DNA of 64,000 bases from Acidimicrobiia bacterium (GTDB taxonomy: Bacteria > Actinomycetota > Acidimicrobiia > IMCC26256 > PALSA-610), in the NCBI GenBank assembly GCA_036271555.1, contig DATBAK010000003.1, forward strand, positions 1 through 64,000, read 5' to 3'. Under the pieces are notes generated by a model, which did not search any database, had not been told where the DNA came from, and worked only from the letters and a program-made list of their open reading frames with translations. Positions within the stretch are counted from its first letter, which is position 1; each line of letters starts with the position of its first letter. A program made the position numbers and the translations under genes. Below, one piece after another: positions 1 to 64,000 of this stretch.

Positions 1-527
1 ACCATCTGTGAGAAGTGATTGCGATCACCGAAGGCGGTCAACATCGCCAGCGTGTTCATCCCGACGCCCGGCTTGGTGACCTCTACCGTTCCGATCACAT
101 GATCGTCGGCATCGCGCACGCGCAGTGCGACCGTGACCAGCCCGATCTCGTCTCCCATGTACATACTCGGCGTGGCCCACCATGTCGCGACGGAACCGCA
201 GGGCGCCAGATCGTCCACCACGTCACGAAGCGCGGGATGGAGCATCTGACGCAGCTCCTCGCGATCGACACCGAGATCGGCGAGGATCCATTCACCCTTA
301 TGCCGCAGCGACGCTCGGTACACGTCGAGCGAGGGATCCATAGGACCCTCCACGACCAGCGCCTCGGGACTGAACCCGAACAGGTCGCTGACAAGAGACC
401 GATCAACGGTCGCCGCCATCTCAGCTGTCACTGCCACCAGGCGCCACTGAACGTCGTATGCGTTGGCCCAGAAACCGCCGCCTTCCAACGCTGCCACCAC
501 TTCGGCCAAAGCCGGATGAACGAGCAC
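1..527 (-). CDS. N-terminal module of a probable class III cyclase-type protein (3' end outside window)
   Basis: An open frame of 175 codons without a stop runs off the left edge. I start it at the GTG at 527, which has GGAGG five bases upstream; the next in-frame stop upstream is near 592 with no other start between. The protein is soluble, with HPALAEVV near the start, GEWILADLG in the middle and a segment ending VTKPGVGMNTLAMLTAFGD. That layout resembles the sensory N-terminal half of actinobacterial adenylate/guanylate cyclase proteins, where the catalytic domain follows immediately. The catalytic half lies outside the window, so the cyclase call is from family memory, not from visible catalytic residues. 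Confidence 0.5.
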   Translation of the reverse strand, partial: MLVHPALAEVVAALEGGGFWANAYDVQWRLVAVTAEMAATVDRSLVSDLFGFSPEALVVEGPMDPSLDVYRASLRHKGEWILADLGVDREELRQMLHPALRDVVDDLAPCGSVATWWATPSMYMGDEIGLVTVALRVRDADDHVIGTVEVTKPGVGMNTLAMLTAFGDRNHFSQM

Positions 528-664
528 CTGCCTCCCGCCGCCGTCCGTCGTCCCGACCCCCGAGAGCGCATATTGCCCGCTCTGTGCTCGTTATGCGAGC
601 AACCGTCGGCGTCGCGCGGCGACCTCGACCTCCGCATGTCCGAGGTCAGCCGCATCGTCTCCGA

Positions 665-802
665 CTACTTCTTCTTGCTCGGGGTCTGCGCGAGCGCGCT
701 AGCCGCCGCTGCCTTGTCAGCAGCGCTCGACTTCGGGCTCGCCAGCACCTTGCCAGCCGCCGAAGCTGCCTTCGGGCCGGTCTGTCGGGTGTTCTTTCCC
801 AT
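665..802 (-). CDS. 45-residue lysine/alanine-rich small protein
   Basis: A short frame of 45 codons starts MGKNTRQTGPKAAS and ends in three lysines before TAG. A strong purine-rich ribosome site (AGGGGGTGGAGG) lies just upstream of the ATG. The composition is almost entirely Ala, Lys, Ser and Gly, giving a basic, probably unstructured or helical peptide. Very similar small basic proteins of unknown function are widespread in bacteria, often near mobile regions. It is too short for domain analysis; its reality rests on the start signal and the family-like composition. Confidence 0.6.
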   Translation of the reverse strand: MGKNTRQTGPKAASAAGKVLASPKSSAADKAAAASALAQTPSKKK

Positions 803-904
803 GGCCTCCACCCCCTTTCGGTGTTTGCCGACCGGCCTGGCAGTGGCACATACTCCCGGTTGCTAAGGCCACGAGCTGGAGGACCACTACAGGTCTCGGT
901 TCGG

Positions 905-952
905 CTGGGTGTGGTGGGTCCGGACCTCTGCGCCCTGACCCACCATCACCAG
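905..952. terminator. Hairpin in gap, possible transcription terminator
   Basis: An 8-bp perfect stem (913-920 with 937-944, GGTGGGTC/GACCCACC) is flanked by a further 4-bp pairing (CTGG at 905-908 with CCAG at 949-952). It lies in the gap after the stop of the 1009-1245 gene, on its downstream side, so it could end that transcript. There is no clear T-run. Confidence 0.35.
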
Positions 953-1008
953 TATGGGCGGCGATTGCGACACAGAACCTGGCTCCGAGTCCAGAACGAC
1001 GGTCGCCG

Positions 1009-1245
1009 CTAGTTGGCTTGTGCGAGCCGCGCCTTCACTGTCACGTCGAGTTGGTTGATCGGCACGTACTCGCCGTAGCCGTGGCGCACGAGTGCTTCAT
1101 AGTGCCGATACATCCGAGTCGAGATGCCCGGTGAGCCGAGGCTCGCGAGCGCTTCGTTGATCTCTTCGCGGCTCGGAGCCGGGTCGGAGTCGATGAAGAT
1201 CTCCCAACCGGATCGAGCCGCTTGCTTCGCCGCATCTGACGACAT
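1009..1245 (-). CDS. Hypothetical protein, 78 aa
   Basis: The gene begins ATG at 1245 with AGGAGG seven bases upstream, a strong start signal. The product is a small soluble protein with a balanced composition. Its middle reads REEINEALASLG and is followed by a tyrosine-rich segment, MYRHYEALVRHGYGEYVPI. I do not recognise a family. It is divergent from the membrane protein gene at 1422 and lies in the less GC-rich left-hand island, so it is probably accessory. Confidence 0.6.
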   Translation of the reverse strand: MSSDAAKQAARSGWEIFIDSDPAPSREEINEALASLGSPGISTRMYRHYEALVRHGYGEYVPINQLDVTVKARLAQAN

Positions 1246-1421
1246 TCGTAGTCCTCCTGGCCTTTGGGCCCTACTTCGCGACCCGTATTACAGCGCGGGA
1301 ATTACACCGCTGTCAACGGAGGGTGGCGTCGCGCTCACCGCGCGCGTTCACGCGCGGCTCGTAGCGAAAGGAAGGAGACGCACCAGACGCTTTCGTCGTA
1401 TCAACGGAGTAGAACGGCGAG

Positions 1422-1943
1422 ATGCTTGCGCTGGGAGTCGGAGCGTGGAGCCTCGTTATCGCGGTCGCATTGCTCGCGATCGCGGTACCGACGCTTATGT
1501 ACACGCGACGGTCCGCGAAACCCCGCTCGATCGAAGCCGAGCGCAAATCAGTTCCGGCGGGCCCAGACGTAAGCGTCTCGGCACACATGGGCGTGCCAGT
1601 TCCGGACGGACCACCCCTGGCCGGAATCGAAGCCGCGAACGTCGGGGCCTTGGCAACAACGATTCAGGGCTGGGGGTTCGAGATCGAGCGCGCCGGAGGT
1701 TCTCAGGTGGTCGACCCGTTTGGCGGCTACCTATCGCCTTCAGTTCCGTACCGCTTGGCGTCGCACGACTCGGCGAGCTTTCGGATGGAACTCGTTCCGA
1801 TGTTGGCTTCGGTCCTTCCGCATACCGGCGGGCGCTCAGTCGCTCTCATTCCCTTCGTGCGCGTCGCGACAGGGCGCGTTCGCGGCGAGGCTTGGACGGC
1901 GCATGAGGACTGGTGGAATCAGGCCCGCGCTCTGGGGAGCTAG
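1422..1943 (+). CDS. Hypothetical single-span membrane protein, 173 aa
   Basis: The product starts with one hydrophobic segment (about residues 5-26) followed by Arg-Arg and a soluble remainder, so it is probably membrane-anchored with the bulk on the cytoplasmic side. The C-terminal half contains PFGGYLSPSVPYRL and a conserved-looking VALIPFVRV stretch. The ribosome site is weak. No family is recognised. The gene stands alone, divergent from the 1009-1245 gene, inside the accessory left-hand region. Confidence 0.5.
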   Translation: MLALGVGAWSLVIAVALLAIAVPTLMYTRRSAKPRSIEAERKSVPAGPDVSVSAHMGVPVPDGPPLAGIEAANVGALATTIQGWGFEIERAGGSQVVDPFGGYLSPSVPYRLASHDSASFRMELVPMLASVLPHTGGRSVALIPFVRVATGRVRGEAWTAHEDWWNQARALGS

Positions 1944-2350
1944 CGGCCGGGCCAGACGAGCAGCGCGCTCAGTTAGGCGACCGCGCATACCGATAACGCG
2001 ATCTGCCGTGTAATTCTGGCCTCGTTAGCCTGTAACAGAGGATCGACATCGACCATTGCGGTCCTGGTCACAGCTAACGGTGAAGTCCTCTCTGCTGGTC
2101 AGAGGCGTTTGTCCTGGTCATACGGCCATGATTCTCGAATGATGGATCGCGACGTCTTCCAGCGTTCGGCGGCCTCTCGCGGCGTCTCGCGGCCTGGCCG
2201 CGGCCTCAGTGCGCGGGTGGAAGCGTGTGCACCAACGCGCGCGGCACCATGCCTCGTTCACCACGGGGACAGACGGGCGAGGCGCGAGATCGGCGGAGCT
2301 ACCTCGGGCGCCTGCCGCGGCTCGCGGCGGCCATCAGCAGCGGTTGGGAG
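1944..2350. other. 407-bp gap with no recognisable gene
   Basis: This stretch between the membrane protein and the broken ATPase is less GC-rich than most of the window. I see no good start signal, tRNA or inverted repeat. Short open frames here lack ribosome sites and have low-complexity compositions. It may hold the promoter of the downstream remnant. Confidence 0.5.
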
Positions 2351-3435
2351 GTGAGTGTCCGACCCGCGCCGCAGCTTTCACAGATGCCGACGAGTCTTCC
2401 GGTCACGGTGGCTGCGGACCAGTTCGACGAACTGTGCAAGCCGACGCAGCCGCTCGCGGCCGTGGCCGAGTTGGTCTGGAACGCGCTCGACGCCGAAGCG
2501 ACAACGGTGGATGTCGTGATCGGCCGTACGGAGATGGACGCGGTGCGAAGCGTCAAGGTGATCGACAACGGCCACGGCATGGCGCACGCCGAGCGATCCG
2601 AGACTTCAGCACCCTCGGAGGCTCATGGAAGAAGGGCCAGAAGCTCTCGAAGAACGGCGCGCGCCCGTTGCACGGTAAGAAGGGTCAGGGCCGCTTCCGC
2701 GCGTTCGCCCTTGGGAACGAGGCCGAGTGGACGACGGTCGCCGACGCGTTCGGTGGGGGCCTCGAACGCACGGCTGTCTTCGGTTCGTTGGACGCTTCGG
2801 AGTTCACCGTCAGTGATCCCGAGGCTCTCGCAACAGGCCGGTCAGGCACGACCGTAAGTGTCACGGGAGCACGCGAGACAACCGGCCCGCTTCTCAGGGA
2901 TTCAGCGTCGAACTGGCTCGTCGTTCGCTTCGCGGCGTATCTGGCTCGCTACACGAACGTCGTCGTGAGTTACGACGGGACTCATCTCGACCCGGCTTCG
3001 ATCCTCGAACACGAGGAAGACGTCGAGCTTGATCCGACTCTGGGCGGTGACCTCGGCTCGGTTCGGTTGCACGTGATGGAGTGGAAGCCCGAGATCATCG
3101 ACCACCGAAGCTCGATCATCGTGTGCGACGGTGAAGGCGTAGCGATCGACGAGATCATCGACCGTGTTCCTCAGACGCGCAAGATCACGGCGTACCTCGC
3201 GTGGCCGGGCTTCGAGCAGCATGGGAAGGACATCTCGATCGCCGAGATGGGACACGCAGTTCTGAACCCGATCATGGACGCGACGCGCGCCGGGATCGCC
3301 GACTACCTGTCCAGACGCAGCGCGGCCGAACGTCAGGACGTGAATGGTTCCCACCGGCGTGCTGAGTGCCAGCCTTCAAGGGGTGGTCGACAGGGTGCGG
3401 CAGGTAATCGCGGCTGTGAACGGCTGGACGACTGA
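2351..3435 (+). pseudogene. Frameshifted GHKL (Hsp90-like) ATPase
   Basis: The first part, starting at GTG 2351 or ATG 2384, contains the N-box (ELVWNALDAEA) and the G1 box (VIDNGHGM) of GHKL ATPases. After GMAHAE, near 2593, the homologous reading continues in the next frame as RDFSTLGGSWKKG, then HGKKGQGRFRAFALG and a long beta-rich region to about 3330. Restoring one G in gagcg would rejoin the frames, so this looks like a single-base deletion. The continuation also lacks a plausible C-terminus: it ends in junk after RRSAAERQD, right where the helicase remnant begins. The intact protein would bind ATP in a lid-closing mechanism. The family occurs in mobile and defence-type loci, but I cannot name this system. 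Confidence 0.75.
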
Positions 3436-4024
3436 TGACACTCTCGGGCAGCGGCGCGTAGCTCTTGCTCAACTCATCGAGCATGCGCGCGGCGCGGCGG
3501 ATAGGGCCGATTGGGAGACCTTTACGCAAGGGCTATCCGACGACGTGCTGCTGTCTGAACTTCGCGGCCTTCTGTTCGCCGAGAACGACGACGAGATGCA
3601 CAGTGTCACCGTTGCGATGCACGAGAGGCTCGGCCTTGTTCCCCCGCCCGAGGCGGGTTCCGATCGCATACGGATCATGACCATGCACGGAGCGAAGGGG
3701 CTGTCGGCGAACGTCGTGTTCATCCCGGGCCTAGAGGACCAAGTGTTTCCCGGTCCGAAGCGAGGTTTGGCTGCGGGCCTCGTGCTCGAAGGTGCCCGCA
3801 CGCTCTACGTATCGCTCACACGTGCGCGGGCCGCCGTGATCTGCACGTCCTCGAAGACACGCTTCCAGAACGGTCGATTCGGAACGAATTCTCCAAGCCG
3901 GTACCTGACGGTGCTCGGGAACACCGTCACGAGTAGGACGACAGGTCTCTCGAAGAGCGAGGCTTCGGCGATTGCCACCACGGTCGCTATGGTCAATCAA
4001 ACAGCCTTGATCGCTCGCGCGTGA
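3344..4024 (+). pseudogene. 3' remnant of a UvrD/PcrA-type superfamily 1 helicase
   Basis: The 226-residue frame carries only late helicase motifs: TMHGAKGL (motif V region) and LYVSLTRAR (motif VI). The Walker A and B motifs of a normal 600-800 residue UvrD helicase are absent. It opens immediately after an in-frame TGA and butts directly against the end of the GHKL ATPase remnant. The simplest reading is a deletion that removed the 3' end of the ATPase gene and the 5' two-thirds of the helicase gene. The fragment cannot hydrolyse ATP. Together the two remnants suggest an ATPase-helicase pair, perhaps a defence module, that has been lost. Confidence 0.75.
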
Positions 4025-4183
4025 CTCACCTCGACGCTCGGGTTGCTCTGTCGACCTGTTTCCGAAGGCCCTACAACGGCTCGCGGGAGCGCGGGCATGA
4101 GGTACACGAAGGGACATGTCGGCTGCCGTCGCAGTTCGTCTCGCACAGTGGCGGCCTCCGAACCTGCTCTCGACATCGCGACA

Positions 4184-4843
4184 TCACGCCGGCGGCACCA
4201 GGTGCGCGAGGTTCGTGATGCCCGCGGTGAGGTGCGCGGCGGGGTCGGGCCACGCGAACGACGTGATGGTCGACGGCAGCGCCACCATCCCGTGCACGAA
4301 GTACCAGATCGCGACGCTGTCGGTCGTGGCGTCGGTGCTCGTGGAGCGACCCGCGTCGATGCACGTCTGGAGCAGGCCGATCATCATCGCGACGGTGCCC
4401 GCGAAGATCGGCAGCGTCTCGACCATCGGTCGCTCGTCGTCGTCCCACAACGAGAGGAACCGGCGCTCGAAGATGACGCGGTACTGCGTCGGATGCGCCC
4501 GTCCGAACTCGACGTACGCGCGCCACGCGGCGAAGAGCGCGGCCACCGGATCGGCGGCGCGCGCCGCCGCGGTGAGCTGCGTCGCGAGGGTGCCGAGCTC
4601 CTCGGCAACGACCGCGTCGATGATCGCGGCGCGATCCGGGAAGTGGGCCGAGATCGACGGCGCGGTGATCCCGATCTCGCGCGCCACGGCGCGCAGCGTG
4701 ACCGCGTCCTCGGATCCGGAGCGCTCGAGGATCGCCGTCGCGCCGGCGACGATCTCCGCCCGCAGCAGGTGTCCCTGGCCACGGGCATTGCGTTGCCGGG
4801 CCGATGCCCGGCTCCCCTTCTCGTGCGCTTCCACCGCGACCAT
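4184..4843 (-). CDS. TetR-family transcriptional regulator
   Basis: The N-terminal region (about residues 25-75) is a TetR DNA-binding domain, with LRAVAREIGITAPSISAHFPDRAAIIDAV forming the helix-turn-helix and its following tyrosine/phenylalanine turn. The remaining 140 residues form the all-helical ligand-binding domain, with a WRAYVEFGRAHP segment typical of the TetR_C_33 type. The gene is divergent from the large secreted protein at 4954 across an AT-rich 110-bp gap and probably controls itself, that gene, or both. Its ligand is unknown. Confidence 0.85.
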   Translation of the reverse strand: MVAVEAHEKGSRASARQRNARGQGHLLRAEIVAGATAILERSGSEDAVTLRAVAREIGITAPSISAHFPDRAAIIDAVVAEELGTLATQLTAAARAADPVAALFAAWRAYVEFGRAHPTQYRVIFERRFLSLWDDDERPMVETLPIFAGTVAMMIGLLQTCIDAGRSTSTDATTDSVAIWYFVHGMVALPSTITSFAWPDPAAHLTAGITNLAHLVPPA

Positions 4844-4953
4844 TTTTACGCCGACTCACCTACCCCTCGTATGCTTTCTCATTAAAGTTTACAGTTGACA
4901 GTATACATATGATTAGTTAGCGTCCCCTCGCAGGATCGGACCGAGGGGGCAGC
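4844..4953. promoter_or_regulatory. AT-rich divergent promoter region
   Basis: Around 4880-4918 the sequence is strikingly AT-rich for this genome. It contains TTGACA at 4895-4900, two direct ACAGT units and the palindromes GTATAC and CATATG close together. It separates a TetR gene from the secreted-protein gene, so TetR binding here is likely. No single operator palindrome is obvious. Confidence 0.5.
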
Positions 4954-7900
4954 GTGGACAGCACCGGCGAGCAGCAAACGCGAGGGCCAAAGGGTGCGTC
5001 CCGGCGCGCATCCCGGCCGTGGCGGCGCGCGGTGGCCATGGCCGCGATCGCGGGCCTGGTCTCGGCACTGACCCTCGTGCGGGTCGACATCACTCCGGCC
5101 GGCGCGGCGGATCCCGCGCAGACCGTGCAGACCTCGAAGACCGGCACGTTCGGTTCGATCGAGGAGGTGACCACGACCAGCGGCATCAACCAGGTCACGA
5201 TGGTCGCGGGCCTGATCGCCACGGCGCCGACGACCAGCGACGGGACGAGCCACGGGAGCGACGATTCGACCACCGCGGTGGCGCCCTTGCCGTACCAGTC
5301 GGTGTACTTCTCGGTCGAGGCACAGAACGGCATCTGGTATCCGCTGTGCAACCAGACAACCAATGCCGGTGGAATGGCCGGGTGCTCGGCCGAAGCGCCG
5401 TATTTCATGCTCCAGCAGACCGTCGGCGGCCCCTACATCAAGCAGTACTACGTACTCAGCGCGTGGTCGGCGGCGTACCAGGGCGGAACGCAGAGCTCGG
5501 TCACCTACGGGAGCTCGAGTGACTACGGGCTGATTCCCGGCGCACCGGCGCCCGCGCCGACACCGCCCGACAACGGCGGCATCGAGATCGTCCCCCAGAG
5601 ATACGCCTCGGGCTGCAAGCCGCAAGACCCCAACGCGCCGGGCTCGTTCCTCGACATCTTCACCGACGGCGGGAACTGCAATCTCGTCGCCCTGGAGAAG
5701 ATCGCGGCACCGTTCGCGATGGGCTTCGCCGCCATCGTGACCGGAGGCCTCGTCGTGCTGCCCGTGTTGCTCAACCAGATCGCGTCAGTCGCGGCGATAT
5801 TCGCCACGACGTTCGTTCCCGTCAACATCATCCAAACGTCCCTCATCGGTTTGACCGGCATCGCGGCGGCATCCCTCGAGGTTCTGGGCCCGCTCGCCGG
5901 AATCGGTCTCGTGTTGGGCACCGTGTCGGGTGGTTTGCTCGCCAACTACGAGACGACCTCGATCGGACCGACCGGCGACCTCCAGATCGGAACCGGAGGC
6001 ACCCTCGAAAACGATGGCGTGTTGAACAACAACGGGACGATCCAGGACGCCAGCTCGTCCAGCAACGGTGCCGGGACGATCGTCAACCACGGCACGATCG
6101 TCAACAACGGCACGATCCCCAACAACGGCCAAGGTGGCGGTGGTCTGTTGATCACCGCCAACAACTACACGCTCAACTTCGACCTGGCCGGCCCGGGCAA
6201 CCCCCCCTCGGCAATGCATGTGTTCGCTCCGACGGTGACCGCATCGCAGCAGTCGCTCCCCACGCCGTCCGACCCGGGATCCGCCAAGGTCTTCACCGGC
6301 TGGTACACCGCGGCCGAGGGCGGAACCGCGGTGGCGAACGACACCGACCTCTCGGCACTGCTGCCCACCGGACCTTCGTCGACCACGCTGTACGCCCACT
6401 TCGTCGCCCGCTCCGACCTCGGCACCGCGACGACGGCGAGCGGGGCCACGACCACCTACTCAACCGCGGCTCAGAACGTCAGCCTGACCGCCCACGTCGT
6501 GAACTCGGCCGGGCCCGTCGCCGAGGGCAACGTCATCTTCACTCTGTACAACGGCTCGAACCAGACGGTGGCCACGCCGGTCACCGCACCGATCGGTGAG
6601 GGCACGGCGTCGACCCTCTACGCGCTTCCGGCCGGCCTCGCTGCCGGGACCTACCGCGTGCAGGCCAACTACAGCGACCCCGGGGGACTGAACGAGATCA
6701 GCGGCGACGGGGTGCCGAACGTCGTCGTGGCCCAGGCGCCGACCACGACGACCGGCGCGGTATCGACGGTGTACAGCGGCGACACCCAGGACATCCCGGT
6801 CACCGCGCAGGTGTCGTCGTCAGTGGCGACGGTCGACGAAGGCACCGTGACGTTCACCCTCGAAGATGGCAACCAGGCCGCGGTCACCGCGAGCGCGCCC
6901 GTTGCCAACGGGACCGCTGCGACCGTGCTGCCCGTCCCGGCCGGCCTTCTGAGCGGTACGTATTCGATCCTCGGCACGTACCGCGACATGGGCGGCAATT
7001 TCGGGAACAGCTCCGACATCGAGCCGGGCGGGCTCCCGCAGTCGGTCGTCCTGCCGAATCCCTTGCAGAACTTCGTCGTCGGCCGGACCTGGTCTCCGAG
7101 CGAACCATTCTCGCTGAGCATCTTCAACGACGTGCTCTACAGCGGTCTGGACCCGGCCTCGACCGGCTGCACCTGGGACGGCTTCACGCTCAAGTTCTTC
7201 GACGTCGGCACCTGCTTGCTCGACGCGACGTTCCCGGCAGCCGACGGGTACGCCGCGACCCCGGTGCAGCTGCGCGTTCCGATCGGCCCGGCCGAGAACG
7301 TCTACGAGGTCCAGTCGTGGCCGGGCAGCAACGTGGCGGTGGGCAGCACGTTCACACCCAAGGTGACGTCGGTCTCCGGACTGCCCGCGACCCTGTCGAT
7401 CGATCCGTCCTCGACGGGCGGGTGCAGCGTGTACAACGGCACGCTCATGTTCAACTCGGTCGGCGTGTGTTACGTCGACTTCACCACGCCGACGACGTCG
7501 AAGTACTTCGGCGGGACCTACAAGTACTACTACATCAACATCAATCTCGATCCTCAAGGCATCACGTTCATCGCGTCGCCACCCGCGGTGGTCGGCGGTT
7601 CGTATCCGGTGTGGGCCACGTCGGACTCGAGTCAAACGGTGAGCCTGAGCGTGGATCCGGCATCCGCACGCGTGTGCACGATCACCGGGAACACCGTCAC
7701 CTATGCGCGGGTCGGATCGTGCGTGGTCGACGGGGCGGTTGCGTCGTCGGGGAACTACGCGGCGGGAACCGCGTCGGAAACGATCACGGTCGGGAAGGCG
7801 CAACCGACGATCACGTTCTCGGCACCGCCGGACGACGCGGCGGTGGGCGGGACGTACGCGGTGTCGGCCACCGCCAGCTCCGGTGCCCCCGTCGCGTTGA

Positions 7901-8346
7901 AGGTCGACGCGACGACACGACGCGCCTGCTCCCTCGGCGCGGGCACCGTGACGTTCACGCACGCGGGCTCGTGCCAGATCGACGGTTCGGTCAAGGCGTC
8001 CGGTGGCTCGGCGCGCGTGACGGCTTCCCAGACGATCGCCGTCGCGAAACCCGTGCCGCTGCAGATCACTTCGGCGACACCGAACTCGGGCCCGGTCGCG
8101 GGTGGAACGCCGATCGACATCATCGGCACCGGGTTCGCGGCCGGAGACCAGGTCGTCATCGGACAGGGCCGCGGTGCGCGCACGGACACCATCGCCGCGA
8201 CGCAGGTCACCATCGTCTCGCCGACCGAGATCACCGCGGTCACCGGAGGTGGGGCCAAGGCCGGCACCTTCACCGTCTATGTGATCAACACCTCGGGGAA
8301 GGTCTCGAAGGCTGTCGCCGACGTTCGGTTCACCTATCGGCCGTAG
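4954..8346 (+). CDS. Large secreted multi-domain surface protein (Ig-like, Flg_new and IPT/TIG domains)
   Basis: The gene starts at GTG 4954 behind GAGGGGG. The 1130-residue product has a signal peptide or anchor at about residues 28-50 ending near PAGAADP. A very hydrophobic block at about 250-330 follows, unusual for an exported protein. Next come Asn-Gly repeats of the type NNGTI (349-399), an InlB/Flg_new-like beta repeat with FTGWYTAAEGGTAV (405-484), two bacterial Ig-like repeats (486-695, each with VTFTLxxGxxxxV), several repeats containing PTITFSAPP-type units, and a C-terminal IPT/TIG domain (TPNSGPVAGGTPIDIIGTGF, about 1036-1129). Such modules are used for adhesion or extracellular scaffolding. 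No LPXTG sorting signal is present. Divergent TetR control is likely. Confidence 0.8.
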   Translation: MDSTGEQQTRGPKGASRRASRPWRRAVAMAAIAGLVSALTLVRVDITPAGAADPAQTVQTSKTGTFGSIEEVTTTSGINQVTMVAGLIATAPTTSDGTSHGSDDSTTAVAPLPYQSVYFSVEAQNGIWYPLCNQTTNAGGMAGCSAEAPYFMLQQTVGGPYIKQYYVLSAWSAAYQGGTQSSVTYGSSSDYGLIPGAPAPAPTPPDNGGIEIVPQRYASGCKPQDPNAPGSFLDIFTDGGNCNLVALEKIAAPFAMGFAAIVTGGLVVLPVLLNQIASVAAIFATTFVPVNIIQTSLIGLTGIAAASLEVLGPLAGIGLVLGTVSGGLLANYETTSIGPTGDLQIGTGGTLENDGVLNNNGTIQDASSSSNGAGTIVNHGTIVNNGTIPNNGQGGGGLLITANNYTLNFDLAGPGNPPSAMHVFAPTVTASQQSLPTPSDPGSAKVFTGWYTAAEGGTAVANDTDLSALLPTGPSSTTLYAHFVARSDLGTATTASGATTTYSTAAQNVSLTAHVVNSAGPVAEGNVIFTLYNGSNQTVATPVTAPIGEGTASTLYALPAGLAAGTYRVQANYSDPGGLNEISGDGVPNVVVAQAPTTTTGAVSTVYSGDTQDIPVTAQVSSSVATVDEGTVTFTLEDGNQAAVTASAPVANGTAATVLPVPAGLLSGTYSILGTYRDMGGNFGNSSDIEPGGLPQSVVLPNPLQNFVVGRTWSPSEPFSLSIFNDVLYSGLDPASTGCTWDGFTLKFFDVGTCLLDATFPAADGYAATPVQLRVPIGPAENVYEVQSWPGSNVAVGSTFTPKVTSVSGLPATLSIDPSSTGGCSVYNGTLMFNSVGVCYVDFTTPTTSKYFGGTYKYYYININLDPQGITFIASPPAVVGGSYPVWATSDSSQTVSLSVDPASARVCTITGNTVTYARVGSCVVDGAVASSGNYAAGTASETITVGKAQPTITFSAPPDDAAVGGTYAVSATASSGAPVALKVDATTRRACSLGAGTVTFTHAGSCQIDGSVKASGGSARVTASQTIAVAKPVPLQITSATPNSGPVAGGTPIDIIGTGFAAGDQVVIGQGRGARTDTIAATQVTIVSPTEITAVTGGGAKAGTFTVYVINTSGKVSKAVADVRFTYRP

Positions 8347-8393
8347 CCGTCGCAGTCCGTTCCAGAGGCTTCACCGCGAACGAAGTCGCCGCG

Positions 8394-9035
8394 TCAGCCG
8401 CGCGAGTCGGAAGCAGGCACGCGGAAGGCGCCGAGCATGTCGGTGATGAGCTCGAGGCATTCCTTGCGCGCGGCCTCGGGGTCGTCGGCGTCGGCGATGT
8501 AGAGGCACGCCTCACTGAGCGCGCCGAGCAACAGCAGCGCGAGCGGGCGCAACGGACGGTCTTCGATGACACCCGCGTGCACGGCCTTGCGGAGCGCGCC
8601 GCGCAGCGCGACCGCGCCGTAGCGGTTCTCGATCGCGCGCACGTCCTCCCACGGGAGCACCGCGCGCGCGTCCTGGAGGACGATGCGCCGCACCGCGGGG
8701 TCGAGGTGCGCGTCGATCCACAGCGTGCAGCCGGACACGAGCGCCTCCCACGAATCGGGTGCGAGGAACTCCGCGACCGCGTGGTCGGACACCTCGTGCT
8801 GGACCTGCTCGACCACCGCCTTGAACACGTCCTCCTTGCCGCCGAAGTGGTGGTACAGCGCGCCCTTGGTCACGCCGGCGGCGACGACGATCTCGTCGGT
8901 CGAGGTGTCGCCGTAGCCCGACTCGCCGAACAGCTGGCGCGCCGCGCCGACCAGGGCGGCCCGGGTGGCGTCGCCCTGGGCCACGCGCTTGTCCTTCGCG
9001 GACGTCCTCTTGACTTCCGTACTCTTGGTATGCAT
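8394..9035 (-). CDS. TetR-family transcriptional regulator
   Basis: I use the ATG at 9035 (MHTKSTEVK) because the upstream extension covers the promoter palindromes. A TetR helix-turn-helix is clear at about residues 25-70 (GYGDTSTDEIVVAAGVTKGALYHHFGGKEDVF). The C-terminal domain is about 140 residues and helical, with WIDAHLDPAVRRIVLQDAPA-like content. It is divergent from the DUF4242 gene at 9104, with 68 bp full of TACCA/TGGTA repeats between them, so autoregulation and control of that neighbour are likely. Confidence 0.88.
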   Translation of the reverse strand: MHTKSTEVKRTSAKDKRVAQGDATRAALVGAARQLFGESGYGDTSTDEIVVAAGVTKGALYHHFGGKEDVFKAVVEQVQHEVSDHAVAEFLAPDSWEALVSGCTLWIDAHLDPAVRRIVLQDARAVLPWEDVRAIENRYGAVALRGALRKAVHAGVIEDRPLRPLALLLLGALSEACLYIADADDPEAARKECLELITDMLGAFRVPASDSRG

Positions 9036-9103
9036 ACTCACGTACCACTGGTATGTCGGGGAGATACTCCGAGTACGATACCAGTAGTACGGGGGTGCTA
9101 CCA
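9026..9103. promoter_or_regulatory. Multi-palindrome operator region between tetR and DUF4242 gene
   Basis: The half-site TACCA or its complement TGGTA occurs five times (9026-9030, 9043-9047, 9049-9053, 9079-9083, 9099-9103). Two of them form the perfect palindrome TACCACTGGTA (9043-9053). ACTGGTAT (9047-9054) and ATACCAGT (9078-9085) make a wider inverted repeat. Nested between them is TACTCCGAGTA (9065-9075), and GTATGCATAC (9028-9037) covers the tetR start codon. This density is what a cooperative TetR operator would show. Confidence 0.65.
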
Positions 9104-9376
9104 ATGCCGAAGTTCGTGATCGAGCGAGACATCCCGGGTGCGGGCAAGCTCAGCGAGTCCGAGCTGCGTGACATCAGCCAGAAGTCGAACAAGGTCCTCG
9201 CCGACCTCGGGCCCGAGATCCGCTGGCTCCAGAGCTACGTCACCGACGACAAGCTGTACTGCGTCTACGTCGCGCCCAGCGAGGACATCATCTTCGAGCA
9301 CGCGCGCTGCGGCGGCTTCCCCGCCGATCGCGTGACCCGCATCGCGACCGTGATCGACCCGTCGACCGGCGACTGA
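9104..9376 (+). CDS. DUF4242 (SCO4226-like, nickel-binding type) protein
   Basis: The true start is ATG at 9104 (MPKFVIERDIPGAGKLSE); the longer frame upstream runs through the operator. The 90-residue product matches the DUF4242 pattern: an N-terminal beta strand, IRWLQSYVTDDKLYCVYVAP in the middle and EHARCGGFPADRV near the end. A Streptomyces member of this ferredoxin-like-fold family has been reported to bind nickel, but the physiological role is unsettled. The gene is transcribed alone and is divergent from a TetR gene, so it is probably induced by that regulator's ligand. Confidence 0.85.
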   Translation: MPKFVIERDIPGAGKLSESELRDISQKSNKVLADLGPEIRWLQSYVTDDKLYCVYVAPSEDIIFEHARCGGFPADRVTRIATVIDPSTGD

Positions 9377-9500
9377 CCGTGCGGTCCCCCAGGAACGGGC
9401 GGGTCGCTTGGCGGCCCGCCCGACCCGGCGGCCGAGGCGTCGAGGAGGGCGACGCTTGCGAGCCCGACCAGAAAACGCAGATCGGTCCGGCTTCGCCGCG

Positions 9501-10694
9501 TCAGCGGAGGTGGATGGGGACCGACGCGAAGCCGCGCACGGTGCTCGTGTGCACGGGGACGAGCTCGGACTCGTCGATCTCCCACGTCGGGAAGTGCGCC
9601 AGCGTCCGGGCCAGCGCGATGCGGCCTTCGAGGCGCGCGAGCGCGGCGCCGAGACAGAAGTGCGCGCCGTAGCCGAACGTGATGTGGCGCTTGATCGCGC
9701 GGCGCACGTCGAAGCGATCGGGATCGTCGAACTCACGCGGGTCGCGGTTCGCGCTGCCGTTGAGCAACAGGATCTTCGAGTCCGCGGGCACGACCGTGCC
9801 GTGCACCTCGAACGGCTGCGTGACCCAGCGCCCGTTCACGGGTGACGGCGCCTCGAATCGCAGGAGCTCTTCGACACCGTTGGGCACGAGCGACGGATCC
9901 TCGACGAGCGCGGCGCGCTGATCCGGATTGCGCGCGAGCACGACCGCGGCCCAGCTCAACAAGCGCGCCACGGTCTCGACGCCCGCGCCCGCGAGCAGGA
10001 TGACGAACGACACCACCTCGAGCTCGTCGAGCCGGCGGGTCGCACCGTTCTCTTCGATCTCGGCCTCGATCAGCGCGGTGATGAGGTCGTCGCGCGGCGC
10101 CGTGCGACGCTCGATGATCATCGCGTTGACGTACTCGAACGTCGCGTAGCCCGCGGTCATCGCGCGCTCGCTCGGACCGTTCGACGCTTCGTCGCGATGG
10201 AGGATGTCGTCGAACCAATGCCGCATCTGCTCGCGATCCTCCGCGGGCACACCGAGCAGCTCGCCGATCACCATCGGCGGCAGCAGCGCGCCGAACTGGT
10301 CGACGTAGTCGAACTGATCCGCGTCCGCGAACGGTGCGAGGTAGTCGTCGACGAGCGCGGCGACCGACGCCTCGAGATCCCGGATGCGCCGGGGCGTGAA
10401 CGCGCGGCTCACGAGCGTGCGCAGCTGATCGTGCTCGGGTGGATCCATGAAGATCATCGTCGGGTGCTCGATCGGCGCGTCGAGCGTCTCGAGCTGCACA
10501 CCGTGCGCCGAGCTGAACGTCGTGGTGTCGTGATACGCGGTCCAGACGTCCTCGAACCGGCTCAGCGCCCAGAACCCGTAGCGCTCGTTCCAGTAGAGCG
10601 GCTGCTCCTCCCGCATCCGCCGCCAGACCGGGTGCGGGTCGACGTCGATCGCGTAGTCGTACGGGTCGTAGTAGATCGCGGCCTGCGTCGTCAT
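9501..10694 (-). CDS. Cytochrome P450
   Basis: At 397 residues this is a standard-length bacterial class I P450. The I-helix oxygen-activation motif reads LLAGAGVETVAR, the K-helix ExxR motif is EELLR, and the haem-binding loop is FGYGAHFCLGAALARLEGR with the ligand Cys near residue 345. It needs an external ferredoxin and reductase, which are not nearby. It is divergent from the DinB protein gene at 10763. It borders the peptide synthetase locus, so it may tailor that product, but it could equally be an unrelated catabolic P450. Confidence 0.92.
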   Translation of the reverse strand: MTTQAAIYYDPYDYAIDVDPHPVWRRMREEQPLYWNERYGFWALSRFEDVWTAYHDTTTFSSAHGVQLETLDAPIEHPTMIFMDPPEHDQLRTLVSRAFTPRRIRDLEASVAALVDDYLAPFADADQFDYVDQFGALLPPMVIGELLGVPAEDREQMRHWFDDILHRDEASNGPSERAMTAGYATFEYVNAMIIERRTAPRDDLITALIEAEIEENGATRRLDELEVVSFVILLAGAGVETVARLLSWAAVVLARNPDQRAALVEDPSLVPNGVEELLRFEAPSPVNGRWVTQPFEVHGTVVPADSKILLLNGSANRDPREFDDPDRFDVRRAIKRHITFGYGAHFCLGAALARLEGRIALARTLAHFPTWEIDESELVPVHTSTVRGFASVPIHLR

Positions 10695-10762
10695 CGTCCC
10701 TGCATTCTGCCCCGACGCCGGGGCGGTTGCCGACGCCGCCGGCCGCGCCTAGACACGCGCGC

Positions 10763-11488
10763 ATGGCGGAGCTCGTCGACGACGACCTGCAGAACTCACG
10801 GTTCTTGCGCGTCAACCTGAACGGCAGCCGCTTCCACGGCTGCGGGTTCCGCAACGTGAAGATCACCGACGCGTTCGTCGACAACCTGGAGATCTCGGCG
10901 TACCTCGGGTCGCTCGTCGTGAACGAGGTCGACGTGAGCGATTACGTGCGCGCCGAGCTCGCGCGCCGCCACCCGGAGCTCCGCGCGCTCGCGGCGCGCG
11001 ACCCCGACGGGTTACGCGCCGCGTGGCGGGTGATCGAGGACCAGGCCGCGGCGACGCTGGCGCGCGCCCGCGCGCTCCCGGAGACCGCGCGGCACGAGTC
11101 GGTCGACGGCGAATGGTCGTACGTCGACACGCTGCGCCACCTCGTGTTCGCGACCGACCGCTGGATCACCGGACCGGTGCTCGACGACCCCGAGCCGTTC
11201 CACTCGCTCGGCATGCCGATGGACGACCCCGAGCCGTGGCGCGAGCGGCTCGACATCGACGCGTCACCATCGCTCGACGAGGTGTTCGCGATCCGCCGCG
11301 CGCGCATGGACTCGATCGTGCAACTTCTCGCCGACGCGACCGATGCCGACGTCGCGCGCGAAGTCGCGTCACCGAACGGCGGGCAGACGACGGTCGCGGG
11401 ATGCATCGGCGTCGTGCTGAACGAAGAGTGGGCGCACAACCGCTACGCGAAGCGCGACCTCGACGTGCTCGGCGCGCCACGGACCTGA
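10763..11488 (+). CDS. Pentapeptide-repeat / DinB-like protein
   Basis: The start is ATG 10763 (MAELVDDDLQNSRF); no good ribosome site is visible. Residues 8-45 form pentapeptide-like units (NSRFLRVNLNGSRFHGCGF). The rest is a DinB-type four-helix bundle with WSYVDTLRHLVFATDRWI and a late EEWAHNRYA, giving candidate metal-binding histidines. DinB proteins of this size are often thiol-dependent transferases or detoxifying enzymes. It heads the rightward cluster that continues with a sulfotransferase-like gene and a phosphopantetheinyl transferase, so a resistance or tailoring role near the synthetase is possible. Confidence 0.75.
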   Translation: MAELVDDDLQNSRFLRVNLNGSRFHGCGFRNVKITDAFVDNLEISAYLGSLVVNEVDVSDYVRAELARRHPELRALAARDPDGLRAAWRVIEDQAAATLARARALPETARHESVDGEWSYVDTLRHLVFATDRWITGPVLDDPEPFHSLGMPMDDPEPWRERLDIDASPSLDEVFAIRRARMDSIVQLLADATDADVAREVASPNGGQTTVAGCIGVVLNEEWAHNRYAKRDLDVLGAPRT

Positions 11489-11498
11489 GGGGACGGAC

Positions 11499-12227
11499 GT
11501 GCCGGGCCTGAGGGAGTGGCCGGCGTGGGCGGCGACCCGCGCACGGTGGTACTCGACGCTCGAGCGCGCGCCACGGTTGTACTGCGCGTACCTCCGGGAG
11601 CGCGGTGTCGGGACCGTCGTCGACGCGCGCACGACGATCGTGATCGACGGCTCACCGGGCTCGGCGAACAGCTTCGCTCGCGAGGCGCTGCTCTACTCCA
11701 ACCCCGACGCGCAGGTCGCGAGCCACATCCACTCCGCCGCACACATCCTCGAGGCGCTGCGGCTCGGCAAGCCCACGGTGCTCACGATCCGCGACCCGGT
11801 CGACGCGATCAGCTCCTACCTCGCGCGGGGCTATCGGGACGAGCTCGACGACGCGCTGCGCGCGTACGCACGGCTTCACCGGCGCGTCCTGCCCGTGCTC
11901 GATCGCGTCGTCGTGGCACCGTTCGATCGGGTCACGCAGGCGTTCGGCGCGATCGTCGACGAGGTCGACGCGCGCTTCGACACCCGACTCGTCGCGTTCC
12001 CACACGACGATCCCGCCGCGCGCGACGCCGTGTTCGCGACGCTCGAGGCGTACACGCGCGGGGTCGCAGGCGAGCGCGCGACCCAACTGCAAGCGACACC
12101 CACGGCGGAACGGCGCGCGCTCAGTGCCGACGTGCGAGCCCTCCTCCTGGAGCCCGGGCACGAGGCCCTCATCCGTGACTGCGAGACGCTCTACGCGCAG
12201 TGCCTCGCGCACGCCTCGCGGCAATGA
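11499..12227 (+). CDS. Sulfotransferase-like P-loop protein
   Basis: The segment IVIDGSPGSANSFAREALLYS (about residues 47-67) resembles the 5'-phosphosulfate binding loop of PAPS sulfotransferases. TVLTIRDPVDAISSYLARG (about 93-111) resembles the 3'-phosphate binding motif (RDP..A..S). The total length of 242 is at the lower end for the family. Its stop overlaps the start of the phosphopantetheinyl transferase (ATGA at 12224), so the two are translationally coupled and probably serve the same pathway. Sulfonation of the peptide product is an inference; a degenerate nucleotide-binding role cannot be excluded. Confidence 0.6.
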   Translation: MPGLREWPAWAATRARWYSTLERAPRLYCAYLRERGVGTVVDARTTIVIDGSPGSANSFAREALLYSNPDAQVASHIHSAAHILEALRLGKPTVLTIRDPVDAISSYLARGYRDELDDALRAYARLHRRVLPVLDRVVVAPFDRVTQAFGAIVDEVDARFDTRLVAFPHDDPAARDAVFATLEAYTRGVAGERATQLQATPTAERRALSADVRALLLEPGHEALIRDCETLYAQCLAHASRQ

Positions 12228-12889
12228 CGAGCGTCGACGTGTGGAGCCTCCGACTCGGGCCGGATGCGCGGGCGGAGCGCGACGCGTGGAGCGTGCTCAC
12301 GCCCGACGAGCAGCGTACGGCCGATCGCTACCGCGATCCTGCCGACCGCGCCGCCCGGATCCGTACGCGCGCGCTGCTCCGGACGGTGCTCGGGCGCGCG
12401 TTGGATCGTGATCCGCGCGTGGTCGAGATCATCGCGACCGCCGACGGCAAGCCCGTGCTCGCCGACCCGGCCGTGCCTCGGTTCAGCGTGTCGCACTCGC
12501 GTGCGCTCGCGGTCGTCGCGGTCGTCGCGACCGGCGCGACCGAGCTCGGCATCGACATCGAGCCGCGGCGCGACTTCGCATGGGCGGAGGTCGCCGAACG
12601 CTTCTTCGCGCCCGCCGAACGCGCCGCGATCGACGGCCTCGCCGCCGGCGAGCGGCTCGACGCGTTCCTCGCGATCTGGGTCCGCAAGGAGGCCTACCTG
12701 AAGGGCCTCGGCCTCGGCTTCACCGACGTGAGCGACGACTTCGAGGTACCGCTCGGCGACGGGTTCGTGCACGATCCCGCGCGCCCGTCAACGCGGTGGT
12801 ACCTGCACGGCCTCGATCTCGATATCGACCACGCCGCCGCGCTTGCGGTCGCCGACGCTCCCGCGACCGTCGTCGTGCACGAGGTCTGA
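12224..12889 (+). CDS. Sfp-type 4'-phosphopantetheinyl transferase
   Basis: This enzyme moves the phosphopantetheine arm of CoA onto the serine of carrier domains, and the neighbouring synthetases need it. The family motifs are visible in order: FSVSHSRALAVVAV (about residues 90-103), ELGIDIEPRRD with the Mg-binding acids, and WVRKEAYLKGLGLGF. The ATG at 12224 overlaps the preceding stop. The length of 221 residues is normal. Its last 102 bp lie antisense to the 3' end of the C-A-T-TE synthetase gene. Confidence 0.92.
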   Translation: MTSVDVWSLRLGPDARAERDAWSVLTPDEQRTADRYRDPADRAARIRTRALLRTVLGRALDRDPRVVEIIATADGKPVLADPAVPRFSVSHSRALAVVAVVATGATELGIDIEPRRDFAWAEVAERFFAPAERAAIDGLAAGERLDAFLAIWVRKEAYLKGLGLGFTDVSDDFEVPLGDGFVHDPARPSTRWYLHGLDLDIDHAAALAVADAPATVVVHEV

Positions 12890-15800
12890 GCGGTCGAGCA
12901 CATCGGTGAGCGCGCTCGCGAGGACGCCCACGTGGGGCTCGTCCATCAGCGTGTCGTGGCTCACGCCGGGTCCGTCGACGAGGTACGTCCGCTCGGCACC
13001 GTCGACGAACCGCACCGCGCTCGTCGACGCGCTCGGATCCCCGGCACGGAAGAACGTGAGCGGGCAGCCGATCACGGGCACGACGTACGACTTCAACGCG
13101 CGTCCGAGCGCGCGCTCGAGTGGCCATTCGGGTTCGGCATCACCGGGGCGGCGCACGCGTACGTAGTCACCGAGTCGCGGGCGCGCGTCGACACGCGTGC
13201 GCGCGTTCGTGAGCCGCCGGCGCAGGTACGTGCCGGTGGTCTCCTCGCCACGCATCAGGGCCGCGAGCTGCGCGGCCTCACGGCGCGGGCGCGAGTCCTT
13301 CACGAGGTCGGTCGGGTCGGCGTCGAACAGCGCGAGCGCGGCGACCGTGTGACCGAGCGCCTCGAGCTGGTGCGCGACCTCGATCATCACGATGCCACCG
13401 AAGCAGAAGCCCGCGAGCTGGTACGGACCCTCGGGTTGGAGCCGAAGCACGTCGTCGCGATAGCGGCGCGCCAGCTCTTCGAGGCGCAGGCGGCGGCGAC
13501 CGCCGAGCACCTCGGCCGTCGGGCGGAGACCGAACACCGGCTGGTCGGAGGCCAGGTGCCGCACGAGCCCGGTGTACCGGAAGAGGAGGCCACCGACCGT
13601 GTGCCCCACCACGAGCGGCCGCCGCCCACCCAGCGGTTGCATCGGAACGATCGTCGTGTCGTCGACCGCGTGACGTTCGATCGCGCGCGAGATCTCGCGA
13701 ATCGTCGGTGACGCGAACATCAACGCGAGCGGGATGTCGCGCCCGGTCTGCCGGGCGGTGCGCGCGAACAGGACCGCCGCGAGCAGCGAGTCGCCGCCGA
13801 GCGCGAAGAAGTTGTCGTCGATGCCGACGCGTTCGAGACCGAGGACCTCGCACCAGATCGCGGCCTGGGCGCGCTCCACCGGTGTCATCGAGTCGTCGTC
13901 CGTCACACCGTCGGTGAGATCGATCACCGCGGGGAGCGCGCCGCGATCGAGCTTGCCGGTACTCGTCATCGGCAACCCGTCGACGGGCACGACCGTGGCG
14001 GGCACGAGATGTGCGGGAACGCGCTCGCGCAAGTGGTCACGCAGCTCGCGTGCCGACGTGCCGTCGGCGACGACGTACGCGATCAGACGACGGCCGCGCG
14101 CCTCGGCGCCGTCGGTCGCGACGACCGCGGCGGCGGAGACGGCGGGGTGCTCGAGCAGCAGCGCTTCGACCTCGCCGGGCTCGACACGGAAGCCGCGGAT
14201 CTTCACCTGTGCGTCGACCCGGCCGACGAACTCGATCGTGCCGTCGACGCGGAAACGGGCGCGGTCACCGGTGCGGTACACGCGCGCCCCTGGGTCCGCG
14301 CGGAACGGATGCGGCACGAAGCGTTCGGCGGTGAGCTCGGGCCGGTGCAGATAGCCGCGCGCGAGGCCGGCGCCGCCGATCAGCAGCTCGCCGACGACAC
14401 CGACCGGAACCGGCTGGTCGTGCGCGTCGACGATGTAGACGTCGGTGTTCGCGATCGGACGGCCGATCGGGATCGTCGCGCCCTCCGCGTCGAAGGGGCG
14501 GACGTCGTGGCAGACGGCGTCGGTCGTCGCCTCGGTCGGGCCGTAGCCGTTCACCAGCCGCAGGTCGGGCAGCAGTCGCAGCGCCTCCTTCGCGTGCGCG
14601 GGCGAGAGCACGTCACCGCCGACCGCGAGCTGGCGCACGCCGACGAGGTCGCGCCACGACTCGTCGACGACGAGGTGGAACAGCGCGGGCGTGAGGCAGA
14701 CGGCGTCGACCCGCTCGCCGCGCACGAGCGATCCGAAGCGCGCGAGCGAGAACGGCTCGTCGGGGGCGATCACGAGGCGGCTGCCGTGCAGGAGCGCGCC
14801 CCAGATCTCGAACGTCGCCGCATCGAACGCGAGCGGAGCGAGGTGGAGCATCGCGTCGATCGCGCCGAAGTCGACGTAGTCGACGCCGAAGAGACGGGCG
14901 AGCACGTTGCGGTGCTCGATCATCACGCCCTTGGGCGATCCGGTCGATCCGGACGTGTAGATGACGAACGCGAGCGCGTCCGGTGCCGTCGTGACGGCCG
15001 GCGCGGACGCGGGCTCCTTCTCGATGCTCGCGGCGTCGTGTTCCAGCCGAACGACGTGAGCGCCGCCGCTCGGCAGCTCGGCGCCCGAGCGCGTGACGAC
15101 GAGGTCGACGTCGGCGTCCTCGATCATGAGGCGCAGCCGCGGCTCGGGATAGGCCGGGTCGAGCGGCACGTACGCGCCGCCGGCCTTGAGCGTCGCGAGC
15201 AGCGTGACGATCGCGTCGACCGAACGGGGCAGATGGATGCCGACTCGCGACTCGGGGCCGACACCGTGCACGACAAGGTGGTGCGCGAGCTGGTTAGCGC
15301 GCGCGTCGAGCTCTCCATAGGTCACCGATTCGTCGAGCGCGGTGAGCGCGATCGCGTCTGCATGCGCCGCGGCGGCCGTCGCGAACTGCTCGTGAATGGT
15401 GCGCGCCGGAAACGGAGCGCGCGTCTCGTTCCACGAGACGAGCATGCGGTGGCGTTCCTGGCGCTCGAGCAGGTCGTACGAGTGCACCGGCGCGGCCGGG
15501 TCGGCCACGATCGCGGCGAGCAGCACGAGGAAGTGGCGCACGATCCGCTCCGCGGTACCGCGGTCGTACAGGTCGGTCGCGTATTCGAGCGTGCCGGCGA
15601 TCGTGGCGCCCGACTCCTGCAGCTCCATCGAGAGGTCGAACATCGACGTGCCCGTCTCGATGTCGAGGACCTCGCTCGTGACGCCCTCGAACCGAAGGTC
15701 GCGCGCGGGCGCGTTCTGGAACACGAACAGCTGCTGGAACAGCGCGGTGTGTCCGAGGGACCGCATCGGCGCGAGCGCCTGCACGACCTGCTCGAACGGC

Positions 15801-16813
15801 GCGTCCTGATGCGAGTAGGCCACCAGCGCGGTCGCACGCACGCGTGCGAGCACGTCGACGAACGCGGGCTCGCCGGAGAGATCGGCCCGCAGCGCCACAG
15901 TGTTGGCGAAGAAGCCGAGGAGGTCGTTCGTCTCGCGCCGGGTGCGGTTCGCGATCGGTGTGCCGACCACGATGTCGTCCTGGCCCGTGTACCGCCCGAG
16001 CAGCAGCTGGTACGCGGCGAGCAGCACCATGAACGGCGTCGCCCGCCCGGCTCGAGCGACGCGCCGCACACCGGTGGTGAGCTCCGGCGAGAGCTCCACC
16101 CCGACCTGCGCACCGCGCCCGGAGCGCCGGTGCGGACGCGGCCGGTCGCCGGGCACTTCGAGTAGCGGCGGCATGCCGTCGAGCGCGTGCACCCAGTAGT
16201 CGACGTGGCGCGCGGTCGTCGCGTCGGCCTGTCGCTGCCAGACCGCGTAGTCGGCGTACTGGATCTCCGGCGCCGCGCGCTCGGAGCGGGGCTCGTCGCG
16301 CACGAACGCGTCGTACTGCATGCTGATCTCGTCGAGCATCAACGACTCGGACCACGCGTCGGTCGCGATGTGGTGCATCGTGAGCGCGAGGATCCACTCC
16401 TCCTCGCGCACGCGCACGACGAGGGCGCGGAACACCCGTCCGGTCGCGAGGTCGAAGCGCCGGCGGCACTCGATGCGCACCCGGCGACGCGCCTCGGTGT
16501 CGGCGTGCGCGCGCCGGCTCAGGTCGACGACGCGCAGGTCACACGGACGTTCGGGTCCGATCAGCTGGACCGGCCGACCGTCAACAGTCGGGAAGCCCGT
16601 ACGCAGCACCTCGTGGCGCGCGACGAGCTCGTCGAGCGCGTGCCGCAGCGCGTCGACGCGCAGCCGGCCGTGCAGTCGCCGCACCACCGACACGTTGTAC
16701 GTCCACGAGATCGGCTCGAGCTGGTCGAGCAGCCAGATGCGCTGCTGCGCGAACGACAGCGGGAGCTCACCGCCGCGCGCCACCGGGACGATCGGGCGTG
16801 GGTCGCGGGTCAT
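12788..16813 (-). CDS. Single-module peptide synthetase, C-A-T-TE
   Basis: I place the start at ATG 16813, which overlaps the stop of the upstream P450 gene (ATGA). The 1341-residue enzyme has four domains in order. Condensation opens with LSFAQQRIW (about 19) and has HHIATDA (about 147) as its active-site motif. Adenylation runs from about 480 to 960, with IYTSGSTGSPKG near 620 and the lysine in TSTGKLDR near 956. The carrier motif is DNFFALGGDSLLA near 1008. The thioesterase has GFCFGG near 1137 and a late SHDTLMDEPHV. The specificity code, read by eye against GrsA, is D-A-F-C-A-G-G-T-D-K, which I cannot match to a known amino acid. The TE nucleophile is Cys in place of Ser. There is no epimerase or methyltransferase domain. 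It probably accepts the aminoacyl group from the A-T protein. Confidence 0.92.
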   Translation of the reverse strand: MTRDPRPIVPVARGGELPLSFAQQRIWLLDQLEPISWTYNVSVVRRLHGRLRVDALRHALDELVARHEVLRTGFPTVDGRPVQLIGPERPCDLRVVDLSRRAHADTEARRRVRIECRRRFDLATGRVFRALVVRVREEEWILALTMHHIATDAWSESLMLDEISMQYDAFVRDEPRSERAAPEIQYADYAVWQRQADATTARHVDYWVHALDGMPPLLEVPGDRPRPHRRSGRGAQVGVELSPELTTGVRRVARAGRATPFMVLLAAYQLLLGRYTGQDDIVVGTPIANRTRRETNDLLGFFANTVALRADLSGEPAFVDVLARVRATALVAYSHQDAPFEQVVQALAPMRSLGHTALFQQLFVFQNAPARDLRFEGVTSEVLDIETGTSMFDLSMELQESGATIAGTLEYATDLYDRGTAERIVRHFLVLLAAIVADPAAPVHSYDLLERQERHRMLVSWNETRAPFPARTIHEQFATAAAAHADAIALTALDESVTYGELDARANQLAHHLVVHGVGPESRVGIHLPRSVDAIVTLLATLKAGGAYVPLDPAYPEPRLRLMIEDADVDLVVTRSGAELPSGGAHVVRLEHDAASIEKEPASAPAVTTAPDALAFVIYTSGSTGSPKGVMIEHRNVLARLFGVDYVDFGAIDAMLHLAPLAFDAATFEIWGALLHGSRLVIAPDEPFSLARFGSLVRGERVDAVCLTPALFHLVVDESWRDLVGVRQLAVGGDVLSPAHAKEALRLLPDLRLVNGYGPTEATTDAVCHDVRPFDAEGATIPIGRPIANTDVYIVDAHDQPVPVGVVGELLIGGAGLARGYLHRPELTAERFVPHPFRADPGARVYRTGDRARFRVDGTIEFVGRVDAQVKIRGFRVEPGEVEALLLEHPAVSAAAVVATDGAEARGRRLIAYVVADGTSARELRDHLRERVPAHLVPATVVPVDGLPMTSTGKLDRGALPAVIDLTDGVTDDDSMTPVERAQAAIWCEVLGLERVGIDDNFFALGGDSLLAAVLFARTARQTGRDIPLALMFASPTIREISRAIERHAVDDTTIVPMQPLGGRRPLVVGHTVGGLLFRYTGLVRHLASDQPVFGLRPTAEVLGGRRRLRLEELARRYRDDVLRLQPEGPYQLAGFCFGGIVMIEVAHQLEALGHTVAALALFDADPTDLVKDSRPRREAAQLAALMRGEETTGTYLRRRLTNARTRVDARPRLGDYVRVRRPGDAEPEWPLERALGRALKSYVVPVIGCPLTFFRAGDPSASTSAVRFVDGAERTYLVDGPGVSHDTLMDEPHVGVLASALTDVLDRSDLVHDDGRGSVGDRKRGGVVDIEIEAVQVPPR

Positions 16814-18036
16814 CGGAGCGGCAACGGGAGGGATTCGAGACCGCGGAATGCGCCCGCGTCGGCGCGCCACGTCACGGTGGCCGGTGCCGCGACCGGACCG
16901 AGGCGATCGGCCAACGCGGTGAATGCGAGCTGCGCTTCGAGACGCGCGAGCGGAGCGCCGAAGCAGTGGTGCGTCGAGAACCCGAACGCGAGGTGACGGT
17001 TGGCCGCGCGCTCGATGTCGAGCCGGTCGGGATCGGGGAAGACCGCCGGGTCGCGGTTTGCGGCCGCGAGCACCGCGATCACGGCCTGCTGACGCTCGAT
17101 GCGTCGCCCGGCGAGGGTCACGGTCTCCACCGCGACGCGCGCGGTGTGCTGGATCGGGCTGTCGTAGCGGAGCAGCTCTTCGACCGCGGCGGGGATGCAC
17201 GCGGGCTCGTCGCGCACGCGCGCCCATTGGTCGGAGTGACGCAGCAGCGCGAGCAGGCCGTTGCCGATCAGGTTCGTCGTCGTCTCGAGCCCGCCCACGA
17301 GCGTGATGATCGCGTTCGCGACCGCCTCGTCGTCCGACAGACCGTCGCCGACGAGCGCGTCGAGCAGACCTACCGGTCGCCGGGCACGATCGCGCAGCGC
17401 GCCCTCGAAGTACTCGGTGATCGACGCGACCGCGCCGCGCAGGCGCGCCGCGCGCACCGGGCCGTGCTGGAAGTTGCCGAGCAGCTCGGCGAACGCGCGC
17501 GTCCACTCGCTGAGCCGCGGCCAGTCGACGGTCGGCAACCCGAGCATCTCGCAGGACACGATCGCGGGCAGCGGGCGCGCGAAGTCGGCGATCACGTCGA
17601 ACCCGCCGGCGCGCGCGGCGTGCGTCAGCAGCTCGTCGACGACGGCCGCGATCCGCTCGCGCAGCGCGTCGACGCGCGGCGGCGTGAAGCCCTTGGCCAC
17701 GATCATGCGGACGCGTGTGTGCTCGGGCGGGTCCATGTAGAGCATCTGGCGGACCATCACCCGGGCGATCGGCGTGAGCGCTTCCAGGCCGAGCGACGCG
17801 AGCAGCTCGGGTGACGGCGTGCGCGCCGCGGAGAAATCCTGGAGCACGCTCATCACGGGCTCGTGCGCGGTGACCACCCACGTGTGCAGGAACGGATCCC
17901 AGTGCACCGGGTCTTCGGCGCGCAGACGGTGGTACAGCGGATACGGATCCTCCCGCAGCTCCGGCGCGAGCAGCCGGTAGAGGCTCAGCCCCGCATCGCC
18001 CACTGTGCCCGCCGGCGCGGCGGCTCCCCTCGCCAT
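16810..18036 (-). CDS. Cytochrome P450 of the synthetase operon
   Basis: The start ATG 18036 follows GGAG eight bases upstream and lies 4 bp after the stop of the A-T gene. Its own stop overlaps the next gene's ATG. The 408-residue product has LVGGLETTTN in the I-helix, EELLR as ExxR and FGFSTHHCFGAPLARLEAQ around the haem cysteine (about residue 359). Being wedged between a free-standing A-T protein and a C-A-T-TE protein is the classic position of P450s that beta-hydroxylate an amino acid while it is tethered to a carrier domain (compare the NovH/NovI pairing). That function is inference from context. Confidence 0.92.
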   Translation of the reverse strand: MARGAAAPAGTVGDAGLSLYRLLAPELREDPYPLYHRLRAEDPVHWDPFLHTWVVTAHEPVMSVLQDFSAARTPSPELLASLGLEALTPIARVMVRQMLYMDPPEHTRVRMIVAKGFTPPRVDALRERIAAVVDELLTHAARAGGFDVIADFARPLPAIVSCEMLGLPTVDWPRLSEWTRAFAELLGNFQHGPVRAARLRGAVASITEYFEGALRDRARRPVGLLDALVGDGLSDDEAVANAIITLVGGLETTTNLIGNGLLALLRHSDQWARVRDEPACIPAAVEELLRYDSPIQHTARVAVETVTLAGRRIERQQAVIAVLAAANRDPAVFPDPDRLDIERAANRHLAFGFSTHHCFGAPLARLEAQLAFTALADRLGPVAAPATVTWRADAGAFRGLESLPLPLR

Positions 18037-18040
18037 GTCG

Positions 18041-19777
18041 TCACTCCGCAGCGGAGTGCAACGCTCGGGCGTCGCGCTCGATGATCGCCGCGATGCCCGC
18101 GGCCGTCGGGTTGTCGAACACCTCGAGCAGCTCGACCTCGACGTCGAACTCCTCTTCGAGGCGCGCGACGAGCTGCGCCGCCATGAGCGAGTGCCCGCCG
18201 AGCTCGAAGAAGTTGTCGTCGCGACCGACCGCCGGCAACGCGAAGAGCTCCTCGAGGATGGCGCCGACCGCGCACTCCGTCGCCGTGCGCCCGACCTGTT
18301 CCGGACGGACCGCGACCACGGGCGCCGGCAGCGCGTCGCGGTCGACCTTGCCGCTGCTCGTGAGCGGGAACGCGTCGAGCGCGACGAACGCGCTCGGGAC
18401 CATCGCCGCCGGTAGCCGGCGTGCAACGTGCGCGCGCATTTCGCGCCGGTCGACGCTCGAGCCGGCCGCGGGAACGAGGTAGGCGACGACCTGTGCACCG
18501 CCCGGCGCGCGATCGCGTGCGACGACGCAGCAGCGCGCAACATCGGGATGGGCGCTGAGCACCGACGCGATCTCGTCGAGCTCGACGCGCTGGCCGCGAA
18601 TCTGCACCTGCTCGTCGACGCGACCGACGAACTCGAGCTCGCCACCGGCCGTCGCGCGCACGAGGTCGCCGGTGCGGTACACGCGCGCGCCCGGGGCGGG
18701 AGCGAACGGATCGGGACCGAAGCGCTCGGCGGTGAGGTCGGGGCGACCGAGATAGCCGAGCGCGACGCCGGGGCCGCCGATCCAGAGCTCGCCGCACTCG
18801 CCGGCGTGCACCGGGAAGCCGTCGGCGTCGACCACGTAGGTACGAGTCTCCGCGATCGCGCGGCCGATCGTTGGGAGGCCGACGCCGTCGGGATCGACCG
18901 CGCCCGAGGTCGACACGACCGTCGCCTCGGTGACGCCGTAGTTGTTGACGACCGTGAACGGAGTGCCGGAACGCGGCCGGAGGTGGAGGCGATCGCCGCC
19001 CGTCAGCATCACGCGCAGCGCGACGTCGTCGGGCCACGCGAGCGTCAGCAGCATCTCCGCGAGCGGGGTGGGTACGAACGCGACCGTGATCGCCCGCGCG
19101 ACGAGCCAGTCCCGAAGCCGGTCGGGTGACGCGACGACGTTCGCATCGGGGACGTGCACGCTCGCGCCCGCGACCAGCGCGGGCCACGTCTCCCACATCG
19201 ACGCGTCGAACGCAGGGCTCGCGATCCACGACGCGCGGTCGTCGGGTCCGACGGCGAACGCGCGCCCGTGCCAGTCGACGAGGTGCGCGAGATTCGCGTG
19301 CGTCACCTGCACGCCCTTCGGCACGCCGGTCGAACCGGACGTGTAGACGACGTACGCGACGTCGTCGCCGTCGACGACATCGTCGAGCGCGCTCGTGCAC
19401 ACGTCGACCGCGCGCGCGATGTCGACGAACATGGCGCCCGCGGCTCCGAGCCGCGCCCCGATCGACGCGCTGCCGATCACGACGCGAGCGCGCGCGTCGC
19501 GGATCATGGCGACGAGACGCGCGTCGGGATGCGCCGGGTCGAGCGCAACGTACGCGCCGCCCGCCTTCCACACCGCGAGCGCGGCGACGACCGCGGCCGC
19601 GGAGCGCTCCTCGCACAGCGCGACGGGCACACCCGGACCGACACCCGCGGCGCGGAGCCGCTGCGCGAGGCCGTTCGCGCGCCCGTCGAGGGCTGCGAAG
19701 GTGATGGGGCCGCGCGCGTCGACGATCGCGATCGCGTTTGGGCCCGCCCGCGCGGTCGCGCGCATTCGAGCATGCAC
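18041..19777 (-). CDS. Free-standing adenylation-carrier (A-T) didomain, code predicts leucine
   Basis: The frame is open to 19996, but adenylation homology starts at SVHARMRATARAGPNAIAIV, so I use GTG 19777 (GTG 19810 or ATG 19765 are alternatives). YVVYTSGSTGVPKGV lies near residue 147, the A10 lysine in SSGKVDRDAL near 478, and the carrier motif DNFFELGGHSLMAAQL near 529. The ten specificity residues, read by eye against GrsA, are D-A-W-F-L-G-N-V-V-K. From memory this is an exact match to a published leucine code. There is no condensation domain, so it loads an amino acid and presents it to a partner. It is the first gene of a three-gene operon with a P450 and the C-A-T-TE enzyme. Confidence 0.9.
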   Translation of the reverse strand: MHARMRATARAGPNAIAIVDARGPITFAALDGRANGLAQRLRAAGVGPGVPVALCEERSAAAVVAALAVWKAGGAYVALDPAHPDARLVAMIRDARARVVIGSASIGARLGAAGAMFVDIARAVDVCTSALDDVVDGDDVAYVVYTSGSTGVPKGVQVTHANLAHLVDWHGRAFAVGPDDRASWIASPAFDASMWETWPALVAGASVHVPDANVVASPDRLRDWLVARAITVAFVPTPLAEMLLTLAWPDDVALRVMLTGGDRLHLRPRSGTPFTVVNNYGVTEATVVSTSGAVDPDGVGLPTIGRAIAETRTYVVDADGFPVHAGECGELWIGGPGVALGYLGRPDLTAERFGPDPFAPAPGARVYRTGDLVRATAGGELEFVGRVDEQVQIRGQRVELDEIASVLSAHPDVARCCVVARDRAPGGAQVVAYLVPAAGSSVDRREMRAHVARRLPAAMVPSAFVALDAFPLTSSGKVDRDALPAPVVAVRPEQVGRTATECAVGAILEELFALPAVGRDDNFFELGGHSLMAAQLVARLEEEFDVEVELLEVFDNPTAAGIAAIIERDARALHSAAE

Positions 19778-19924
19778 CGACCGACCCAGCCGCCCGCCCC
19801 GTTGACCCACGGGCCTTACATAACCGGCGATCCTCCGGGATAAACCGCGAATCGGCGGCCGATTCTCAGGCGAAAGCGGTACGCGAGTCGACGGCGCCCC
19901 CGTCGGCGGACTCAGGATGGGACG

Positions 19925-21190
19925 GTGAGCCTCGACGCCGATCCCGCGGTCCCGGTCCCCGTGCCGATCCGGACCCGGCTCGGGCGGGCGCGGCACCGCA
20001 CGTTCTCGTCACTCGGCAGCCGCAACTACCGGCTGTTCTTCTTCGGTCAGCTCGTCTCGAACACCGGCAACTGGCTCACGATCGTCGCCCTCACGCTGCT
20101 CGTGCTCCACCGCACCAACAGTGGTGTCGCGGTCGGTGCGCTGAGCGCCTGCCAGTTCGGACCGATCCTCCTGCTCTCCGCGTGGGCCGGCGCGATCGCC
20201 GACCGCCACGACAAGCGCCGGCTCCTCTTCTTGACGCAGAGCCTCGAGATGTTGCAGTCGGCCGCGCTCGCGGTGCTCGCGTTCCTGCCGCACGCGCCGC
20301 TCGGCGCGCTGTTCGCGACCGCGTTCGCGGGCGGCATCTTCCTGTCGTTCGACAACCCGCTGCGCCGCTCCTTCGTGACCGAGATGGTCCCGCGCGAAGA
20401 GATGACGAACGCGGTCGCGCTCTACAGCGCGATGGTGAACGCGTCGCGCATCTTCGGCCCCGCGCTCGCGGGTGTGCTCGTGGTCGCGTTCGGGTTCGGT
20501 TGGGGCTTCACGGTCGACTCGGCGTCGTACGTGTTCGTGATCGCCGCGCTCGCGATGATGCGGACCGCCGAACTACGACGGGCACCACCGCCCGAGCGCA
20601 CGAAGGGCGAGATCCGCGCGGGGCTGCGCTACGTCGCGAGCCAGCCGAACCTGCGTATCTCGTTCATCATGCTCGCGGTCGTCGGCGTGCTCGGTTACAA
20701 CTTGAACGTCGGGCTCCCGCTGTTCGTCGAGCACTCGTTGCATCGCGGCGACGCTGCGTTCACGTTGCTGTACTCGCTCTTCAGCACCGGCGCGCTCGTC
20801 AGCGCGCTCGTCGTCGCGGGTCGCAGCCTGGTGCGTCTGCGTCACATCCTCATCGGCGCGGCCGCGTTCGGCATCGCGAACCTGTTGCTCGCGCCGGCGC
20901 CGAACATCGCGCTCGCGATCCCCGCGGTGCTGCTCGTGGGCGTCACGAGCATCATGTACATGACCGCGACGACCGCGATCGTGCAGGTCGAGGCGGACCC
21001 GTCGATGCACGGCCGGATCCTCGCCCTTCAGGCCGTGTTGCTCGTCGGCTCGGCACCGATCGGCGGCCCCCTCGTGGGCATCATCGCCGACCTCGCCGGA
21101 GCCCGGGCGCCGCTCGTGATGGGCGGCGTGGCGTCGATCGCGGCGGCCGCATGGGGCTGGTCCGCGGCCCGCAAGGCGGCCCGCGCGTAA
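19925..21190 (+). CDS. MFS exporter (EntS/MFS_3 type)
   Basis: The GTG at 19925 gives a 421-residue protein with about twelve hydrophobic segments. The first cytoplasmic loop reads GAIADRHDKRRLLF, the classic MFS motif A region, and the N-terminal NYRLFFFGQLVSNTGNWL is typical of the MFS_3 (enterobactin exporter-like) group. It is divergent from the A-T synthetase gene, which makes it the likely exporter or self-protection pump for the peptide. The protein at 42981-44267 is a close paralogue over its full length. Confidence 0.88.
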   Translation: MSLDADPAVPVPVPIRTRLGRARHRTFSSLGSRNYRLFFFGQLVSNTGNWLTIVALTLLVLHRTNSGVAVGALSACQFGPILLLSAWAGAIADRHDKRRLLFLTQSLEMLQSAALAVLAFLPHAPLGALFATAFAGGIFLSFDNPLRRSFVTEMVPREEMTNAVALYSAMVNASRIFGPALAGVLVVAFGFGWGFTVDSASYVFVIAALAMMRTAELRRAPPPERTKGEIRAGLRYVASQPNLRISFIMLAVVGVLGYNLNVGLPLFVEHSLHRGDAAFTLLYSLFSTGALVSALVVAGRSLVRLRHILIGAAAFGIANLLLAPAPNIALAIPAVLLVGVTSIMYMTATTAIVQVEADPSMHGRILALQAVLLVGSAPIGGPLVGIIADLAGARAPLVMGGVASIAAAAWGWSAARKAARA

Positions 21191-21292
21191 TTCTTGGAAC
21201 GTTCTTCGAGGGGCCTGTCCTCTGGCGGCGAGGTCGTTCGTAGCTCCGGGTGAGAGCCGGCACCGGGTCGGCCCCACCGAAGGGAGCACCCC

Positions 21293-21712
21293 ATGACCGT
21301 CACCACCTTCACGGCGCCGACGACCACCACCGAGTCGGTGCGCCACCCCGTCGCCCGCACCGGACTCGTCGCCGGCGCCACCGCCGCAGTCGCGACGACC
21401 GCCTACGCGGCCGCGGTGCACGCGGCCGGTGTGTCGTTCGCGATCTCCGGCAAGGCCATCCCGACGCCGGGCTTCGGCGAGGTGACGTTCGTCGCCGCGC
21501 TGATCGGCACCGCGATCGCGGCGATCCTCGCCCGGCGCGCCACGCGCCCGCTCCGCACGTTCCTCGTCACGACGGTCGCACTCACCCTCGCGTCGTTCGG
21601 CCCGGACCTCACCGCCGACGCGCACGTCTCCACGAAGGTCGCGCTCGTGCTCTCGCACGTGCTCGCCGCCGCGATCGTCATCCCGGCGCTCGCGTCCCGT
21701 CTCTCCGACTGA
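21293..21712 (+). CDS. DUF6069-type four-span membrane protein
   Basis: The ATG follows GAAGGGAG. The 139-residue product has four hydrophobic segments separated by short loops, with FGEVTFVAALIGTAIAAILARRATRP in the middle and DLTADAHVSTKVALVLSHVLAA near the end, matching DUF6069. The function is unknown. It is co-directional with a DGPF-domain protein and an ECF sigma factor that follow with short gaps, and is probably in the same transcription unit. Confidence 0.8.
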   Translation: MTVTTFTAPTTTTESVRHPVARTGLVAGATAAVATTAYAAAVHAAGVSFAISGKAIPTPGFGEVTFVAALIGTAIAAILARRATRPLRTFLVTTVALTLASFGPDLTADAHVSTKVALVLSHVLAAAIVIPALASRLSD

Positions 21713-21766
21713 CACCCACACGCCCGCAGGCGAGACTTCGCCCGCACGCCCGAAAGGACCCGCACC

Positions 21767-22132
21767 ATGACCCAGTACATGCTCTCCGTCTGGCACACCG
21801 ACCGTTATCCGATCCCCGAGAGTCCCGAAGACATGCAGCGCATGTTCGGCCAGGTCGACGCCGTGAACGCCGAGATGCAATCGACCGGCGTGTGGGTGTT
21901 CGGCGGCGGCCTCGTGAGCCCCGAATCCGCCACCGTCGTGCGCGCGACCAAGGACGCGGACCCCGTCATCACCGACGGACCGTTCGCGGAGACGAAGGAG
22001 CTCATGGGCGGCTTCTGGATCCTCGAGCTCCCCGACCTCGACGCCGCGCTCGAATGGGCCGTCAAGGCCGCGACCGCGTGCGAGGGCCCGGTCGAGGTTC
22101 GCCCGTTCGAGGCCGAGCCCGCGACGGACTGA
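21767..22132 (+). CDS. YCII/DGPF-domain protein
   Basis: The 121-residue product is a single YCII-like ferredoxin-fold domain with the signature [16 protein letters not shown] at about residues 66-81. CGARKGACC-type spacing separates it from the preceding gene (ribosome site GAAAGGACC). DGPF proteins are conserved partners of the ECF sigma factor group encoded next (22140). Their biochemical role is not settled. Confidence 0.88.
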
Positions 22133-22139
22133 ACCGGCC

Positions 22140-23360
22140 GTGCCGCTCGCCGCCATCGACCTCGACCGGATCTTCCGTGAAGAGTCGGGTCGGGTCGTCG
22201 CCACCCTGGTCCGTCTCTTCGGCAGCATCGACATCGCCGAAGAGACGGCCCAGGAGGCGTTCGTCGTGGCGGCCGAGCGCTGGCCGGTCGACGGGCTGCC
22301 GCCCAATCCCGGCGGCTGGCTCACCACGACCGCCCGCAACCGTGCGATCGACCGCCTCCGCCGCGAAGCGTCCCGGCACGATCGTCACGCGCAGGCCGCG
22401 CTCCTCCACGAGGAAGCCGAGCCGAATCAACCGGAGGGCGAGATGAGCGACGACCGCCTCCGACTCGTCTTCACCTGCTGTCACCCGTCGCTCGCGCCCG
22501 CGGCGCAGATCGCGCTGACGCTGCGGTTGCTCGGCGGTCTCGAGACGCCCGAGATCGCGCGGGCGTTCCTCGTCCCGGAGGCGACCATGGCGAAGCGCCT
22601 CGTGCGCGCGAAGCGCAAGATCCGCGACGCGAAGATCCCGTATCGCGTCCCGCGCGACGCGGAGCTGCCGGCACGCCTGCGCTCGGTGCTGGCGGTGATC
22701 TACCTCGTGTTCAACGAGGGCTACACCGCGACCACGGGCGAACAGCTCACCCGGGCCGACCTCTGTGCGGAAGCCGTGCGCCTCGCACGCCTGCTCGCGG
22801 AGCTGATGCCCGACGAGCCCGAGGTCTTCGGTCTGCTCGCGCTGCTGCTGCTCACCGAGTCACGGCGCGCGACGCGTACTGCCGACGACGGGACGATGGT
22901 GCTGCTCGCCGATCAGGATCGCGGTGCGTGGGACCGCGCGCTCGTCGTCGAGGGTCAGGACATCGTGCGTCGGTGCCTGCGCCGCAACCAGCCCGGCCCG
23001 TACCAGATCCAGGCCGCGATCAACGCGGTGCACAGCGACGCCGCGACCGCGGACACCACCGACTGGTCACAGATCGTCGCGCTCTACGACCAGCTGATGG
23101 TGCTCGCGCCGAGTCCGGTCGTCGCGCTCAACCGCGCGGTCGCGCTCGCAGAGCTCGACGGGCCGGGAGTCGCGCTCGCGGCGGTGGACGCGCTCGAGGA
23201 GCTCGAGCAGTACCACCTCTTCCATGCCGCGCGCGCCGATCTGCTCGCGCGTCTCGCGCGCGTCGACGACGCGCATGCTGCCTACGACCGTGCCATCGCG
23301 CTGGCGACGAACGCGGCCGAACGCGACCTGCTCGCGCGCAAGCGGGCCGCGGTCGGTTAG
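22140..23360 (+). CDS. ECF sigma factor with C-terminal TPR-like extension (ECF42 type, DUF6596)
   Basis: The gene starts GTG 22140, seven bases after the DGPF gene stop. Residues 1-170 hold sigma region 2 ([41 protein letters not shown]) and region 4 ([27 protein letters not shown]). The remaining 230 residues are helical with repeats such as [17 protein letters not shown], the TPR-like tail of this group. The ECF42 group is known for being linked to DGPF proteins and for lacking an anti-sigma factor, the tail being needed for activity. None is seen here either. The last four bases overlap the stop of the convergent YjbR gene. Confidence 0.9.
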
Positions 23361-23716
23361 TCGGTCCGATGCGCGGCCGCGACCTTCTTGGGTACGACCA
23401 TGCGCCACGCGTCGAGCACGATCTCGCGCATCTCGACCGCGTCGATCGCCGCGAGCCGGACGACGCACCACTGATACCGGAGATCGGACGCGCTCGGCAT
23501 GAGGAACTTGGCGGGCTCCGACGCGACGAGCGCCTCTCGCTCCTCCTTCGGGAACGCGAAGCCCATGAGCGTCTCGTCGTGCGAGAACGCGAGGTAGACG
23601 ATGCGGCCGACGCGGAACTTCACGCGACCGCGCACGACTGCCTCGTACGAGCGGGGCAGCGTCAGCGCGAGGGCGCGGACTGCATCGAGCGAAGCCGGCG
23701 GGTCGGTACGGGCCAC
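23357..23716 (-). CDS. YjbR/MmcQ-family protein
   Basis: I use GTG 23716 ([28 protein letters not shown]). Longer starts would run back through the zinc-ribbon gene that overlaps its 5' end. The 119-residue product has the YjbR pattern: an N-terminal helix, [23 protein letters not shown] strands, then [24 protein letters not shown]. The family has a double-wing DNA-binding-like fold with unknown function. The gene is convergent with the ECF sigma gene, sharing a TTAG at the stops. Confidence 0.8.
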
Positions 23717-23862
23717 CGCTCCATCATCGCGTCGAGGTACGGCGCGCACACCTCGCACCATGCCGTCCGCGACGCCCGATCCCACGCCACGCAGTCGCCC
23801 GCGTAGAGGCGTCGCCGGCAGCGGGCGCAGCTCACGTTGGCTCGAAGGTTCACGAGTCGCAC
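23662..23862 (-). CDS. Small zinc-ribbon protein, 66 aa
   Basis: This frame, from GTG 23862 or 23853, overlaps the beginning of the YjbR gene in another phase. It encodes two CxxC knuckles 23 residues apart (SCARCRRRLYAG and WCEVCAPYL), a recognisable treble-clef or zinc-ribbon layout seen in small actinobacterial proteins. No strong ribosome site is visible. The even spacing of the cysteines is the main evidence. It would be co-transcribed with YjbR and divergent from the esterase at 23953. Confidence 0.45.
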   Translation of the reverse strand: MRLVNLRANVSCARCRRRLYAGDCVAWDRASRTAWCEVCAPYLDAMMERWPVPTRRLRSMQSAPSR

Positions 23863-23952
23863 CTTCGACCCGTCGGCCGGAGCCGCCCGATCTGAAGGCG
23901 CCGCGGCCGAGTCGCCCGCGCGCGGTCCGTCGAGCGGGCAGGATGCCCAGCC

Positions 23953-25032
23953 GTGAAGCGAATCGCGCTCGTCGTCGTCATCGTCGTCATCGTCGTCACC
24001 GCGCTCGCGGCGTGCTCGAGCGGATCGAAGCCCGCGACGAAGGCGACGTCGTCGGCTCCGTCGACCGCCGCACCCACCACCACGCTGCCGCGCGCCACCC
24101 GCCCGCTCGCGTCGCGCGCCGGTGCGTCCGTCTACCGGATCACGGTCGGGGGCCGGACGCGCGACTACCGGCTCCACGTCCCGCCCGCGGCGCGCCGGGG
24201 ATCGCCGCTCCCGCTCGTGCTGAACCTGCACGGCGCGACGCAGAACGCGACGATCCAGGAGCTGCAGACCGGCATGGACGCGTCGTCGGATCGCGACGGG
24301 TATCTCGTCGCCTATCCCGACGGCACCCGCATCGCGAAGCAGCTCACGCCGGATCCGGTCGCCGGCGACGCGCAGTACGGGTTCGACGCGGGCGCGTGCT
24401 GCGGCGATCCGAGCACGAACCACCTCGACGACGTCGACTTCCTGCTCAGTGTGATCTCCGATGTCGCCGCGCACACACCCGTCGACCTGCGACGCGTGTA
24501 CGTCACCGGCATGTCGAACGGCGGGATGATGGCGTACGCGATGGCCGCGCAGGCGTCGACGCGGATCGCGGCGATCGCGTCGGTCGCGGGACAGCTCGAG
24601 CTCCCGACCATCCATCCGCAGCGCCCGGTCCCCACGCTCGAGTTCCACAGCGTCGACGACCCGATCGCACGGTTCGAGGGAGCATCGGGCGCAACGCCGC
24701 CCGACCGCTACTCGGTGATGGACGGGATCCACGCGTGGGTGCGCGCCGACCACTGCGACGCGACCCCGCGCGTCGGGACGCCCATCGTCGGCACCGGCGC
24801 GTCGGCCGGCCTCGGCGCGACGCTCGTGACCTATTCGGGTTGCCGCGGCGGCAGCGAGGTCGCGCTCTGGAAGCTGCGCGGCTCGGGACACGTGTGGCCG
24901 GGCGCACCCTTCAACACCGGACCGCGGAACACCTGGCTGCTCGACGGCGTCGGTCGCGGCACGACGCTGCTCGACGCGAACGAAGTGATGTGGCGCTTCT
25001 TCGAACGCTTCGCGCTCCCGGCGACACCGTGA
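23953..25032 (+). CDS. Lipoprotein esterase of the PHB depolymerase / feruloyl esterase (LpqC) type
   Basis: The GTG start gives a 359-residue protein with a hydrophobic leader ending in the lipobox LAAC (Cys about 20), then a Ser/Thr/Ala/Pro-rich linker. The alpha/beta hydrolase core follows: LVLNLHGATQN oxyanion segment, GMSNGGMMAYAMA nucleophile elbow, the acid in HSVDDPI and the histidine in GSGHVWPG. It is therefore an extracytoplasmic, membrane-anchored esterase. The natural substrate is not evident. It is convergent with the DNA polymerase gene. Confidence 0.88.
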   Translation: MKRIALVVVIVVIVVTALAACSSGSKPATKATSSAPSTAAPTTTLPRATRPLASRAGASVYRITVGGRTRDYRLHVPPAARRGSPLPLVLNLHGATQNATIQELQTGMDASSDRDGYLVAYPDGTRIAKQLTPDPVAGDAQYGFDAGACCGDPSTNHLDDVDFLLSVISDVAAHTPVDLRRVYVTGMSNGGMMAYAMAAQASTRIAAIASVAGQLELPTIHPQRPVPTLEFHSVDDPIARFEGASGATPPDRYSVMDGIHAWVRADHCDATPRVGTPIVGTGASAGLGATLVTYSGCRGGSEVALWKLRGSGHVWPGAPFNTGPRNTWLLDGVGRGTTLLDANEVMWRFFERFALPATP

Positions 25033-25042
25033 GCGTTGCTCC

Positions 25043-26776
25043 TCAACCCTTGGCGTCGGACCAGCGCGCGATCACGGATACCTCGGCGATGAAGCGCACC
25101 GAGCCGTCCGGGGCCCACCGGCTCGCGGCCTCCTGGAGACAATCCGTGACGAGCTGCGCCGCGTCGGCGCCGTTCGTGGCCGGGACGTGTACGAGCAGCT
25201 CGTCGTGCAGGCAGAGCACGATGCGCGCGTCGAGCTCCGCGCCACGCGCCCGCACGGTCGCCGCCCACGCTTTGAACAGCTCCGCGGCCGCGCCCTGCAC
25301 CATTGCGTTGCGTCCGTAGCGACCACGCGCGCTCACGCGCGCACGCGCGTCGTGGGGATCGAGCTCGGCGTCGGCCGCGAGCGAACCCATCGGGATGAGC
25401 CGGCCGCCGTAGGTCCGCAACGCCTGCGCGGCCTGCGCGGCGCGGTCCGCCTCCTGCAGGTACGCCATCGCGACCGGATACGCGTCGTCGAGCCGGCGCA
25501 GCGCCCGCGCGCCGTGGCCGGTCGTCTGCCCGTACATCGCGCCGAGGACCGCGACCTTCGCCGTCGCGCGGTCGACGTCGAGCGCCGCCGCGACCGGCGC
25601 GTAGAGGTCGTCGGCCTGCGTCGCGCGTGCCAACGCGGCGTCACCGGAGACCGCGGCGAGTACGCGCGGCTCGATCTGTCCGAGGTCGGCGCGCACGAAC
25701 ACGTGCCCGGCCTCGGCGACGACGGCGGCGCGCATGTCGGCCGGCAGGTTGTGGAGCCCGGCCGATGCCGTCATCCGGCCCGCGGCGCCGTCGCATCCCG
25801 TCCACGCGCCGCGCAAGCGGCCGTCGTGCACGTTCTCGTCGAGCCAGGCATAGCCGTAGGTCGTCGCGATCCGTTCGCCCTTGCGCCACGTGAGCAGCGC
25901 GTCGACGACGGGATGCGCGGCGCGCACGCTCTCCAATCGCGCGGCGCGCGTGTCGGGAACCTCGATGCCGACCGCACCGAGCATCGACTTCACCTGACCG
26001 GGACTTCGGAGGTCGAACGCCGCGCCCGCGGGCAGATGGCGCAGCACCGCGGCGTCGCGCGCGTCCCGGGTGCGCTGCGCATCGGCTTCCGAACGCGGGC
26101 GCGGACCCACCGCGCCGGCGATGAGCTCCTGCGCGACCGCGAGGTCGACCGGCAGCCCGTCGACCGAGAGCTCCGCGCAGAGCAGCTCGGCCGCCGACTC
26201 CGACCGCGCGAGCGACGCGGCCGCGGGTCGATCGATCGTCGCGAGGTCGCGCTGCTGGTGCTCGGCGAGGCGCGCCGCGAGCTGCGCCCAGCGCGCGACC
26301 CGCGCGAGGGACACGGCCCACTCGCCGCGCGCCCAGTCGGCGCGCAGGTAGCCGTCGCGTCGGACCGGCTCCTCGGGGTCGCCGGCGTCGGTGTCGAGCT
26401 CGCTGAACAGATCCGGAGGCCGGTCGGTCGGGATGCCGTCCGGTGCGAGCCGGTGCGCGTCGACCCAGATGCGATCGGGCTCGGCGTTCCACCCGCCGCG
26501 CAGGATGCGATGCACTGCCGCGAGGTCCCACGCGGTCGCGACCCGCACGCCCGCCTCGACGAGGACGCGCGCGGTCCCGTTCGACCACATCACCCAGCGC
26601 GGCCGCAGCTCCGCTTCGATGCGCGCCACGTCGTCGGCCGCCTCCCCCGCGCGCGCCGCCGACGCGGTCTCGGTCGCGCACGCGTACCCGACACCGGGCG
26701 CGACCGCGAGCGCGACGAGATCGCCCCGCTCGATGCCGAGCGCACGCAGCTCGTCGAGCAGTCCGGGCTCCGCCAC
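25043..26776 (-). CDS. Family A DNA polymerase-like protein (mycobacterial bifunctional exonuclease/polymerase type)
   Basis: Starting at GTG 26776 behind GAGGG, the 577-residue protein has a degenerate N-terminal 3'-5' exonuclease-like region and a C-terminal PolA palm/fingers. GCDGAAGRMTASAGLHNLPAD (about 326), FVRADLGQIEPRVLA (motif A, catalytic Asp), the finger helix RATAKVAVLGAMYGQTTGHG (motif B) and VLCLHDELLVHVP (motif C, HDE) are all visible, so the polymerase site looks intact. It is shorter than the house-keeping PolA and lacks a 5' nuclease. Comparable actinobacterial proteins are annotated but their role in repair is unproven. Confidence 0.88.
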   Translation of the reverse strand: MAEPGLLDELRALGIERGDLVALAVAPGVGYACATETASAARAGEAADDVARIEAELRPRWVMWSNGTARVLVEAGVRVATAWDLAAVHRILRGGWNAEPDRIWVDAHRLAPDGIPTDRPPDLFSELDTDAGDPEEPVRRDGYLRADWARGEWAVSLARVARWAQLAARLAEHQQRDLATIDRPAAASLARSESAAELLCAELSVDGLPVDLAVAQELIAGAVGPRPRSEADAQRTRDARDAAVLRHLPAGAAFDLRSPGQVKSMLGAVGIEVPDTRAARLESVRAAHPVVDALLTWRKGERIATTYGYAWLDENVHDGRLRGAWTGCDGAAGRMTASAGLHNLPADMRAAVVAEAGHVFVRADLGQIEPRVLAAVSGDAALARATQADDLYAPVAAALDVDRATAKVAVLGAMYGQTTGHGARALRRLDDAYPVAMAYLQEADRAAQAAQALRTYGGRLIPMGSLAADAELDPHDARARVSARGRYGRNAMVQGAAAELFKAWAATVRARGAELDARIVLCLHDELLVHVPATNGADAAQLVTDCLQEAASRWAPDGSVRFIAEVSVIARWSDAKG

Positions 26777-26912
26777 GCCGCCACCCTCGCGCGGGATCGT
26801 CTTCGTCGCGCCCGCTGCGCCCGCTGCGCCCGCCGCGACCAACGCCTCCGCCGACCAGCAAGGTCGTGCCGCTCGCTCCGGTCGCGCGCTCAGACGCGAG
26901 CGACCGCGCTCG

Positions 26913-27536
26913 TCAGCGGCGGCGGGCGCGCTCGAACGGGCGGCGGTCGGCGTCGGCCGTGAGATCGATGGTGTCGGCGCCCGGCTCCAGCGGGCGCGCC
27001 GCGTCGGTCGCGTCGATCGTGCCCGCGAGGACGACGGGCGGCACCGCCGCGGGTGAGCGCAGCTCGCCGACGAGCGCCCGGAGGACTGTGTCGACGTCGT
27101 CGAGCGTCTCGCGGCGGGCGCGGCGGTCCGCGTCGAGGCTCTCGGCCACCCGCTCGAACGAGTCGGCAACGCGATGGAGCGCGTCGACGAGCGCCCGGTC
27201 GTCGTCGACCGGTTCGACGGGCGGCGGCGGGGCCGGCTCGACCGCGTCGAGGGACGGCTCGGGTTCGGGATGGAGCGCCGGGGCGGCATGGTCGTCGACG
27301 TCGCGACCCACGAGCACGTGGGCCCGCTCCGGGTCGTGGACCTCGGGACGCTCGAACGTCTCGGACCCGGACCGACCGCCGGACGACCCGAAGACCTCGG
27401 AGCCCACGACGTCGAAGCCGAGCATCCACGGCTCGCCGCAGGCGTCACGACCGTCGTCGCCGGAGCGTCCGCGCACGCGCGCCCACAGCATCCGGAGCCG
27501 AGAAGCGTCGGGAGCGTGCGGGGCAGAACGGGTCAC
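26913..27536 (-). CDS. Hypothetical acidic coiled-coil-like protein
   Basis: A 207-residue frame starting at GTG 27536 (internal ATGs are possible starts) lies upstream of and co-directional with the polymerase gene. The middle is Pro/Glu/Asp-rich. The C-terminal third reads ALVDALHRVADSFERVAES and continues as a heptad-like helix, followed by a polar tail. There is no signal peptide or membrane segment and I recognise no family. Its amino acid composition is more protein-like than the opposite-strand readings here. Confidence 0.45.
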   Translation of the reverse strand: MTRSAPHAPDASRLRMLWARVRGRSGDDGRDACGEPWMLGFDVVGSEVFGSSGGRSGSETFERPEVHDPERAHVLVGRDVDDHAAPALHPEPEPSLDAVEPAPPPPVEPVDDDRALVDALHRVADSFERVAESLDADRRARRETLDDVDTVLRALVGELRSPAAVPPVVLAGTIDATDAARPLEPGADTIDLTADADRRPFERARRR

Positions 27537-27709
27537 GGGCGGGCGGGTCGACCGGGTCGCGAAGGCGGTCGCGCCGCTCGCGGTGACGGTATCGCCGCCC
27601 CGGCGCCGGATTGCGGATGCACGCGCGCGCGGGAACCATGGTCGTCGCTTCCACTACCGTCCCTTCCCTCACGGTCGGCCCGACGGCCGGAGGACGGAAT
27701 CTCCCGAGC

Positions 27710-28231
27710 ATGTCCGAAACGCCCGTCCCAACTCTGGGTCCCAACCGCGCGCGCGAAGAGACCGCGCGGAGATGGCGCAAGCGGCGTAGCCGACTGCGCC
27801 GGGTCCTCCGGCGCGCCGGTGACGTCGCGCTGATCGCGTTGGCCATCGTCGCGATCGTCTTCGGCCTGCAGCGCGCACACGGCGGGGGCGGCGGGAAGGG
27901 ATCGCCCACCAGCAGCGCGGCACCGGGCTCAGTCGACGCCAGGTACCCGCCGATGCAGGACGTGAAGATCACCGGCTGCAACTACTGGAAGAGCCTCTAT
28001 GCGGGCGGCGTCACGCTGAGCGTGCTGAACCACTCCCCGATCGCGTGGACGTATTACGTCGACGTGCAATGGGTGAGCGGGGCGAAGAAGTTCTCGGAGA
28101 CGGTGCTGCACTCGAAGCGGGTTCCCGGTTATCACTCACTGCGCATGGGCGGATTCGGCCTCGCGCCGAATCACACGCCGCCGACGCGCCTGAAGTGCTC
28201 GGTCCTGAGCGTGCGCCGGGTCGGCACGTGA
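27710..28231 (+). CDS. Membrane-anchored hypothetical protein
   Basis: From ATG 27710 (MSETPVPTLGPNRAREE) the 173-residue product has a very basic segment (RRWRKRRSRLRRVLRRAGD) followed by one membrane span (about residues 38-54) and a Gly-rich linker. An extracytoplasmic domain follows with NYWKSLYAGGVTLSVLNHSPIAWTYYVDVQW and one Cys near each end, perhaps forming a disulfide. Its stop overlaps the GTG of the PAP2 phosphatase gene, so the two are coupled. The family is unknown. Confidence 0.7.
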   Translation: MSETPVPTLGPNRAREETARRWRKRRSRLRRVLRRAGDVALIALAIVAIVFGLQRAHGGGGGKGSPTSSAAPGSVDARYPPMQDVKITGCNYWKSLYAGGVTLSVLNHSPIAWTYYVDVQWVSGAKKFSETVLHSKRVPGYHSLRMGGFGLAPNHTPPTRLKCSVLSVRRVGT

Positions 28232-28950
28232 GCACCGCGACCGACCACGCCCCGGGCCCGCCGGGCGAGCCCGCCGCACCCCTCGTCGCGGCCGCGCTCG
28301 TCGTCGCCGCGTCGGTGATCGTCGCCGCGGTCCTTGCGCTCCTCGTGCACCACGGCGTCGGCTTCGTGCGCTTCGACCGTCGCGGCCTGCACCTCGTGCG
28401 CACGCACGACACGCCGATGCTCGTCGACGCGTCACGCGCGCTCGCCGACCTCGGCACGCTGCAAGTGCTCGTCGTCCTGGCGCTCCTCGCCGCGGTGGCA
28501 CTGCGGATCCTGCGAGTGCATCCCGTCCTCTGCGCGGTGCCGCTCGCCTCGCTCCTGCTCACGGGCGCGCTGGTCGAGATGACGAAGCTCGCGATCCCGC
28601 GTGCGAGTCCGAACACGTACTTCCGCTGGGGTGTGGAGCGCGGGATCGGTTCGTCGTTCCCGTCGGGCCACGCCGCGGACGCGACCGCGCTCGCGGTGGG
28701 TGTTGCGATCGTCGTGGGCGCGGTGCTCGTGCACCGGCCCGCGCAACGCGTGGTCGTCGGCGCGGCCGCGGTCGCGGTCTCGATCGCCGCGGGCGTGGGC
28801 CGGCTCGTGCTCGGGGTGCACTGGCCGACCGACGTGCTCGCGGGCTGGGCGATCGGTCTCGGCACCGCCGTCGTGGTCGCGACGGCGGGTGTGCTCGCGA
28901 CCCAACGAAGCACGAACGCGCCCGCCGATCGCGTCGACGCCCGGGCGTAG
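28228..28950 (+). CDS. PAP2-family membrane phosphatase
   Basis: The GTG at 28228 overlaps the upstream stop. The 240-residue protein has about six membrane spans and the three phosphatase motifs: KLAIPRASP (first), PSGHAADATA (second, with the catalytic His) and GRLVLGVHWPTDVLAG (third). The family dephosphorylates lipid phosphates such as undecaprenyl pyrophosphate or phosphatidic acid at the membrane. It sits between a membrane-anchored protein and a flavin-type oxidase gene. Confidence 0.88.
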   Translation: MSTATDHAPGPPGEPAAPLVAAALVVAASVIVAAVLALLVHHGVGFVRFDRRGLHLVRTHDTPMLVDASRALADLGTLQVLVVLALLAAVALRILRVHPVLCAVPLASLLLTGALVEMTKLAIPRASPNTYFRWGVERGIGSSFPSGHAADATALAVGVAIVVGAVLVHRPAQRVVVGAAAVAVSIAAGVGRLVLGVHWPTDVLAGWAIGLGTAVVVATAGVLATQRSTNAPADRVDARA

Positions 28951-28960
28951 TGTCGGCGGC

Positions 28961-29383
28961 ATGGAGCTCGCCGCCGCCCTCGACTTCGCCCGCGCCCGTC
29001 ACCAAGGCGCGTTGACGACCCTGCGGCGCGACGGCCGCGCGCAGATCTCGAACATCGTGTACGCCATCGGTACCGACGGCGTCGCACGCATCTCCGTCAC
29101 CGACGGGCGCGCCAAGACCAAGAACCTGCGCCGCGACCCGCGCGCGCTGCTCTACGTGCACGGCGAGAGCCACTGGATCTACGCCGTGCTCGACGGCGAA
29201 GCCGAGCTGTCGCCGGTCGCCGAGCGGCCCGACGACGCGACGGCCGACGAGCTGGTCGACGTCTACCGCGCGCTGTCGGGCGAGCACCCGAACTGGGACG
29301 AGTACCGCGCCGCGATGGTCGCGGAACGTCGGCTCGTCGTCCGCCTCCGCGCGACGAGCGCGTACGGCCAGCTCCCCGGGTGA
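28961..29383 (+). CDS. Pyridoxamine 5'-phosphate oxidase-fold (PPOX/F420-type) protein
   Basis: The 140-residue product begins MELAAALDFARARHQGALTTLRRDGRAQISNIVYAI, the typical opening of the actinobacterial PPOX class that binds flavin or F420 in a split barrel. TKNLRRDPRALLYVHGESHWIYAVLDGEAELSP follows, and RLVVRLRATSAYGQLPG ends it. The length suits the F420-type group. The cofactor and substrate are not decidable by eye. Its stop overlaps the next GTG. Confidence 0.85.
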   Translation: MELAAALDFARARHQGALTTLRRDGRAQISNIVYAIGTDGVARISVTDGRAKTKNLRRDPRALLYVHGESHWIYAVLDGEAELSPVAERPDDATADELVDVYRALSGEHPNWDEYRAAMVAERRLVVRLRATSAYGQLPG

Positions 29384-30171
29384 CCGGCGAGCACCTCGCC
29401 GACTTCGTTCTCCTCAACGATCCCGAGCTGCGCAAGCGCGTCGAAGCCGACGTCGGCTTCTTCGTCGCCGAGGGACCGCTCGCGGTGCGCGCGTTGCTCG
29501 CCTCCTCGTATCGCGTGCGTTCGGTTCTCGTGACCCCCGCGCAACACGATGCGCTCGCCGACGTCCTCGATGGGCTCGACGCGCCGGTGCACGTCGTGAC
29601 GCCCGCGGTGATGCGCGAGACCGTCGGCTTCGACCTGCACCGCGGCGCGCTCGCGTCCGCCGACCGCGCGCCGCTCCCCGACCTCGAGACCGTGCTCGCG
29701 GGCGCGAGCCGCGTCGCCGTGCTCGAACGCGTGAACGACCACGAGAACCTCGGCGCGCTGTTCCGCAACGCGGCCGCCTTCGGCTTCGACGCGGTGCTCC
29801 TCTGCCCGCAGTGCAGCGACCCGCTCTACCGGCGCACGGTGCGGGTCTCGATCGGGCACGTGCTGCACGTGCCGTGGACCCGCGCGACCCCGTGGCCGGG
29901 CGCGCTCGACCGGCTGCGCACCCTCGGCTTCCGCCGCCTGGCGCTCACGCCGCAGCCACCGGCGCGCCCCCTCGACGCCGTCGAGGCCGGCACGGGCGAC
30001 CGGATCGCGGTGCTCATCGGCGCCGAAGGACCCGGCCTCAGCAGCGAGGCCCTCTCCGCGGCCGACGAGCGGATCCGGATCCCGATGGCCCCCGGCGTCG
30101 ACTCCCTCAACCTGGCCGTGGCCGCCGCCCTGGCCTTCTCCCGGCTCGCAGCCTCGGGCACGCTCGCCTGA
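29380..30171 (+). CDS. SpoU/TrmH-family RNA 2'-O-methyltransferase
   Basis: The GTG at 29380 overlaps the preceding stop (GTGA). An N-terminal substrate-binding domain (ADVGFFVAEGPLAVRALLAS) is followed by the knotted SPOUT catalytic domain with its three motifs: NDHENLGALFRNAAAFG, LIGAEGPGLS and the C-terminal MAPGVDSLNLAVAAALAF. The enzyme methylates a ribose in tRNA or rRNA. The exact target cannot be told from sequence. Confidence 0.9.
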   Translation: MTGEHLADFVLLNDPELRKRVEADVGFFVAEGPLAVRALLASSYRVRSVLVTPAQHDALADVLDGLDAPVHVVTPAVMRETVGFDLHRGALASADRAPLPDLETVLAGASRVAVLERVNDHENLGALFRNAAAFGFDAVLLCPQCSDPLYRRTVRVSIGHVLHVPWTRATPWPGALDRLRTLGFRRLALTPQPPARPLDAVEAGTGDRIAVLIGAEGPGLSSEALSAADERIRIPMAPGVDSLNLAVAAALAFSRLAASGTLA

Positions 30172-30222
30172 GCCGGCGGGCCCACCCGTTCGCATCAAGC
30201 CCCCGGGCCCGCGGACCGATGG

Positions 30223-33024
30223 GTGTACGTGCAACTCGACGGTCACGGCGTGTGGGATCGAACCCGCGCGACCTGGAAGACCTCGCGCCGGTTCTGTGCG
30301 CTCGGCGTGCTCGCCGCGGTGACGGTGACGGCCTTCTTCGTGATGCTCGTCGCGGGTCCCGTCAGCCACGGCACGCGGCTCTTCGACGACCTCGGCCAGG
30401 CCGGCGCCGCGCTGCTCGCGGGCTTCGCCGGCCGCTACCGCTCGCGGCGGATCACCGACCGCGTCCGCTACTTCTGGTGGTGGCTCAGCGCGTCCGCGTT
30501 CGTGTGGGCCGGCGGCGAGCTCGTCTGGTCGGGTTACGAGCTGCTCGGCCACCGCGCGCCGTTCCCGTCGTTCGCCGACCTCGGGTTCTTCCTCGCGGTA
30601 CCGGCGATCGCGTGCGCGATCGTGTCGCTCGTCCCGCAGGACGTCCGGCCGGTCGCGCAGGCCCGCATCGCGGTCGATTCGGTGATCGTCGCCTCGTCGA
30701 TGCTGTTCGTCGGCTGGTTCCTGCTGCGCGACCGCCTCTACGCCGCGGGTCACGGGCACTCCGCGCTGCAACAGGTCGTCGGGGTCGCGTTCCCGATGGG
30801 CGATTTCGCGATCCTCGCGCTCGTCATCATCGCCGCGAGTCACTTCGCGACCCGGCGTGTGCCGTTCGGCCTCGTCGGAATCGCGCTCGTCGCGATCGCC
30901 GTCTCCGACGGCACCTACGCGTACTTCATGAATCAGGAGCACCACGCGTCGGGCAACCTCATCGACACCGGTTGGGTGCTCGGCTTCTTGCTCCTCGCAC
31001 TCGCTGCCTTCAGTCCCGCGGCGGAGTCCGAGGCACCCGCCGAAGAGGAGTTCGAGGACGCCCCGTGGTGGCGGGGCTGGCTGCCGTACCCGGCGGTCCT
31101 CCTGTGCGGCACGTTCATCCTCGCCGACGCCATCGGGGGCATCGCGCTGCGCGGTCTGCTGTTGTGGACCGCGATCGTGCTGTTCCTCGCGATCACCGTG
31201 CGTCAGCTCGTCGTGCTGCGCGAGAACCACAGCCTCACCCGCGGCCTCGAGGAGACGGTCGAACGGCGCACCGCGGAGCTCCGCAGCAGCGAGGAACGAC
31301 TGCAGACCGTGATCCAGCACGTGTCCGACGTGATCAGCGTCGTGAACCGGTCGGGCGAGATCCTGTCCGTGAGCTCGTCCGTGCGCGAAGTGCTCGGCTA
31401 CCGACCCGACGAGCTGAGTGGCGTGAACATCCTGAGCTTCGTGCATCCCGACGAGATCGCACTCATCGAGACGTTCCTCGTCGACATGGCCACCGCGACG
31501 AAGCCGACCGCGCACCTCGAGGTGCGCATGCGCCATCGCAGCGGCACGTGGCGCTACACCGAGACCGCGGGCGCCGACCTCACCGAGGACCGCGTGCTCC
31601 AGGGCATCGTCCTCACGACGCGCGACGTCACGCAGCGCCGCCAGCTCGAGGAGCAGCTCACCGACCAGGCGTTCCACGACTCGCTCACCGGGCTTCCCAA
31701 CCGTGCGCTCTTCGGCGACCGGCTCGAGCACGCGGTGTCGCGTGCGACGCGCATCGGCAACCCGCTCGCGGTGCTCTTCATCGACCTCGACGATTTCAAG
31801 GCCGTGAACGACACGCTCGGGCATCGCGAAGGCGACGAGCTCCTGCGGCACGTCGCGGCAGACCTCGCGATGTGCGTGCGGCTCTCGGACACCGTCGCGC
31901 GGCTCGGCGGTGACGAGTTCGCGGTGCTCATGGAGGACGCGAGCGTCGCCGAGGCGCTCGAGGCCGCCGACCGTATCCAGCACCGGCTCAACCGCCCGAT
32001 CATGGTGCAGGGTTCGGAGATCGTCGTGTCGGCAAGCGTCGGCGTCGCCGCGACCGACGAGATCGTCGGCGAGAGCAGCGAGCTCATGCGCAACGCCGAC
32101 ATCGCGATGTACAGCGCGAAGACCGACGGCAAGGCGCGCTACAAGTTGTTCGAGTCGTCGATGCACAGCCGTGTCGTCGAGCGCAGCGCGTTGATCGCCG
32201 ACCTGCGCCACGCCCTCGAACGCCGCGAGATGGACGTGTGCTTCCAGCCGATCATCGAGCTCGCGTCGCTCGACGCGCACGGGTTCGAGGCCCTCGTGCG
32301 ATGGAACCACCCCGAACGGGGGACGATCGACCCGATCGAGTTCATCAACCTCGCCGAGCAGACCGGCCTGATCGTCGCGATCGGCGAGTACGTGCTCGAG
32401 GAGTCGTGCCGGCAGCTCGTCGAGTGGGACGACATGGGCATCGCGGGCGAGGGACTCACCGTGAGCGTCAACGTGTCGGGGCGGCAGCTCATCGCGCCCG
32501 ACCTCGTCGCGACGGTCGAGCGCGTGTTGCGCGAGACCGGCGTCGAGCCGGCGCGGCTCACGCTCGAGCTCACCGAGAGCATGCTGCTCGACGACATCGA
32601 CACGTCGACCGAGCAATTGCAGGCGCTGAAGCGACTCGGTGTGCGCCTCGCCATCGACGACTTCGGCACGGGCTACTCGTCGCTCAGCTATCTGCGGCAG
32701 CTGCCGGTCGACTTCCTCAAGATCGACCGCTCGTTCATCGAGGGGCTCGACGCGGAGCTCGCGGGCGCGGATCTCGTGCGCGCGATCATCGATCTCGGTC
32801 AGCGTCTGCAGCTCACGACGATCGCGGAAGGCATCGAGACGCCCGAGCAGGCGGGCTTCCTCACCGGCGCGGGTTGCCGCCTCGCGCAGGGCTACTACTT
32901 CTGCCGGCCGCTCGCGGTGACACAGGTGCACGACTACCTGCGCACGAAAGGTCGCCAGCTGCGCGCGGTCCCGTCCGCAGTCGGCGCGCACACCGACGCG
33001 CAGGACATGCCCGCCGCATCCTGA
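30223..33024 (+). CDS. Membrane PAS-GGDEF-EAL cyclic-di-GMP protein
   Basis: The 933-residue protein (start GTG 30223; nearby GTGs also possible) has about nine membrane spans in the first 320 residues, a short coiled coil, a PAS domain (VIQHVSDVISVVNRSGEI, about 354-470), a diguanylate cyclase domain and a phosphodiesterase domain. Both catalytic signatures look intact: RLGGDEFAVLME near 562, FEALVRWNHP near 688 and DDFGTGYSSLSYLRQLPVDFLKIDRSF near 811. It could therefore make and degrade cyclic-di-GMP, with one activity probably dominant under PAS or membrane-sensor control. Confidence 0.92.
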   Translation: MYVQLDGHGVWDRTRATWKTSRRFCALGVLAAVTVTAFFVMLVAGPVSHGTRLFDDLGQAGAALLAGFAGRYRSRRITDRVRYFWWWLSASAFVWAGGELVWSGYELLGHRAPFPSFADLGFFLAVPAIACAIVSLVPQDVRPVAQARIAVDSVIVASSMLFVGWFLLRDRLYAAGHGHSALQQVVGVAFPMGDFAILALVIIAASHFATRRVPFGLVGIALVAIAVSDGTYAYFMNQEHHASGNLIDTGWVLGFLLLALAAFSPAAESEAPAEEEFEDAPWWRGWLPYPAVLLCGTFILADAIGGIALRGLLLWTAIVLFLAITVRQLVVLRENHSLTRGLEETVERRTAELRSSEERLQTVIQHVSDVISVVNRSGEILSVSSSVREVLGYRPDELSGVNILSFVHPDEIALIETFLVDMATATKPTAHLEVRMRHRSGTWRYTETAGADLTEDRVLQGIVLTTRDVTQRRQLEEQLTDQAFHDSLTGLPNRALFGDRLEHAVSRATRIGNPLAVLFIDLDDFKAVNDTLGHREGDELLRHVAADLAMCVRLSDTVARLGGDEFAVLMEDASVAEALEAADRIQHRLNRPIMVQGSEIVVSASVGVAATDEIVGESSELMRNADIAMYSAKTDGKARYKLFESSMHSRVVERSALIADLRHALERREMDVCFQPIIELASLDAHGFEALVRWNHPERGTIDPIEFINLAEQTGLIVAIGEYVLEESCRQLVEWDDMGIAGEGLTVSVNVSGRQLIAPDLVATVERVLRETGVEPARLTLELTESMLLDDIDTSTEQLQALKRLGVRLAIDDFGTGYSSLSYLRQLPVDFLKIDRSFIEGLDAELAGADLVRAIIDLGQRLQLTTIAEGIETPEQAGFLTGAGCRLAQGYYFCRPLAVTQVHDYLRTKGRQLRAVPSAVGAHTDAQDMPAAS

Positions 33025-33138
33025 ACATCGCGATCATCGCGATCGCACTCACGTCACACGCGTCGCGCGACGAGCGGGTGACGAAGCGCGTGATAAGTGT
33101 CCGCCCCGGTAGGACCAGCCTACGGAGGGGGATACGCA

Positions 33139-34185
33139 ATGATGCGAAAAATGGTGGGTTCTCTTTCGGCAATGTTCGTCGTCGGACTGCTCGCTCCCGT
33201 CGCGTTCGCGACCGGCGCGCAAGCCGCGACGACGCGCGTGGTGCATCCCGGTGAGTCGATCCAGGCCGCGGTGAACGCGTCCGCACCGGGCGACACCGTG
33301 GTGGTCGCGGCCGGCACGTACGCGCAGAGCGTCGGCATCCACGTGTCGGGAATCAAGCTCGTCGGTCAGGGCGCGAAGCTCGTGCCGCCGGCCGACGCGA
33401 AGGGGATGGACTGCAGGGAAGGTGGAGCGGTCGGCGACGGCATCTGCATCTTCGGTGGTGACCCCGGCGATCCCGAAGCTCCGGTGCTCGACGGAGTGAC
33501 CGTGCAAGGAATGACCGTCGTCGGGTTCCCCGACACGGGCATCTTCGCGATCAACCAGACCAACCTCACGTACCTGCGCAACACCGCGCGCGACAACGAC
33601 GAGTACGGCATGGCCGCGTTCCAGACGGTGAACACGCGCATGCTGCACAACACGTCGACCGGTGGCGGCGAGGCCGACTTCTACCTCGGCGACTCGCCGA
33701 ACGCGAACGGCCTGATCCGCGCCAACGTCGCGCACAACGGCGGCTTCGGCGTCTTCGTGCGTGACTCCGAAGGCGTGACCGTGCAGGACAACGACATCCG
33801 CGGCAACTGCGCCGGGATCTTGGTGCTCGCCGACAACCCGGGGCCGGCCGGCAACGTGACCGCCCGTCACAACACGATCCTGTCGAACACTCGGGCGTGC
33901 CCGGCCGACGAGGGGCCGGCGCTGTCGGGGATCGGCGTCGCGCTCGCGGGTGCGAACGACACGAACATCCAGTCGAACGTGATCAGCGGCAACCAGCCCG
34001 GCGGCGACACCGCGTTCACCGGTGGTGTGGTGCTCGTCAGCTTCGGGCCGACCCCGCCGACGAACGACGTGATCAGCAAGAACACGTTCAACAACAACTC
34101 GAGCGACGTGGCCTCGGACGGGACCGACGTCGGCACGAGCGTGCGGCTCAACCACTGCGGGACCACCCCGGGTCTCTGCAAGTAG
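33139..34185 (+). CDS. Secreted right-handed beta-helix protein
   Basis: ATG 33139 lies behind GGAGGGGG. A signal peptide (MMRKMVGSLSAMFVVGLLAP, cleavage near AQAA) leads into VHPGESIQAAVNASAPGDTVVVAAGTY, the standard opening of NosD/pectate-lyase-like beta helices. Successive coils with NxI/NxF pairs follow (NTARDNDEYGM, NDIRGNCAGI, NVISGNQPGG, NTFNNNSS). Several cysteines lie in pairs and may form disulfides outside the cell. The family includes carbohydrate lyases and epimerases, but no catalytic site is obvious. A strong terminator hairpin follows. Confidence 0.8.
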   Translation: MMRKMVGSLSAMFVVGLLAPVAFATGAQAATTRVVHPGESIQAAVNASAPGDTVVVAAGTYAQSVGIHVSGIKLVGQGAKLVPPADAKGMDCREGGAVGDGICIFGGDPGDPEAPVLDGVTVQGMTVVGFPDTGIFAINQTNLTYLRNTARDNDEYGMAAFQTVNTRMLHNTSTGGGEADFYLGDSPNANGLIRANVAHNGGFGVFVRDSEGVTVQDNDIRGNCAGILVLADNPGPAGNVTARHNTILSNTRACPADEGPALSGIGVALAGANDTNIQSNVISGNQPGGDTAFTGGVVLVSFGPTPPTNDVISKNTFNNNSSDVASDGTDVGTSVRLNHCGTTPGLCK

Positions 34186-34205
34186 ATCAGCACCCGATCC
34201 TGCGA

Positions 34206-34240
34206 GGAGCCCCGGTCGCCATGGCCGGGGCTCCTTCGCT
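34206..34240 (+). terminator. Rho-independent-like terminator
   Basis: A perfect 10-bp GC stem (GGAGCCCCGG at 34206-34215 with CCGGGGCTCC at 34225-34234), a 9-nt loop and a following TTCGCTTTCT lie 20 bp after the stop of the beta-helix gene. This separates it from the UGSC operon. Confidence 0.8.
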
Positions 34241-34256
34241 TTCTCCGGCTGGCACG

Positions 34257-34292
34257 TTGTATGCGGCCGCATACAACCGGTATCCTCCCGGC
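34257..34292 (+). promoter_or_regulatory. 20-bp perfect palindromic operator and leaderless-type promoter of the UGSC operon
   Basis: TTGTATGCGGCCGCATACAA (34257-34276) is a perfect palindrome 16 bp upstream of the operon's ATG. Its left edge gives a TTGTAT -35-like hexamer; 18 bases on is TATCCT (34281-34286), a good -10, which would place the transcript start at or beside the ATG at 34293. A repressor on the palindrome would block the promoter. The MarR gene at the operon's end (36159) is the obvious candidate. Confidence 0.7.
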
Positions 34293-34844
34293 ATGACCGA
34301 CACCGACACGATCTGGGTGCGTCGACCGACGGCCGAACCGGCCGGAGACGAGAGCGCACCGGCCTTCACGCTCGACCGCCCCGTCGGGGGGCTGACGATC
34401 GGAGTGCGCGCCGACCGCGCCTGGCGCTCGTGGCAGCTCATCTCGAGCATCTGGTCCGAGCGATTGCAGGGCGAGGGCGCATCGACGATCGAGGTCGAGA
34501 CCGGCGCGCAGATGGGGCAGCCCGGCGCCGAGGACCGCAAGGAGATCGAAGAGCTCGCGAACACGACCGACGCCGCGATCATCGGCCTCGGCACGTGCGG
34601 CTCCTGCACGACGTTCACGATCAAGGACGCGGTCGTCGTCGAAGCGCACTCGAAACCCGTCGTCGCGATCGTCTGCGAGGAGTTCCTCGTGCACGGGCGC
34701 AACGTCGCGACGCACCTCGGTCATCGCGACCTGAAGATCCTCGTACTGCCGTATCCGCTCGAGGCACGACCGGAGGACGAGCTGCGCGCGATCGCCGACG
34801 AGTACTACCCGAAGGTGCTCGAGCTGCTCGGGGTGTCGGTGTGA
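34293..34844 (+). CDS. UGSC-family (cysteine form) protein
   Basis: The 183-residue product contains IIGLGTCGSCTTFTIKDAVVVE at about residues 88-109, the CGSC counterpart of the Sec-containing UGSC motif known in predicted selenoproteins. The first Cys codon is TGC, so no selenocysteine is involved here. The fold appears alpha/beta, with VVAIVCEEFLVHGRNVA and ILVLPYPLEARPEDEL after the motif. A redox or thiol-based reaction is likely but undescribed. First gene of a four-gene operon; its stop overlaps the next GTG. Confidence 0.8.
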   Translation: MTDTDTIWVRRPTAEPAGDESAPAFTLDRPVGGLTIGVRADRAWRSWQLISSIWSERLQGEGASTIEVETGAQMGQPGAEDRKEIEELANTTDAAIIGLGTCGSCTTFTIKDAVVVEAHSKPVVAIVCEEFLVHGRNVATHLGHRDLKILVLPYPLEARPEDELRAIADEYYPKVLELLGVSV

Positions 34845-35887
34845 CGCTCACGAGCGAACGGGTCGAGATCGCGGCCGATCCGCGCGCGCAGTACACGCGT
34901 GCGCTCGACGAGCACTGGGGCGACGGCGTTCCTCTGCTCCCCGCGACCGACGACGCGGTCGACGCGTTGCTCGCGGCGTCGCCGTACCCGGCGGATCACG
35001 TGCTGTGCGTGCTCCCGCCCGTCAACGGCGTCGCGACCGTCGAGCTCGTCGCGATCAACGCCGCGATGGCCGGTGTCGAGCCCGCGGCGTTCGCGGTCGT
35101 CCTCGCCGCGCTCGAAGCGCTGTCGGAACCGGAGTGGAACGCCTTCGGTCTCACCACCACGACCTCGAGCGTGTTCCCGATGCTCATCGTGAACGGCCCG
35201 TGCCGCGACGAGCTCGCGATCGACTACCGCGCGAGCTGCATGGGCGGTGCCGCAGGTCGCGGGTCGATGACCATCGGGCGCGCGGTCGCGCTCTGCCTGC
35301 GCAACATCGGCGGGCAGCGCGCGGGCGAGACCACGAAATCGGTGTTCGGCCAGCCCGCGCGGCTCGGCTTCTGCATCGGGGAGTGGGAAGAGCGCTCGCC
35401 GTGGCCGTCACTCGCGGTGCGGCGTGGCTTTCGCGCCGAGCAGGACGTCGTCACGGTGCACGGCGGCAAGGGCACGTTCCCGATGGCCGACATCCACAAC
35501 GACGACCCGCGCGACCTGCTCTACCTCATCGCCAAGAGCATCGCCTATCCGCTCGCCAACATGTACCTCGGCAACCCCCAGAACGGCGAGGTCGTGGTCG
35601 CGTTCAACCCCATGTGGGCGGAGCGCTTCGGCGCTGCGTTCCCCGATGTCGACGACCTGCAGGCGTACCTGCGCGAGCACGCGTGCCAGCCCGTCGACCT
35701 GTGGCCCGAAGGGAACGCGAAGATGCTGCGCGACCGCGGGCGCGTCGACGCGCAGGGCCGCGTGCACCTCGTGGAGCGACCGGACCAGATCGTGCCGATG
35801 GTGTGCGGCGGCCTCGGCAGCCTGCACGCGATCGCACTGCCGAGCTTCGGCGAGAGCTTCATGCAGTCGCGCGCCGTCGTGCGATGA
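34841..35887 (+). CDS. UGSC-operon partner protein, 348 aa
   Basis: The GTG at 34841 overlaps the UGSC gene stop. The protein is soluble, without signal peptide. It has several Cys residues in distinct contexts (RASCMGGAAGRGSMTIGRAVALCLRNIGG, ARLGFCIGEWEERSPW, VPMVCGGLGSLHAIALPSFGESFMQSRAVVR at the C-terminus) and a Gly-rich RASCMGGAAGRG stretch that could bind a phosphate or cofactor. I recognise it only as the usual neighbour of UGSC genes, not as a characterised enzyme. The tight coupling suggests the two form a complex or act in sequence. Confidence 0.7.
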   Translation: MTLTSERVEIAADPRAQYTRALDEHWGDGVPLLPATDDAVDALLAASPYPADHVLCVLPPVNGVATVELVAINAAMAGVEPAAFAVVLAALEALSEPEWNAFGLTTTTSSVFPMLIVNGPCRDELAIDYRASCMGGAAGRGSMTIGRAVALCLRNIGGQRAGETTKSVFGQPARLGFCIGEWEERSPWPSLAVRRGFRAEQDVVTVHGGKGTFPMADIHNDDPRDLLYLIAKSIAYPLANMYLGNPQNGEVVVAFNPMWAERFGAAFPDVDDLQAYLREHACQPVDLWPEGNAKMLRDRGRVDAQGRVHLVERPDQIVPMVCGGLGSLHAIALPSFGESFMQSRAVVR

Positions 35888-36162
35888 CGACCGCCGCGCA
35901 CGCACGCTTCGAGGCCGAGGTCACGAGCGCGGTCGACGAGGTCGCGCGCATCCTGCGCGCCGACGGCGCCGACCTCACGATCGTCGACGCCGACCCGCGC
36001 ACCGCGCGGGTGAGGCTCGCGTTGGTGCTCGACTCGGTGTCGTGCGAGGACTGCGTGCTGCCACCCCCGATGCTGTTCGACACGATCGAGCAGTCGCTGC
36101 ACCGCCGCGTCGCGGGCGAGTTCGAGCTGCTGCTCGACGATCCCCGCACCGTCACCGGGTGA
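35884..36162 (+). CDS. NifU-like CxxC domain protein, 92 aa
   Basis: The ATG overlaps the upstream stop (ATGA). The order of elements, an N-terminal helix, ADLTIVDADPRTARVRLALVLD strands, then SCEDCVLPPPMLFDTIEQSLHRRV, copies the C-terminal NifU scaffold domain. The CxxC sits at the strand-helix junction. In NifU that pair carries a labile Fe-S cluster. Here the motif is CEDC, not CxGC, so cluster binding is plausible but unproven. It is coupled to the MarR gene by GTGA. Confidence 0.65.
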   Translation: MTTAAHARFEAEVTSAVDEVARILRADGADLTIVDADPRTARVRLALVLDSVSCEDCVLPPPMLFDTIEQSLHRRVAGEFELLLDDPRTVTG

Positions 36163-36617
36163 CCGACGCCGACCCGATCGGCGCCTGGAGCGCGCTGGTC
36201 GCGGTGTATCAGAGCGTGCTGCACGACGTCGTGGGCCGGCTCGGCGACGAGGCGGGCATCGACTCCGGGGTGTTCTCCGCGCTGGCCTATCTCGAGCGCT
36301 CGGAACCGGCACACCGGATCCGGCTTTCCGAGCTGCAACGGCTCATGCACCCGCGCTACAGCCAGCCGGGCCTGAGCCGGCTCGTGCAGCGGATGGAGAC
36401 CGACGGCATCGTCGAACGCCGCGCCGATCCCGACGACGGGCGCGCCGCGATCCTCGTCACGACCGCGCGCGGGCGGCGCGCGTACGAGCGCGCGAACCGC
36501 GTGTACGAAGCCGCGGTGCACGAGCACTTCGGACGACATCTCGACACGCGCGACGGCGCGCGGCTCGAAGCGATGCTCGGACGCGTGATGACACAGCGCG
36601 ACGCGGCGCGTCGCTAG
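36159..36617 (+). CDS. MarR-family transcriptional regulator
   Basis: The GTG overlaps the preceding stop. The 152-residue protein is a winged-helix MarR: RLSELQRLMHPRYSQPGLSRLVQRMETDGIVERRADPDDGRAAILVTTARGRRAYE covers the recognition helix and wing with the conserved DxR turn. MarR proteins usually bind 16-20 bp palindromes and release on ligand or thiol oxidation. The operon's own promoter carries such a palindrome (34257-34276), so autorepression of the UGSC operon is the natural hypothesis. Confidence 0.88.
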   Translation: MTDADPIGAWSALVAVYQSVLHDVVGRLGDEAGIDSGVFSALAYLERSEPAHRIRLSELQRLMHPRYSQPGLSRLVQRMETDGIVERRADPDDGRAAILVTTARGRRAYERANRVYEAAVHEHFGRHLDTRDGARLEAMLGRVMTQRDAARR

Positions 36618-37492
36618 GACGTGATCGTCGCGGTCGTCCCCATGATGATGCGCGGCGACCGCGCGGGATCGAGCCACCGCAACACCGACACGAGCTCCGA
36701 CACCGGGAGCGCGACGCAGCCCGCGGTCGACGAGCCGTCGGACACGTGGAAGAAGATCGCGCTGCCGAGCCCCGGCGTGCGCGCGGTGTTGTACGCGATC
36801 ACGGCGCCGTAGTCGTACGCCGACACGTACATCGGCTCAGGATTCGCGCCGGCCGACTGTGCGTGGGTGTCGATCCAGAGGTTGTAGTTGGGGCTCGCGG
36901 AGTCGTCGTCCCACACGATCCACGAGCCGGGGATCGACCGGTACTCGTAGTGCACGCCGGGGTTGGCGAGCCGGCCGAAGAAGAACGAGAACCCGTACGC
37001 GCCCGACGGCGTCCGGCCGTCGCCCTCGCGCTTCGCACCGATCGGCGCGAAGCCGTTGCGACCGACGCGCGCGGTCCACGGGCCGAAGACCTCCTGCCAT
37101 CCGCTCGCGCCGCGCTGCCACGCGGTGAGCGTTGCGTACGACGTTCCGTATCCGGACGCGTCGACCGCAACGATCTGTTGCGCGTTCCCCACACCGACGA
37201 GCTGGTCGATCAACGGACGCGGGGGTGCTGCGGTCGTCGGGGGGCTCGTCGGTGGCGGCGTCGTGGTCGCCGGCGCGGTCGGCGGCGCGGTCGCCGGCGG
37301 AGCCATCGTGGTCGGCGGCAACGTGGTCGGCGGCAACGTGGTCGTCGCCGACGTCGTGGTGGTCGACGCGGTCGTGGTCGTGCGCGGCTTCGCGGTCGAC
37401 GCCGTCTCGGCGTGCTTCGAGGAACCGCCGCACGCGGTGAGCGCGACGGCGAGCGCGAGCGCGCCGAAGTACGCGGGAGTTCGAGCTGGCAT
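36614..37492 (-). CDS. L,D-transpeptidase-like (YkuD-type) lipoprotein
   Basis: From ATG 37492 the product has a signal peptide with lipobox LTAC, then a long Thr/Pro-rich linker of about 70 residues, and a catalytic domain with ARVGRNGFAPIGAKREGDGRTPSGAYGFSFFFG, typical of YkuD domains. The active-site stretch is FFHVSDGSSTAGCVALP, with His and Cys in the expected order. The enzyme would crosslink or modify peptidoglycan outside the membrane. It is divergent, by only 21 bp, from another wall-directed lipoprotein (37514), and its stop overlaps that of the MarR gene by 4 bp. Confidence 0.82.
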   Translation of the reverse strand: MPARTPAYFGALALAVALTACGGSSKHAETASTAKPRTTTTASTTTTSATTTLPPTTLPPTTMAPPATAPPTAPATTTPPPTSPPTTAAPPRPLIDQLVGVGNAQQIVAVDASGYGTSYATLTAWQRGASGWQEVFGPWTARVGRNGFAPIGAKREGDGRTPSGAYGFSFFFGRLANPGVHYEYRSIPGSWIVWDDDSASPNYNLWIDTHAQSAGANPEPMYVSAYDYGAVIAYNTARTPGLGSAIFFHVSDGSSTAGCVALPVSELVSVLRWLDPARSPRIIMGTTATITS

Positions 37493-37513
37493 CCGCTCGG
37501 TAGCGTAGGCCGG

Positions 37514-38269
37514 GTGCGGCGACCGCCACTCCGCGCGGTGTTCGCGACCGCGCTCACGCTCACGCTCGCCGGCTGTGCTCACTCGTCGAGCGCACCGCAC
37601 GCGGCGTCGAGGTCACGAACGACGACCGCGACGACCGTCGCACCGAGCACCACGACGACGACGCCCGCCACGACCACGACCAGCGCCGCGCCGTCGACCA
37701 CCGTCGCGGCGCCCTTCACCGGCACGATCAGCACGGTCACCGCCGCGCAGCTCGGCAGCACCTACCACGCGGGCTGCCCGGTCGGTCCCGACGGGTTGCG
37801 GCTGCTGCACCTGAGCTACATCGGCTTCGACGGCGCGCCGCACGTCGGAACGATGGTCGTGAACGCCGCGGTCGCGCCGCCCGTCGTCGACGCGTTCGCG
37901 CAACTGTTCCGCGCCCGCTTTCCCATTCGGCAGATGCGACCCGTCGCCGACTTCGGTGGGAGCGACGACGTGTCGATGGCGGCCGACAACACATCCGGCT
38001 TCAACTGTCGCTTCGTCGCGGACACGACGAAGTGGTCCGTGCACGCCTACGGCGAGGCCATCGACGTCAACACGGTCGAGAACCCGTATCTCGTCGACGG
38101 TCGGGTCGAGCCGCCCGCGGCGTCGGCCTTCGTCGACCGCACGAACGTGCGCCCGGGCATGGCCGCGCCCGGCACCGCGCTCAACGACGCGTTCGCGGCG
38201 ATCGGTTGGTATTGGGGCGGTCGGTTCCATTCACCCGACTACCAACACTTCTCGAAGACCGGCGGCTGA
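37514..38269 (+). CDS. M15-family D-Ala-D-Ala carboxypeptidase-like lipoprotein
   Basis: The GTG start gives a lipobox LAGC (Cys about 21) and a Thr/Ala-rich linker, then a VanY-type peptidase domain. Zinc ligands are visible in SVHAYGEAIDVN (HxxxxxxD) and YQHFSKTGG at the end; SGFNCRFV precedes them. It should cleave D-amino-acid peptide bonds in peptidoglycan. It shares a 21-bp divergent start region with the L,D-transpeptidase-like gene, so the two wall enzymes are probably co-regulated. Confidence 0.85.
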   Translation: MRRPPLRAVFATALTLTLAGCAHSSSAPHAASRSRTTTATTVAPSTTTTTPATTTTSAAPSTTVAAPFTGTISTVTAAQLGSTYHAGCPVGPDGLRLLHLSYIGFDGAPHVGTMVVNAAVAPPVVDAFAQLFRARFPIRQMRPVADFGGSDDVSMAADNTSGFNCRFVADTTKWSVHAYGEAIDVNTVENPYLVDGRVEPPAASAFVDRTNVRPGMAAPGTALNDAFAAIGWYWGGRFHSPDYQHFSKTGG

Positions 38270-38275
38270 CGCGCG

Positions 38276-38857
38276 TCAGCGATGGGTGCGCGCAAGGTAC
38301 GCGCGCCCGCGCGGCGACACTCGGTAACCGACTTCCAGACTCTCGGTGAGGCCGAGCTCCTTCAGCTTGCGCACGTCGGTCTTGAACGGCTTGCGCTCAC
38401 GGCCGACCAGTGCGGCGATGTCGGTCGAGAGCGTCGCGGGATGTCGTTCGATGAGCCGCAGCGTCTCCATCGTCCACGGCCCGTGCGTGCTCGCGGCGTC
38501 GAGACGCGTCAGGCGGCGATCGATCTCGGCGACATCGGCGTCGGCGAGCTCGGACGACTCGCGCAACACCGCCCGCGGATCGGGTCCCGCGAGCGAGAGC
38601 TCGACGCGGTAGATCCGACCGTCTTCCTTGCGCGCGAGCTCGCGCAGCAGCTCCGCGCGCGACGAATACCCGGCGCGGCGCGCGTCGTCGGCCGTGATCT
38701 GACGCGCGTTCACCGCGTCGACCCGTCCGATCGCGAGCTGTCCGACGACCGTCCTCAGCGCGCCGCCCGTCTTCACCGTCGGCCGGCGCTGGCGGCGAAA
38801 CGCCAGGTCGATCCGGCCCTCCACGATGCCGTCGAGGACGGCCCGCCTGATCAGCAC
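38276..38857 (-). CDS. ASCH-like plus winged-helix protein
   Basis: I use GTG 38857 (VLIRRAVLDGIVEGRIDLAFRR), which has GGGAG eight bases upstream. Residues 1-60 look like an ASCH/PUA-type RNA-binding barrel (GRIDLAFRRQRRPTVKTGG). A central helical region has ITADDARRAGYSSRAELLRELARKEDGRIYRVELS. The last 70 residues read as a winged helix (LSTDIAALVGRERKPFKTDVRKLKELGLTESLEVGYRVSPRGRAYL). Proteins with this layout are found in many actinobacteria without known role. It is divergent from the alcohol dehydrogenase gene. Confidence 0.75.
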   Translation of the reverse strand: MLIRRAVLDGIVEGRIDLAFRRQRRPTVKTGGALRTVVGQLAIGRVDAVNARQITADDARRAGYSSRAELLRELARKEDGRIYRVELSLAGPDPRAVLRESSELADADVAEIDRRLTRLDAASTHGPWTMETLRLIERHPATLSTDIAALVGRERKPFKTDVRKLKELGLTESLEVGYRVSPRGRAYLARTHR

Positions 38858-38917
38858 GCCACACGCTCCCGCCTCGCCGCCTGGAAGCGAACGTAGTCGC
38901 CGGGCAAGCTGGCACCG

Positions 38918-39931
38918 ATGCGCAGCTGGGTCGTCGACCACCCCGGTCCCGTGACGAGCACGGCTCCGCTCGTGCGGCTCGACCGCGACGAACCGGAACC
39001 CGGCCCGGGCGAGATCCGCGTGCGCGTCTCGACCTGCGGCGTGTGCCGCACCGACCTCCATCTCGCCGAGGGCGACCTCGCGCCGCACCACGCACGCATC
39101 ACGCCCGGACACGAGGTCGTCGGAGTCGTCGACGCGTGCGGCGACGGCGCGCCGCGGTTCGCGATCGGCGATCGCGTCGGCATCGCGTGGCTACGGCACA
39201 CATGCGGCGTGTGCCGCTTCTGCGCGCGCGGTGACGAGAACCTGTGCGTCGATCCGCGCTTCACCGGCTGGGACGCGCACGGCGGCTACGCGGAGGCCGC
39301 GGTCGTCGACGAGCAGTACGCGTACGCGATCCCCTCCGTCTTCGACGACGAGCACGCGGCGCCGCTCCTCTGCGCGGGCATCATCGGCTACCGCGCGTTG
39401 CGGCGCAGCGCGCTCCCACCCGGCGGCGCGCTCGGCGTCTACGGGTTCGGCGGCTCCGCGCACCTCGCGGCGCAGGTCGCGCTCCACGAGGGCGCGACCG
39501 TGCACGTCTTCACGCGCTCACGCGCCGCGCAACGGCGCGCCCTCGAGCTCGGCTGCGCGTCGGCGCAGGACGAGTCGGCTCCGAGTCCCGAGCCGTTGCA
39601 ATCGGCGATCGTCTTCACGCCCGTGGGCACGTCGGTGCCGCGCGCGCTCGACGCGCTCGACGCGGGCGGTGTCGCCGCGATCGCGGGCATCCACCTCAGT
39701 GACATCCCGTCGCTGTCCTACGAACGCGACCTGTTCCGCGAGCGCGAGCTGCGCAGTGTCACCGCGAACACGCGTCGCGACGGCGAGGAGTTCCTCGCGC
39801 TCGCCGCGCAGATTCCGATCCAGGTGACGACGACGCCGTTTCCGCTCGATCGCGCCGACGAAGCGCTGCGCGCGCTCGCGACCCACCAGGTCGCAGGCGC
39901 CGCGGTGCTGCACGTCGAGGGGACGACTTGA
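38918..39931 (+). CDS. Zinc-dependent alcohol dehydrogenase (MDR family)
   Basis: The 337-residue protein has the catalytic-zinc segment STCGVCRTDLHLAEGD, the His in TPGHEVVG and the structural-zinc cysteines CGVCRFCARGDENLC. The coenzyme domain has GVYGFGGSAHLAAQVA. The total length is slightly short for the family. It oxidises alcohols or reduces aldehydes with NAD(P). The substrate is not evident. Its stop overlaps the next gene's ATG by one base (TGATG). Confidence 0.9.
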   Translation: MRSWVVDHPGPVTSTAPLVRLDRDEPEPGPGEIRVRVSTCGVCRTDLHLAEGDLAPHHARITPGHEVVGVVDACGDGAPRFAIGDRVGIAWLRHTCGVCRFCARGDENLCVDPRFTGWDAHGGYAEAAVVDEQYAYAIPSVFDDEHAAPLLCAGIIGYRALRRSALPPGGALGVYGFGGSAHLAAQVALHEGATVHVFTRSRAAQRRALELGCASAQDESAPSPEPLQSAIVFTPVGTSVPRALDALDAGGVAAIAGIHLSDIPSLSYERDLFRERELRSVTANTRRDGEEFLALAAQIPIQVTTTPFPLDRADEALRALATHQVAGAAVLHVEGTT

Positions 39932-40185
39932 TGCGGCACGCAACGCCCGAGACGCTCGCAACCCTCGCGGGCTTCATCGCCGAGCTGCGGGACGTCGACG
40001 GATTGATCGAGAAGCGTCCCGGCGCGTTCTCGCGCGGCTCACGCGCGTTCCTGCACTTCCACGACGATCCGACGGGCATCGACGCGGACGTCCGCGTCAC
40101 CGACGACTTCGAGCGCTTCCGTTGCACCACGGCGCGCGGGCAACGCTCGTTGCTGACGCAGATCCGCCGCGCGGTCGCGCGCTAG
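39931..40185 (+). CDS. Small hypothetical protein, 84 aa
   Basis: ATG 39931 overlaps the dehydrogenase stop. The product is soluble, with GFIAELRDVDGLIEKRPGAFSRGSRAFLHFHDDPTGIDADVRV and a C-terminal RSLLTQIRRAV. The strand pattern FLHFHDDPTGIDADVRV resembles small cytosolic proteins found near many actinobacterial genes, but no function is known. Its stop overlaps the stop of the DtxR gene by 4 bp (CTAG). Confidence 0.7.
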   Translation: MRHATPETLATLAGFIAELRDVDGLIEKRPGAFSRGSRAFLHFHDDPTGIDADVRVTDDFERFRCTTARGQRSLLTQIRRAVAR

Positions 40186-40892
40186 GACGCGCGGGCGCCG
40201 GCCGCGACTGCGGCCACGTCCGGCGCACCACCGCCGGGCATGACCTCCATCAACCGCGCGACCGCGAGCGGCACCACGTGGTCTCCCGCGTCGGTGCGCA
40301 GGGTGACCGCACCGGCCGCGTCGCGCTCGGTGATCGTCGCCGGCGACCCCGGCGTGAGCCGGGCGGACGCGATCAGTCGGAGCGCGTCGTCGTCGAGCTC
40401 GAGCCGTTCGCTGATGCGCGAGACGACCACCGCACCTTCGGCCGCCTCGGACAGCACGACCGAGCCCGTCCGGTCGATCGTGCGCGCCGAGCCCGGAATC
40501 GGGTTGCCGTGCGGGCAGGTCGCGGGGTCACCGAGCAACGCGACGAGCTTCTCCTCGACGTCGGCCGAGATCGCGTGTTCCCAGCGGTCGGCTTCGCGAT
40601 GTGCCTTCTCCCACTCGAGCCCGATCACGTCGACAAGGAGTCGTTCCGCGAGCCGGTGGCGGCGCACGATCGAACGCGCGATCGCGCGGCCCTTCGGCGT
40701 GAGCCGCAGGCGGCGGTCGTCGAGGAGCTCGACGTTGCCCTGCTCGACGAGCCGGTTCACGGTCTCCGAGACCGCCGGTGCCGAGAGCCGCAGGCGCTCG
40801 ACGAGGCGAGCGCGGATCGGCACGATGCCCTCTTCCTCGATCTCGAAGATCGTCTCGAGGTACTCCTCGGTCGTGTCGTGCATCTCGGCCAT
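40182..40892 (-). CDS. DtxR/IdeR-family metal-dependent repressor
   Basis: The 236-residue protein has the full three-part DtxR layout. The N-terminal winged helix is EYLETIFEIEEEGIVPIRARLVERLRLSAPAVSETVNRLVEQGNVEL. The dimerisation and metal domain is HRLAERLLVDVIGLEWEKAHREADRWEHAISADVEEKL, with CPHGNPIPG after it. The C-terminal SH3-like (FeoA) domain completes it. The His/Glu/Cys metal ligands are in place. It would repress iron or manganese uptake genes when metal is plentiful. No iron genes lie beside it. Confidence 0.92.
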   Translation of the reverse strand: MAEMHDTTEEYLETIFEIEEEGIVPIRARLVERLRLSAPAVSETVNRLVEQGNVELLDDRRLRLTPKGRAIARSIVRRHRLAERLLVDVIGLEWEKAHREADRWEHAISADVEEKLVALLGDPATCPHGNPIPGSARTIDRTGSVVLSEAAEGAVVVSRISERLELDDDALRLIASARLTPGSPATITERDAAGAVTLRTDAGDHVVPLAVARLMEVMPGGGAPDVAAVAAGARAS

Positions 40893-40917
40893 CGGCGGTC
40901 AGGGTACCGCCGGGCGG

Positions 40918-41220
40918 TCAGTGACTCACGAGCGACGCGATGCCCCAGATCATCACGACGAGACCGATCGCCAGGTAGAGCACGGATCGCATCACCGGTG
41001 CCTGCACGAGGTCGGTCTGCTCGCCGCGATGCTTGTAGCCCTTCACCGGGCTGCCGGCCCGCGAGCGCGAGACCGTGCGGCGGTTCGCATTGTCCGCATC
41101 GACGGGGCGGCGGACGAGCGCGCGTGCGTTGGCGACGAAGAGGGCCGCGCCCAGCGCGACCACCAGCTCCTTGAGCACCTCGTCGTAGAAGTTCACGGCG
41201 GACCGAAGCGTACCGAGCAC
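40918..41220 (-). CDS. Small two-span membrane protein, 100 aa
   Basis: The frame starts GTG 41220 (GTG 41196, giving VNFYDEVLKE, is an alternative). One hydrophobic segment lies near residues 17-32 (ELVVALGAALFVANARAL) and one at the C-terminus (MRSVLYLAIGLVVMIWGIASLV), with a basic hydrophilic loop between. The pattern is convincing as a membrane protein. The family is unknown. Confidence 0.65.
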   Translation of the reverse strand: MLGTLRSAVNFYDEVLKELVVALGAALFVANARALVRRPVDADNANRRTVSRSRAGSPVKGYKHRGEQTDLVQAPVMRSVLYLAIGLVVMIWGIASLVSH

Positions 41221-41328
41221 ACGATCGACCGGCCCGATCGCGTTCTCATCTCAGGTCGCACTCGCGTCGCTCGGCGCGCCTGACGCCGCGGTCTCCAAGT
41301 CGGGCGAGCCGCCGAGCGGCCCGGCCGT

Positions 41329-42021
41329 TCATGCCGGCGCGAGGCTTTGGAGTCCGTAGGGGGTGAGGATCGGGAGGAGCTCGGCGCGGCCCACCGCCGT
41401 CTGCACGTTGGATGCCGTGCGTTCGTCCAGCGAGCCGCTGCGCTGAATGCGCGAGCGCAGTGGGATGCCCGCGCTCGAGTAACACTGCTCCGACGAGAAG
41501 CCGAGCCCCGCGAGCGGGGCGCCGTGGCGCAGGGCGAGGAAGAAGCAGCGCGCGCCGACACCGGCGAGCGTGCTGTCGTCGCCGCGCGTGATCGAGTACC
41601 GGCCGCTCACCACTGCGCCGCCGTACACCGCGCCCGGCTGGTTCGTGCCGGACGCCTTCGACCGCAGGCACTCGGGCTTCGAACCGACGATCGTGCAGGA
41701 CGCCGTCTGCGCGCCCGCGGTGACGACGAGCGAGCCGAGGCCGCCGCTGATGTCGAGCGCAGCCCGACCCGCGCGCGCGGTGACGTGCGCGGCGACGAGC
41801 GACTCGTTCAACTTCGCGCCGGCATTCGTCGTGCGGGTGAACGCGTACGTCACGAGCCACGTCGAGCGCGATCCGCGGTTGGCGAGCGCCGCGAGCTCCT
41901 GCGCCAACGCCTCCGACTTCGACGGCGACGCCGTCGAACCCGACGATCCGCAGCTCGTCATCGTGAGGATCAGGGCCGCGCCGGCGAGCGCCGCGCCGAC
42001 CCGCCGACCGTGCCTCGACAT
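41329..42021 (-). CDS. Lipoprotein of unknown function, 230 aa
   Basis: A signal peptide with lipobox TMTSC (Cys about 24) is followed by a Ser-rich linker and a domain of about 190 residues. Pieces of it resemble LolA/LprG-like fatty-acyl binding folds (WLVTYAFTRTTNAGAKL, then GRAALDISGGLGSLVV strands, two Cys-containing strands). That assignment is tentative. It is divergent from nucS. Confidence 0.75.
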   Translation of the reverse strand: MSRHGRRVGAALAGAALILTMTSCGSSGSTASPSKSEALAQELAALANRGSRSTWLVTYAFTRTTNAGAKLNESLVAAHVTARAGRAALDISGGLGSLVVTAGAQTASCTIVGSKPECLRSKASGTNQPGAVYGGAVVSGRYSITRGDDSTLAGVGARCFFLALRHGAPLAGLGFSSEQCYSSAGIPLRSRIQRSGSLDERTASNVQTAVGRAELLPILTPYGLQSLAPA

Positions 42022-42190
42022 GACGGGCCACGGTACGGCGGCCGCGGCCGCCGGACGCGGCAGGCCCGGTCGCCTCGCACGCGGGCCAGACCCATACGGA
42101 AGTCGCGGTCAACGTGCTGTGGCCCTGAACCATCAGGGATCGAGCGCCGGAGGTCGGAGCCGCGTGACACCGCCGTGCGAGACTCCGGCC

Positions 42191-42862
42191 GTGCGCCTGC
42201 TCGTCGCCAACTGCACCGTCGAATACCGCGGCCGGCTCGGCGCGCGCCTCGCGCCGGCGCGCCGGCTCATCGTCATGAAGGCCGACGGCTCGCTCGCGAT
42301 CCACTCCGACAGCCGCGCCTACAAGCCGCTGAACTGGATGAGCCCGCCCTGTCGCATCGAGACGACGGAGACCGGGTTCACGGCGACGAACCCGAAGGGC
42401 GAGGAGCTCCGTATCGAGCTGCACGAGGTGCTGTCGGACGTGACCGTCGAGCTCGGCACCGATCCCGGTCTCGAGAAGGACGGCGTCGAGGCGGAGCTGC
42501 AGGAGCTCATCGCGGCGCGCGTCGAGGCGCTGAAGCACACCTACCAGCTCGTCCGGCGTGAGTACCCGACCGACATCGGTCCGGTCGACCTCCTCTGCAC
42601 GGACGGGCTCGCCGTCGATCTGGTCGACGCCTACGTCGCGGTCGAGATCAAGCGCCACGCGAACATCGACGCCGTCGAGCAGGTGTGCCGGTACCTCGAG
42701 TTCCTCGGGCCGCGCCTGGACCGGCCGGTCCGGGGCATGCTCGTCGGCCAGACGATCGCCAAGCAGGCACGGACCCTGGCGGAGTCTCGGGGCGTGGAAT
42801 GTGTCGAGGTCGACCTCGACGAGCTCCGGGGGCTGCCCTCGAGCACACTCCGCCTCTTCTGA
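42191..42862 (+). CDS. nucS: NucS/EndoMS mismatch-specific endonuclease
   Basis: The GTG start gives a 223-residue protein with the N-terminal dimerisation domain (YRGRLGARLAPARRLIVMKADGSLAIHSD, YKPLNWMSPPC) and the C-terminal RecB-like nuclease core. The core shows GPVDLLCTDG, VAVEIKRHANIDAVEQVCRYLEFL (motif with E-x-K) and the final LPSSTLRLF clamp-binding tail. NucS cuts both strands at mismatched bases and supports a MutS/MutL-independent mismatch repair in actinobacteria and archaea. All key motifs look intact. Confidence 0.95.
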   Translation: MRLLVANCTVEYRGRLGARLAPARRLIVMKADGSLAIHSDSRAYKPLNWMSPPCRIETTETGFTATNPKGEELRIELHEVLSDVTVELGTDPGLEKDGVEAELQELIAARVEALKHTYQLVRREYPTDIGPVDLLCTDGLAVDLVDAYVAVEIKRHANIDAVEQVCRYLEFLGPRLDRPVRGMLVGQTIAKQARTLAESRGVECVEVDLDELRGLPSSTLRLF

Positions 42863-42919
42863 CCCACCGGCCGAACGGCCTTCACGCCTCGGACCAGGAC
42901 TTTCCCGAGGGGTCAGAAT

Positions 42920-42956
42920 TTAGTTTGCCAGGCTAACTAACTATCTGGCACAATGA
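42920..42956. promoter_or_regulatory. 21-bp near-perfect operator-like palindrome before the MFS gene
   Basis: TTAGTT (42920-42925) and AACTAA (42935-42940) are inverted arms. Inside them GCC and GGC also pair, so nine of ten base pairs across the 21-bp element match. A second inverted pair, TGCCAG (42926-42931 region) and CTGGCA (42945-42950), overlaps it. The AT-richness stands out. This looks like a MarR- or TetR-type operator over the promoter of the downstream exporter. Confidence 0.65.
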
Positions 42957-42980
42957 CGGCATGCCAACGAGGTGTCGCCC

Positions 42981-44267
42981 GTGAAGAGCAGGATCCACGG
43001 CTTCACCGATGCCACCTTCCGGTCGCTGCACGTTCCGAACTTCCGGAAGTTCTTCTTCGGCCAGCTGATCTCGCAGGTCGGCAATTGGCTGACCCTCATC
43101 GCGCAGACGCTGCTCGTCCTCCACCTCACGAACAAGAGCGGCGTCGCGGTCGGCGTGCTCTCCGCGTGCCAGTTCGCGCCGGTGCTCGTCCTCGGGGCGT
43201 GGGCCGGCCTCGTCGCCGACCGATCCGACAAGCGCAAGCTCCTCGTCGTCGTCCAGTTCATCGCGATGGCGCAGTCGTTCGTCCTCGCCGCGCTCGCGTT
43301 CAGCGGCCACCCGCCGGTGTGGTCGATCGACCTCGTCGCCGTCGTCGGCGGCTGCACCGTGGCGTTCGACAACCCCGCCCGGCGCGCCTTCGTCGTCGAG
43401 ATGGTCGAAGGCGAGGACGTCAGCAACGCGGTCAGCCTCAACAGCGCGCTCATGACGAGCGCCCGCATCATCGGCCCCGCGTTCGCCGGACTGCTCGTGA
43501 TCGTCGCCGGCTACGGCTGGTGCTTCACGCTCGACGCGCTCTCCTACATCGCCGTCATCGTCGCGTTCCTCAAGATGAACCCGGCCGAGCTGCGGATGCC
43601 GCCGGTCACCGAACGCGCTCGCAAGCAGATCCGCGCCGGTCTGAGCTACGTGCGCACCGTGCCCGACCTGTGGATCCCGCTGCTGATGATGGCCGTCGTC
43701 GGCACGCTCTCGTTCAACTTCCAGGTCGTGCTCTCGTTGTTCGTCGAGAAGACGTTCCACGGCGGCACCGGCATGTTCACGCTCCTGTTCTCGACGACCG
43801 CGGTCGGATCGCTGATGGGCGCGCTGTCCACGGCGCGTCGTAAGACGATCGAGACGCGCGATGTGATCGTCGCCGCGCTGGCGTTCGGGATCGCGATGTT
43901 CGTCCTCGCCGCGTCACCCGATCTCGCCATCGCGTTCCCGCTCGGCATCGCGCTCGGCTGGACGAGCATCTCCTTCATGACCGCGTCGACCGCGATCGTG
44001 AATCTGCGGTCGGCGCCCGAGATGCGCGGGCGCGTGCTCGCGCTCCAGGCGATCGTGTTCCTCGGGAGCACACCGATCGGCGGTCCGCTCCTCGGCGTGA
44101 TCTGCGACGTCTACGGCGCGCGTGCCGGTCTCGTCGTCGGGGGCGTCGCCGCGCTCGGCGCCGCGCTCTTCGGCATCCTCGTCGTGCGCCGCCACGCCCG
44201 TCGCGTCGCGTCCGTCACTCCCGAGCTCAACCGCGTCGACGCCGCCCAAGCCTCCTACGCCCGGTAG
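42981..44267 (+). CDS. MFS exporter, paralogue of the synthetase-locus exporter
   Basis: I use GTG 42981, eight bases after GAGG (GTG 42972 is an upstream alternative). The 428-residue protein has about twelve membrane spans, NFRKFFFGQLISQVGNWLTL at the N-terminus and LVADRSDKRKLLV as motif A. Residues 25-420 align by eye with the exporter at 19925 at high identity. It is controlled by the 21-bp palindrome upstream. It is probably a drug or metabolite efflux pump. Confidence 0.88.
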   Translation: MKSRIHGFTDATFRSLHVPNFRKFFFGQLISQVGNWLTLIAQTLLVLHLTNKSGVAVGVLSACQFAPVLVLGAWAGLVADRSDKRKLLVVVQFIAMAQSFVLAALAFSGHPPVWSIDLVAVVGGCTVAFDNPARRAFVVEMVEGEDVSNAVSLNSALMTSARIIGPAFAGLLVIVAGYGWCFTLDALSYIAVIVAFLKMNPAELRMPPVTERARKQIRAGLSYVRTVPDLWIPLLMMAVVGTLSFNFQVVLSLFVEKTFHGGTGMFTLLFSTTAVGSLMGALSTARRKTIETRDVIVAALAFGIAMFVLAASPDLAIAFPLGIALGWTSISFMTASTAIVNLRSAPEMRGRVLALQAIVFLGSTPIGGPLLGVICDVYGARAGLVVGGVAALGAALFGILVVRRHARRVASVTPELNRVDAAQASYAR

Positions 44268-44342
44268 CGGCGAGCGAAGCGAGCACGCGACCTCGCCGAC
44301 TCCCATCCCGCGTCACGGAGCGGCGAGCGCAGCGAGCGCGAC
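44268..44342. repeat. Two copies of a GC-rich dispersed repeat
   Basis: The convergent gap between the MFS gene and dnaB holds GGCGAGCGAAGCGAGC followed by ACGCGACC (about 44269-44296), and GGAGCGGCGAGCG followed by CAGCGAGCGCGAC (44317-44342). The first shares 25 identical bases with 51680-51704. The second matches the reverse complement of 50028-50053 in 25 of 26 bases. Confidence 0.8.
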
Positions 44343-44349
44343 CCGGGTA

Positions 44350-45708
44350 CTAGGACACCGCCATGTTGGCGAACTTGGTGCTGCGCGCGATGAACGCGAG
44401 GTGCGCGTTGCCGGTCGGACCGTTCCGGTGCTTCGCGATGATGATCTCCGCGCTGCCCATGCGTTCCGAGTCGGGGTTGTAGTACTCGTCGCGGTAGATG
44501 AACATCACGACGTCGGCGTCCTGCTCGATCGAGCCGCTCTCTCGCAGGTCGGCGAGCATCGGCCGTTTGTCCTGGCGGTACTCGAGCTGACGGTTGAGCT
44601 GCGCGCAGCACACGACCGGCGTGTCGAGCTCGCGGGCGAGGATCTTCAGCCCGCGCGACAGCTCCGACACCTCGACCTGACGTGATTCCACGCGCTTGCC
44701 CGACGTCATCAGCTGCAGGTAGTCGATGACGATGAGGCCGACCTCGCCGTAGCGCGCCTTGATGCGTCGCGCCTTGGCCCGCATCTCCATCACCGTGCAG
44801 TGCGGGTTGTCGTCGATGAAGATCGGCGCCTCCGCGAGCCGACCGACCGCGTGGTTGAGCTTCGTCCACTCATGATCGGACAGGCGGCCGGTCTGCAGAC
44901 CCTGCATGTCGACGTGGGCCTCCGACGCGAGCAGCCGGCGCGTGAGCTCGAGGTGGCCCATCTCGAGCGAGAAGAACAGCACCGGCTTGTTCGTCTCGAG
45001 CGCGACGTGCGCGGCCGCGCCCATCACGAAGCTCGTCTTGCCCTGACCCGGTCGTGCCGCGACGACCACGAGGCTCGACGGCTGGAGCCCCAGCAGCAAG
45101 GAGTCGATGTCGGTGTAGCCGGTCGGCACACCCGTGAGCTGCGAGTCGCGCTCGTACAGGTGCTCGAGCTCCTCCATCGTCGCCTCGAGCGCGGGATAGA
45201 GCTGCGTCATCGAGTCCGCGACGCGGCGCTCGGCGACCTCGAACACCATCGCCTCGGCGCGATCGAGGGTGTCGGCGACATCGTCGTCGGGCGCGTAGCC
45301 CATCTCCGAGATGTCGTGCGCGACACCGATCAGCCGACGCAGCAGCGACAGCTCCGAGACGATGCCCGCGTAGTGCTCGGCGTTCGCCGACGCCGGAGTC
45401 GCGGCCTGGATGCGCAGCAGCGCGCCGCGCCCGCCGAGCGCGTCGAGCAGGCCGCGGTGGCGCAGCTCCTCGGCGACGGTGACGACGTCGACCGGCTCAC
45501 CCCGCCCGTGCAGCATGTACATCGCGTCGAAGATCTGACCGTGCGCGGGCTTGTAGAAGTCCGGCGTCTCGACGTGGGCCTCGATCGCGGCGAGCATCGC
45601 GTCGCGGGACAGCAGCATGGCCCCCAGCAACGACTCCTCGGCCTCGATGTTGTGCGGCGGGATCCTCGCGCTGCTGCGCGACCGAATGTCCTCGACCGGT
45701 TGGACCAC
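44350..45708 (-). CDS. dnaB: Replicative DNA helicase DnaB
   Basis: Starting at GTG 45708 behind GAGAGGGG, the product is 452 residues, normal for DnaB, with no intein. The N-terminal domain is DIRSRSSARIPPHNIEAEESLLGAMLLSRDAML. The RecA-like ATPase has Walker A ARPGQGKTS, the Walker B strand VGLIVIDYLQLM and GLKILARELDTPVVCCAQLNR. The end reads IAKHRNGPTG. It unwinds DNA at the fork as a hexamer. It is last in the S6-SSB-S18-L9 order but has its own 250-bp upstream gap carrying DnaA-box-like sites. Confidence 0.97.
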   Translation of the reverse strand: MVQPVEDIRSRSSARIPPHNIEAEESLLGAMLLSRDAMLAAIEAHVETPDFYKPAHGQIFDAMYMLHGRGEPVDVVTVAEELRHRGLLDALGGRGALLRIQAATPASANAEHYAGIVSELSLLRRLIGVAHDISEMGYAPDDDVADTLDRAEAMVFEVAERRVADSMTQLYPALEATMEELEHLYERDSQLTGVPTGYTDIDSLLLGLQPSSLVVVAARPGQGKTSFVMGAAAHVALETNKPVLFFSLEMGHLELTRRLLASEAHVDMQGLQTGRLSDHEWTKLNHAVGRLAEAPIFIDDNPHCTVMEMRAKARRIKARYGEVGLIVIDYLQLMTSGKRVESRQVEVSELSRGLKILARELDTPVVCCAQLNRQLEYRQDKRPMLADLRESGSIEQDADVVMFIYRDEYYNPDSERMGSAEIIIAKHRNGPTGNAHLAFIARSTKFANMAVS

Positions 45709-45797
45709 GCCACCCCTCTCGTATGCCTGTCGCCCCGCAGGTTGTGCCCGCCGTGAAGGATGACGGACGCGGCCTGTGGGGTGGTAGATCCGAAACT

Positions 45798-45857
45798 TGT
45801 GGACAAGTGCCCCGGCTCTGTGGTTGACCTGTGGCCAAACTCGGCAGTTCGTCCACA
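45798..45857. promoter_or_regulatory. Cluster of DnaA-box-like sites upstream of dnaB
   Basis: Three candidate boxes lie within 60 bp: a perfect TTGTCCACA on the minus strand (45798-45806), TTGGCCACA (8 of 9) on the minus strand (45830-45838) and TCGTCCACA (8 of 9) on the plus strand (45849-45857). They occupy the rplI-dnaB gap. The sites could control dnaB transcription by DnaA or titrate it. Confidence 0.5.
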
Positions 45858-45959
45858 GGGCTGGGGACGAACGCGCGTCATCGTCGTCTCGAGGTGTGAC
45901 AGTTTCGGAGCGCGCGCGACCGCCGACCGTACGCGCACCCTGCGAACGCCGGGGCGGGG

Positions 45960-46406
45960 CTACTGCGCGACGACGTCGACCGACAACGTGGCGACGACGT
46001 CGGTGTGCAACCGCACCGGCAACTCGACCGGGCCCAGCTCCTTCAGCGGCTCGTCGAGCGTCAGCCGGCGACGATCGATCTCGACGCCGAGCTGCTCCTG
46101 CACCGCGGCGACGATGTCGCCCGCGGTGATCGAGCCGAAGAGCTTGCCGCCCTCTCCCGCGCGCGCGGTGATGGCGAGCGTGCGCCCCGACAGTCGGTCG
46201 GCGACCGCCTGCGCGGCCTCGCGGTCGCGCTGCTCGCGCGCCGACCGGTTGCGACGCATCGCCTCGGCCTGACGCACGACACCGGACTCGGCGCGGATCG
46301 CGAGCCCACGCGGCACGAGGAAGTTGCGCGCGTACCCATCGGCGACATCGACGAGGTCGCCCTTCAGACCGAGCTTGTCGACGTCGTCGCGCAGCACGAC
46401 CTTCAT
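45960..46406 (-). CDS. rplI: Ribosomal protein bL9
   Basis: The 148-residue product has the bL9 N-domain (MKVVLRDDVDKLGLKGDLVDVADGYARNFLVPRGLA), the long connecting helix and the C-domain (LFGSITAGDIVAAV). It binds 23S rRNA in the L1 stalk region. Its ATG overlaps the rpsR stop by 4 bp. The length is normal. Confidence 0.97.
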   Translation of the reverse strand: MKVVLRDDVDKLGLKGDLVDVADGYARNFLVPRGLAIRAESGVVRQAEAMRRNRSAREQRDREAAQAVADRLSGRTLAITARAGEGGKLFGSITAGDIVAAVQEQLGVEIDRRRLTLDEPLKELGPVELPVRLHTDVVATLSVDVVAQ

Positions 46407-46900
46407 TCGTCGCCGCCTTCGCCCGCCGCGCCATGCTCGTTCACGGCCGTGTCGAGCGCGCCGGCGCCGTTGGTGTCGGCGGTCGCCTCGATCGCACCGT
46501 CCTCGGACGGCGCTGCGGTCGCCTCGACCGGCGGCGACGGGGGCGGCTCGGTCGGTGCGCGCAGCTCACCGCGGTCGCCACGATCACCGCGGTCGCCACG
46601 GTCACGCCGCCCGCCCTTGCTGCGTTGCGTCACCTGGCGCACGCTGTAGGGCAGCAACGCCATCTCGCGGGCGATACGAATCGCCTTCGCCACCGCGACC
46701 TGCTGCTGTTGGGTGTTGCCGGTGACCCGGCGGGCGCGGATCTTGGCCCGCTCCGACATGAACCGGCGGAGCAGGTTCACGTCCTTGTAGTCGATCCAGT
46801 CGACGCGCTCGGTGATGAGGATCGACGTCTTCTTCTTGGGCACGCGGCGCCGATCGGCTGCCGCGCCCTTGCCCTTCCGTCGTTCGCGGTCGTGTGCCAT
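46403..46900 (-). CDS. rpsR: Ribosomal protein bS18 with a long acidic C-terminal tail
   Basis: Residues 1-90 are a typical bS18 (ITERVDWIDYKDVNLLRRFMSERAKIRARRVTGNTQQQQVAVAKAIRIAREMALLPYS). The zinc-binding cysteines of the C+ form are absent, so this is the cysteine-free form. About 70 more residues follow: four RGD repeats (RDRGDRGDRGDRGEL), then a Pro/Glu/Ala/Asp-rich acidic tail. Normal bS18 is 75-90 residues. The tail has no stop codon or frameshift and ends by overlapping rplI, so it is translated. It partners bS6 on the small subunit. Confidence 0.93.
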   Translation of the reverse strand: MAHDRERRKGKGAAADRRRVPKKKTSILITERVDWIDYKDVNLLRRFMSERAKIRARRVTGNTQQQQVAVAKAIRIAREMALLPYSVRQVTQRSKGGRRDRGDRGDRGDRGELRAPTEPPPSPPVEATAAPSEDGAIEATADTNGAGALDTAVNEHGAAGEGGDE

Positions 46901-46923
46901 CTAGCTCTCGTTCTCGAAGGGCA

Positions 46924-47388
46924 TCAGAAGGGTTCCTCGCCGAAGTCGTCGTAGCCGCCGCCGGCCGGCACCGACGCGGTGTTGTCGGGGCGGGGGCCGG
47001 GGCCCGGGCCGTCGCCCGGACCCTTCCGCTCGGTCCGGCTGATCTGGGCGGTCGCCCAACGGAGGCTGGGCCCGACCTCCTCGGCGATCACCTCGACGAC
47101 GGAGCGCTTCTCTTGGTTCTCCGTCTCCCAGCTGCGCTGGCGCAGGCGGCCGCTCACGATGATCCGTGAACCCTTCTGCACCGACGCGCTCACGTTCTCC
47201 GCGAGGTCGGCCCAGCAGACGACGTTGAAGAACGAGACCTCTTCCACCCACTCGCCCGGGCGGCCGCGGTCGGGGTAGCGGCGGTTCACCGCGAGCCCGA
47301 TGGTGAGCTGGGAGCGCCCGTTGGCCGTGAACCGCAGCTCCGGCTCGCGGGTGACGTTCCCGACGATCGTGATCGTGTTGTCAGCCAT
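46924..47388 (-). CDS. ssb: Single-stranded DNA-binding protein
   Basis: I start at ATG 47388 (MADNTITIVGNVTREPELRFT). The 154-residue product has the OB-fold core (GLAVNRRYPDRGRPGEWVEEVSFFNVVCWADLAENVSASVQKGSRIIVSGRL), a Gly/Pro-rich linker and the acidic protein-interaction tip DDFGEEPF. It coats single-stranded DNA during replication and repair. It sits between rpsF and rpsR, as in most bacteria. Confidence 0.96.
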   Translation of the reverse strand: MADNTITIVGNVTREPELRFTANGRSQLTIGLAVNRRYPDRGRPGEWVEEVSFFNVVCWADLAENVSASVQKGSRIIVSGRLRQRSWETENQEKRSVVEVIAEEVGPSLRWATAQISRTERKGPGDGPGPGPRPDNTASVPAGGGYDDFGEEPF

Positions 47389-47404
47389 GGTGGTGTTTCC
47401 CTCC

Positions 47405-47737
47405 TTATGCGTCCGCCGGGGTGCCCGCGGTCTTCGGCGGTCCGTAGACGGCCTCGGGAACGCGCAGCACCTTGTGGCGGATGACGTCGTCAGCAAGAGA
47501 GAGCATCCGACCCAGCTCGTCCATCGCCGCGGGCTCGGCCCTCGCCTGGAGGACCACGTAGTAGCCCTCCCAGCGGTGACCGATCTCGTAGGCGAAGCGG
47601 CGCTTGCCCCAGTAGTCGACGTGGCCCCGCTCGGCGCCGTTCGACTCCAGCAGCTGCATCCACCGCTCGACGGTGGGTCGGATCGTCTCCTCTTCCAGAT
47701 CCGTGGAGAGGATGACCATGACCTCGTAAGGCCTCAA
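47405..47737 (-). CDS. rpsF: Ribosomal protein bS6, TTG start
   Basis: The family begins MRPYE; here the matching residues (LRPYEVMVILSTDLEEE) are preceded by TTG at 47737, with a perfect AGGAGG nine bases upstream, so TTG is the start. The 110-residue product has the bS6 fold segments WGKRRFAYEIGHRWEGYYVVLQARAEPAAMDELGRML and DVIRHKVLRVPEAV. It pairs with bS18 in the ribosome and opens the rpsF-ssb-rpsR-rplI operon. Confidence 0.95.
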   Translation of the reverse strand: MRPYEVMVILSTDLEEETIRPTVERWMQLLESNGAERGHVDYWGKRRFAYEIGHRWEGYYVVLQARAEPAAMDELGRMLSLADDVIRHKVLRVPEAVYGPPKTAGTPADA

Positions 47738-47742
47738 AGGCC

Positions 47743-47790
47743 CGTACCTCCTGTGGACCGCGCACTGCGCGGGCTCCCGGGGGAGCAGGA
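47743..47790 (-). promoter_or_regulatory. Hairpin leader just upstream of rpsF
   Basis: Two consecutive hairpins lie directly before the rpsF ribosome site: CCGCGC/GCGCGG with a 3-nt loop (47758-47772) and GCTCCC/GGGAGC with a 2-nt loop (47773-47786). In several bacteria the S6-S18 complex binds a leader of this operon to repress it. Whether these hairpins are that element is unproven. Confidence 0.35.
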
Positions 47791-47889
47791 ATCGGTTGGT
47801 GTCGCCTCCGCCGCACCCCGAAAGGGGGGGAGCGGAAGAACCTGGAGACGTTACCAGTGCGTCCTCGTCACGTCCTATCGACGGCGACC

Positions 47890-48804
<915 letters not shown>

Positions 48805-48878
48805 GTTGACCTCCGACCGTCCAGGGCCGTTCGGCTCCCGGCGGTCAGAACAGCGTAAGTGCTTTCCGGGCGCGCCCG

Positions 48879-49244
48879 CTACCCCGCCTGGGCGCGGCCG
48901 AGGATCGACGAGCGGATCATGTAGTTCCAGCCACAGTCGACGCAGACCTCGACGACGTAGCAGACGAACTCGTCGACCGATCGGGACAGGCGCGTGAGCT
49001 CCTTCTTGGTCTCGACGCACCGGCCGTTCGCGGCCTTGAGCGTGTCGCCGTAGACGTAGCGCACGCGTCGCAGCCCCGGTGTCGAACAGACCGGGCAGTC
49101 GTCGCCCGATTCTTCGCCGAGATTGCGCGCCGCCCGCAGCAGCTCGGGGTGCGCGTCACACACGTCGACGCGGGCGAGCGCGCCCGAGCGAAAATCGCGG
49201 ACGGTGAGCCGGCGGGCGAGGGCGTAGTCGATCTCTCGGCTCAC
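48879..49244 (-). CDS. DUF5318-family protein
   Basis: The 121-residue product begins MSREIDYALARRLTVRDFRSG and has two CxxC pairs (CPVCSTPGLRRVRYVYGD and VEVCVDCGWNYMIRS), suggesting a zinc-ribbon-like fold. This matches DUF5318, an actinobacterial family of unknown function usually close to core genes. It is divergent from the methyltransferase at 49319. Confidence 0.88.
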   Translation of the reverse strand: MSREIDYALARRLTVRDFRSGALARVDVCDAHPELLRAARNLGEESGDDCPVCSTPGLRRVRYVYGDTLKAANGRCVETKKELTRLSRSVDEFVCYVVEVCVDCGWNYMIRSSILGRAQAG

Positions 49245-49318
49245 GCCGAAAAGTGTAGGAGAGGCCGCGGGCGTCGTCTTCCGCGCGCGAGCCGCGCCGT
49301 CGCGGCAGACTCACGGCG

Positions 49319-50020
49319 ATGACGGGGACGGGGGCCGCGGCCGGCGGCGGGTACGACACCGTGCGCTACGGCGCCGACCTGCCCGCGGAGCGCGAGCTGC
49401 GACTCCTCGGCGACGTCAAGGGAAAGCGGGTCCTCGATTTGGGCTGCGGCACGGGGCAGGCGTCGATCGCCCTTGCGCGCCAGGGCGCGCACGCGATCGC
49501 GATCGACGCGTCCGGCGCGCGCCTCGCCGAGGGCCGCCGCAATGCCCACGCCGAGGAGGTGCGCATCGAGTGGCACGAGAGCGACGTCGCCGATCTCGCG
49601 TTCCTGCGCGCCGACTCGATCGACCTCGCCGTGAGCTTCGGCGCGGTCGGTCAGGTCGACGACCTCGACCGCGTGCTCCGACAGGTCCACCGGGTCGTGC
49701 GCCCGGGTGGCGCGTTCGTGTTCTCGTACGAGCACCCGCTCGCGCTGTGCGCGGCCCGCGACGACGCGCCGCAAGGCTCGCTCCCCCTCGGCCGGCGCGA
49801 GGTACGGCGTTCGTACTTCGATCGCACGCCGTTCGTCGTCGAGCGCGACGGGGAGAAGGTGTCGCTCCATCCGCGCACGATCGCCGAGGTGTTCATGGCC
49901 GCGGGACGCGCGGGCTTTCGCATCGACGTCATCGTCGAGCCCGAGCCGCTGCGCAGCGCCGACCCGGGCCCCGCGATCCCGACCACGATCATCTGGCGCG
50001 CGCGCAAAGAGGGGCTCTGA
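49319..50020 (+). CDS. Class I SAM-dependent methyltransferase
   Basis: The 233-residue protein has the Rossmann motif VLDLGCGTGQASIALARQGAHAIAIDASGARLAEGRR (motif I and acidic loop), WHESDVADLAF for motif II and VVRPGGAFVFSYEHPLAL for the post-motif region. The substrate is not identifiable. It is followed by a tandem 85-bp repeat and is convergent with the CCA transferase gene. Confidence 0.88.
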   Translation: MTGTGAAAGGGYDTVRYGADLPAERELRLLGDVKGKRVLDLGCGTGQASIALARQGAHAIAIDASGARLAEGRRNAHAEEVRIEWHESDVADLAFLRADSIDLAVSFGAVGQVDDLDRVLRQVHRVVRPGGAFVFSYEHPLALCAARDDAPQGSLPLGRREVRRSYFDRTPFVVERDGEKVSLHPRTIAEVFMAAGRAGFRIDVIVEPEPLRSADPGPAIPTTIIWRARKEGL

Positions 50021-50027
50021 GTTTCTG

Positions 50028-50211
50028 GTCGCGCTCGCTCCGCTCGCCGCTCCTGACGCCTCAACCGCAGCCTCGGACGGCCCGCAAAGCGAACCGCCCG
50101 CTCCGGCGCGCACGCAGCTTCCAAACCGCGCTCGCTCCGCTCGCCGCTCCTGACGCCTCAACCGCAGCCTCGGACGGCCCGCAAAGCGAACCGCCCGCTC
50201 CGGCGCGCACG
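50028..50211. repeat. Two identical 85-bp direct repeats, 97-bp period
   Basis: The segment 50030-50114 recurs exactly at 50127-50211, with a 12-bp spacer. Each copy begins with CGCGCTCGCTCCGCTCGCC, the reverse complement of the dispersed repeat at 44317-44342, and fills the convergent gap before the CCA transferase stop. There is no open frame with a ribosome site in it. Confidence 0.9.
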
Positions 50212-50215
50212 TCGA

Positions 50216-51625
50216 TCAGTCGTGGGGTACAACAATCCCCTGCTCGCGCGCCCAGGCGAACAGGAGCTTGCGCGCGTCGTCCTCCGCGATCGGTCCGCGC
50301 TCGAGTCGCTCCTCGAGCAGGAACGCAAGCGCCTTGCCGACGATCGCGCTCGGCGGGATCGCGAGCAGCTCCATCACCTCGCGGCCGTCGAGCGGCGGCT
50401 TGATCCTCGCGAGCTCCTCTTGGCCCCGCAGCTCCGCGATGCGCGCCTCGAGCTCGTCCATGCGCCGCGACAGCGTGGCGGCCTTCTTCTGGTTGCGCGT
50501 CGTGCAATCGCAGCGCGTGAGGTGGTTGAGGTCGTCGAGCAGGGGGCCCGCGTCGCGCACGTACCGACGCACCGCGCTGTCGGTCCAACCCATGCGATAC
50601 GTGTGGAAACGCAGGTGCAGCGCGACCAGTGCGACGACGTCGTCGATCATCTCGTTCGGATAGCGCAGCGCGGTGAGTCGCTCGCGGGCCATGCGCGCGC
50701 CGACGACCTCGTGATGATGAAACGTCACGCCACCCGCCGCGAAACCGCGCGTGCGGGGCTTGCCGATGTCGTGCAGCAGCGCCGCGAGGCGCACGCGCAG
50801 CTCGGGCCGCGTGTTGGCGACGACGGCGATCGTGTGCGCGAGGACGTCCTTGTGGCGGTGGATCGGATCCTGTTCGAGCTGCATCGCGTTGAGCTCGGGC
50901 AGGAACTGGTCCGACAGCCCCGTGCGCGCGAGCAGCCAGAGCCCGGGCTGCGGATCGGGCACGACCAGCAGCTTGTCGAGCTCGTCGCGGATGCGCTCGG
51001 CGCTGACGATCTCCAACCGCTCGCGGTGCTGCTCCATCGCGGCGACCACGTCGGCGTCGGGCTCGAAGCCGAGCGACGCGGTGAAGCGCGCCGCCCGGAG
51101 CATGCGCAATGGGTCGTCGAGGAACGAGACGTCGACCGAGAGCGGCGTGCGCAGTCGGCGCGCCGCGAGGTCGGCGAGACCGTCGAAGGGGTCGGTGAAG
51201 TCGAGCTGCGGCAGCGCGAGCGCCATCGCGTTCACGGTGAAGTCGCGGCGCGACAGGTCGGTCTCGATGTCGTCGCCGAACTGGACCTCGGGCTTGCGAC
51301 TCTCGGAGTGGTACACGTCCGAGCGGAAGGTCGTGATCTCGATGCTGAGGTCACCGTGCTGCGCGCCGACCGTGCCGAAGCGCTTGCCCTGGAGCCAGAG
51401 ATGATCGGCCCAGCCGTCGAGCACCGCGGTGATGTCGTCGGGACGTGCGCTGGTCGCGAGATCGGTGTCGTTGCCGTCGAGGTCGCGACCCGAGATCGCG
51501 TCGCGCAGCCAACCGCCGACGAGGTAGAGCGAATGCCCGGCCGCGGTGAAGCGCCGGGCCAGCTCCATGAGCGGCGTCGACTCCTCGAGGTACGGCGCGA
51601 GGCGCGGAGGCAGCGGCGAGCTCAC
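50216..51625 (-). CDS. cca: CCA tRNA nucleotidyltransferase (polymerase type, with HD domain)
   Basis: The 469-residue enzyme adds or repairs the 3'-terminal CCA of tRNAs. It begins (GTG 51625) with the nucleotidyltransferase head: YLVGGWLRDAISGRD and the catalytic acids in GNDTDLATSA. FDGLADLAARRLRTP and DPLRMLRAARFTASLGF are the neck and body. An HD domain (ALLHDIGKPRTRG) lies in the C-terminal half, as in actinobacterial homologues. In mycobacteria the gene (pcnA) is also beside the DUF6049-murJ cluster. Confidence 0.95.
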   Translation of the reverse strand: MSSPLPPRLAPYLEESTPLMELARRFTAAGHSLYLVGGWLRDAISGRDLDGNDTDLATSARPDDITAVLDGWADHLWLQGKRFGTVGAQHGDLSIEITTFRSDVYHSESRKPEVQFGDDIETDLSRRDFTVNAMALALPQLDFTDPFDGLADLAARRLRTPLSVDVSFLDDPLRMLRAARFTASLGFEPDADVVAAMEQHRERLEIVSAERIRDELDKLLVVPDPQPGLWLLARTGLSDQFLPELNAMQLEQDPIHRHKDVLAHTIAVVANTRPELRVRLAALLHDIGKPRTRGFAAGGVTFHHHEVVGARMARERLTALRYPNEMIDDVVALVALHLRFHTYRMGWTDSAVRRYVRDAGPLLDDLNHLTRCDCTTRNQKKAATLSRRMDELEARIAELRGQEELARIKPPLDGREVMELLAIPPSAIVGKALAFLLEERLERGPIAEDDARKLLFAWAREQGIVVPHD

Positions 51626-51675
51626 GCCGCGAGTCTCGCCGCTACGAGCTCAGAGGCGCGGCTTCAGCCGGCAGG

Positions 51676-51704
51676 CGGTGAGCGAAGCGAGCACGCGACC
51701 TCGC
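51676..51704. repeat. Copy of the GC-rich dispersed repeat
   Basis: GGTGAGCGAAGCGAGC followed by ACGCGACCTCGC lies between the cca and pilT genes. 51680-51704 is identical over 25 bp to the copy at 44272-44296. Confidence 0.8.
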
Positions 51705-51735
51705 GCGCTCCCTCCCGCTTCGTCGAGGCCGAACG

Positions 51736-52878
51736 TCAGCGGGGCTGACCGGCAGGCATCGTCTCGGCCTGCGAAAGCGTGTGCTGCTCGATCATCAAGC
51801 GCAGGTCGTGCGGACGGCTCGACGCCGCGAGCGCCTCCCGCAGCTCGATCAGCCCGCGCTGGTACAGCGACAGCAGGCTCTGGTCGAACGTCTGCATGCC
51901 GTAGTACTCGCCGTCGGCGATGATCTCCTCGATCTCGTGCGTCTCCTCGGCATTGACGATCTTGTCGAAGACCCGCCCGGTCGCCACGAGCACCTCGATC
52001 GCCGCGGCTCGCCCACCGCCGTTGCGGACCTCGACGAGGCGCTGGCTCACGATGCCGCGCAGCGCGCCCGCGAGCGCCATGCGCGTCTGCCGCTGCTGGT
52101 GCGGTGGGAAGAAGTCGATGATCCGGTTGATCGACTCGGTCGCGTTGATCGTGTGCAACGTCGAGAACACGAGGTGACCGGTCTCGGCGGCCGACAGCGC
52201 GGTCGCGACCGTCTCCGAGTCGCGCATCTCACCGATGAGGATGACGTCGGGGTCCTGCCGCAGCACTCGCTTCAGCGCGGCGTTGAAGTCCGCGGTGTCG
52301 GTCCCCACCTCGCGCTGCACGACGATCGACTGCTTGTCGGCGTGCAGCACCTCGATCGGGTCCTCGACCGTCACGATGTGCTTGCTCATCGTCGTGTTGA
52401 TGTGGTCGATCATCGCAGCGAGCGTCGTGGTCTTGCCCGATCCCGTCGGACCGGTGACGAGCACGAGCCCGCGCGGGTTCTCCGCGAGCTTGCGCACCGA
52501 GTTCGGCAGACCGAGCGAGTCGAAGCTCGGGATCGATGACTGCACGCGCCGCAGCACGAGGCCCACGCACCCGCGCTGACGGTGCACGTTCACACGGAAG
52601 CGCCCGAGTCCCGCGACCGAGTGCGCGAAGTCGGCCTCACCGGTCTCGAGGAACTCCTCGGCGCGGTTCTTCGGCATGATCGCGAAGGCGACCCGCTCCG
52701 TCTCCGACGGCGTCGCGTGCTCGAAGTCGCTGCGCTCGAGCCGGCCGTCTACGCGTACAACGGGCGCGGAACCCACCTTGATGTGGACGTCCGACGCCTC
52801 GCGTCCGACCGCGTACCGAAGGATGTCGTCGAGATTCAGCAAACCGTCGTACCTCCCGGGGTCCCCATGCATCGGCAC
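51736..52878 (-). CDS. pilT: PilT-type twitching ATPase
   Basis: At 380 residues, with the PilT opening (LDDILRYAVGREASDVHIKVGSAPVVRVDGRL), Walker A GPTGSGKTTTLAAMIDHIN, the Asp box TVEDPIEVLH, Walker B QDPDVILIGEMRDSETV and the His box HLVFSTLHTINATESINRI, this is a hexameric PilT retraction ATPase. It normally retracts type IV pili. No other pilus genes lie within the window. It starts GTG 52878 upstream of, and co-directional with, the CCA gene. Confidence 0.93.
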   Translation of the reverse strand: MPMHGDPGRYDGLLNLDDILRYAVGREASDVHIKVGSAPVVRVDGRLERSDFEHATPSETERVAFAIMPKNRAEEFLETGEADFAHSVAGLGRFRVNVHRQRGCVGLVLRRVQSSIPSFDSLGLPNSVRKLAENPRGLVLVTGPTGSGKTTTLAAMIDHINTTMSKHIVTVEDPIEVLHADKQSIVVQREVGTDTADFNAALKRVLRQDPDVILIGEMRDSETVATALSAAETGHLVFSTLHTINATESINRIIDFFPPHQQRQTRMALAGALRGIVSQRLVEVRNGGGRAAAIEVLVATGRVFDKIVNAEETHEIEEIIADGEYYGMQTFDQSLLSLYQRGLIELREALAASSRPHDLRLMIEQHTLSQAETMPAGQPR

Positions 52879-52897
52879 GGACGACGCCCGAGTGGAG

Positions 52898-53917
52898 TCA
52901 GTCGACGCCCAGAACCTCTTCGCGGTAGCGGCGGACGGCTGCGACGGCGGTGCCGCCGGGTCCGCCCGCGGTCGCCGGCTCCGGGCGGATCGGCCGGCCT
53001 TCCAGTGTCGAGACGGTGGCCGCCACCGAATCCCGCAGGGCCTGAAGGTCGTAGCCGCCCTCGAGGAACACGACGAGCCGGCCCGGAACCGGCGCGAAGG
53101 CCGCGACGCGTGCGGTGAGATCGGCGAAGTCGCCGCTCGACAGACCGAGGCCGGTCAGCGGATCGGCCCGGTGGGCGTCGAAGCCCGCCGATACCAGCAC
53201 CCACGTCGGTGCAAACCGCTCGACCGCGGGCGCAACGACCGTGTCGAGCGCCTCGAGGTAGACGTCGCCGGTCGTACCCGACGGGACCGGCACGTTGAGC
53301 GTCGTGCCCGCGCCCTCGCCGGTACCGATCTCGTCGGCGCGACCGGTACCCGGATACAGCGGCCACTCGTGGAGCGACACGTAGAGGACGGCGGGCGAAG
53401 CCTCGAAGATCGTCTGCGTGCCGTTGCCGTGGTGCGCGTCCCAGTCGACGACCACCACCCGCTCGCCCCGTGCCACGAGCTCCGCCGCCGCGACCGCGAT
53501 GTTGTTGACGAGGCAGAAGCCCATCGCGCGGTCGGGCACCGCGTGGTGGCCGGGCGGCCGCACCGCGAGGAACGCGGCGTCGGCACGACCGGCACGCAGC
53601 GCGTCGATCGCCGCGAGGCCCGCGCCCGCGGCGGTAACGGCGGCGTCGTAGGACCGTTCGCTCATCGCAGTGTCGGCGTCGATGTGACCGCCGCCCGCCT
53701 GCGAGATCCGCTCGAGCCGGTCGAGATGAGCGGCCGGATGGACGCGTTCGAGCTCCTCGCGCGTCGCGCGCCGGCGCTCGAGCACCGTGTGACCGCTCGG
53801 GTCGATGCCCGCGAGCTGCAGCCCCGCGTGCACGGCATCGAGCCGCGCGGGCCGCTCGGGGTGCGTGCGCCCGGCGTCGTGCTCGGCGAACAGAGGGTCC
53901 GACGCGACGAGCACCAT
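52898..53917 (-). CDS. Histone deacetylase-family (acetoin utilisation/acetylpolyamine) hydrolase
   Basis: From ATG 53917 the 339-residue protein has the class II HDAC fold: HPERPARLDAVHAGL, RPPGHHAVPDRAMGFCLVNNIAVAA (catalytic His pair), VVDWDAHHGNGTQ (zinc ligands) and SAGFDAHRADPLTG, EGGYDLQALRDS. All zinc ligands are visible. The natural substrate may be acetylpolyamines or acetylated proteins. It is divergent from the DUF6049 gene that opens the murJ operon. Confidence 0.92.
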   Translation of the reverse strand: MVLVASDPLFAEHDAGRTHPERPARLDAVHAGLQLAGIDPSGHTVLERRRATREELERVHPAAHLDRLERISQAGGGHIDADTAMSERSYDAAVTAAGAGLAAIDALRAGRADAAFLAVRPPGHHAVPDRAMGFCLVNNIAVAAAELVARGERVVVVDWDAHHGNGTQTIFEASPAVLYVSLHEWPLYPGTGRADEIGTGEGAGTTLNVPVPSGTTGDVYLEALDTVVAPAVERFAPTWVLVSAGFDAHRADPLTGLGLSSGDFADLTARVAAFAPVPGRLVVFLEGGYDLQALRDSVAATVSTLEGRPIRPEPATAGGPGGTAVAAVRRYREEVLGVD

Positions 53918-53989
53918 CGACCCGAGGGTAGGCGCGGCAACGGCTGCGCCCGGGTGCGGCGAGGGCCCGACGGTACGCTCGACTCCCTG

Positions 53990-56050
53990 GTGACGACGTC
54001 TTCCCGCGCCCGCCCGCGCCGGTGGGCGGCCGGCGCGGCCGCACTCGCGGTCATCACCGCGACGACCCTCCTCGGCGGCGCGCCTTCCCGCGCGCTCGCC
54101 GCGGCCCCGACGAGCGCGCCCGCGCCCACCACGACCCCGGCGTCGAACGCGCCGCAGCTCGTGGTCACCTCGATCCCAGCCTGGGTCGCGCCGGGCTCGT
54201 CGTTCGCGGTGCACTTCCGCATCACCGGCGCCGACGTGTCGTCGCTCCTGCTCCGCGTGTCGGTCCATCCCGCAGTGACGTCGCGCACCGCCTTCTCCGA
54301 CACGCTCGACGGCAAGGGTGATCCGAGCGTCGTCGACGACGTCTCGGTCGCCGCTTCGTATGTGCCGCGCGCACACAACGGTGATCGCGTGCTTCCCCTC
54401 GGCCTCCAGGATCCGCAGCTCGCGCGTGATTCCTCGCGTTTGTCGGTGCGGCACACGGGCGTCTATCCGCTGACGCTGTCGCTGAGCCCCGCGGGTGGCG
54501 ATCCCATCGCGACGGCCTCGACGTGGCTCGTCGTCGCGGAGCAGCCGCTCACGGAACGGCTCGCGTTCGCGTGGGTGTGGCAGTTGCAGGGTCCGCCACT
54601 CACGACGGCGAACCGCGCCGCGGTGCAGCACATGATCGGTCCGGACGGCCGGCTCGGTCGCGCCGCGCAGGCGCTCGCGGCGGCGCGCACGGTGCCGCTC
54701 AGCCTCGTGCTCGGTCCCGAGACACTCGAGTCGTGGGCGAACCTCGCGCGCCACGACAAGGGCGCGTCGGCCGGCCTCACGCGCGTGCGCGAAGCGGTGG
54801 CCGACGAAGATCGCCGCCAGGTGCTCGCGACGCCGTACGTCCCCCTGAACGTGCCGTCGCTCGAAGCCGCCGGGCTCGACAGCAGCTTCGTCGACGACCT
54901 ACGCCTCGGCACCGACGCGGTGCAGTCGGTGGTCGGCGTGGTTCCCGACCCGCGAACGGTCTTGCTCGATCCCGTCGATGCAGGCGCGTTGTCGATCGCG
55001 CACGATCAGGCCTTCGCGCAGCGCTTCGTCGTGCGCGAGCCGTCGGTCGTGCCCGTGCCGCACGTGCTCACGCCCGCGCGTTGGTTCGGCATCCGCAGTG
55101 CCGACCACGTGTACACCGCGACCGCGAGCAGCGACTTCGCCGACGGTCTGCTCGACGGCAGCGGTTCGGCGGCCGAGCGCGCGCAGCGCTTCCTCGCGGG
55201 CATGTCGTTGATCGCGCTCGAGGCGCCGTCGCGTGCGCGCGGCATCGTGCTGGCGACGCCCTCGGACTGGAGCCCGAACCTCGGCCTCGTCGAGCAGGTG
55301 CTCACGGGATTGCGCAGCAACCCGTTCATCCGCGCGACGACACTCGATGGCTACTTCTCGTCCGTACCGGAGGACACGAACGACGACGACGAGCCGATCG
55401 TCACCTCGCTCGTCGACACGAAGCCGAAGCCGCCGACGGTCACGGCGGGTCAGCTCGGCGCGGCGCGGCGGGCGCTCGCGTCGTTCAAATCGCTCGTCGG
55501 CGACGACGACCCGCGCGTCCTCGCGGGCGCGCACGCGATCCTCATCGCGCCGTCGTCGGCGCTCGATCCCGCGGAGGCCGTCGACGCGCTCGACACCATC
55601 GACCGCGACGCGCAGGCGTTCCTCAGCTCGATCAAGACGACCGGTCACACGATCACGTTGACCTCGCGCACCGCGCGCATCCCGATCTCGTTCAGCAACA
55701 AGACCGGCCAGACCGTGCGCGTGAAGTTGCATCTGTCCAGCACGAAGCTGACGTTCCCCGACGGTGCCGAGGAGCTGCTGAAGCTTCCGCCGCGCAACAC
55801 GACGATCCGGTTCCCGGTCACCGCGCGCACGTCGGGCACGTTCCCGATGCAGGTCACGCTCACGACCGCCGACGACCAGTTCACGATCTCGACGACGCAG
55901 GTGATCGTGCGGTCGACCGTCTTCAGCAGCATCGGCGTACTGCTCACCGTCGGCGCGCTGCTGTTCCTCGCGTTCTGGTGGGGCAACCACATCTTGCGTT
56001 CGCGCCGCGCCAAGCGCGCCGCGATGGTCACCGGTCCGGCCACCGCGTGA
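53990..56050 (+). CDS. DUF6049-family secreted membrane protein
   Basis: The GTG at 53990 gives 686 residues: a signal peptide (AAGAAALAVITATTLLGGAP), an Ala/Pro/Thr linker, a beta-rich region (LVVTSIPAWVAPGSSFAVHFRITG), a central barrel-like region (RLAFAWVWQLQGPPLTTANRAAVQHMI through ATPSDWSPNLGLVEQVLTGLR), another Ig-like region and one C-terminal membrane span (IGVLLTVGALLFLAFWWGNHIL) before a basic tail. The mycobacterial counterpart next to mviN is similar. It probably works with MurJ in the envelope but has no established function. Confidence 0.88.
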   Translation: MTTSSRARPRRWAAGAAALAVITATTLLGGAPSRALAAAPTSAPAPTTTPASNAPQLVVTSIPAWVAPGSSFAVHFRITGADVSSLLLRVSVHPAVTSRTAFSDTLDGKGDPSVVDDVSVAASYVPRAHNGDRVLPLGLQDPQLARDSSRLSVRHTGVYPLTLSLSPAGGDPIATASTWLVVAEQPLTERLAFAWVWQLQGPPLTTANRAAVQHMIGPDGRLGRAAQALAAARTVPLSLVLGPETLESWANLARHDKGASAGLTRVREAVADEDRRQVLATPYVPLNVPSLEAAGLDSSFVDDLRLGTDAVQSVVGVVPDPRTVLLDPVDAGALSIAHDQAFAQRFVVREPSVVPVPHVLTPARWFGIRSADHVYTATASSDFADGLLDGSGSAAERAQRFLAGMSLIALEAPSRARGIVLATPSDWSPNLGLVEQVLTGLRSNPFIRATTLDGYFSSVPEDTNDDDEPIVTSLVDTKPKPPTVTAGQLGAARRALASFKSLVGDDDPRVLAGAHAILIAPSSALDPAEAVDALDTIDRDAQAFLSSIKTTGHTITLTSRTARIPISFSNKTGQTVRVKLHLSSTKLTFPDGAEELLKLPPRNTTIRFPVTARTSGTFPMQVTLTTADDQFTISTTQVIVRSTVFSSIGVLLTVGALLFLAFWWGNHILRSRRAKRAAMVTGPATA

Positions 56051-56060
56051 GCGCGCGCGC

Positions 56061-57653
56061 ATGACGCTGCCACCGCCCGAGGAGGCGGTCTCCGACGAGC
56101 GCGCGCTCGTCCGCTCGAGCGCGGTCGTCGCGATGGGCACCGCGCTCTCGCGCGTCACCGGGCTGATCCGCGTCCAGGCAATGGCCTACGCGATCGGCAC
56201 CACGCTGCTGGCCGACACGTACAACGTCGCGAACAACACACCGAACATCGTGTTCGAGTTGATCCTCGGCGGCGTCCTCACCGCCACGCTCGTCCCGCTC
56301 TTCGTCGACGCCGACGAGCGCCAGGACGACGGCGCGACCTCGGCGATCTTCGGCACGGCGATGACGCTGCTGATCGTGCTCACCGCGGTCGCGCTGCTCG
56401 CGTCGCCGCTCATCGCGCATCTGTTCAGCTACAAGGCCCACGGGCACGACCGCGCGCACGCGCAGCACGTTGCGACCGATCTCATCCTGCTCTTCATCCC
56501 GCAGATGGTGTTCTACGGGCTCACCGCGCTGCTCAGCGCGATGTTGAACGCGCGTCGGCGCTTCGTCGCCGCCGCGTTCGCGCCGGTGCTCAACAACGTC
56601 ATCGTCATCGCGCTGTTCCTCGCGCTGCCGCACCTCGTCACGAAGAACGGTCTGACCCTCTCCCACGCGGCGAGCAGCCCCGCGCTCGTGCTGTTGCTCG
56701 GCATCGGCACGACGGCCGGCATCGTGCTCATGGGGCTCGTGCTGCTGCCCGCGGTCAAGCTCGCGGGGATCCGCCTGCGCTACGTCGTGTCGTTCCGCCA
56801 TCCCGCGGTGCGCGCGATGGTCCGGCTGTCGGGTTGGACGGTCGGCTACGTGATCGCCAACCAGGTCGCGCTCATCTACGTGCTCGTGATCGCGCGCAGC
56901 CGCGACGGCGTCGTCTCCGCCTACACGTACGCGTACGCGTTCTTCCAGCTCCCGCACGGACTCCTCGCGGTGAGCCTCATGACGACGCTCGGCCCGGAGC
57001 TCGCGTCACTGGCCCGCCGGGACGAGATCGCCGCGTTGCGCGCCCGCTTCTGCCTCGGTCTGCGCAGCTTGCTCATCGTCATGGTGCCCGCGTCGGTCGG
57101 CTGCGCCGTGCTCGCGCACCAGCTCGTGGCGGGGCTGCTCCAGCACGGCGACTTCGGTCCGAGCTCGGTCGCGCTCACCGCGAACGCGCTGCGCGCGTTC
57201 TCCGTCGGTCTCGTGCCGTTCTCCGTCTACCTCTACGCGCTGCGCGGCTTCTACGCATTGCGCGACACGCGCACGCCGTTCTACGTGAACTGCCTCGAGA
57301 ACGCGCTCAACGTCGTGCTCGCCGCGCTCCTCTATCCCCATTTCGGGATCAGCGGCCTCGCGTACGCGTTCTCCCTCGCGTACGCGGTGGCGGCGGTCGT
57401 CGCGCTCGTCGCGCTCCGGCCGCGGATCGAGCATTTCGACGGTGCCCGCACCATGCGCACTGCGGTCAAGGCCGTCGTCGCGGCCATCGCGCTCGCGATC
57501 GCGACCGCGTTGCTCGCGCACGCGATCCACAACGCGCTCGCGGCGATGATCGGGGCCGGGATCGCCGGCATCGTCGTGTATCTCGTGGTCCTCGAAGCGC
57601 TCGGCGCCGATGAATTACGGGCGACGGTCGCCGCCGTGCGGCGCGATCGGTAG
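56061..57653 (+). CDS. murJ: Lipid II flippase MurJ (MviN)
   Basis: The 530-residue product has about fourteen membrane spans and the MurJ/MviN opening (ALVRSSAVVAMGTALSRVTGLIRVQAMAYAIGTTLLADTYNVANNTPNIVFELILGGVLTATLVPLFV). It moves lipid-linked peptidoglycan precursor across the membrane. It starts 10 bp after DUF6049 and runs into the degV-sigma part of the operon. Confidence 0.95.
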   Translation: MTLPPPEEAVSDERALVRSSAVVAMGTALSRVTGLIRVQAMAYAIGTTLLADTYNVANNTPNIVFELILGGVLTATLVPLFVDADERQDDGATSAIFGTAMTLLIVLTAVALLASPLIAHLFSYKAHGHDRAHAQHVATDLILLFIPQMVFYGLTALLSAMLNARRRFVAAAFAPVLNNVIVIALFLALPHLVTKNGLTLSHAASSPALVLLLGIGTTAGIVLMGLVLLPAVKLAGIRLRYVVSFRHPAVRAMVRLSGWTVGYVIANQVALIYVLVIARSRDGVVSAYTYAYAFFQLPHGLLAVSLMTTLGPELASLARRDEIAALRARFCLGLRSLLIVMVPASVGCAVLAHQLVAGLLQHGDFGPSSVALTANALRAFSVGLVPFSVYLYALRGFYALRDTRTPFYVNCLENALNVVLAALLYPHFGISGLAYAFSLAYAVAAVVALVALRPRIEHFDGARTMRTAVKAVVAAIALAIATALLAHAIHNALAAMIGAGIAGIVVYLVVLEALGADELRATVAAVRRDR

Positions 57654-57716
57654 GGCCGCGTGCCACGATGGGAGCAGAAGGGCGGCTCCCGGCCCCGCCC
57701 TGACGAGGGGGTTCGC

Positions 57717-58553
57717 ATGCCAGTTCGGATCGTGAGCGACAGTGCCTGCGATCTCCCGCCCGCGCTCTGCGACGAGCTCGGCATCGAGATCGTGCCGCTC
57801 TCGATCCGTTTCGGTGCCGACGAGCTCGTCGACCGGGTCGAGCTCACGACGGCCGCGTTCTGGGAGCGCCTCGGTCGGACGACGGTCCTCCCCGAGACGG
57901 CTGCGCCGTCGGTGGGCGCGTTCGAGACGACGTTCCGCGATCTGCACGAAGGCGGCGCCGACGGCATCGTGTGCGTCAACCTCTCGTCGAAGATGTCGGC
58001 GACGATGCAGTCGGCGCAGATCGCGTCGAAGTCGCTCGACGGTGTGTGCCCCGTCAGAGTCTTCGACTCCGAGAGCGCGTCGATGGGCATCGGCATGCTC
58101 GCGTTGCGCGCCGCGCGCCTCGCGAACGACGGCGCCGACGTCGACACGATCGTCACCGCGCTCGAAGACGCGCGCACCCGCGCCCACGCGCTGTTCACGC
58201 TCGACACGCTCGAGTACCTCCGCAAGGGCGGGCGCATCGGTGGCGCGCAGGCGCTGCTCGGATCGATGCTCTCGATCAAGCCGGTGATCACGGTCAAGGA
58301 CGGCGAGGTGTCGCCGGTCGCGAAGGTGCGCACGCGCTCGAAGGCGTTGCGTCACGTCGTCGATCAGGTCAAGGAACGCCCCGTCGAGTCGCTGTTCGTG
58401 ATGCACGCGAACGCGCCCGACGTCGACGCCTTCGTCGCGATGTTCGAACCGATCGTCGAGAACGCGGAGATCGTCGTCGGCGAGATCGGACCGGTCGTCG
58501 GCGTGCACACCGGCCCCGGCGTCATCGGCGTCACCTGGTTCGAGGGCCACTGA
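57717..58553 (+). CDS. DegV-family fatty-acid-binding protein
   Basis: ATG 57717 follows GAGGGGG. The 278-residue protein has the DegV signature VSDSACDLPPALCDELGIEIVPLSI, then LPETAAPSVGAFETTF, ESASMGIGMLALRAARL and GGRIGGAQALLGSMLSIKPVI. DegV (FakB-type) proteins bind one fatty acid and hand it to a kinase. It sits between murJ and the sigma factor, an insertion relative to the mycobacterial order. Its stop overlaps the start of the sigma gene. Confidence 0.92.
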   Translation: MPVRIVSDSACDLPPALCDELGIEIVPLSIRFGADELVDRVELTTAAFWERLGRTTVLPETAAPSVGAFETTFRDLHEGGADGIVCVNLSSKMSATMQSAQIASKSLDGVCPVRVFDSESASMGIGMLALRAARLANDGADVDTIVTALEDARTRAHALFTLDTLEYLRKGGRIGGAQALLGSMLSIKPVITVKDGEVSPVAKVRTRSKALRHVVDQVKERPVESLFVMHANAPDVDAFVAMFEPIVENAEIVVGEIGPVVGVHTGPGVIGVTWFEGH

Positions 58554-59113
58554 TCGATTTCGACGACGACGAGCTCGCTCGCCGCGCGTCCGGCGGCGAC
58601 CGCGCCGCGCTCGAAACGCTCCTCGAACGGCACGTCGACCGCATCCACGCGGTGTGCCGGCGCGTGCTCGGCAACGCCGACGACGCGCTCGACGCGACCC
58701 AGGAAGCGCTGATCGCGGTCGCGCGCGGCATCACGCGCTTCGACGGCCGCGCGCGCTTCACGACGTGGCTGTACCGAGTCGCGACCAATGCCGCGCTCGA
58801 CGAAGCGCGCCGCCGTCACCGCCGCCCGATCCCGTCGGCGATCGATCCGGACCTGGTGTCGTCGGGCGACGCGACCGGCGCGGTCGACGCGCGCCTCGAC
58901 GTCGACGCCGCGCTCGCGACCCTCTCGCCCACCGCGCGCGCCGCGGTCGTGCTGCGCGACCTCGCGGGCCTCGAGTACTCCGAGATCGCCGAGGTGCTCG
59001 ACATCCCGATCGGCACCGTGCGGTCGCGCATCGCGCGCGGTCGCGCCGCGGTCGCCGAGCATCTCGGGAACCCCGACGACCCCACCGAACGCCCAAGCTC
59101 ACGAGCCGTGTGA
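58550..59113 (+). CDS. ECF sigma factor (SigM-like position), probable CTG start
   Basis: The sigma homology starts at IDFDDDELARRASGGDRAALETLLERHVDRI. The only plausible in-frame initiator there is CTG at 58550, overlapping the DegV stop (CTGA), with GAGGG close upstream. Region 2 (ATQEALIAVARGITRFDGRARFTTWLYRVATNAALDEARRR) and region 4 (LSPTARAAVVLRDLAGLEYSEIAEVLDIPIGTVRSRIARGRAAVAEHL) are complete. The position between murJ and trxB matches mycobacterial sigM. Its partner anti-sigma-like gene overlaps by one base. Confidence 0.9.
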   Translation: MIDFDDDELARRASGGDRAALETLLERHVDRIHAVCRRVLGNADDALDATQEALIAVARGITRFDGRARFTTWLYRVATNAALDEARRRHRRPIPSAIDPDLVSSGDATGAVDARLDVDAALATLSPTARAAVVLRDLAGLEYSEIAEVLDIPIGTVRSRIARGRAAVAEHLGNPDDPTERPSSRAV

Positions 59114-59730
59114 TGACCAACGAACCGAACGACCCCGACGAACCGCTCGACGGCGCACTCGCGCGGGCGCGCGACGCCATTGGCACGTCCCCACCACCGC
59201 TCGACGAGGCGACGCGCCGCCGGCTCGTGAACCGCGCCCTGGCCGAGCGCGCACCCGCACCGACGCCGGCGCCGGCGATCCGCCGATTGAATCGCGTCCC
59301 GCCGCCCCTCCTCGCCGCGGCCGCAGTGATCGCGGTCGTCGGGCTCGGCGTGTGGGCCCTCGCGGCCATGTCGCACTCCACGAGCGAGACGGGCAGCGCA
59401 TCACGGAACGGTGCCGGCGCGGCCACGACGACCCCGAAGGCGGCCGCGCTCGGCGACGTCTCCGAGCCGCGCCGCCTGCTCGCGCAGGTCCGCGCCGCAC
59501 TCCGTGCGCAGCCCACCGACGCGCCCATCACGAACCCGTCGATCCCCGGCCGTCAGTGCGTCACGACCGTGAAGACGCCTGCGGGCGTCACCGCGCGGCC
59601 CTTGTCCACGGCGACGTATCGAGGGGCTCCGGCGATCGTGGTGGTGGCTCGCGACGACCGCAAGACGCTGATCTACGTGCTCGATCGGCGAGACTGCCGG
59701 CTGCTCACGTCTCAGTTCTTCCAGGGTTGA
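59113..59730 (+). CDS. Probable membrane anti-sigma factor
   Basis: ATG 59113 overlaps the sigma stop (TGATG). The 205-residue protein has an N-terminal cytoplasmic part of about 70 residues with no zinc-binding HxxxCxxC, one membrane span (LLAAAAVIAVVGLGVWALAAM) and an outer domain with two Cys (GRQCVTTVK and DRRDCRLLT). Gene order and topology fit an anti-sigma factor. The N-terminal helix DEATRRRLVNRALAERAP is the likely sigma-binding part. The function is inferred from position. Confidence 0.65.
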   Translation: MTNEPNDPDEPLDGALARARDAIGTSPPPLDEATRRRLVNRALAERAPAPTPAPAIRRLNRVPPPLLAAAAVIAVVGLGVWALAAMSHSTSETGSASRNGAGAATTTPKAAALGDVSEPRRLLAQVRAALRAQPTDAPITNPSIPGRQCVTTVKTPAGVTARPLSTATYRGAPAIVVVARDDRKTLIYVLDRRDCRLLTSQFFQG

Positions 59731-59781
59731 CGCGGGGTACGATCTCCGCTCCTCGGTCGCTCTCAGGGGGTTCAACCGCGC

Positions 59782-60069
59782 ATGGCCGACTGGACCACCG
59801 AAGCCGTCGACACGATCGAGAAGGTCGTCGGCGCGGTGCGCGAGCGCACCGTCGTCCCCGCGCACCGGTTCACGCGCGTGGTCGTCTACGGCATGTTCGC
59901 CGCGTTCGCGGTCGTCACCGCGCTCGTGCTGCTCGTTCTCGGAGCCTTCCGCGGCGGCGTGCTCGTCGCGCAGGGTGAGGTGTGGGCGGTCTGGCTGGTC
60001 CTCGGGGGAATCTTTGTGGTGCTGGGGCTCTTCTTCTGGGCCAAACGCAGCCCGAGGAGCAGTGAATGA
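59782..60069 (+). CDS. Small two-span membrane protein
   Basis: The 95-residue product has an N-terminal amphipathic helix (TEAVDTIEKVVGAVRERTVVPAHRF) and two membrane spans (VVYGMFAAFAVVTALVLLVLGAF and VWAVWLVLGGIFVVLGLFFW) ending in a basic tail. The family is unknown. Its stop overlaps the trxB ATG (ATGA), so it is translated with thioredoxin reductase. Confidence 0.8.
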   Translation: MADWTTEAVDTIEKVVGAVRERTVVPAHRFTRVVVYGMFAAFAVVTALVLLVLGAFRGGVLVAQGEVWAVWLVLGGIFVVLGLFFWAKRSPRSSE

Positions 60070-61001
60070 GCGGGAACCCGAGCGCCGTGCGCGACGTCGT
60101 CATCGTCGGATCGGGCCCGGCCGGCCTCACGGCCGCGGTCTACACCGCGCGTGCGAACCTCGAGCCGCTCGTCATCGAGGGCGTCGGTGCCGGTGGGCAG
60201 CTCATGCTCACGACCGACGTCGAGAACTTCCCCGGTTTCCCGAACGGGATCATGGGCCCAGAGCTCATGATGCTGTTCCGCGAGCAGGCGCAGCGTTTCG
60301 GCGCCGAGTTCGTCTCCTCCGACGTCGACCGCGTCGACCTCTCGCAACGCCCCTTCCGCATCCACGTCGGCGACGCCGAATACCAGGCGAAGTCGGTGAT
60401 CATCTCCACCGGCGCGACCGCGAAGATGCTCGGCCTCGAGTCGGAGCAGCACCTGCTCGGGCACGGTGTGTCGACCTGCGCGACGTGCGATGGCTTCTTC
60501 TTCCGCGATCTGCCGATCGCCGTCGTCGGTGGCGGCGACTCCGCGCTCGAGGAAGCGAACTTCCTCACGCGCTTCGCGACGAACGTCACCCTGATCCACC
60601 GGCGCAAGGAGTTCCGCGCGTCGAAGATCATGCAGGACCGCACGTTCGCGAACCCGAAGATCAGCGTGTTGTGGAACACCGTCGTCGAGGAAGTGCTCGG
60701 CAATGGCAAGGTCGAAGCGCTGCGCATGCGCGACGTCGAGACCGATTCGACGAGTGATCTCGCGGTGAGCGGCGTGTTCGTCGCCATCGGTCACACACCG
60801 AACACGGCGCTGTTCGAGGGCCAGCTCGACTTCGACGAGAACGGCTACATCCTCACCAAGGCAGGCTCGTCGGCGACATCGATCCCCGGCGTCTTCGCGG
60901 GCGGCGACGTGCAGGACCACATCTATCGGCAGGCGATCACCGCCGCGGGTTCCGGCTGCATGGCCGCGCTCGACGCCGAGCGTTATCTCGAAGCGCTGTA
61001 G
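60066..61001 (+). CDS. trxB: Thioredoxin reductase
   Basis: The 311-residue flavoprotein has the FAD motif VVIVGSGPAGLTAAVYTARA, the redox pair CATCDG at about residues 138-143, the NADPH motif IAVVGGGDSALEEANFL and GVFAGGDVQD near the C-terminus. It reduces the thioredoxin encoded next. In mycobacteria this gene also follows the sigM/anti-sigma pair. Confidence 0.96.
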   Translation: MSGNPSAVRDVVIVGSGPAGLTAAVYTARANLEPLVIEGVGAGGQLMLTTDVENFPGFPNGIMGPELMMLFREQAQRFGAEFVSSDVDRVDLSQRPFRIHVGDAEYQAKSVIISTGATAKMLGLESEQHLLGHGVSTCATCDGFFFRDLPIAVVGGGDSALEEANFLTRFATNVTLIHRRKEFRASKIMQDRTFANPKISVLWNTVVEEVLGNGKVEALRMRDVETDSTSDLAVSGVFVAIGHTPNTALFEGQLDFDENGYILTKAGSSATSIPGVFAGGDVQDHIYRQAITAAGSGCMAALDAERYLEAL

Positions 61002-61091
61002 CGCTGCGAACGGCGCGGAATCGCCGCCGGCAGGCGGGTGTTCCGCAACCGACGGGTACACTCCACCCGCTTTGCGAAAGGAACGTTCTCC

Positions 61092-61421
61092 GTGTCCGAC
61101 GCCATTGTCACGTTGTCCGATTCCACGTTCGACGAGTCCGTGCTGGGCTCCGACGTCCCGGTCGTCATCGACTTCTGGGCCGAGTGGTGTGGACCTTGCA
61201 AGATGATCGCCCCCGTTCTCGAGGACATCGCCAACGAGAACAAGGGCAAGCTCGCCGTCGCCAAGTTGAACGTCGACGACAACCCCGACATCGCGCGTCG
61301 TTACGAGGTGCTCAGCATCCCGACGCTGCTCGTGTTCCAGGAGGGTGAGCTGCGCAAGCGGCTCGTCGGCGCCAAGGGCAAGGCGCAGTTGCTGCAGGAT
61401 CTGTCCGAGTTCATCGCTTGA
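61092..61421 (+). CDS. trxA: Thioredoxin
   Basis: The true start is GTG 61092 (VSDAIVTLSDSTF) behind AAGGA; TACACT at 61057-61062 is a -10-like hexamer, so a second promoter is possible. The 109-residue product has the active site WAEWCGPCKMIAP, the cis-Pro strand SIPTLLVFQEGE and a full thioredoxin fold. It is the substrate of TrxB. Its stop overlaps the TTG start of cwlM. Confidence 0.96.
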   Translation: MSDAIVTLSDSTFDESVLGSDVPVVIDFWAEWCGPCKMIAPVLEDIANENKGKLAVAKLNVDDNPDIARRYEVLSIPTLLVFQEGELRKRLVGAKGKAQLLQDLSEFIA

Positions 61422-62410
61422 CCGGCCGGCCCGTGCTCCGGGCCGGCGCGACCGGTGAGGCCGTCGGTGAGCTGCAGCGGCGGCTCGCCGTCGCCGGCAT
61501 TCCCGACGACGGAGCCGAAGGCGAGTTCGGTCCCGACACCGAGCGCGCCCTGCGCGAGTTCCAGACCAAGCGCGGGCTGCGGGTCGACGGTGTGTGCGGA
61601 CCCGAGACCTGGGATCACCTCGTCGAGAGCTCGTTCCAGCTCGGCGACCGCATGCTCTTCCTTGCCCGCCCGTTCCTGCGGGGCGACGATGTCGCAACCC
61701 TCCAGCGGCGGTTGAACATGCTCGGATTTCACGCTGGGCGCGAAGATGGCATCCTCGGTCCCCAAACTGAACGCGCTCTGCGCGAATTTCAGCTGAACGT
61801 CGGGCTTGCGACCGACGGCCAGTGCGGCCGCGCCACGCTGCTCGGCCTCGACCAGGTCGGCGCCCTGTCGGACGGATCCGCGGCCGCGGTGCGCGAACGC
61901 GAGGCCCTGCGGCGCGACCCGCGCCGGCTCGCGAGCCGGAGGCTGTACGTGACCGCCGATCCCGCGCTCGAGGGTTTGGGTCAGGCGGTCGCACGCGCGC
62001 TGCTCGAGTCGGGCGCCCGGGTGCTGATCGACACATCGGGTCGCGAGAGTCGCGACCTCGCCGAAGAGGCGACTCACTACGGCGCCGACGTGGTCGTCGC
62101 ACTCGGCGTCGGCGACGAGCCGGGCCGGCGCGTGACCTACTTCGCGACCTCGACGTTCCGATCTGAACGCGGCTACTCCCTCGCAAGGCGCATCGCCGAG
62201 GAGCTCGACCGGGTCCACGGACCGGTCGAGGCCTGCGGCCGCGCGTACGGCATCCTGCGCGAGACGCCGATGACCGCCGTGGAGTGCCAGCCTGCGGGAC
62301 GGGACGACGAAGACGGGCTGCGCGCCGCAGCGGCCGCGCCGGTCGCGCTCGTCAGCGCGATCGTGTGTGGTGTTCGGCGCGGTGTCGAGGAACCGATCGA
62401 GAACGGCTGA
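61418..62410 (+). CDS. cwlM: CwlM-like protein: two peptidoglycan-binding domains plus degenerate amidase domain
   Basis: The TTG start overlaps the trxA stop (TTGA). There is no signal peptide. Residues 7-70 and 84-150 are PG_binding_1 repeats (GEFGPDTERALREFQTKRGLRVDGVCGPETW; ILGPQTERALREFQLNVGLATDGQCGRAT). Residues 165-325 follow the amidase_3 order but lack the zinc-binding motifs: where an amidase has GHGG-type and SLHAN-type histidines this has ADPALEG and VALGVGD. The final Glu region EACGRAYGILRET remains. In mycobacteria CwlM is a cytoplasmic regulator of MurA, controlled by phosphorylation, so a regulatory role is expected. Confidence 0.85.
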   Translation: MTGRPVLRAGATGEAVGELQRRLAVAGIPDDGAEGEFGPDTERALREFQTKRGLRVDGVCGPETWDHLVESSFQLGDRMLFLARPFLRGDDVATLQRRLNMLGFHAGREDGILGPQTERALREFQLNVGLATDGQCGRATLLGLDQVGALSDGSAAAVREREALRRDPRRLASRRLYVTADPALEGLGQAVARALLESGARVLIDTSGRESRDLAEEATHYGADVVVALGVGDEPGRRVTYFATSTFRSERGYSLARRIAEELDRVHGPVEACGRAYGILRETPMTAVECQPAGRDDEDGLRAAAAAPVALVSAIVCGVRRGVEEPIENG

Positions 62411-62424
62411 TCCTCGGTCGGGCG

Positions 62425-63318
62425 TCAGTCCGCCGACGTCGGGGCAGTCGAGCCGTTGGTCATCTTGCGGTAGATCCGCTCGAGGTCCTCGAGGTCCGCG
62501 AACTCGACGATCACCCGACCTCGGCGGTCGGCGTCCGACATGACAACGCTCACGCGGGTGTCGAGATGATCCGACAGCAGGTTCTCGAGCTCGGGTAGGC
62601 CCGGTGGGCGGAGCTTGCGCCCGGCTCGCGCGACCCGCTCGGCGACCGGCTCGCCGCCGCGTGCCCGAACCGCGTCCTCGACCGAGCGAACCGAGAGATC
62701 GTCCGAGACCGCGCGGCGGGCAAGCTGCTCCTGGAACGCACGATCGGGAGTGCCGAGCAGCGCGATCGCATGACCGCGCTTGAGCGAACCGTCGTGGATG
62801 TAGCGCTGCACGGTCGGCGGGAGCTGCAGGATCCGCAGGCAGTTCGAGACCGCGGCCCGGCTCTTGCCGATCCGGCGCGCAACGTCGTCATGGGTCAGCT
62901 GGAAGTCCTCGATGAGCTGTTGATACGCGGCGGCCTCCTCGAGCGGATCGAGGTTCTCCCGCTGCACGTTCTCGACGATCGCCTGCTGCAACGCGAGCGC
63001 GTCGTCGGCCACCCGCACGACTGCCGGGATCGTCTGGAGCCCGACTCGACGTGCGGCGCGCCAGCGGCGTTCGCCCGCGATGAGCTCGTACCCGTCGCCG
63101 GACAGCCGGACCAGGACCGGTTGGAGGACGCCCACCTCGCGGATCGACTCCGCAAGGGTCGCGAGTGCCTGCTCGTCGAAGATCTCGCGCGGCTGATGAG
63201 GGTTCGGACGGATGGACTCGGTCGGAAGCTCGAGCAGCCCGGCCGCCGGCATCGCTGCCGAATCGCCGGACGGGATGAGCGCGCCGAGCCCCCTACCCAG
63301 CCCGCCGGGTCGCGCCAC
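62425..63318 (-). CDS. parB: Chromosome partitioning protein ParB
   Basis: GTG 63318 (VARPGGLGRGLGALIP) follows AAGGAGGT. The 297-residue protein has IRPNPHQPREIFDEQALATLAESIREVGVLQPVLVR, the CTP-binding box YELIAGERRWRAAR, ENVQRENLDPLEEAAAYQQLIEDF and the helix-turn-helix LTHDDVARRIGKSRAAVSNCLRILQLP. It binds parS and loads SMC. Its start lies inside the 3' end of parA (26-bp overlap). No parS site was found by eye. Confidence 0.97.
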   Translation of the reverse strand: MARPGGLGRGLGALIPSGDSAAMPAAGLLELPTESIRPNPHQPREIFDEQALATLAESIREVGVLQPVLVRLSGDGYELIAGERRWRAARRVGLQTIPAVVRVADDALALQQAIVENVQRENLDPLEEAAAYQQLIEDFQLTHDDVARRIGKSRAAVSNCLRILQLPPTVQRYIHDGSLKRGHAIALLGTPDRAFQEQLARRAVSDDLSVRSVEDAVRARGGEPVAERVARAGRKLRPPGLPELENLLSDHLDTRVSVVMSDADRRGRVIVEFADLEDLERIYRKMTNGSTAPTSAD

Positions 63319-64000
63319 GGCTGACCTCCTTGGCGAGCTCGCGGTAGGCGATCGCGCCCCGCGAGGATGAATCGAACACGATGATCGGCTGACCGAACGA
63401 CGGCGCCTCGGAGATGCGCACCGTCCGAGGAACGACCGTGCGGTAGACGCGCGACCCGAAGTGCAAGCGGACCTCCTGTTCGACCTGTTCCGCGAGCTTC
63501 GTGCGGGCATCGAACATCGTGAGCACGATGCCGCGCATCTCGAGCGTGGCGTTCAAGTTGGTCCGGACCAGCTTGACGTTGCGCAGCAGCTGACCCAAGC
63601 CCTCGAGCGCGTAGTACTCGCACTGGATCGGAACGAGGACGGCATCCGCCGCGGCCAACCCGTTCACAGTGAGCAGACCGAGGGACGGCGGGCAGTCGAT
63701 GAGCACGAAGTCGTAGTCGTCGCTCACTGCGCTCAGCGCTCGTCGAAGCTTCAGCTCACGGGACATCGCCGGGACGAGCTCGATCTCGGCGCCGGCGAGA
63801 TCGATCGTGGCCGGGATGACGAAGAGGTTCCGCACACTCGTGGGTTCGACGCAGTCCTCGACCGGGACGTCGTTCATGATCACGTCGTAGACCGAGCCCT
63901 CGACGTTGCGATGGCTGATGCCCAGTCCGGTTGTCGCGTTGCCCTGGGGATCCAGGTCCACCACGAGTACACGGAAACCGAGTTCGGCGAGCGCAGCGCC
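63293..64000 (-). CDS. parA: Chromosome partitioning ATPase ParA (5' end outside window)
   Basis: The frame is open to the right edge and gives the last 235 residues. VLVVDLDPQGNATTGLGISHRN is the deviant motif after Walker A, DYDFVLIDCPPSLGLLTVNGLAAADAVLVPIQCEYYALEGLGQLL covers Walker B and VPRTVRISEAPSFGQPIIVFDSSSRGAIAYRELAKE ends it. The deviant Walker A itself lies beyond the edge. It acts with ParB in origin segregation, supporting an oriC-proximal position. Confidence 0.97.
   Translation of the reverse strand, partial: GAALAELGFRVLVVDLDPQGNATTGLGISHRNVEGSVYDVIMNDVPVEDCVEPTSVRNLFVIPATIDLAGAEIELVPAMSRELKLRRALSAVSDDYDFVLIDCPPSLGLLTVNGLAAADAVLVPIQCEYYALEGLGQLLRNVKLVRTNLNATLEMRGIVLTMFDARTKLAEQVEQEVRLHFGSRVYRTVVPRTVRISEAPSFGQPIIVFDSSSRGAIAYRELAKEVSRGATRRAG

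Follow-up and report, generated by a model that had tools for sequence, protein, structure and literature searches.

ParaMORC3 proteins are described as combining a GHKL-S5 module with a restriction endonuclease (RE)-fold domain that carries an E-D-ExK signature (Iyer, Abhiman and Aravind 2008; PMC2292703), and HATPase_c_3 proteins are reported to be linked with restriction-modification genes (PMC8011034). VcSduA of V. cholerae, in which a GHKL domain is joined to a PD-(D/E)xK nuclease, is presented as a single-gene anti-phage system, and the exchanges E27A (the ATPase glutamate) and K557A (the nuclease lysine) are each stated to abolish phage defence. The same source files VcSduA as Shedu type I-D and mentions that such proteins were earlier named paraMORC3 (PMC12137116).

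The locus considered here lies near the start of the window, by which we mean the whole stretch of 64,000 nucleotides that was analysed; it covers contig C3 (126 kb) from its first base up to 64 kb, in a genome of 104 contigs. A broken ATPase gene is followed there by the tail of a helicase gene on the same strand (Table 1). We consider it probable that the locus is the scar of one deletion in decaying, probably acquired DNA, in which a paraMORC3-type gene was butted against the end of a UvrD-family helicase gene.

Table 1 Features of the ATPase-helicase locus (window coordinates)
Feature	Position	Strand	Evidence
First GHKL (HATPase_c_3) piece, frame 2	2384..2599	+	Pfam HATPase_c_3; 67% identity to L069
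Frame change, as from the loss of one base	2593..2599	+	tblastn of 3 intact relatives, frame 2 to frame 1
Second GHKL piece, frame 1: rest of ATPase domain and S5/transducer	2593..3342	+	L069 identity
Junction interval	3334..3375	.	Ends of the ATPase alignments (3333, 3366 and 3375); start of the longest helicase alignment (3365)
226-aa ORF, last third of a UvrD-family helicase; N-terminal helicase domain absent	3344..4024	+	UvrD_C; alignments; PcrA

Two gene pieces and their junction

The start of the ATPase reading (2384-2593) matches Pfam HATPase_c_3 at 9.9e-11, and in tblastn residues 7-72 of the intact relative L069 align with 2402-2599 in frame 2 at 67% identity. The alignment is continued in frame 1, in which L069 residues 73-319 cover 2599-3333 at 50% identity and stop there, at residue 319 of 654. 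The switch of frame is common to three intact queries (L069, L109 and L106) and falls at 2593 for L109 and L106, whose second pieces are 51 and 49% identical, gapped, and reach 3366 and 3375. Intact relatives are 654-657 aa long, and the window reading corresponds to their first 319-331 residues with identities of 49-67%; most of it lies in a frame-1 ORF that is open over 408 aa.

Two of the three paraMORC3 features were found in this piece: the N-terminal GHKL domain with ATP-binding motifs, and the S5-type transducer, which was judged through L069 (residues 7-319 covered; residues 8-320 of its model fit the MORC3 ATPase module). The C-terminal RE-fold nuclease with E-D-ExK is absent from the window ATPase gene. 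A nuclease profile gave no match in the six frames of window 1-6000, and the lost ATPase residues gave none elsewhere in the genome. Judged by its alignments, the window gene is of the paraMORC3 type with its nuclease half lost, and the one-base frame change that splits the ATPase domain is an additional lesion away from the junction.

The 226-aa ORF that follows fits intact helicases in their final third only, which makes it a remnant rather than a full-length form. Its match to UvrD_C (3.5e-14) is confined to profile positions 285-349 of 350. Residues 486-667 of a Komagataeibacter plasmid helicase (683 aa) align with 3365-3967, the N-terminal UvrD domain of that protein (18-304) lying wholly before the aligned part, and residues 517-656 of a second intact helicase (765 aa) align with 3551-3952; a PcrA subunit of known structure matches the ORF at 2e-11. 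Since the fragment starts at residue 486 of its full-length homologue, ~485 N-terminal residues are missing. The N-terminal UvrD-helicase domain with the nucleotide-binding motifs of UvrD-family SF1A enzymes was not found in the fragment, nor were the earlier helicase motifs; the stretches around TMHGAKGLSANVVF and ARTLYVSLTRAR are presumably motifs V and VI, respectively. Searches for close relatives of the fragment gave two weak matches in viral contigs, and every match in phages and plasmids was below 60% identity. Searched as a degenerate pattern, the HGAKGL[ST]A stretch occurred in 2 of 396 phylum genomes, the window's own and that of L144; the latter was rejected as a relative, there being no helicase in its two ORFs of at least 150 aa.

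Both matches are beyond chance against 5 kb of the window (E 1.6e-93 for the ATPase and 5.7e-12 for the helicase). The sequence-only reading had described an ATPase homology that fades near 3330, a helicase reading from 3344 without the earlier motifs, and missing parts of the two genes that face each other. Alignments to intact relatives bear out each of these observations: the tblastn alignments stop at ~3333-3375, and of UvrD_C only the C-terminal part matches. The frame change at ~2593-2599 was absent from that reading. No long direct repeat was found at the junction among 20 of the 31 repeat families listed for 1-5000, and the DNA of 1-4150 gave only short matches (32-52 bases) to the 13 other family genomes compared, in five of them.

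Intact relatives of the ATPase and their surroundings

With the second ATPase piece as query, relatives were found in four of 296 class genomes (own included) and in 37 plasmid records. When 395 class genomes were searched with a profile, 11 had a match at 1e-10, in several cases confined to the GHKL part. Exact peptide patterns from the window piece found no relatives in genome contigs or viral contigs; a close-relative alignment search returned one viral contig. A profile scan of genome contigs yielded 476 relatives, and our survey covers the best 80 of them plus 10 plasmid loci and six further loci. One ATPase ORF covers nearly the whole family profile in 79 of these best 80, among which L109, L069, L106, L100 and L099 are closest to the window (48-51% identity over ~250 aa). 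Alignment A4 comprises 40 of the 80 loci; L088 (in-frame stop), L102, L103, L111, L112, L114, L007, L010 and L014 were left out of the first list, and alignment A5 is additionally without L081.

The intact relatives have the paraMORC3 architecture, i.e., an N-terminal GHKL domain with S5 transducer and a C-terminal PD-(D/E)XK nuclease. All 40 relatives that were aligned share D509, E528 and K530 (L069 numbering). The whole L069 model has a pLDDT of 84.3, and its residues 8-320 superpose on the ATPase module of mouse MORC3 (Z 20.9, rmsd 3.6, 283 aligned). The C-terminal nuclease domain, modelled alone with a pLDDT of 89.7, aligns with EndoMS (Z 10.4, rmsd 3.6, 112 aligned), with the Shedu nuclease domain of Bacillus cereus (Z 8.6, rmsd 4.0, 133 aligned) and with E. 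coli SduA (Z 7.8, rmsd 3.8, 142 aligned); Foldseek alone gave no match to the nuclease model at 0.001 or better. At the level of profiles, HSDR_N_2 matches the nuclease domains weakly (31/39, best 1.3e-4), none of 39 nuclease domains of relatives reaches E 1 with Pfam DUF4263, and the PADLOC SduA (DUF4263) profile matches four of 40 relatives, at best at 6.5e-5. The BbrUII/HgiDII profile NF050001 matches L069 at 8.7e-16 over residues 26-169 only, and the scores of 57.6 bits for L069 and 24.9 bits for the window piece do not place either in that family, whose cut-off is 550.

Several related genes deserve mention in their own right. At L119 (3067-5001; G212 contig 20), in a second genome of the window's family, a paraMORC3 copy is also broken, its pieces lying in different frames with in-frame stops. 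Pasteurella phage Pmp14 carries a full-length relative among tail genes (L169, 4995-6953), annotated as hypothetical and 32% identical over 98% of L069. In phage PhiR44_1 an annotated ParaMORC3 (L168, 3992-5950) and an adjacent Dcm gene separate the structural from the replication genes; this ParaMORC3 aligns with the family of the relatives in the GHKL part only (175 columns, probability 97.8). At L099 (11005-11778) and L157 (8306-9079, minus strand) a protein of ~257 aa without a Pfam match comes directly after the paraMORC3 gene, its start overlapping or abutting the paraMORC3 stop; no match to it was found in the other loci compared.

Defence genes lie near intact relatives in several of 94 loci: HmaA, HmaB and HmaC in at least three (L037, L099 and L100), GajA/GajB in at least two (L066 and L081), a type III restriction enzyme in at least two (L096 and L106) and a PDC-S37/Hhe-like helicase in at least one (L109). 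Neighbours at plasmid loci include a type ISP enzyme (L010), an N-6 methylase (L011) and, at L014, dcm, LlaMI-type endonuclease and drt2 genes. In L037 (2174-19285) HmaA and HmaB flank the paraMORC3-type gene and share its strand, and in L099 (1-11005) and L100 (1-11974) it is divergent from HmaA; the occurrence with HmaA/HmaB/HmaC in three loci may reflect a recurrent partnership. GajA matches in L051 and L053 were dropped, the query ORF there running antisense into the ATPase gene and the matches lying on that antisense stretch. In the window itself, none of the six ORFs within 1-4900 matches a further PADLOC defence gene at 0.01, so the term 'defence island' rests on the relatives.

Origin of the junction

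The left gene would originally have been of the paraMORC3 type, in which an N-terminal GHKL ATPase and S5 transducer of the MORC/MutL fold are followed by a PD-(D/E)XK nuclease. Where such a protein is functional, its ATPase may enclose DNA in an ATP-dependent dimer clamp, and the closed clamp may license the nuclease to cut invading DNA. The window gene carries the one-base frame change, and its 3' half is gone from about residue 320 onward, nuclease included; these two lesions would leave it unable to clamp and cut DNA. A single deletion that began in the ATPase gene and ended in the helicase gene, leaving the last third of a UvrD-family gene, would most simply account for the junction; with ~1.0 kb of ATPase and 1.45 kb of helicase coding sequence missing, it would have removed at least ~2.4 kb. 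Going by what is left of each, neither piece should retain the parental activity. We infer the single deletion, rather than read it directly, because no intact version of the window locus was found; the same sequence could also have arisen through two events, through an insertion or through a mis-join in the assembly.

Base composition fits an acquired origin of this DNA: the third-position GC is low before 4.1 kb (0.69-0.76 in five ORFs) compared with the next eight ORFs (0.89-0.94). Two other ORFs near the locus were noted. One, of at least 175 aa, runs off the contig end (3-527, minus strand) and looks coding-like by eye; the other (4954-8346, 1130 aa) shows by eye a hydrophobic stretch near its start and segments that recur in similar form, resembling a surface protein.

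An important question is which gene the helicase stub comes from. It could be the gajB end of a Gabija operon, the deletion having also taken gajA, so that two complete and independent defence systems were fused. The best PADLOC profile of the fragment is indeed GajB (2.7e-16, ending at position 601 of 604), and GajA and GajB directly adjoin intact ATPase relatives in L066 and L081. However, GajB profiles are unspecific, matching the L069 helicase at 2.3e-52, and a PcrA model matches the fragment at 2.8e-18. Furthermore, gajA was not found next to the stub: one GajA query gave no similar piece in the six frames of window 1-6000, no GajA appeared among the window ORFs scanned against PADLOC, and the orientation in L066 and L081 is divergent. 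We regard this origin as unlikely.

It is more doubtful still that the junction is an artefact of the assembly, in which unrelated fragments were joined near a contig end. The junction (~3.34 kb) does lie 3.3 kb from the first base of C3, in an assembly of many contigs. Nevertheless, the two pieces are alike in third-position GC (0.69 and 0.73), both below the following genes, the ATPase is already frame-broken away from the junction, and 2000-4300 occurs once in the genome.

Another question is whether the ancestor was a working two-gene system, as the sequence-only reading had proposed in placing an intact GHKL ATPase next to a UvrD helicase; the logic would resemble that of MutL and UvrD in mismatch repair, which are described as interacting physically (PMC2292703). 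L069, one of the five closest loci among the best 80, offers the arrangement in intact form (1666-7035), with a complete UvrD-HRDC gene in the same orientation 468 bp downstream of its complete ATPase gene. It is, however, the only one of the 80 in which a UvrD helicase is the next gene on the same strand. A UvrD-type helicase occurs in the flanks, some of them short, of four of the best 80 relatives (L066, L069, L081 and L083) and of none of the 10 plasmid and six further loci. In L066 and L081 the helicase is GajB-like and on the opposite strand, with GajA beside it, and in L083 it is ~8 kb away. In the annotation of the 10 plasmid loci, which is incomplete, no UvrD is listed within ~7 kb; L009 and L013 have an annotated DEAD/DEAH-box helicase nearby, not UvrD.

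Four loci exceed a crude expectation of 1.16, which takes four UvrD matches per 4.68 Mb in the window's genome over ~1.36 Mb of flank (P 0.03 for four or more), but P is 0.11 if the two similar Gabija loci are counted once. The model used for this count was built from 26 seeds that include the L066, L069 and L081 helicases, which therefore match by construction; two-seed models without these also recovered all three, and one of them missed L083. The L069 helicase is, moreover, of a different and widespread type: it is 28% identical to the window fragment over 105 aa, and its N-terminal region was found in 86 of 296 class genomes, as against the four (own included) for the ATPase piece. It has an N-terminal extension of ~190 residues. 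The GHKL-UvrD pair is thus not conserved, and the neighbours of intact ATPase-nuclease genes vary. As a protein of the same layout, VcSduA, is presented as a stand-alone system (PMC12137116) and the neighbours are so variable, an ancestral GHKL-UvrD pair is not supported, and a two-gene ancestor is very improbable. Slightly more remote is the thought that some actinobacterial paraMORC3 nucleases work with an adjacent SF1A helicase as a defence counterpart of MutL-UvrD, of which L069 would be an intact example and the window a wreck.

That both ORFs function as they stand, for instance by a programmed frameshift in the ATPase and as a short helicase-domain protein, is scarcely credible even though both are still open (226 and 408 aa), given the ATPase homology split over two frames, the helicase piece without a nucleotide-binding domain and the near full-length ORFs of nearly all surveyed relatives.

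Comparison with described systems

The scar, probably left by a deletion, looks like a product of chance and not the trace of a new two-part system. What had appeared as an ATPase-helicase pair that could not be assigned to a named defence system becomes a decayed example of a defence-nuclease layout already in print: the suspected link to defence survives in the defence-rich surroundings of the relatives, and the unassigned pair gives way to an ATPase-nuclease fusion of known kind. The case also shows how domain assignments, when made on truncated genes, may point to a two-gene system that is spurious. The GHKL-nuclease family, in turn, gains loci, several of them with adjacent defence genes.

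The 226-aa ORF aligns with the C-terminal third of UvrD/PcrA/Rep and GajB helicases, from which it differs in having no N-terminal helicase domain, and gajA was not found nearby. The GHKL region of the relatives resembles that of BbrUII/HgiDII-type restriction enzymes, although it falls far below the NF050001 cut-off. With VcSduA (Shedu type I-D, GHKL-DUF4263) the intact relatives share the order of domains, and their modelled nuclease aligns with Shedu nucleases; their nuclease domains do not reach Pfam DUF4263, the likeness to VcSduA itself being one of layout, and the window copy lacks the nuclease. As for paraMORC3, the window copy differs in being frame-shifted and reduced to the GHKL-S5 half, whereas its intact relatives show the full GHKL, S5 and D...ExK nuclease arrangement, several of them near restriction-modification or other defence genes.

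Follow-up and report, generated by a model that had tools for sequence, protein, structure and literature searches.

The UGSC family of (seleno)proteins was first described in 2008 from metagenomes, and a thioredoxin-like fold was suggested for it (PMC2398784). That study also reported UGSC fused to an unnamed domain, 'Unknown_1'. In a literature search, no function was found for UGSC. The closest enzymes with described chemistry are the GrdB/PrdB proteins (PF07355) of the glycine, sarcosine, betaine and D-proline reductases. In glycine reduction, the chain runs from NADPH through TrxB and Trx to GrdA and GrdB (PMC3091704), and a GrdB-type protein has been proposed to cleave the C-F bond of fluoroacetate (PMC10838667).

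We analyzed a 64,000-nucleotide stretch of DNA (the window) from a soil actinobacterium of the class Acidimicrobiia (the host), in which an earlier note had pointed to a four-gene operon containing a UGSC gene and proposed an undescribed, self-contained and inducible redox or metal-sulfur pathway. All four open reading frames and the three 4-bp overlaps between them (GTGA, ATGA and GTGA) were confirmed. The features of the locus are as follows.

34256-34277, no strand: perfect 22-bp palindrome GTTGTATGCGGCCGCATACAAC, proposed MarR operator, with the core TATGCGNNCGCATA at 34260-34273
34257-34286, + strand: putative promoter with TTGTAT and TATCCT hexamers 18 bp apart; the start codon follows 6 bases on, nearly leaderless
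34293-34844, + strand: UGSC-family gene, Cys form, 183 aa, ATG start; PF24696 match
34841-35887, + strand: UGSC partner gene, 348 aa, GTG start; without a Pfam or NCBIfam family
35884-36162, + strand: NifU-like gene with CxxC (C54, C57), 92 aa, ATG start; family-profile match
36159-36617, + strand: MarR-family regulator gene, 152 aa, GTG start; PF12802; proposed autorepressor

The sequences of all four proteins are conserved in other genomes, and chance open reading frames are therefore ruled out. The word "undescribed" does not hold for the core of the system, because the UGSC family had already been described (PMC2398784). The flanking genes, encoding a beta-helix protein on the 5' side and, on the opposite strand of the 3' side, a YkuD-like protein, point to no pathway. 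Thioredoxin reductase and thioredoxin genes are located about 24 kb downstream of the operon, near a ParB-like gene (window positions 60066-61421); they are a possible electron source without a specific tie to the operon. A separate region of the window (12224-21190) encodes, as read from the translations, a phosphopantetheinyl transferase, condensation/adenylation proteins, a cytochrome P450 and an MFS exporter, and is likely a nonribosomal-peptide cluster.

The product of the first gene belongs to the UGSC family by its Pfam score (114.3 bits against PF24696; cut-off, 25), whereas its score against the NCBIfam equivalog NF041046 was 72.4 bits, under the curated cut-off of 125. The thiol motif reported earlier was found as CGSC at residues 102-105, the position of UGSC in the family; C102, G103 and C105 were invariant across 34 members, and the window protein keeps the conserved D112, E117, P122, F131 and P155. 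It differs from the PF24696/NF041046 family in having Cys instead of Sec and in its linkage to NifU-like and MarR genes. In contrast to the thioredoxin-like fold suggested previously (PMC2398784), the AlphaFold2 model (mean pLDDT 91) was a Rossmann-like alpha/beta structure of five alternating strand-helix units, in which C102 follows strand 3 directly and begins a helix. A thioredoxin fold was also rejected by comparison with the thioredoxin-domain profile, which scored 15.6, a background-level value. The matches of the structure search (Z about 9-11) were scattered among many different Rossmann-like folds and indicated no function, and the sequence search found no solved structure for UGSC. 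In Paracoccus ferrooxidans pFER4 (L120, 5420-7077, near selB), a UGSC gene with TGA is misannotated as two separate hypothetical proteins.

Comparison of the UGSC profile with that of the GrdB/PrdB C-terminal region gave a score of 42-44 (E 4e-6 to 1e-5), and the Sec/Cys columns were aligned. The controls were far lower: 60 shuffles of the GrdB columns did not exceed 18.8, the highest score among five other families was 18.3, and the reversed profile gave 16.0. The match spans only 60-89 columns, and the homology indicated by these profiles is between the active-site half of UGSC and the selenocysteine domain of GrdB/PrdB. Further likenesses are the UxxC pattern, which is also that of short PrdB-like actinobacterial proteins, the interchange of Sec and Cys, and, in relatives, a genomic link to thioredoxin; the actinobacterial grd operons examined carry a thioredoxin gene. 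On the other hand, the window UGSC had no match to the Pfam GRDB model (PF07355) at E<=1, GrdA, GrdC and GrdD were not seen among the neighbours of the window operon or its relatives, and no counterpart of GrdE was found in the UGSC system, which has another partner protein. UGSC is also present in many aerobe-type bacteria and haloarchaea. The farACEB fluoroacetate reductase operon (PMC10838667) is comparable in its GrdB-type protein, in the unusual carbon-heteroatom bond cleavage proposed for it and in being substrate-induced, but it has a true GrdB/GrdE pair in an anaerobe and neither UGSC nor the partner.

Homologue searches were performed with the partner, NifU-like and MarR proteins. Eight public contigs from Actinomycetota MAGs contained partner homologues (72-87% identity), and in all eight the partner gene was followed by the NifU-like gene, with UGSC directly upstream wherever the contig reached. 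The partner was found in 104 of 296 genomes in a sample of the host's class. UGSC was found in 24 of 296 genomes in a phylum sample, and in almost all of them the partner gene lay next to it. Adjacent UGSC and partner genes, sometimes fused, were observed across Actinomycetota, Pseudomonadota and Halobacteria, where phyla other than the host's were sampled through plasmid records only. A lack of co-conservation, which the earlier note had named as a finding against its proposal, was not observed: UGSC and the partner rarely occur apart. UGSC, partner and NifU-like genes occurred together in every member of the window clade whose contig reaches all three. Overall, the majority of UGSC-partner pairs lack a NifU-like protein. 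From these searches, the core is UGSC plus the partner, the NifU-like gene is fixed in the window clade, and the MarR gene is present in part of that clade. The proposed co-conservation held for UGSC, partner and NifU-like, and for MarR in part of one clade; the four-gene arrangement is a lineage-specific version of a two-gene core.

A descent tree was made from 89 partner sequences. The window falls in a clade of 17 (SH-aLRT 98), which is nested among Sec forms, with in-frame TGA and without the NifU-like gene. In the window clade, every readable UGSC has Cys, and all members have the NifU-like gene. The host itself has a tRNA-Sec with anticodon TCA and a SelB over the cut-off, together with a second UGSC copy with TGA in frame, beside a thioredoxin-partner fusion (L011, contig C54, 23313-25279). 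Since the clade is nested in Sec forms and the host decodes selenocysteine, the tree places the window operon as a Sec-to-Cys conversion within a Sec-using lineage, and the NifU-like gene appears on the same branch. According to the tree, NifU-like genes became linked to UGSC on at least three occasions. Across three independent pairs, the relation of the Cys state to NifU-like presence was consistent in direction and not significant (p 0.25-1), and L067, a Sec UGSC with a NifU-like neighbour, is a counterexample.

The partner protein had no Pfam or NCBIfam match at E<=1. Its length of 348 residues was confirmed; the description of it as cysteine-bearing holds in a narrower sense, in that C178 is the single nearly family-wide cysteine (34 of 38). 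The invariant polar residues are D28, R147 and E181. The AlphaFold2 model had a mean pLDDT of 89; the best matches of the structure search (fumarase, cyclic amide hydrolases and chorismate mutase) had Z of 5-7, which is the background level, and therefore no fold is claimed. The sequence search found no solved structure for the partner. As there is no convincing match to a solved fold, a substrate-binding role of the partner is a guess. Two candidates were rejected: the partner had no profile similarity to GrdE (hhalign probability 0.1), the GrdE/PrdA-type proprotein compared here, or to the N-terminal half of GrdB. Because UGSC-partner fusions were found here (L111, L112 and L119), the domain called 'Unknown_1' in PMC2398784 may be the partner. 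In four haloarchaeal plasmids (L113, L115, L116 and L122), two different partner genes flank the UGSC gene, which suggests a heteromeric three-subunit form in haloarchaea.

Linkage to thioredoxin was found repeatedly in the relatives. Many genomes in the host's class and phylum encode a partner with a fused N-terminal thioredoxin domain, which has CxxC and the VPT motif and matches solved thioredoxins at E 6e-6. The gene order in Arthrobacter is TrxB-TrxA-partner-UGSC::NifU; TrxB lies beside the UGSC pair in Roseovarius and Variovorax SRS16, and TrxB-like flavoproteins do so in Haloterrigena and V. boronicumulans. TrxB or TrxB-like genes were thus present in 5 of about 17 annotated loci, against a rough chance expectation of 1e-7 to 2e-5 that counts related plasmids as independent. 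The window operon, in contrast to these relatives, has no thioredoxin gene beside it. The redox role proposed earlier is supported by the thioredoxin fusions, the TrxB/TrxA neighbours and the homology to the selenocysteine domain of GrdB/PrdB. The same linkage, together with the conserved second Cys, speaks against a lyase, hydrolase or isomerase without redox chemistry, whose Cys/Sec nucleophile would not turn over through a disulfide. The Rossmann-like UGSC model with Cys at a helix start suits such an enzyme, as does the weak resemblance of the partner fold to cyclic amide hydrolases and class I fumarase chains, but those fold matches are at background level, and we consider this explanation improbable.

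In other lineages, the neighbours of the pair were family III CoA-transferases, TRAP/tricarboxylate (TTT) transporters, acyl-CoA dehydrogenases, a CoA ester lyase and DUF6282; in unannotated loci they were partly read from translations, and a subset was checked by Pfam or NCBIfam. These neighbours place the pair in small organic acid catabolism, and because the neighbouring genes vary widely, no single substrate is indicated. DUF6282, which is amidohydrolase-like, adjoins the UGSC pair in haloarchaea (L104 and L118, Natrinema) and actinobacteria (L161 and similar loci), and a literature search found nothing on it. A phosphosulfolactate-synthase-like gene (127 bits, below the cut-off) was found in the operon of the Arthrobacter sp. 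ERGS1:01 plasmid (L109, 4719-8863), which also holds TrxB, TrxA, the partner and the UGSC::NifU fusion, and a gene annotated as phosphosulfolactate synthase lies close to UGSC in Natrinema zhouii (L118) as well. These neighbours could hint at a sulfonate-related substrate.

The third protein scored 20.2 bits against the NifU C-terminal (Nfu) domain PF01106, below the Pfam cut-off of 27. The profile of its family, however, matched solved NifU domains (2z51, E 2.7e-6), and C54 and C57 were invariant in the family, in agreement with its earlier description as a CxxC NifU-like protein. The NifU-like part of the UGSC::NifU fusion in Arthrobacter scored 27.2 bits, at the Pfam cut-off. When the NifU-like protein was used as a query, the 17 best matches besides the window all adjoined a partner homologue, as compared by hand from coordinates. 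In a profile search of the phylum sample, the five UGSC-linked NifU-like genes scored at least 90 bits versus less than 43 bits for other NifU-domain genes. Because the profile includes these five sequences among its rows, their high scores are to some extent expected, and the query with the single protein serves as the independent test. The operon protein differs from PF01106 in forming its own subfamily, tied to UGSC and not to Fe-S assembly genes. Because the NifU-like part in Arthrobacter is fused to UGSC beside TrxB-TrxA, it probably assists UGSC and does not take the place of thioredoxin.

The retained CxxC, the match to solved NifU domains and the Arthrobacter fusion could also be understood if the NifU-like protein hands a cluster or sulfur to UGSC or to the partner as a metalloenzyme. 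This Fe-S or sulfur-transfer module seems distinctly unlikely, as a NifU-like protein is missing from most UGSC-partner pairs, the partner has one near-invariant Cys instead of a conserved set for a cluster, and the host has another NifU-domain gene elsewhere (contig C97). No evidence was found for the metal-sulfur pathway proposed in the earlier note.

The last gene of the operon encodes a winged-helix MarR-domain protein (37.2 bits against PF12802; cut-off, 27), which confirms the regulator. A perfect 22-bp palindrome, overlooked previously, ends 15 bases 5' of the UGSC start codon and covers the TTGTAT hexamer and most of the spacer of the inferred promoter. The same promoter layout was observed in three relatives (L003, L004 and L008). 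A scan for consensus promoters and terminators detected nothing above the threshold, the inferred promoter included. The exact core TATGCGNNCGCATA occurred once each in six of eight genomes searched, always at the UGSC promoter, and was absent from the other two, whose versions are degenerate. Where a relative had a readable promoter and an operon that includes MarR, 10-12 of the 12 core bases always matched, whereas 6-9 of 12 matched in all promoters of operons known to be without MarR; a further relative, in which the contig stops short of where MarR would be, matched at 10 of 12. Shuffling indicated that about one site with two mismatches is expected by chance in the window alone, so the weight rests on the conservation of the operator and its genome-wide uniqueness. 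With MarR as a query, the seven best matches besides the window all close the same operon. Two MarR orthologues are unlinked to the operon (G411:C115 and G472:C204), in genomes whose operon (L009 and L010) lacks MarR; there, a degenerate operator-like site GATGCATCCGCATG stays 5' of UGSC.

A unique conserved palindrome overlapping the promoter fits a dedicated MarR autorepressor, and the comparative evidence for the adjacent palindrome as a putative MarR-binding operator is strong. As in other MarR-type local autoregulators, the gene lies within the operon that it seemingly controls and the palindrome lies over the promoter; it differs in that the operator is apparently a single genomic site. 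The predicted operator, unique in the genome, favours the self-contained, inducible set that had been suggested.

OhrR-type MarR proteins sense oxidants or electrophiles, and the window MarR is weakly similar to the OhrR and BilQ models. UGSC might accordingly be a thiol peroxidase or electrophile reductase for detoxification, with MarR sensing the oxidant or electrophile. The MarR control and the UxxC/CxxC active site suit this, the neighbours of the window operon are not catabolic, and GrdB peroxidase activity appears in the title of reference B55 cited by PMC3091704. However, the operons of the relatives, with transporters and CoA-transferases, better fit catabolism, and peroxidases do not usually have an obligate partner of 350 aa. 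We regard detoxification as unlikely.

The explanation that we prefer, at just short of an even chance, is that the operon encodes an inducible, dithiol-fed two-subunit reductase working like GrdB of glycine reductase. Starting from the computed operon, its co-conservation, the GrdB/PrdB homology, the thioredoxin linkage in relatives, the Sec-to-Cys direction and the unique operator, we infer the catalysis, the roles of the partner and NifU-like proteins, the repression and the inducer as follows. UGSC would provide the catalytic nucleophile (C102 in the window protein, Sec in most relatives), and C105 would serve as the resolving thiol. The partner would bind and position a small, probably carboxylate-bearing substrate via R147, E181 and D28. 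The nucleophile would attack the substrate, and a bond would be reductively cleaved or reduced; the resulting disulfide (or selenenylsulfide) of UGSC would then be re-reduced by a dithiol protein, which in relatives would be thioredoxin. In the window clade, the catalytic Sec has been replaced by Cys and the NifU-like CxxC protein has joined the operon, where it probably serves on UGSC as an accessory dithiol or Fe-S-binding module. MarR would repress the operon on the palindrome over the promoter and be released when it binds an inducer, for which the substrate or a related electrophile would be likely candidates.

More broadly, and somewhat more tentatively, UGSC and the partner may constitute an unrecognised class of thioredoxin-driven Sec/Cys reductases, a sister branch of GrdB acting on small organic acids in aerobic bacteria and haloarchaea, with swappable modules (the thioredoxin domain, the NifU-like domain and a second partner) and substrate-specific regulators. 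The links of UGSC to GrdB/PrdB, to thioredoxin and to NifU-like proteins appear to be new here, as do its obligate partner family and the MarR switch with a single site. The partner, the regulator, the likely electron donor and the enzyme family of known chemistry to which UGSC is homologous make a long-standing unknown open to ordinary tests. The Cys form of the window would be easier to express because selenocysteine insertion is avoided, and the inducer of MarR could reveal the substrate.
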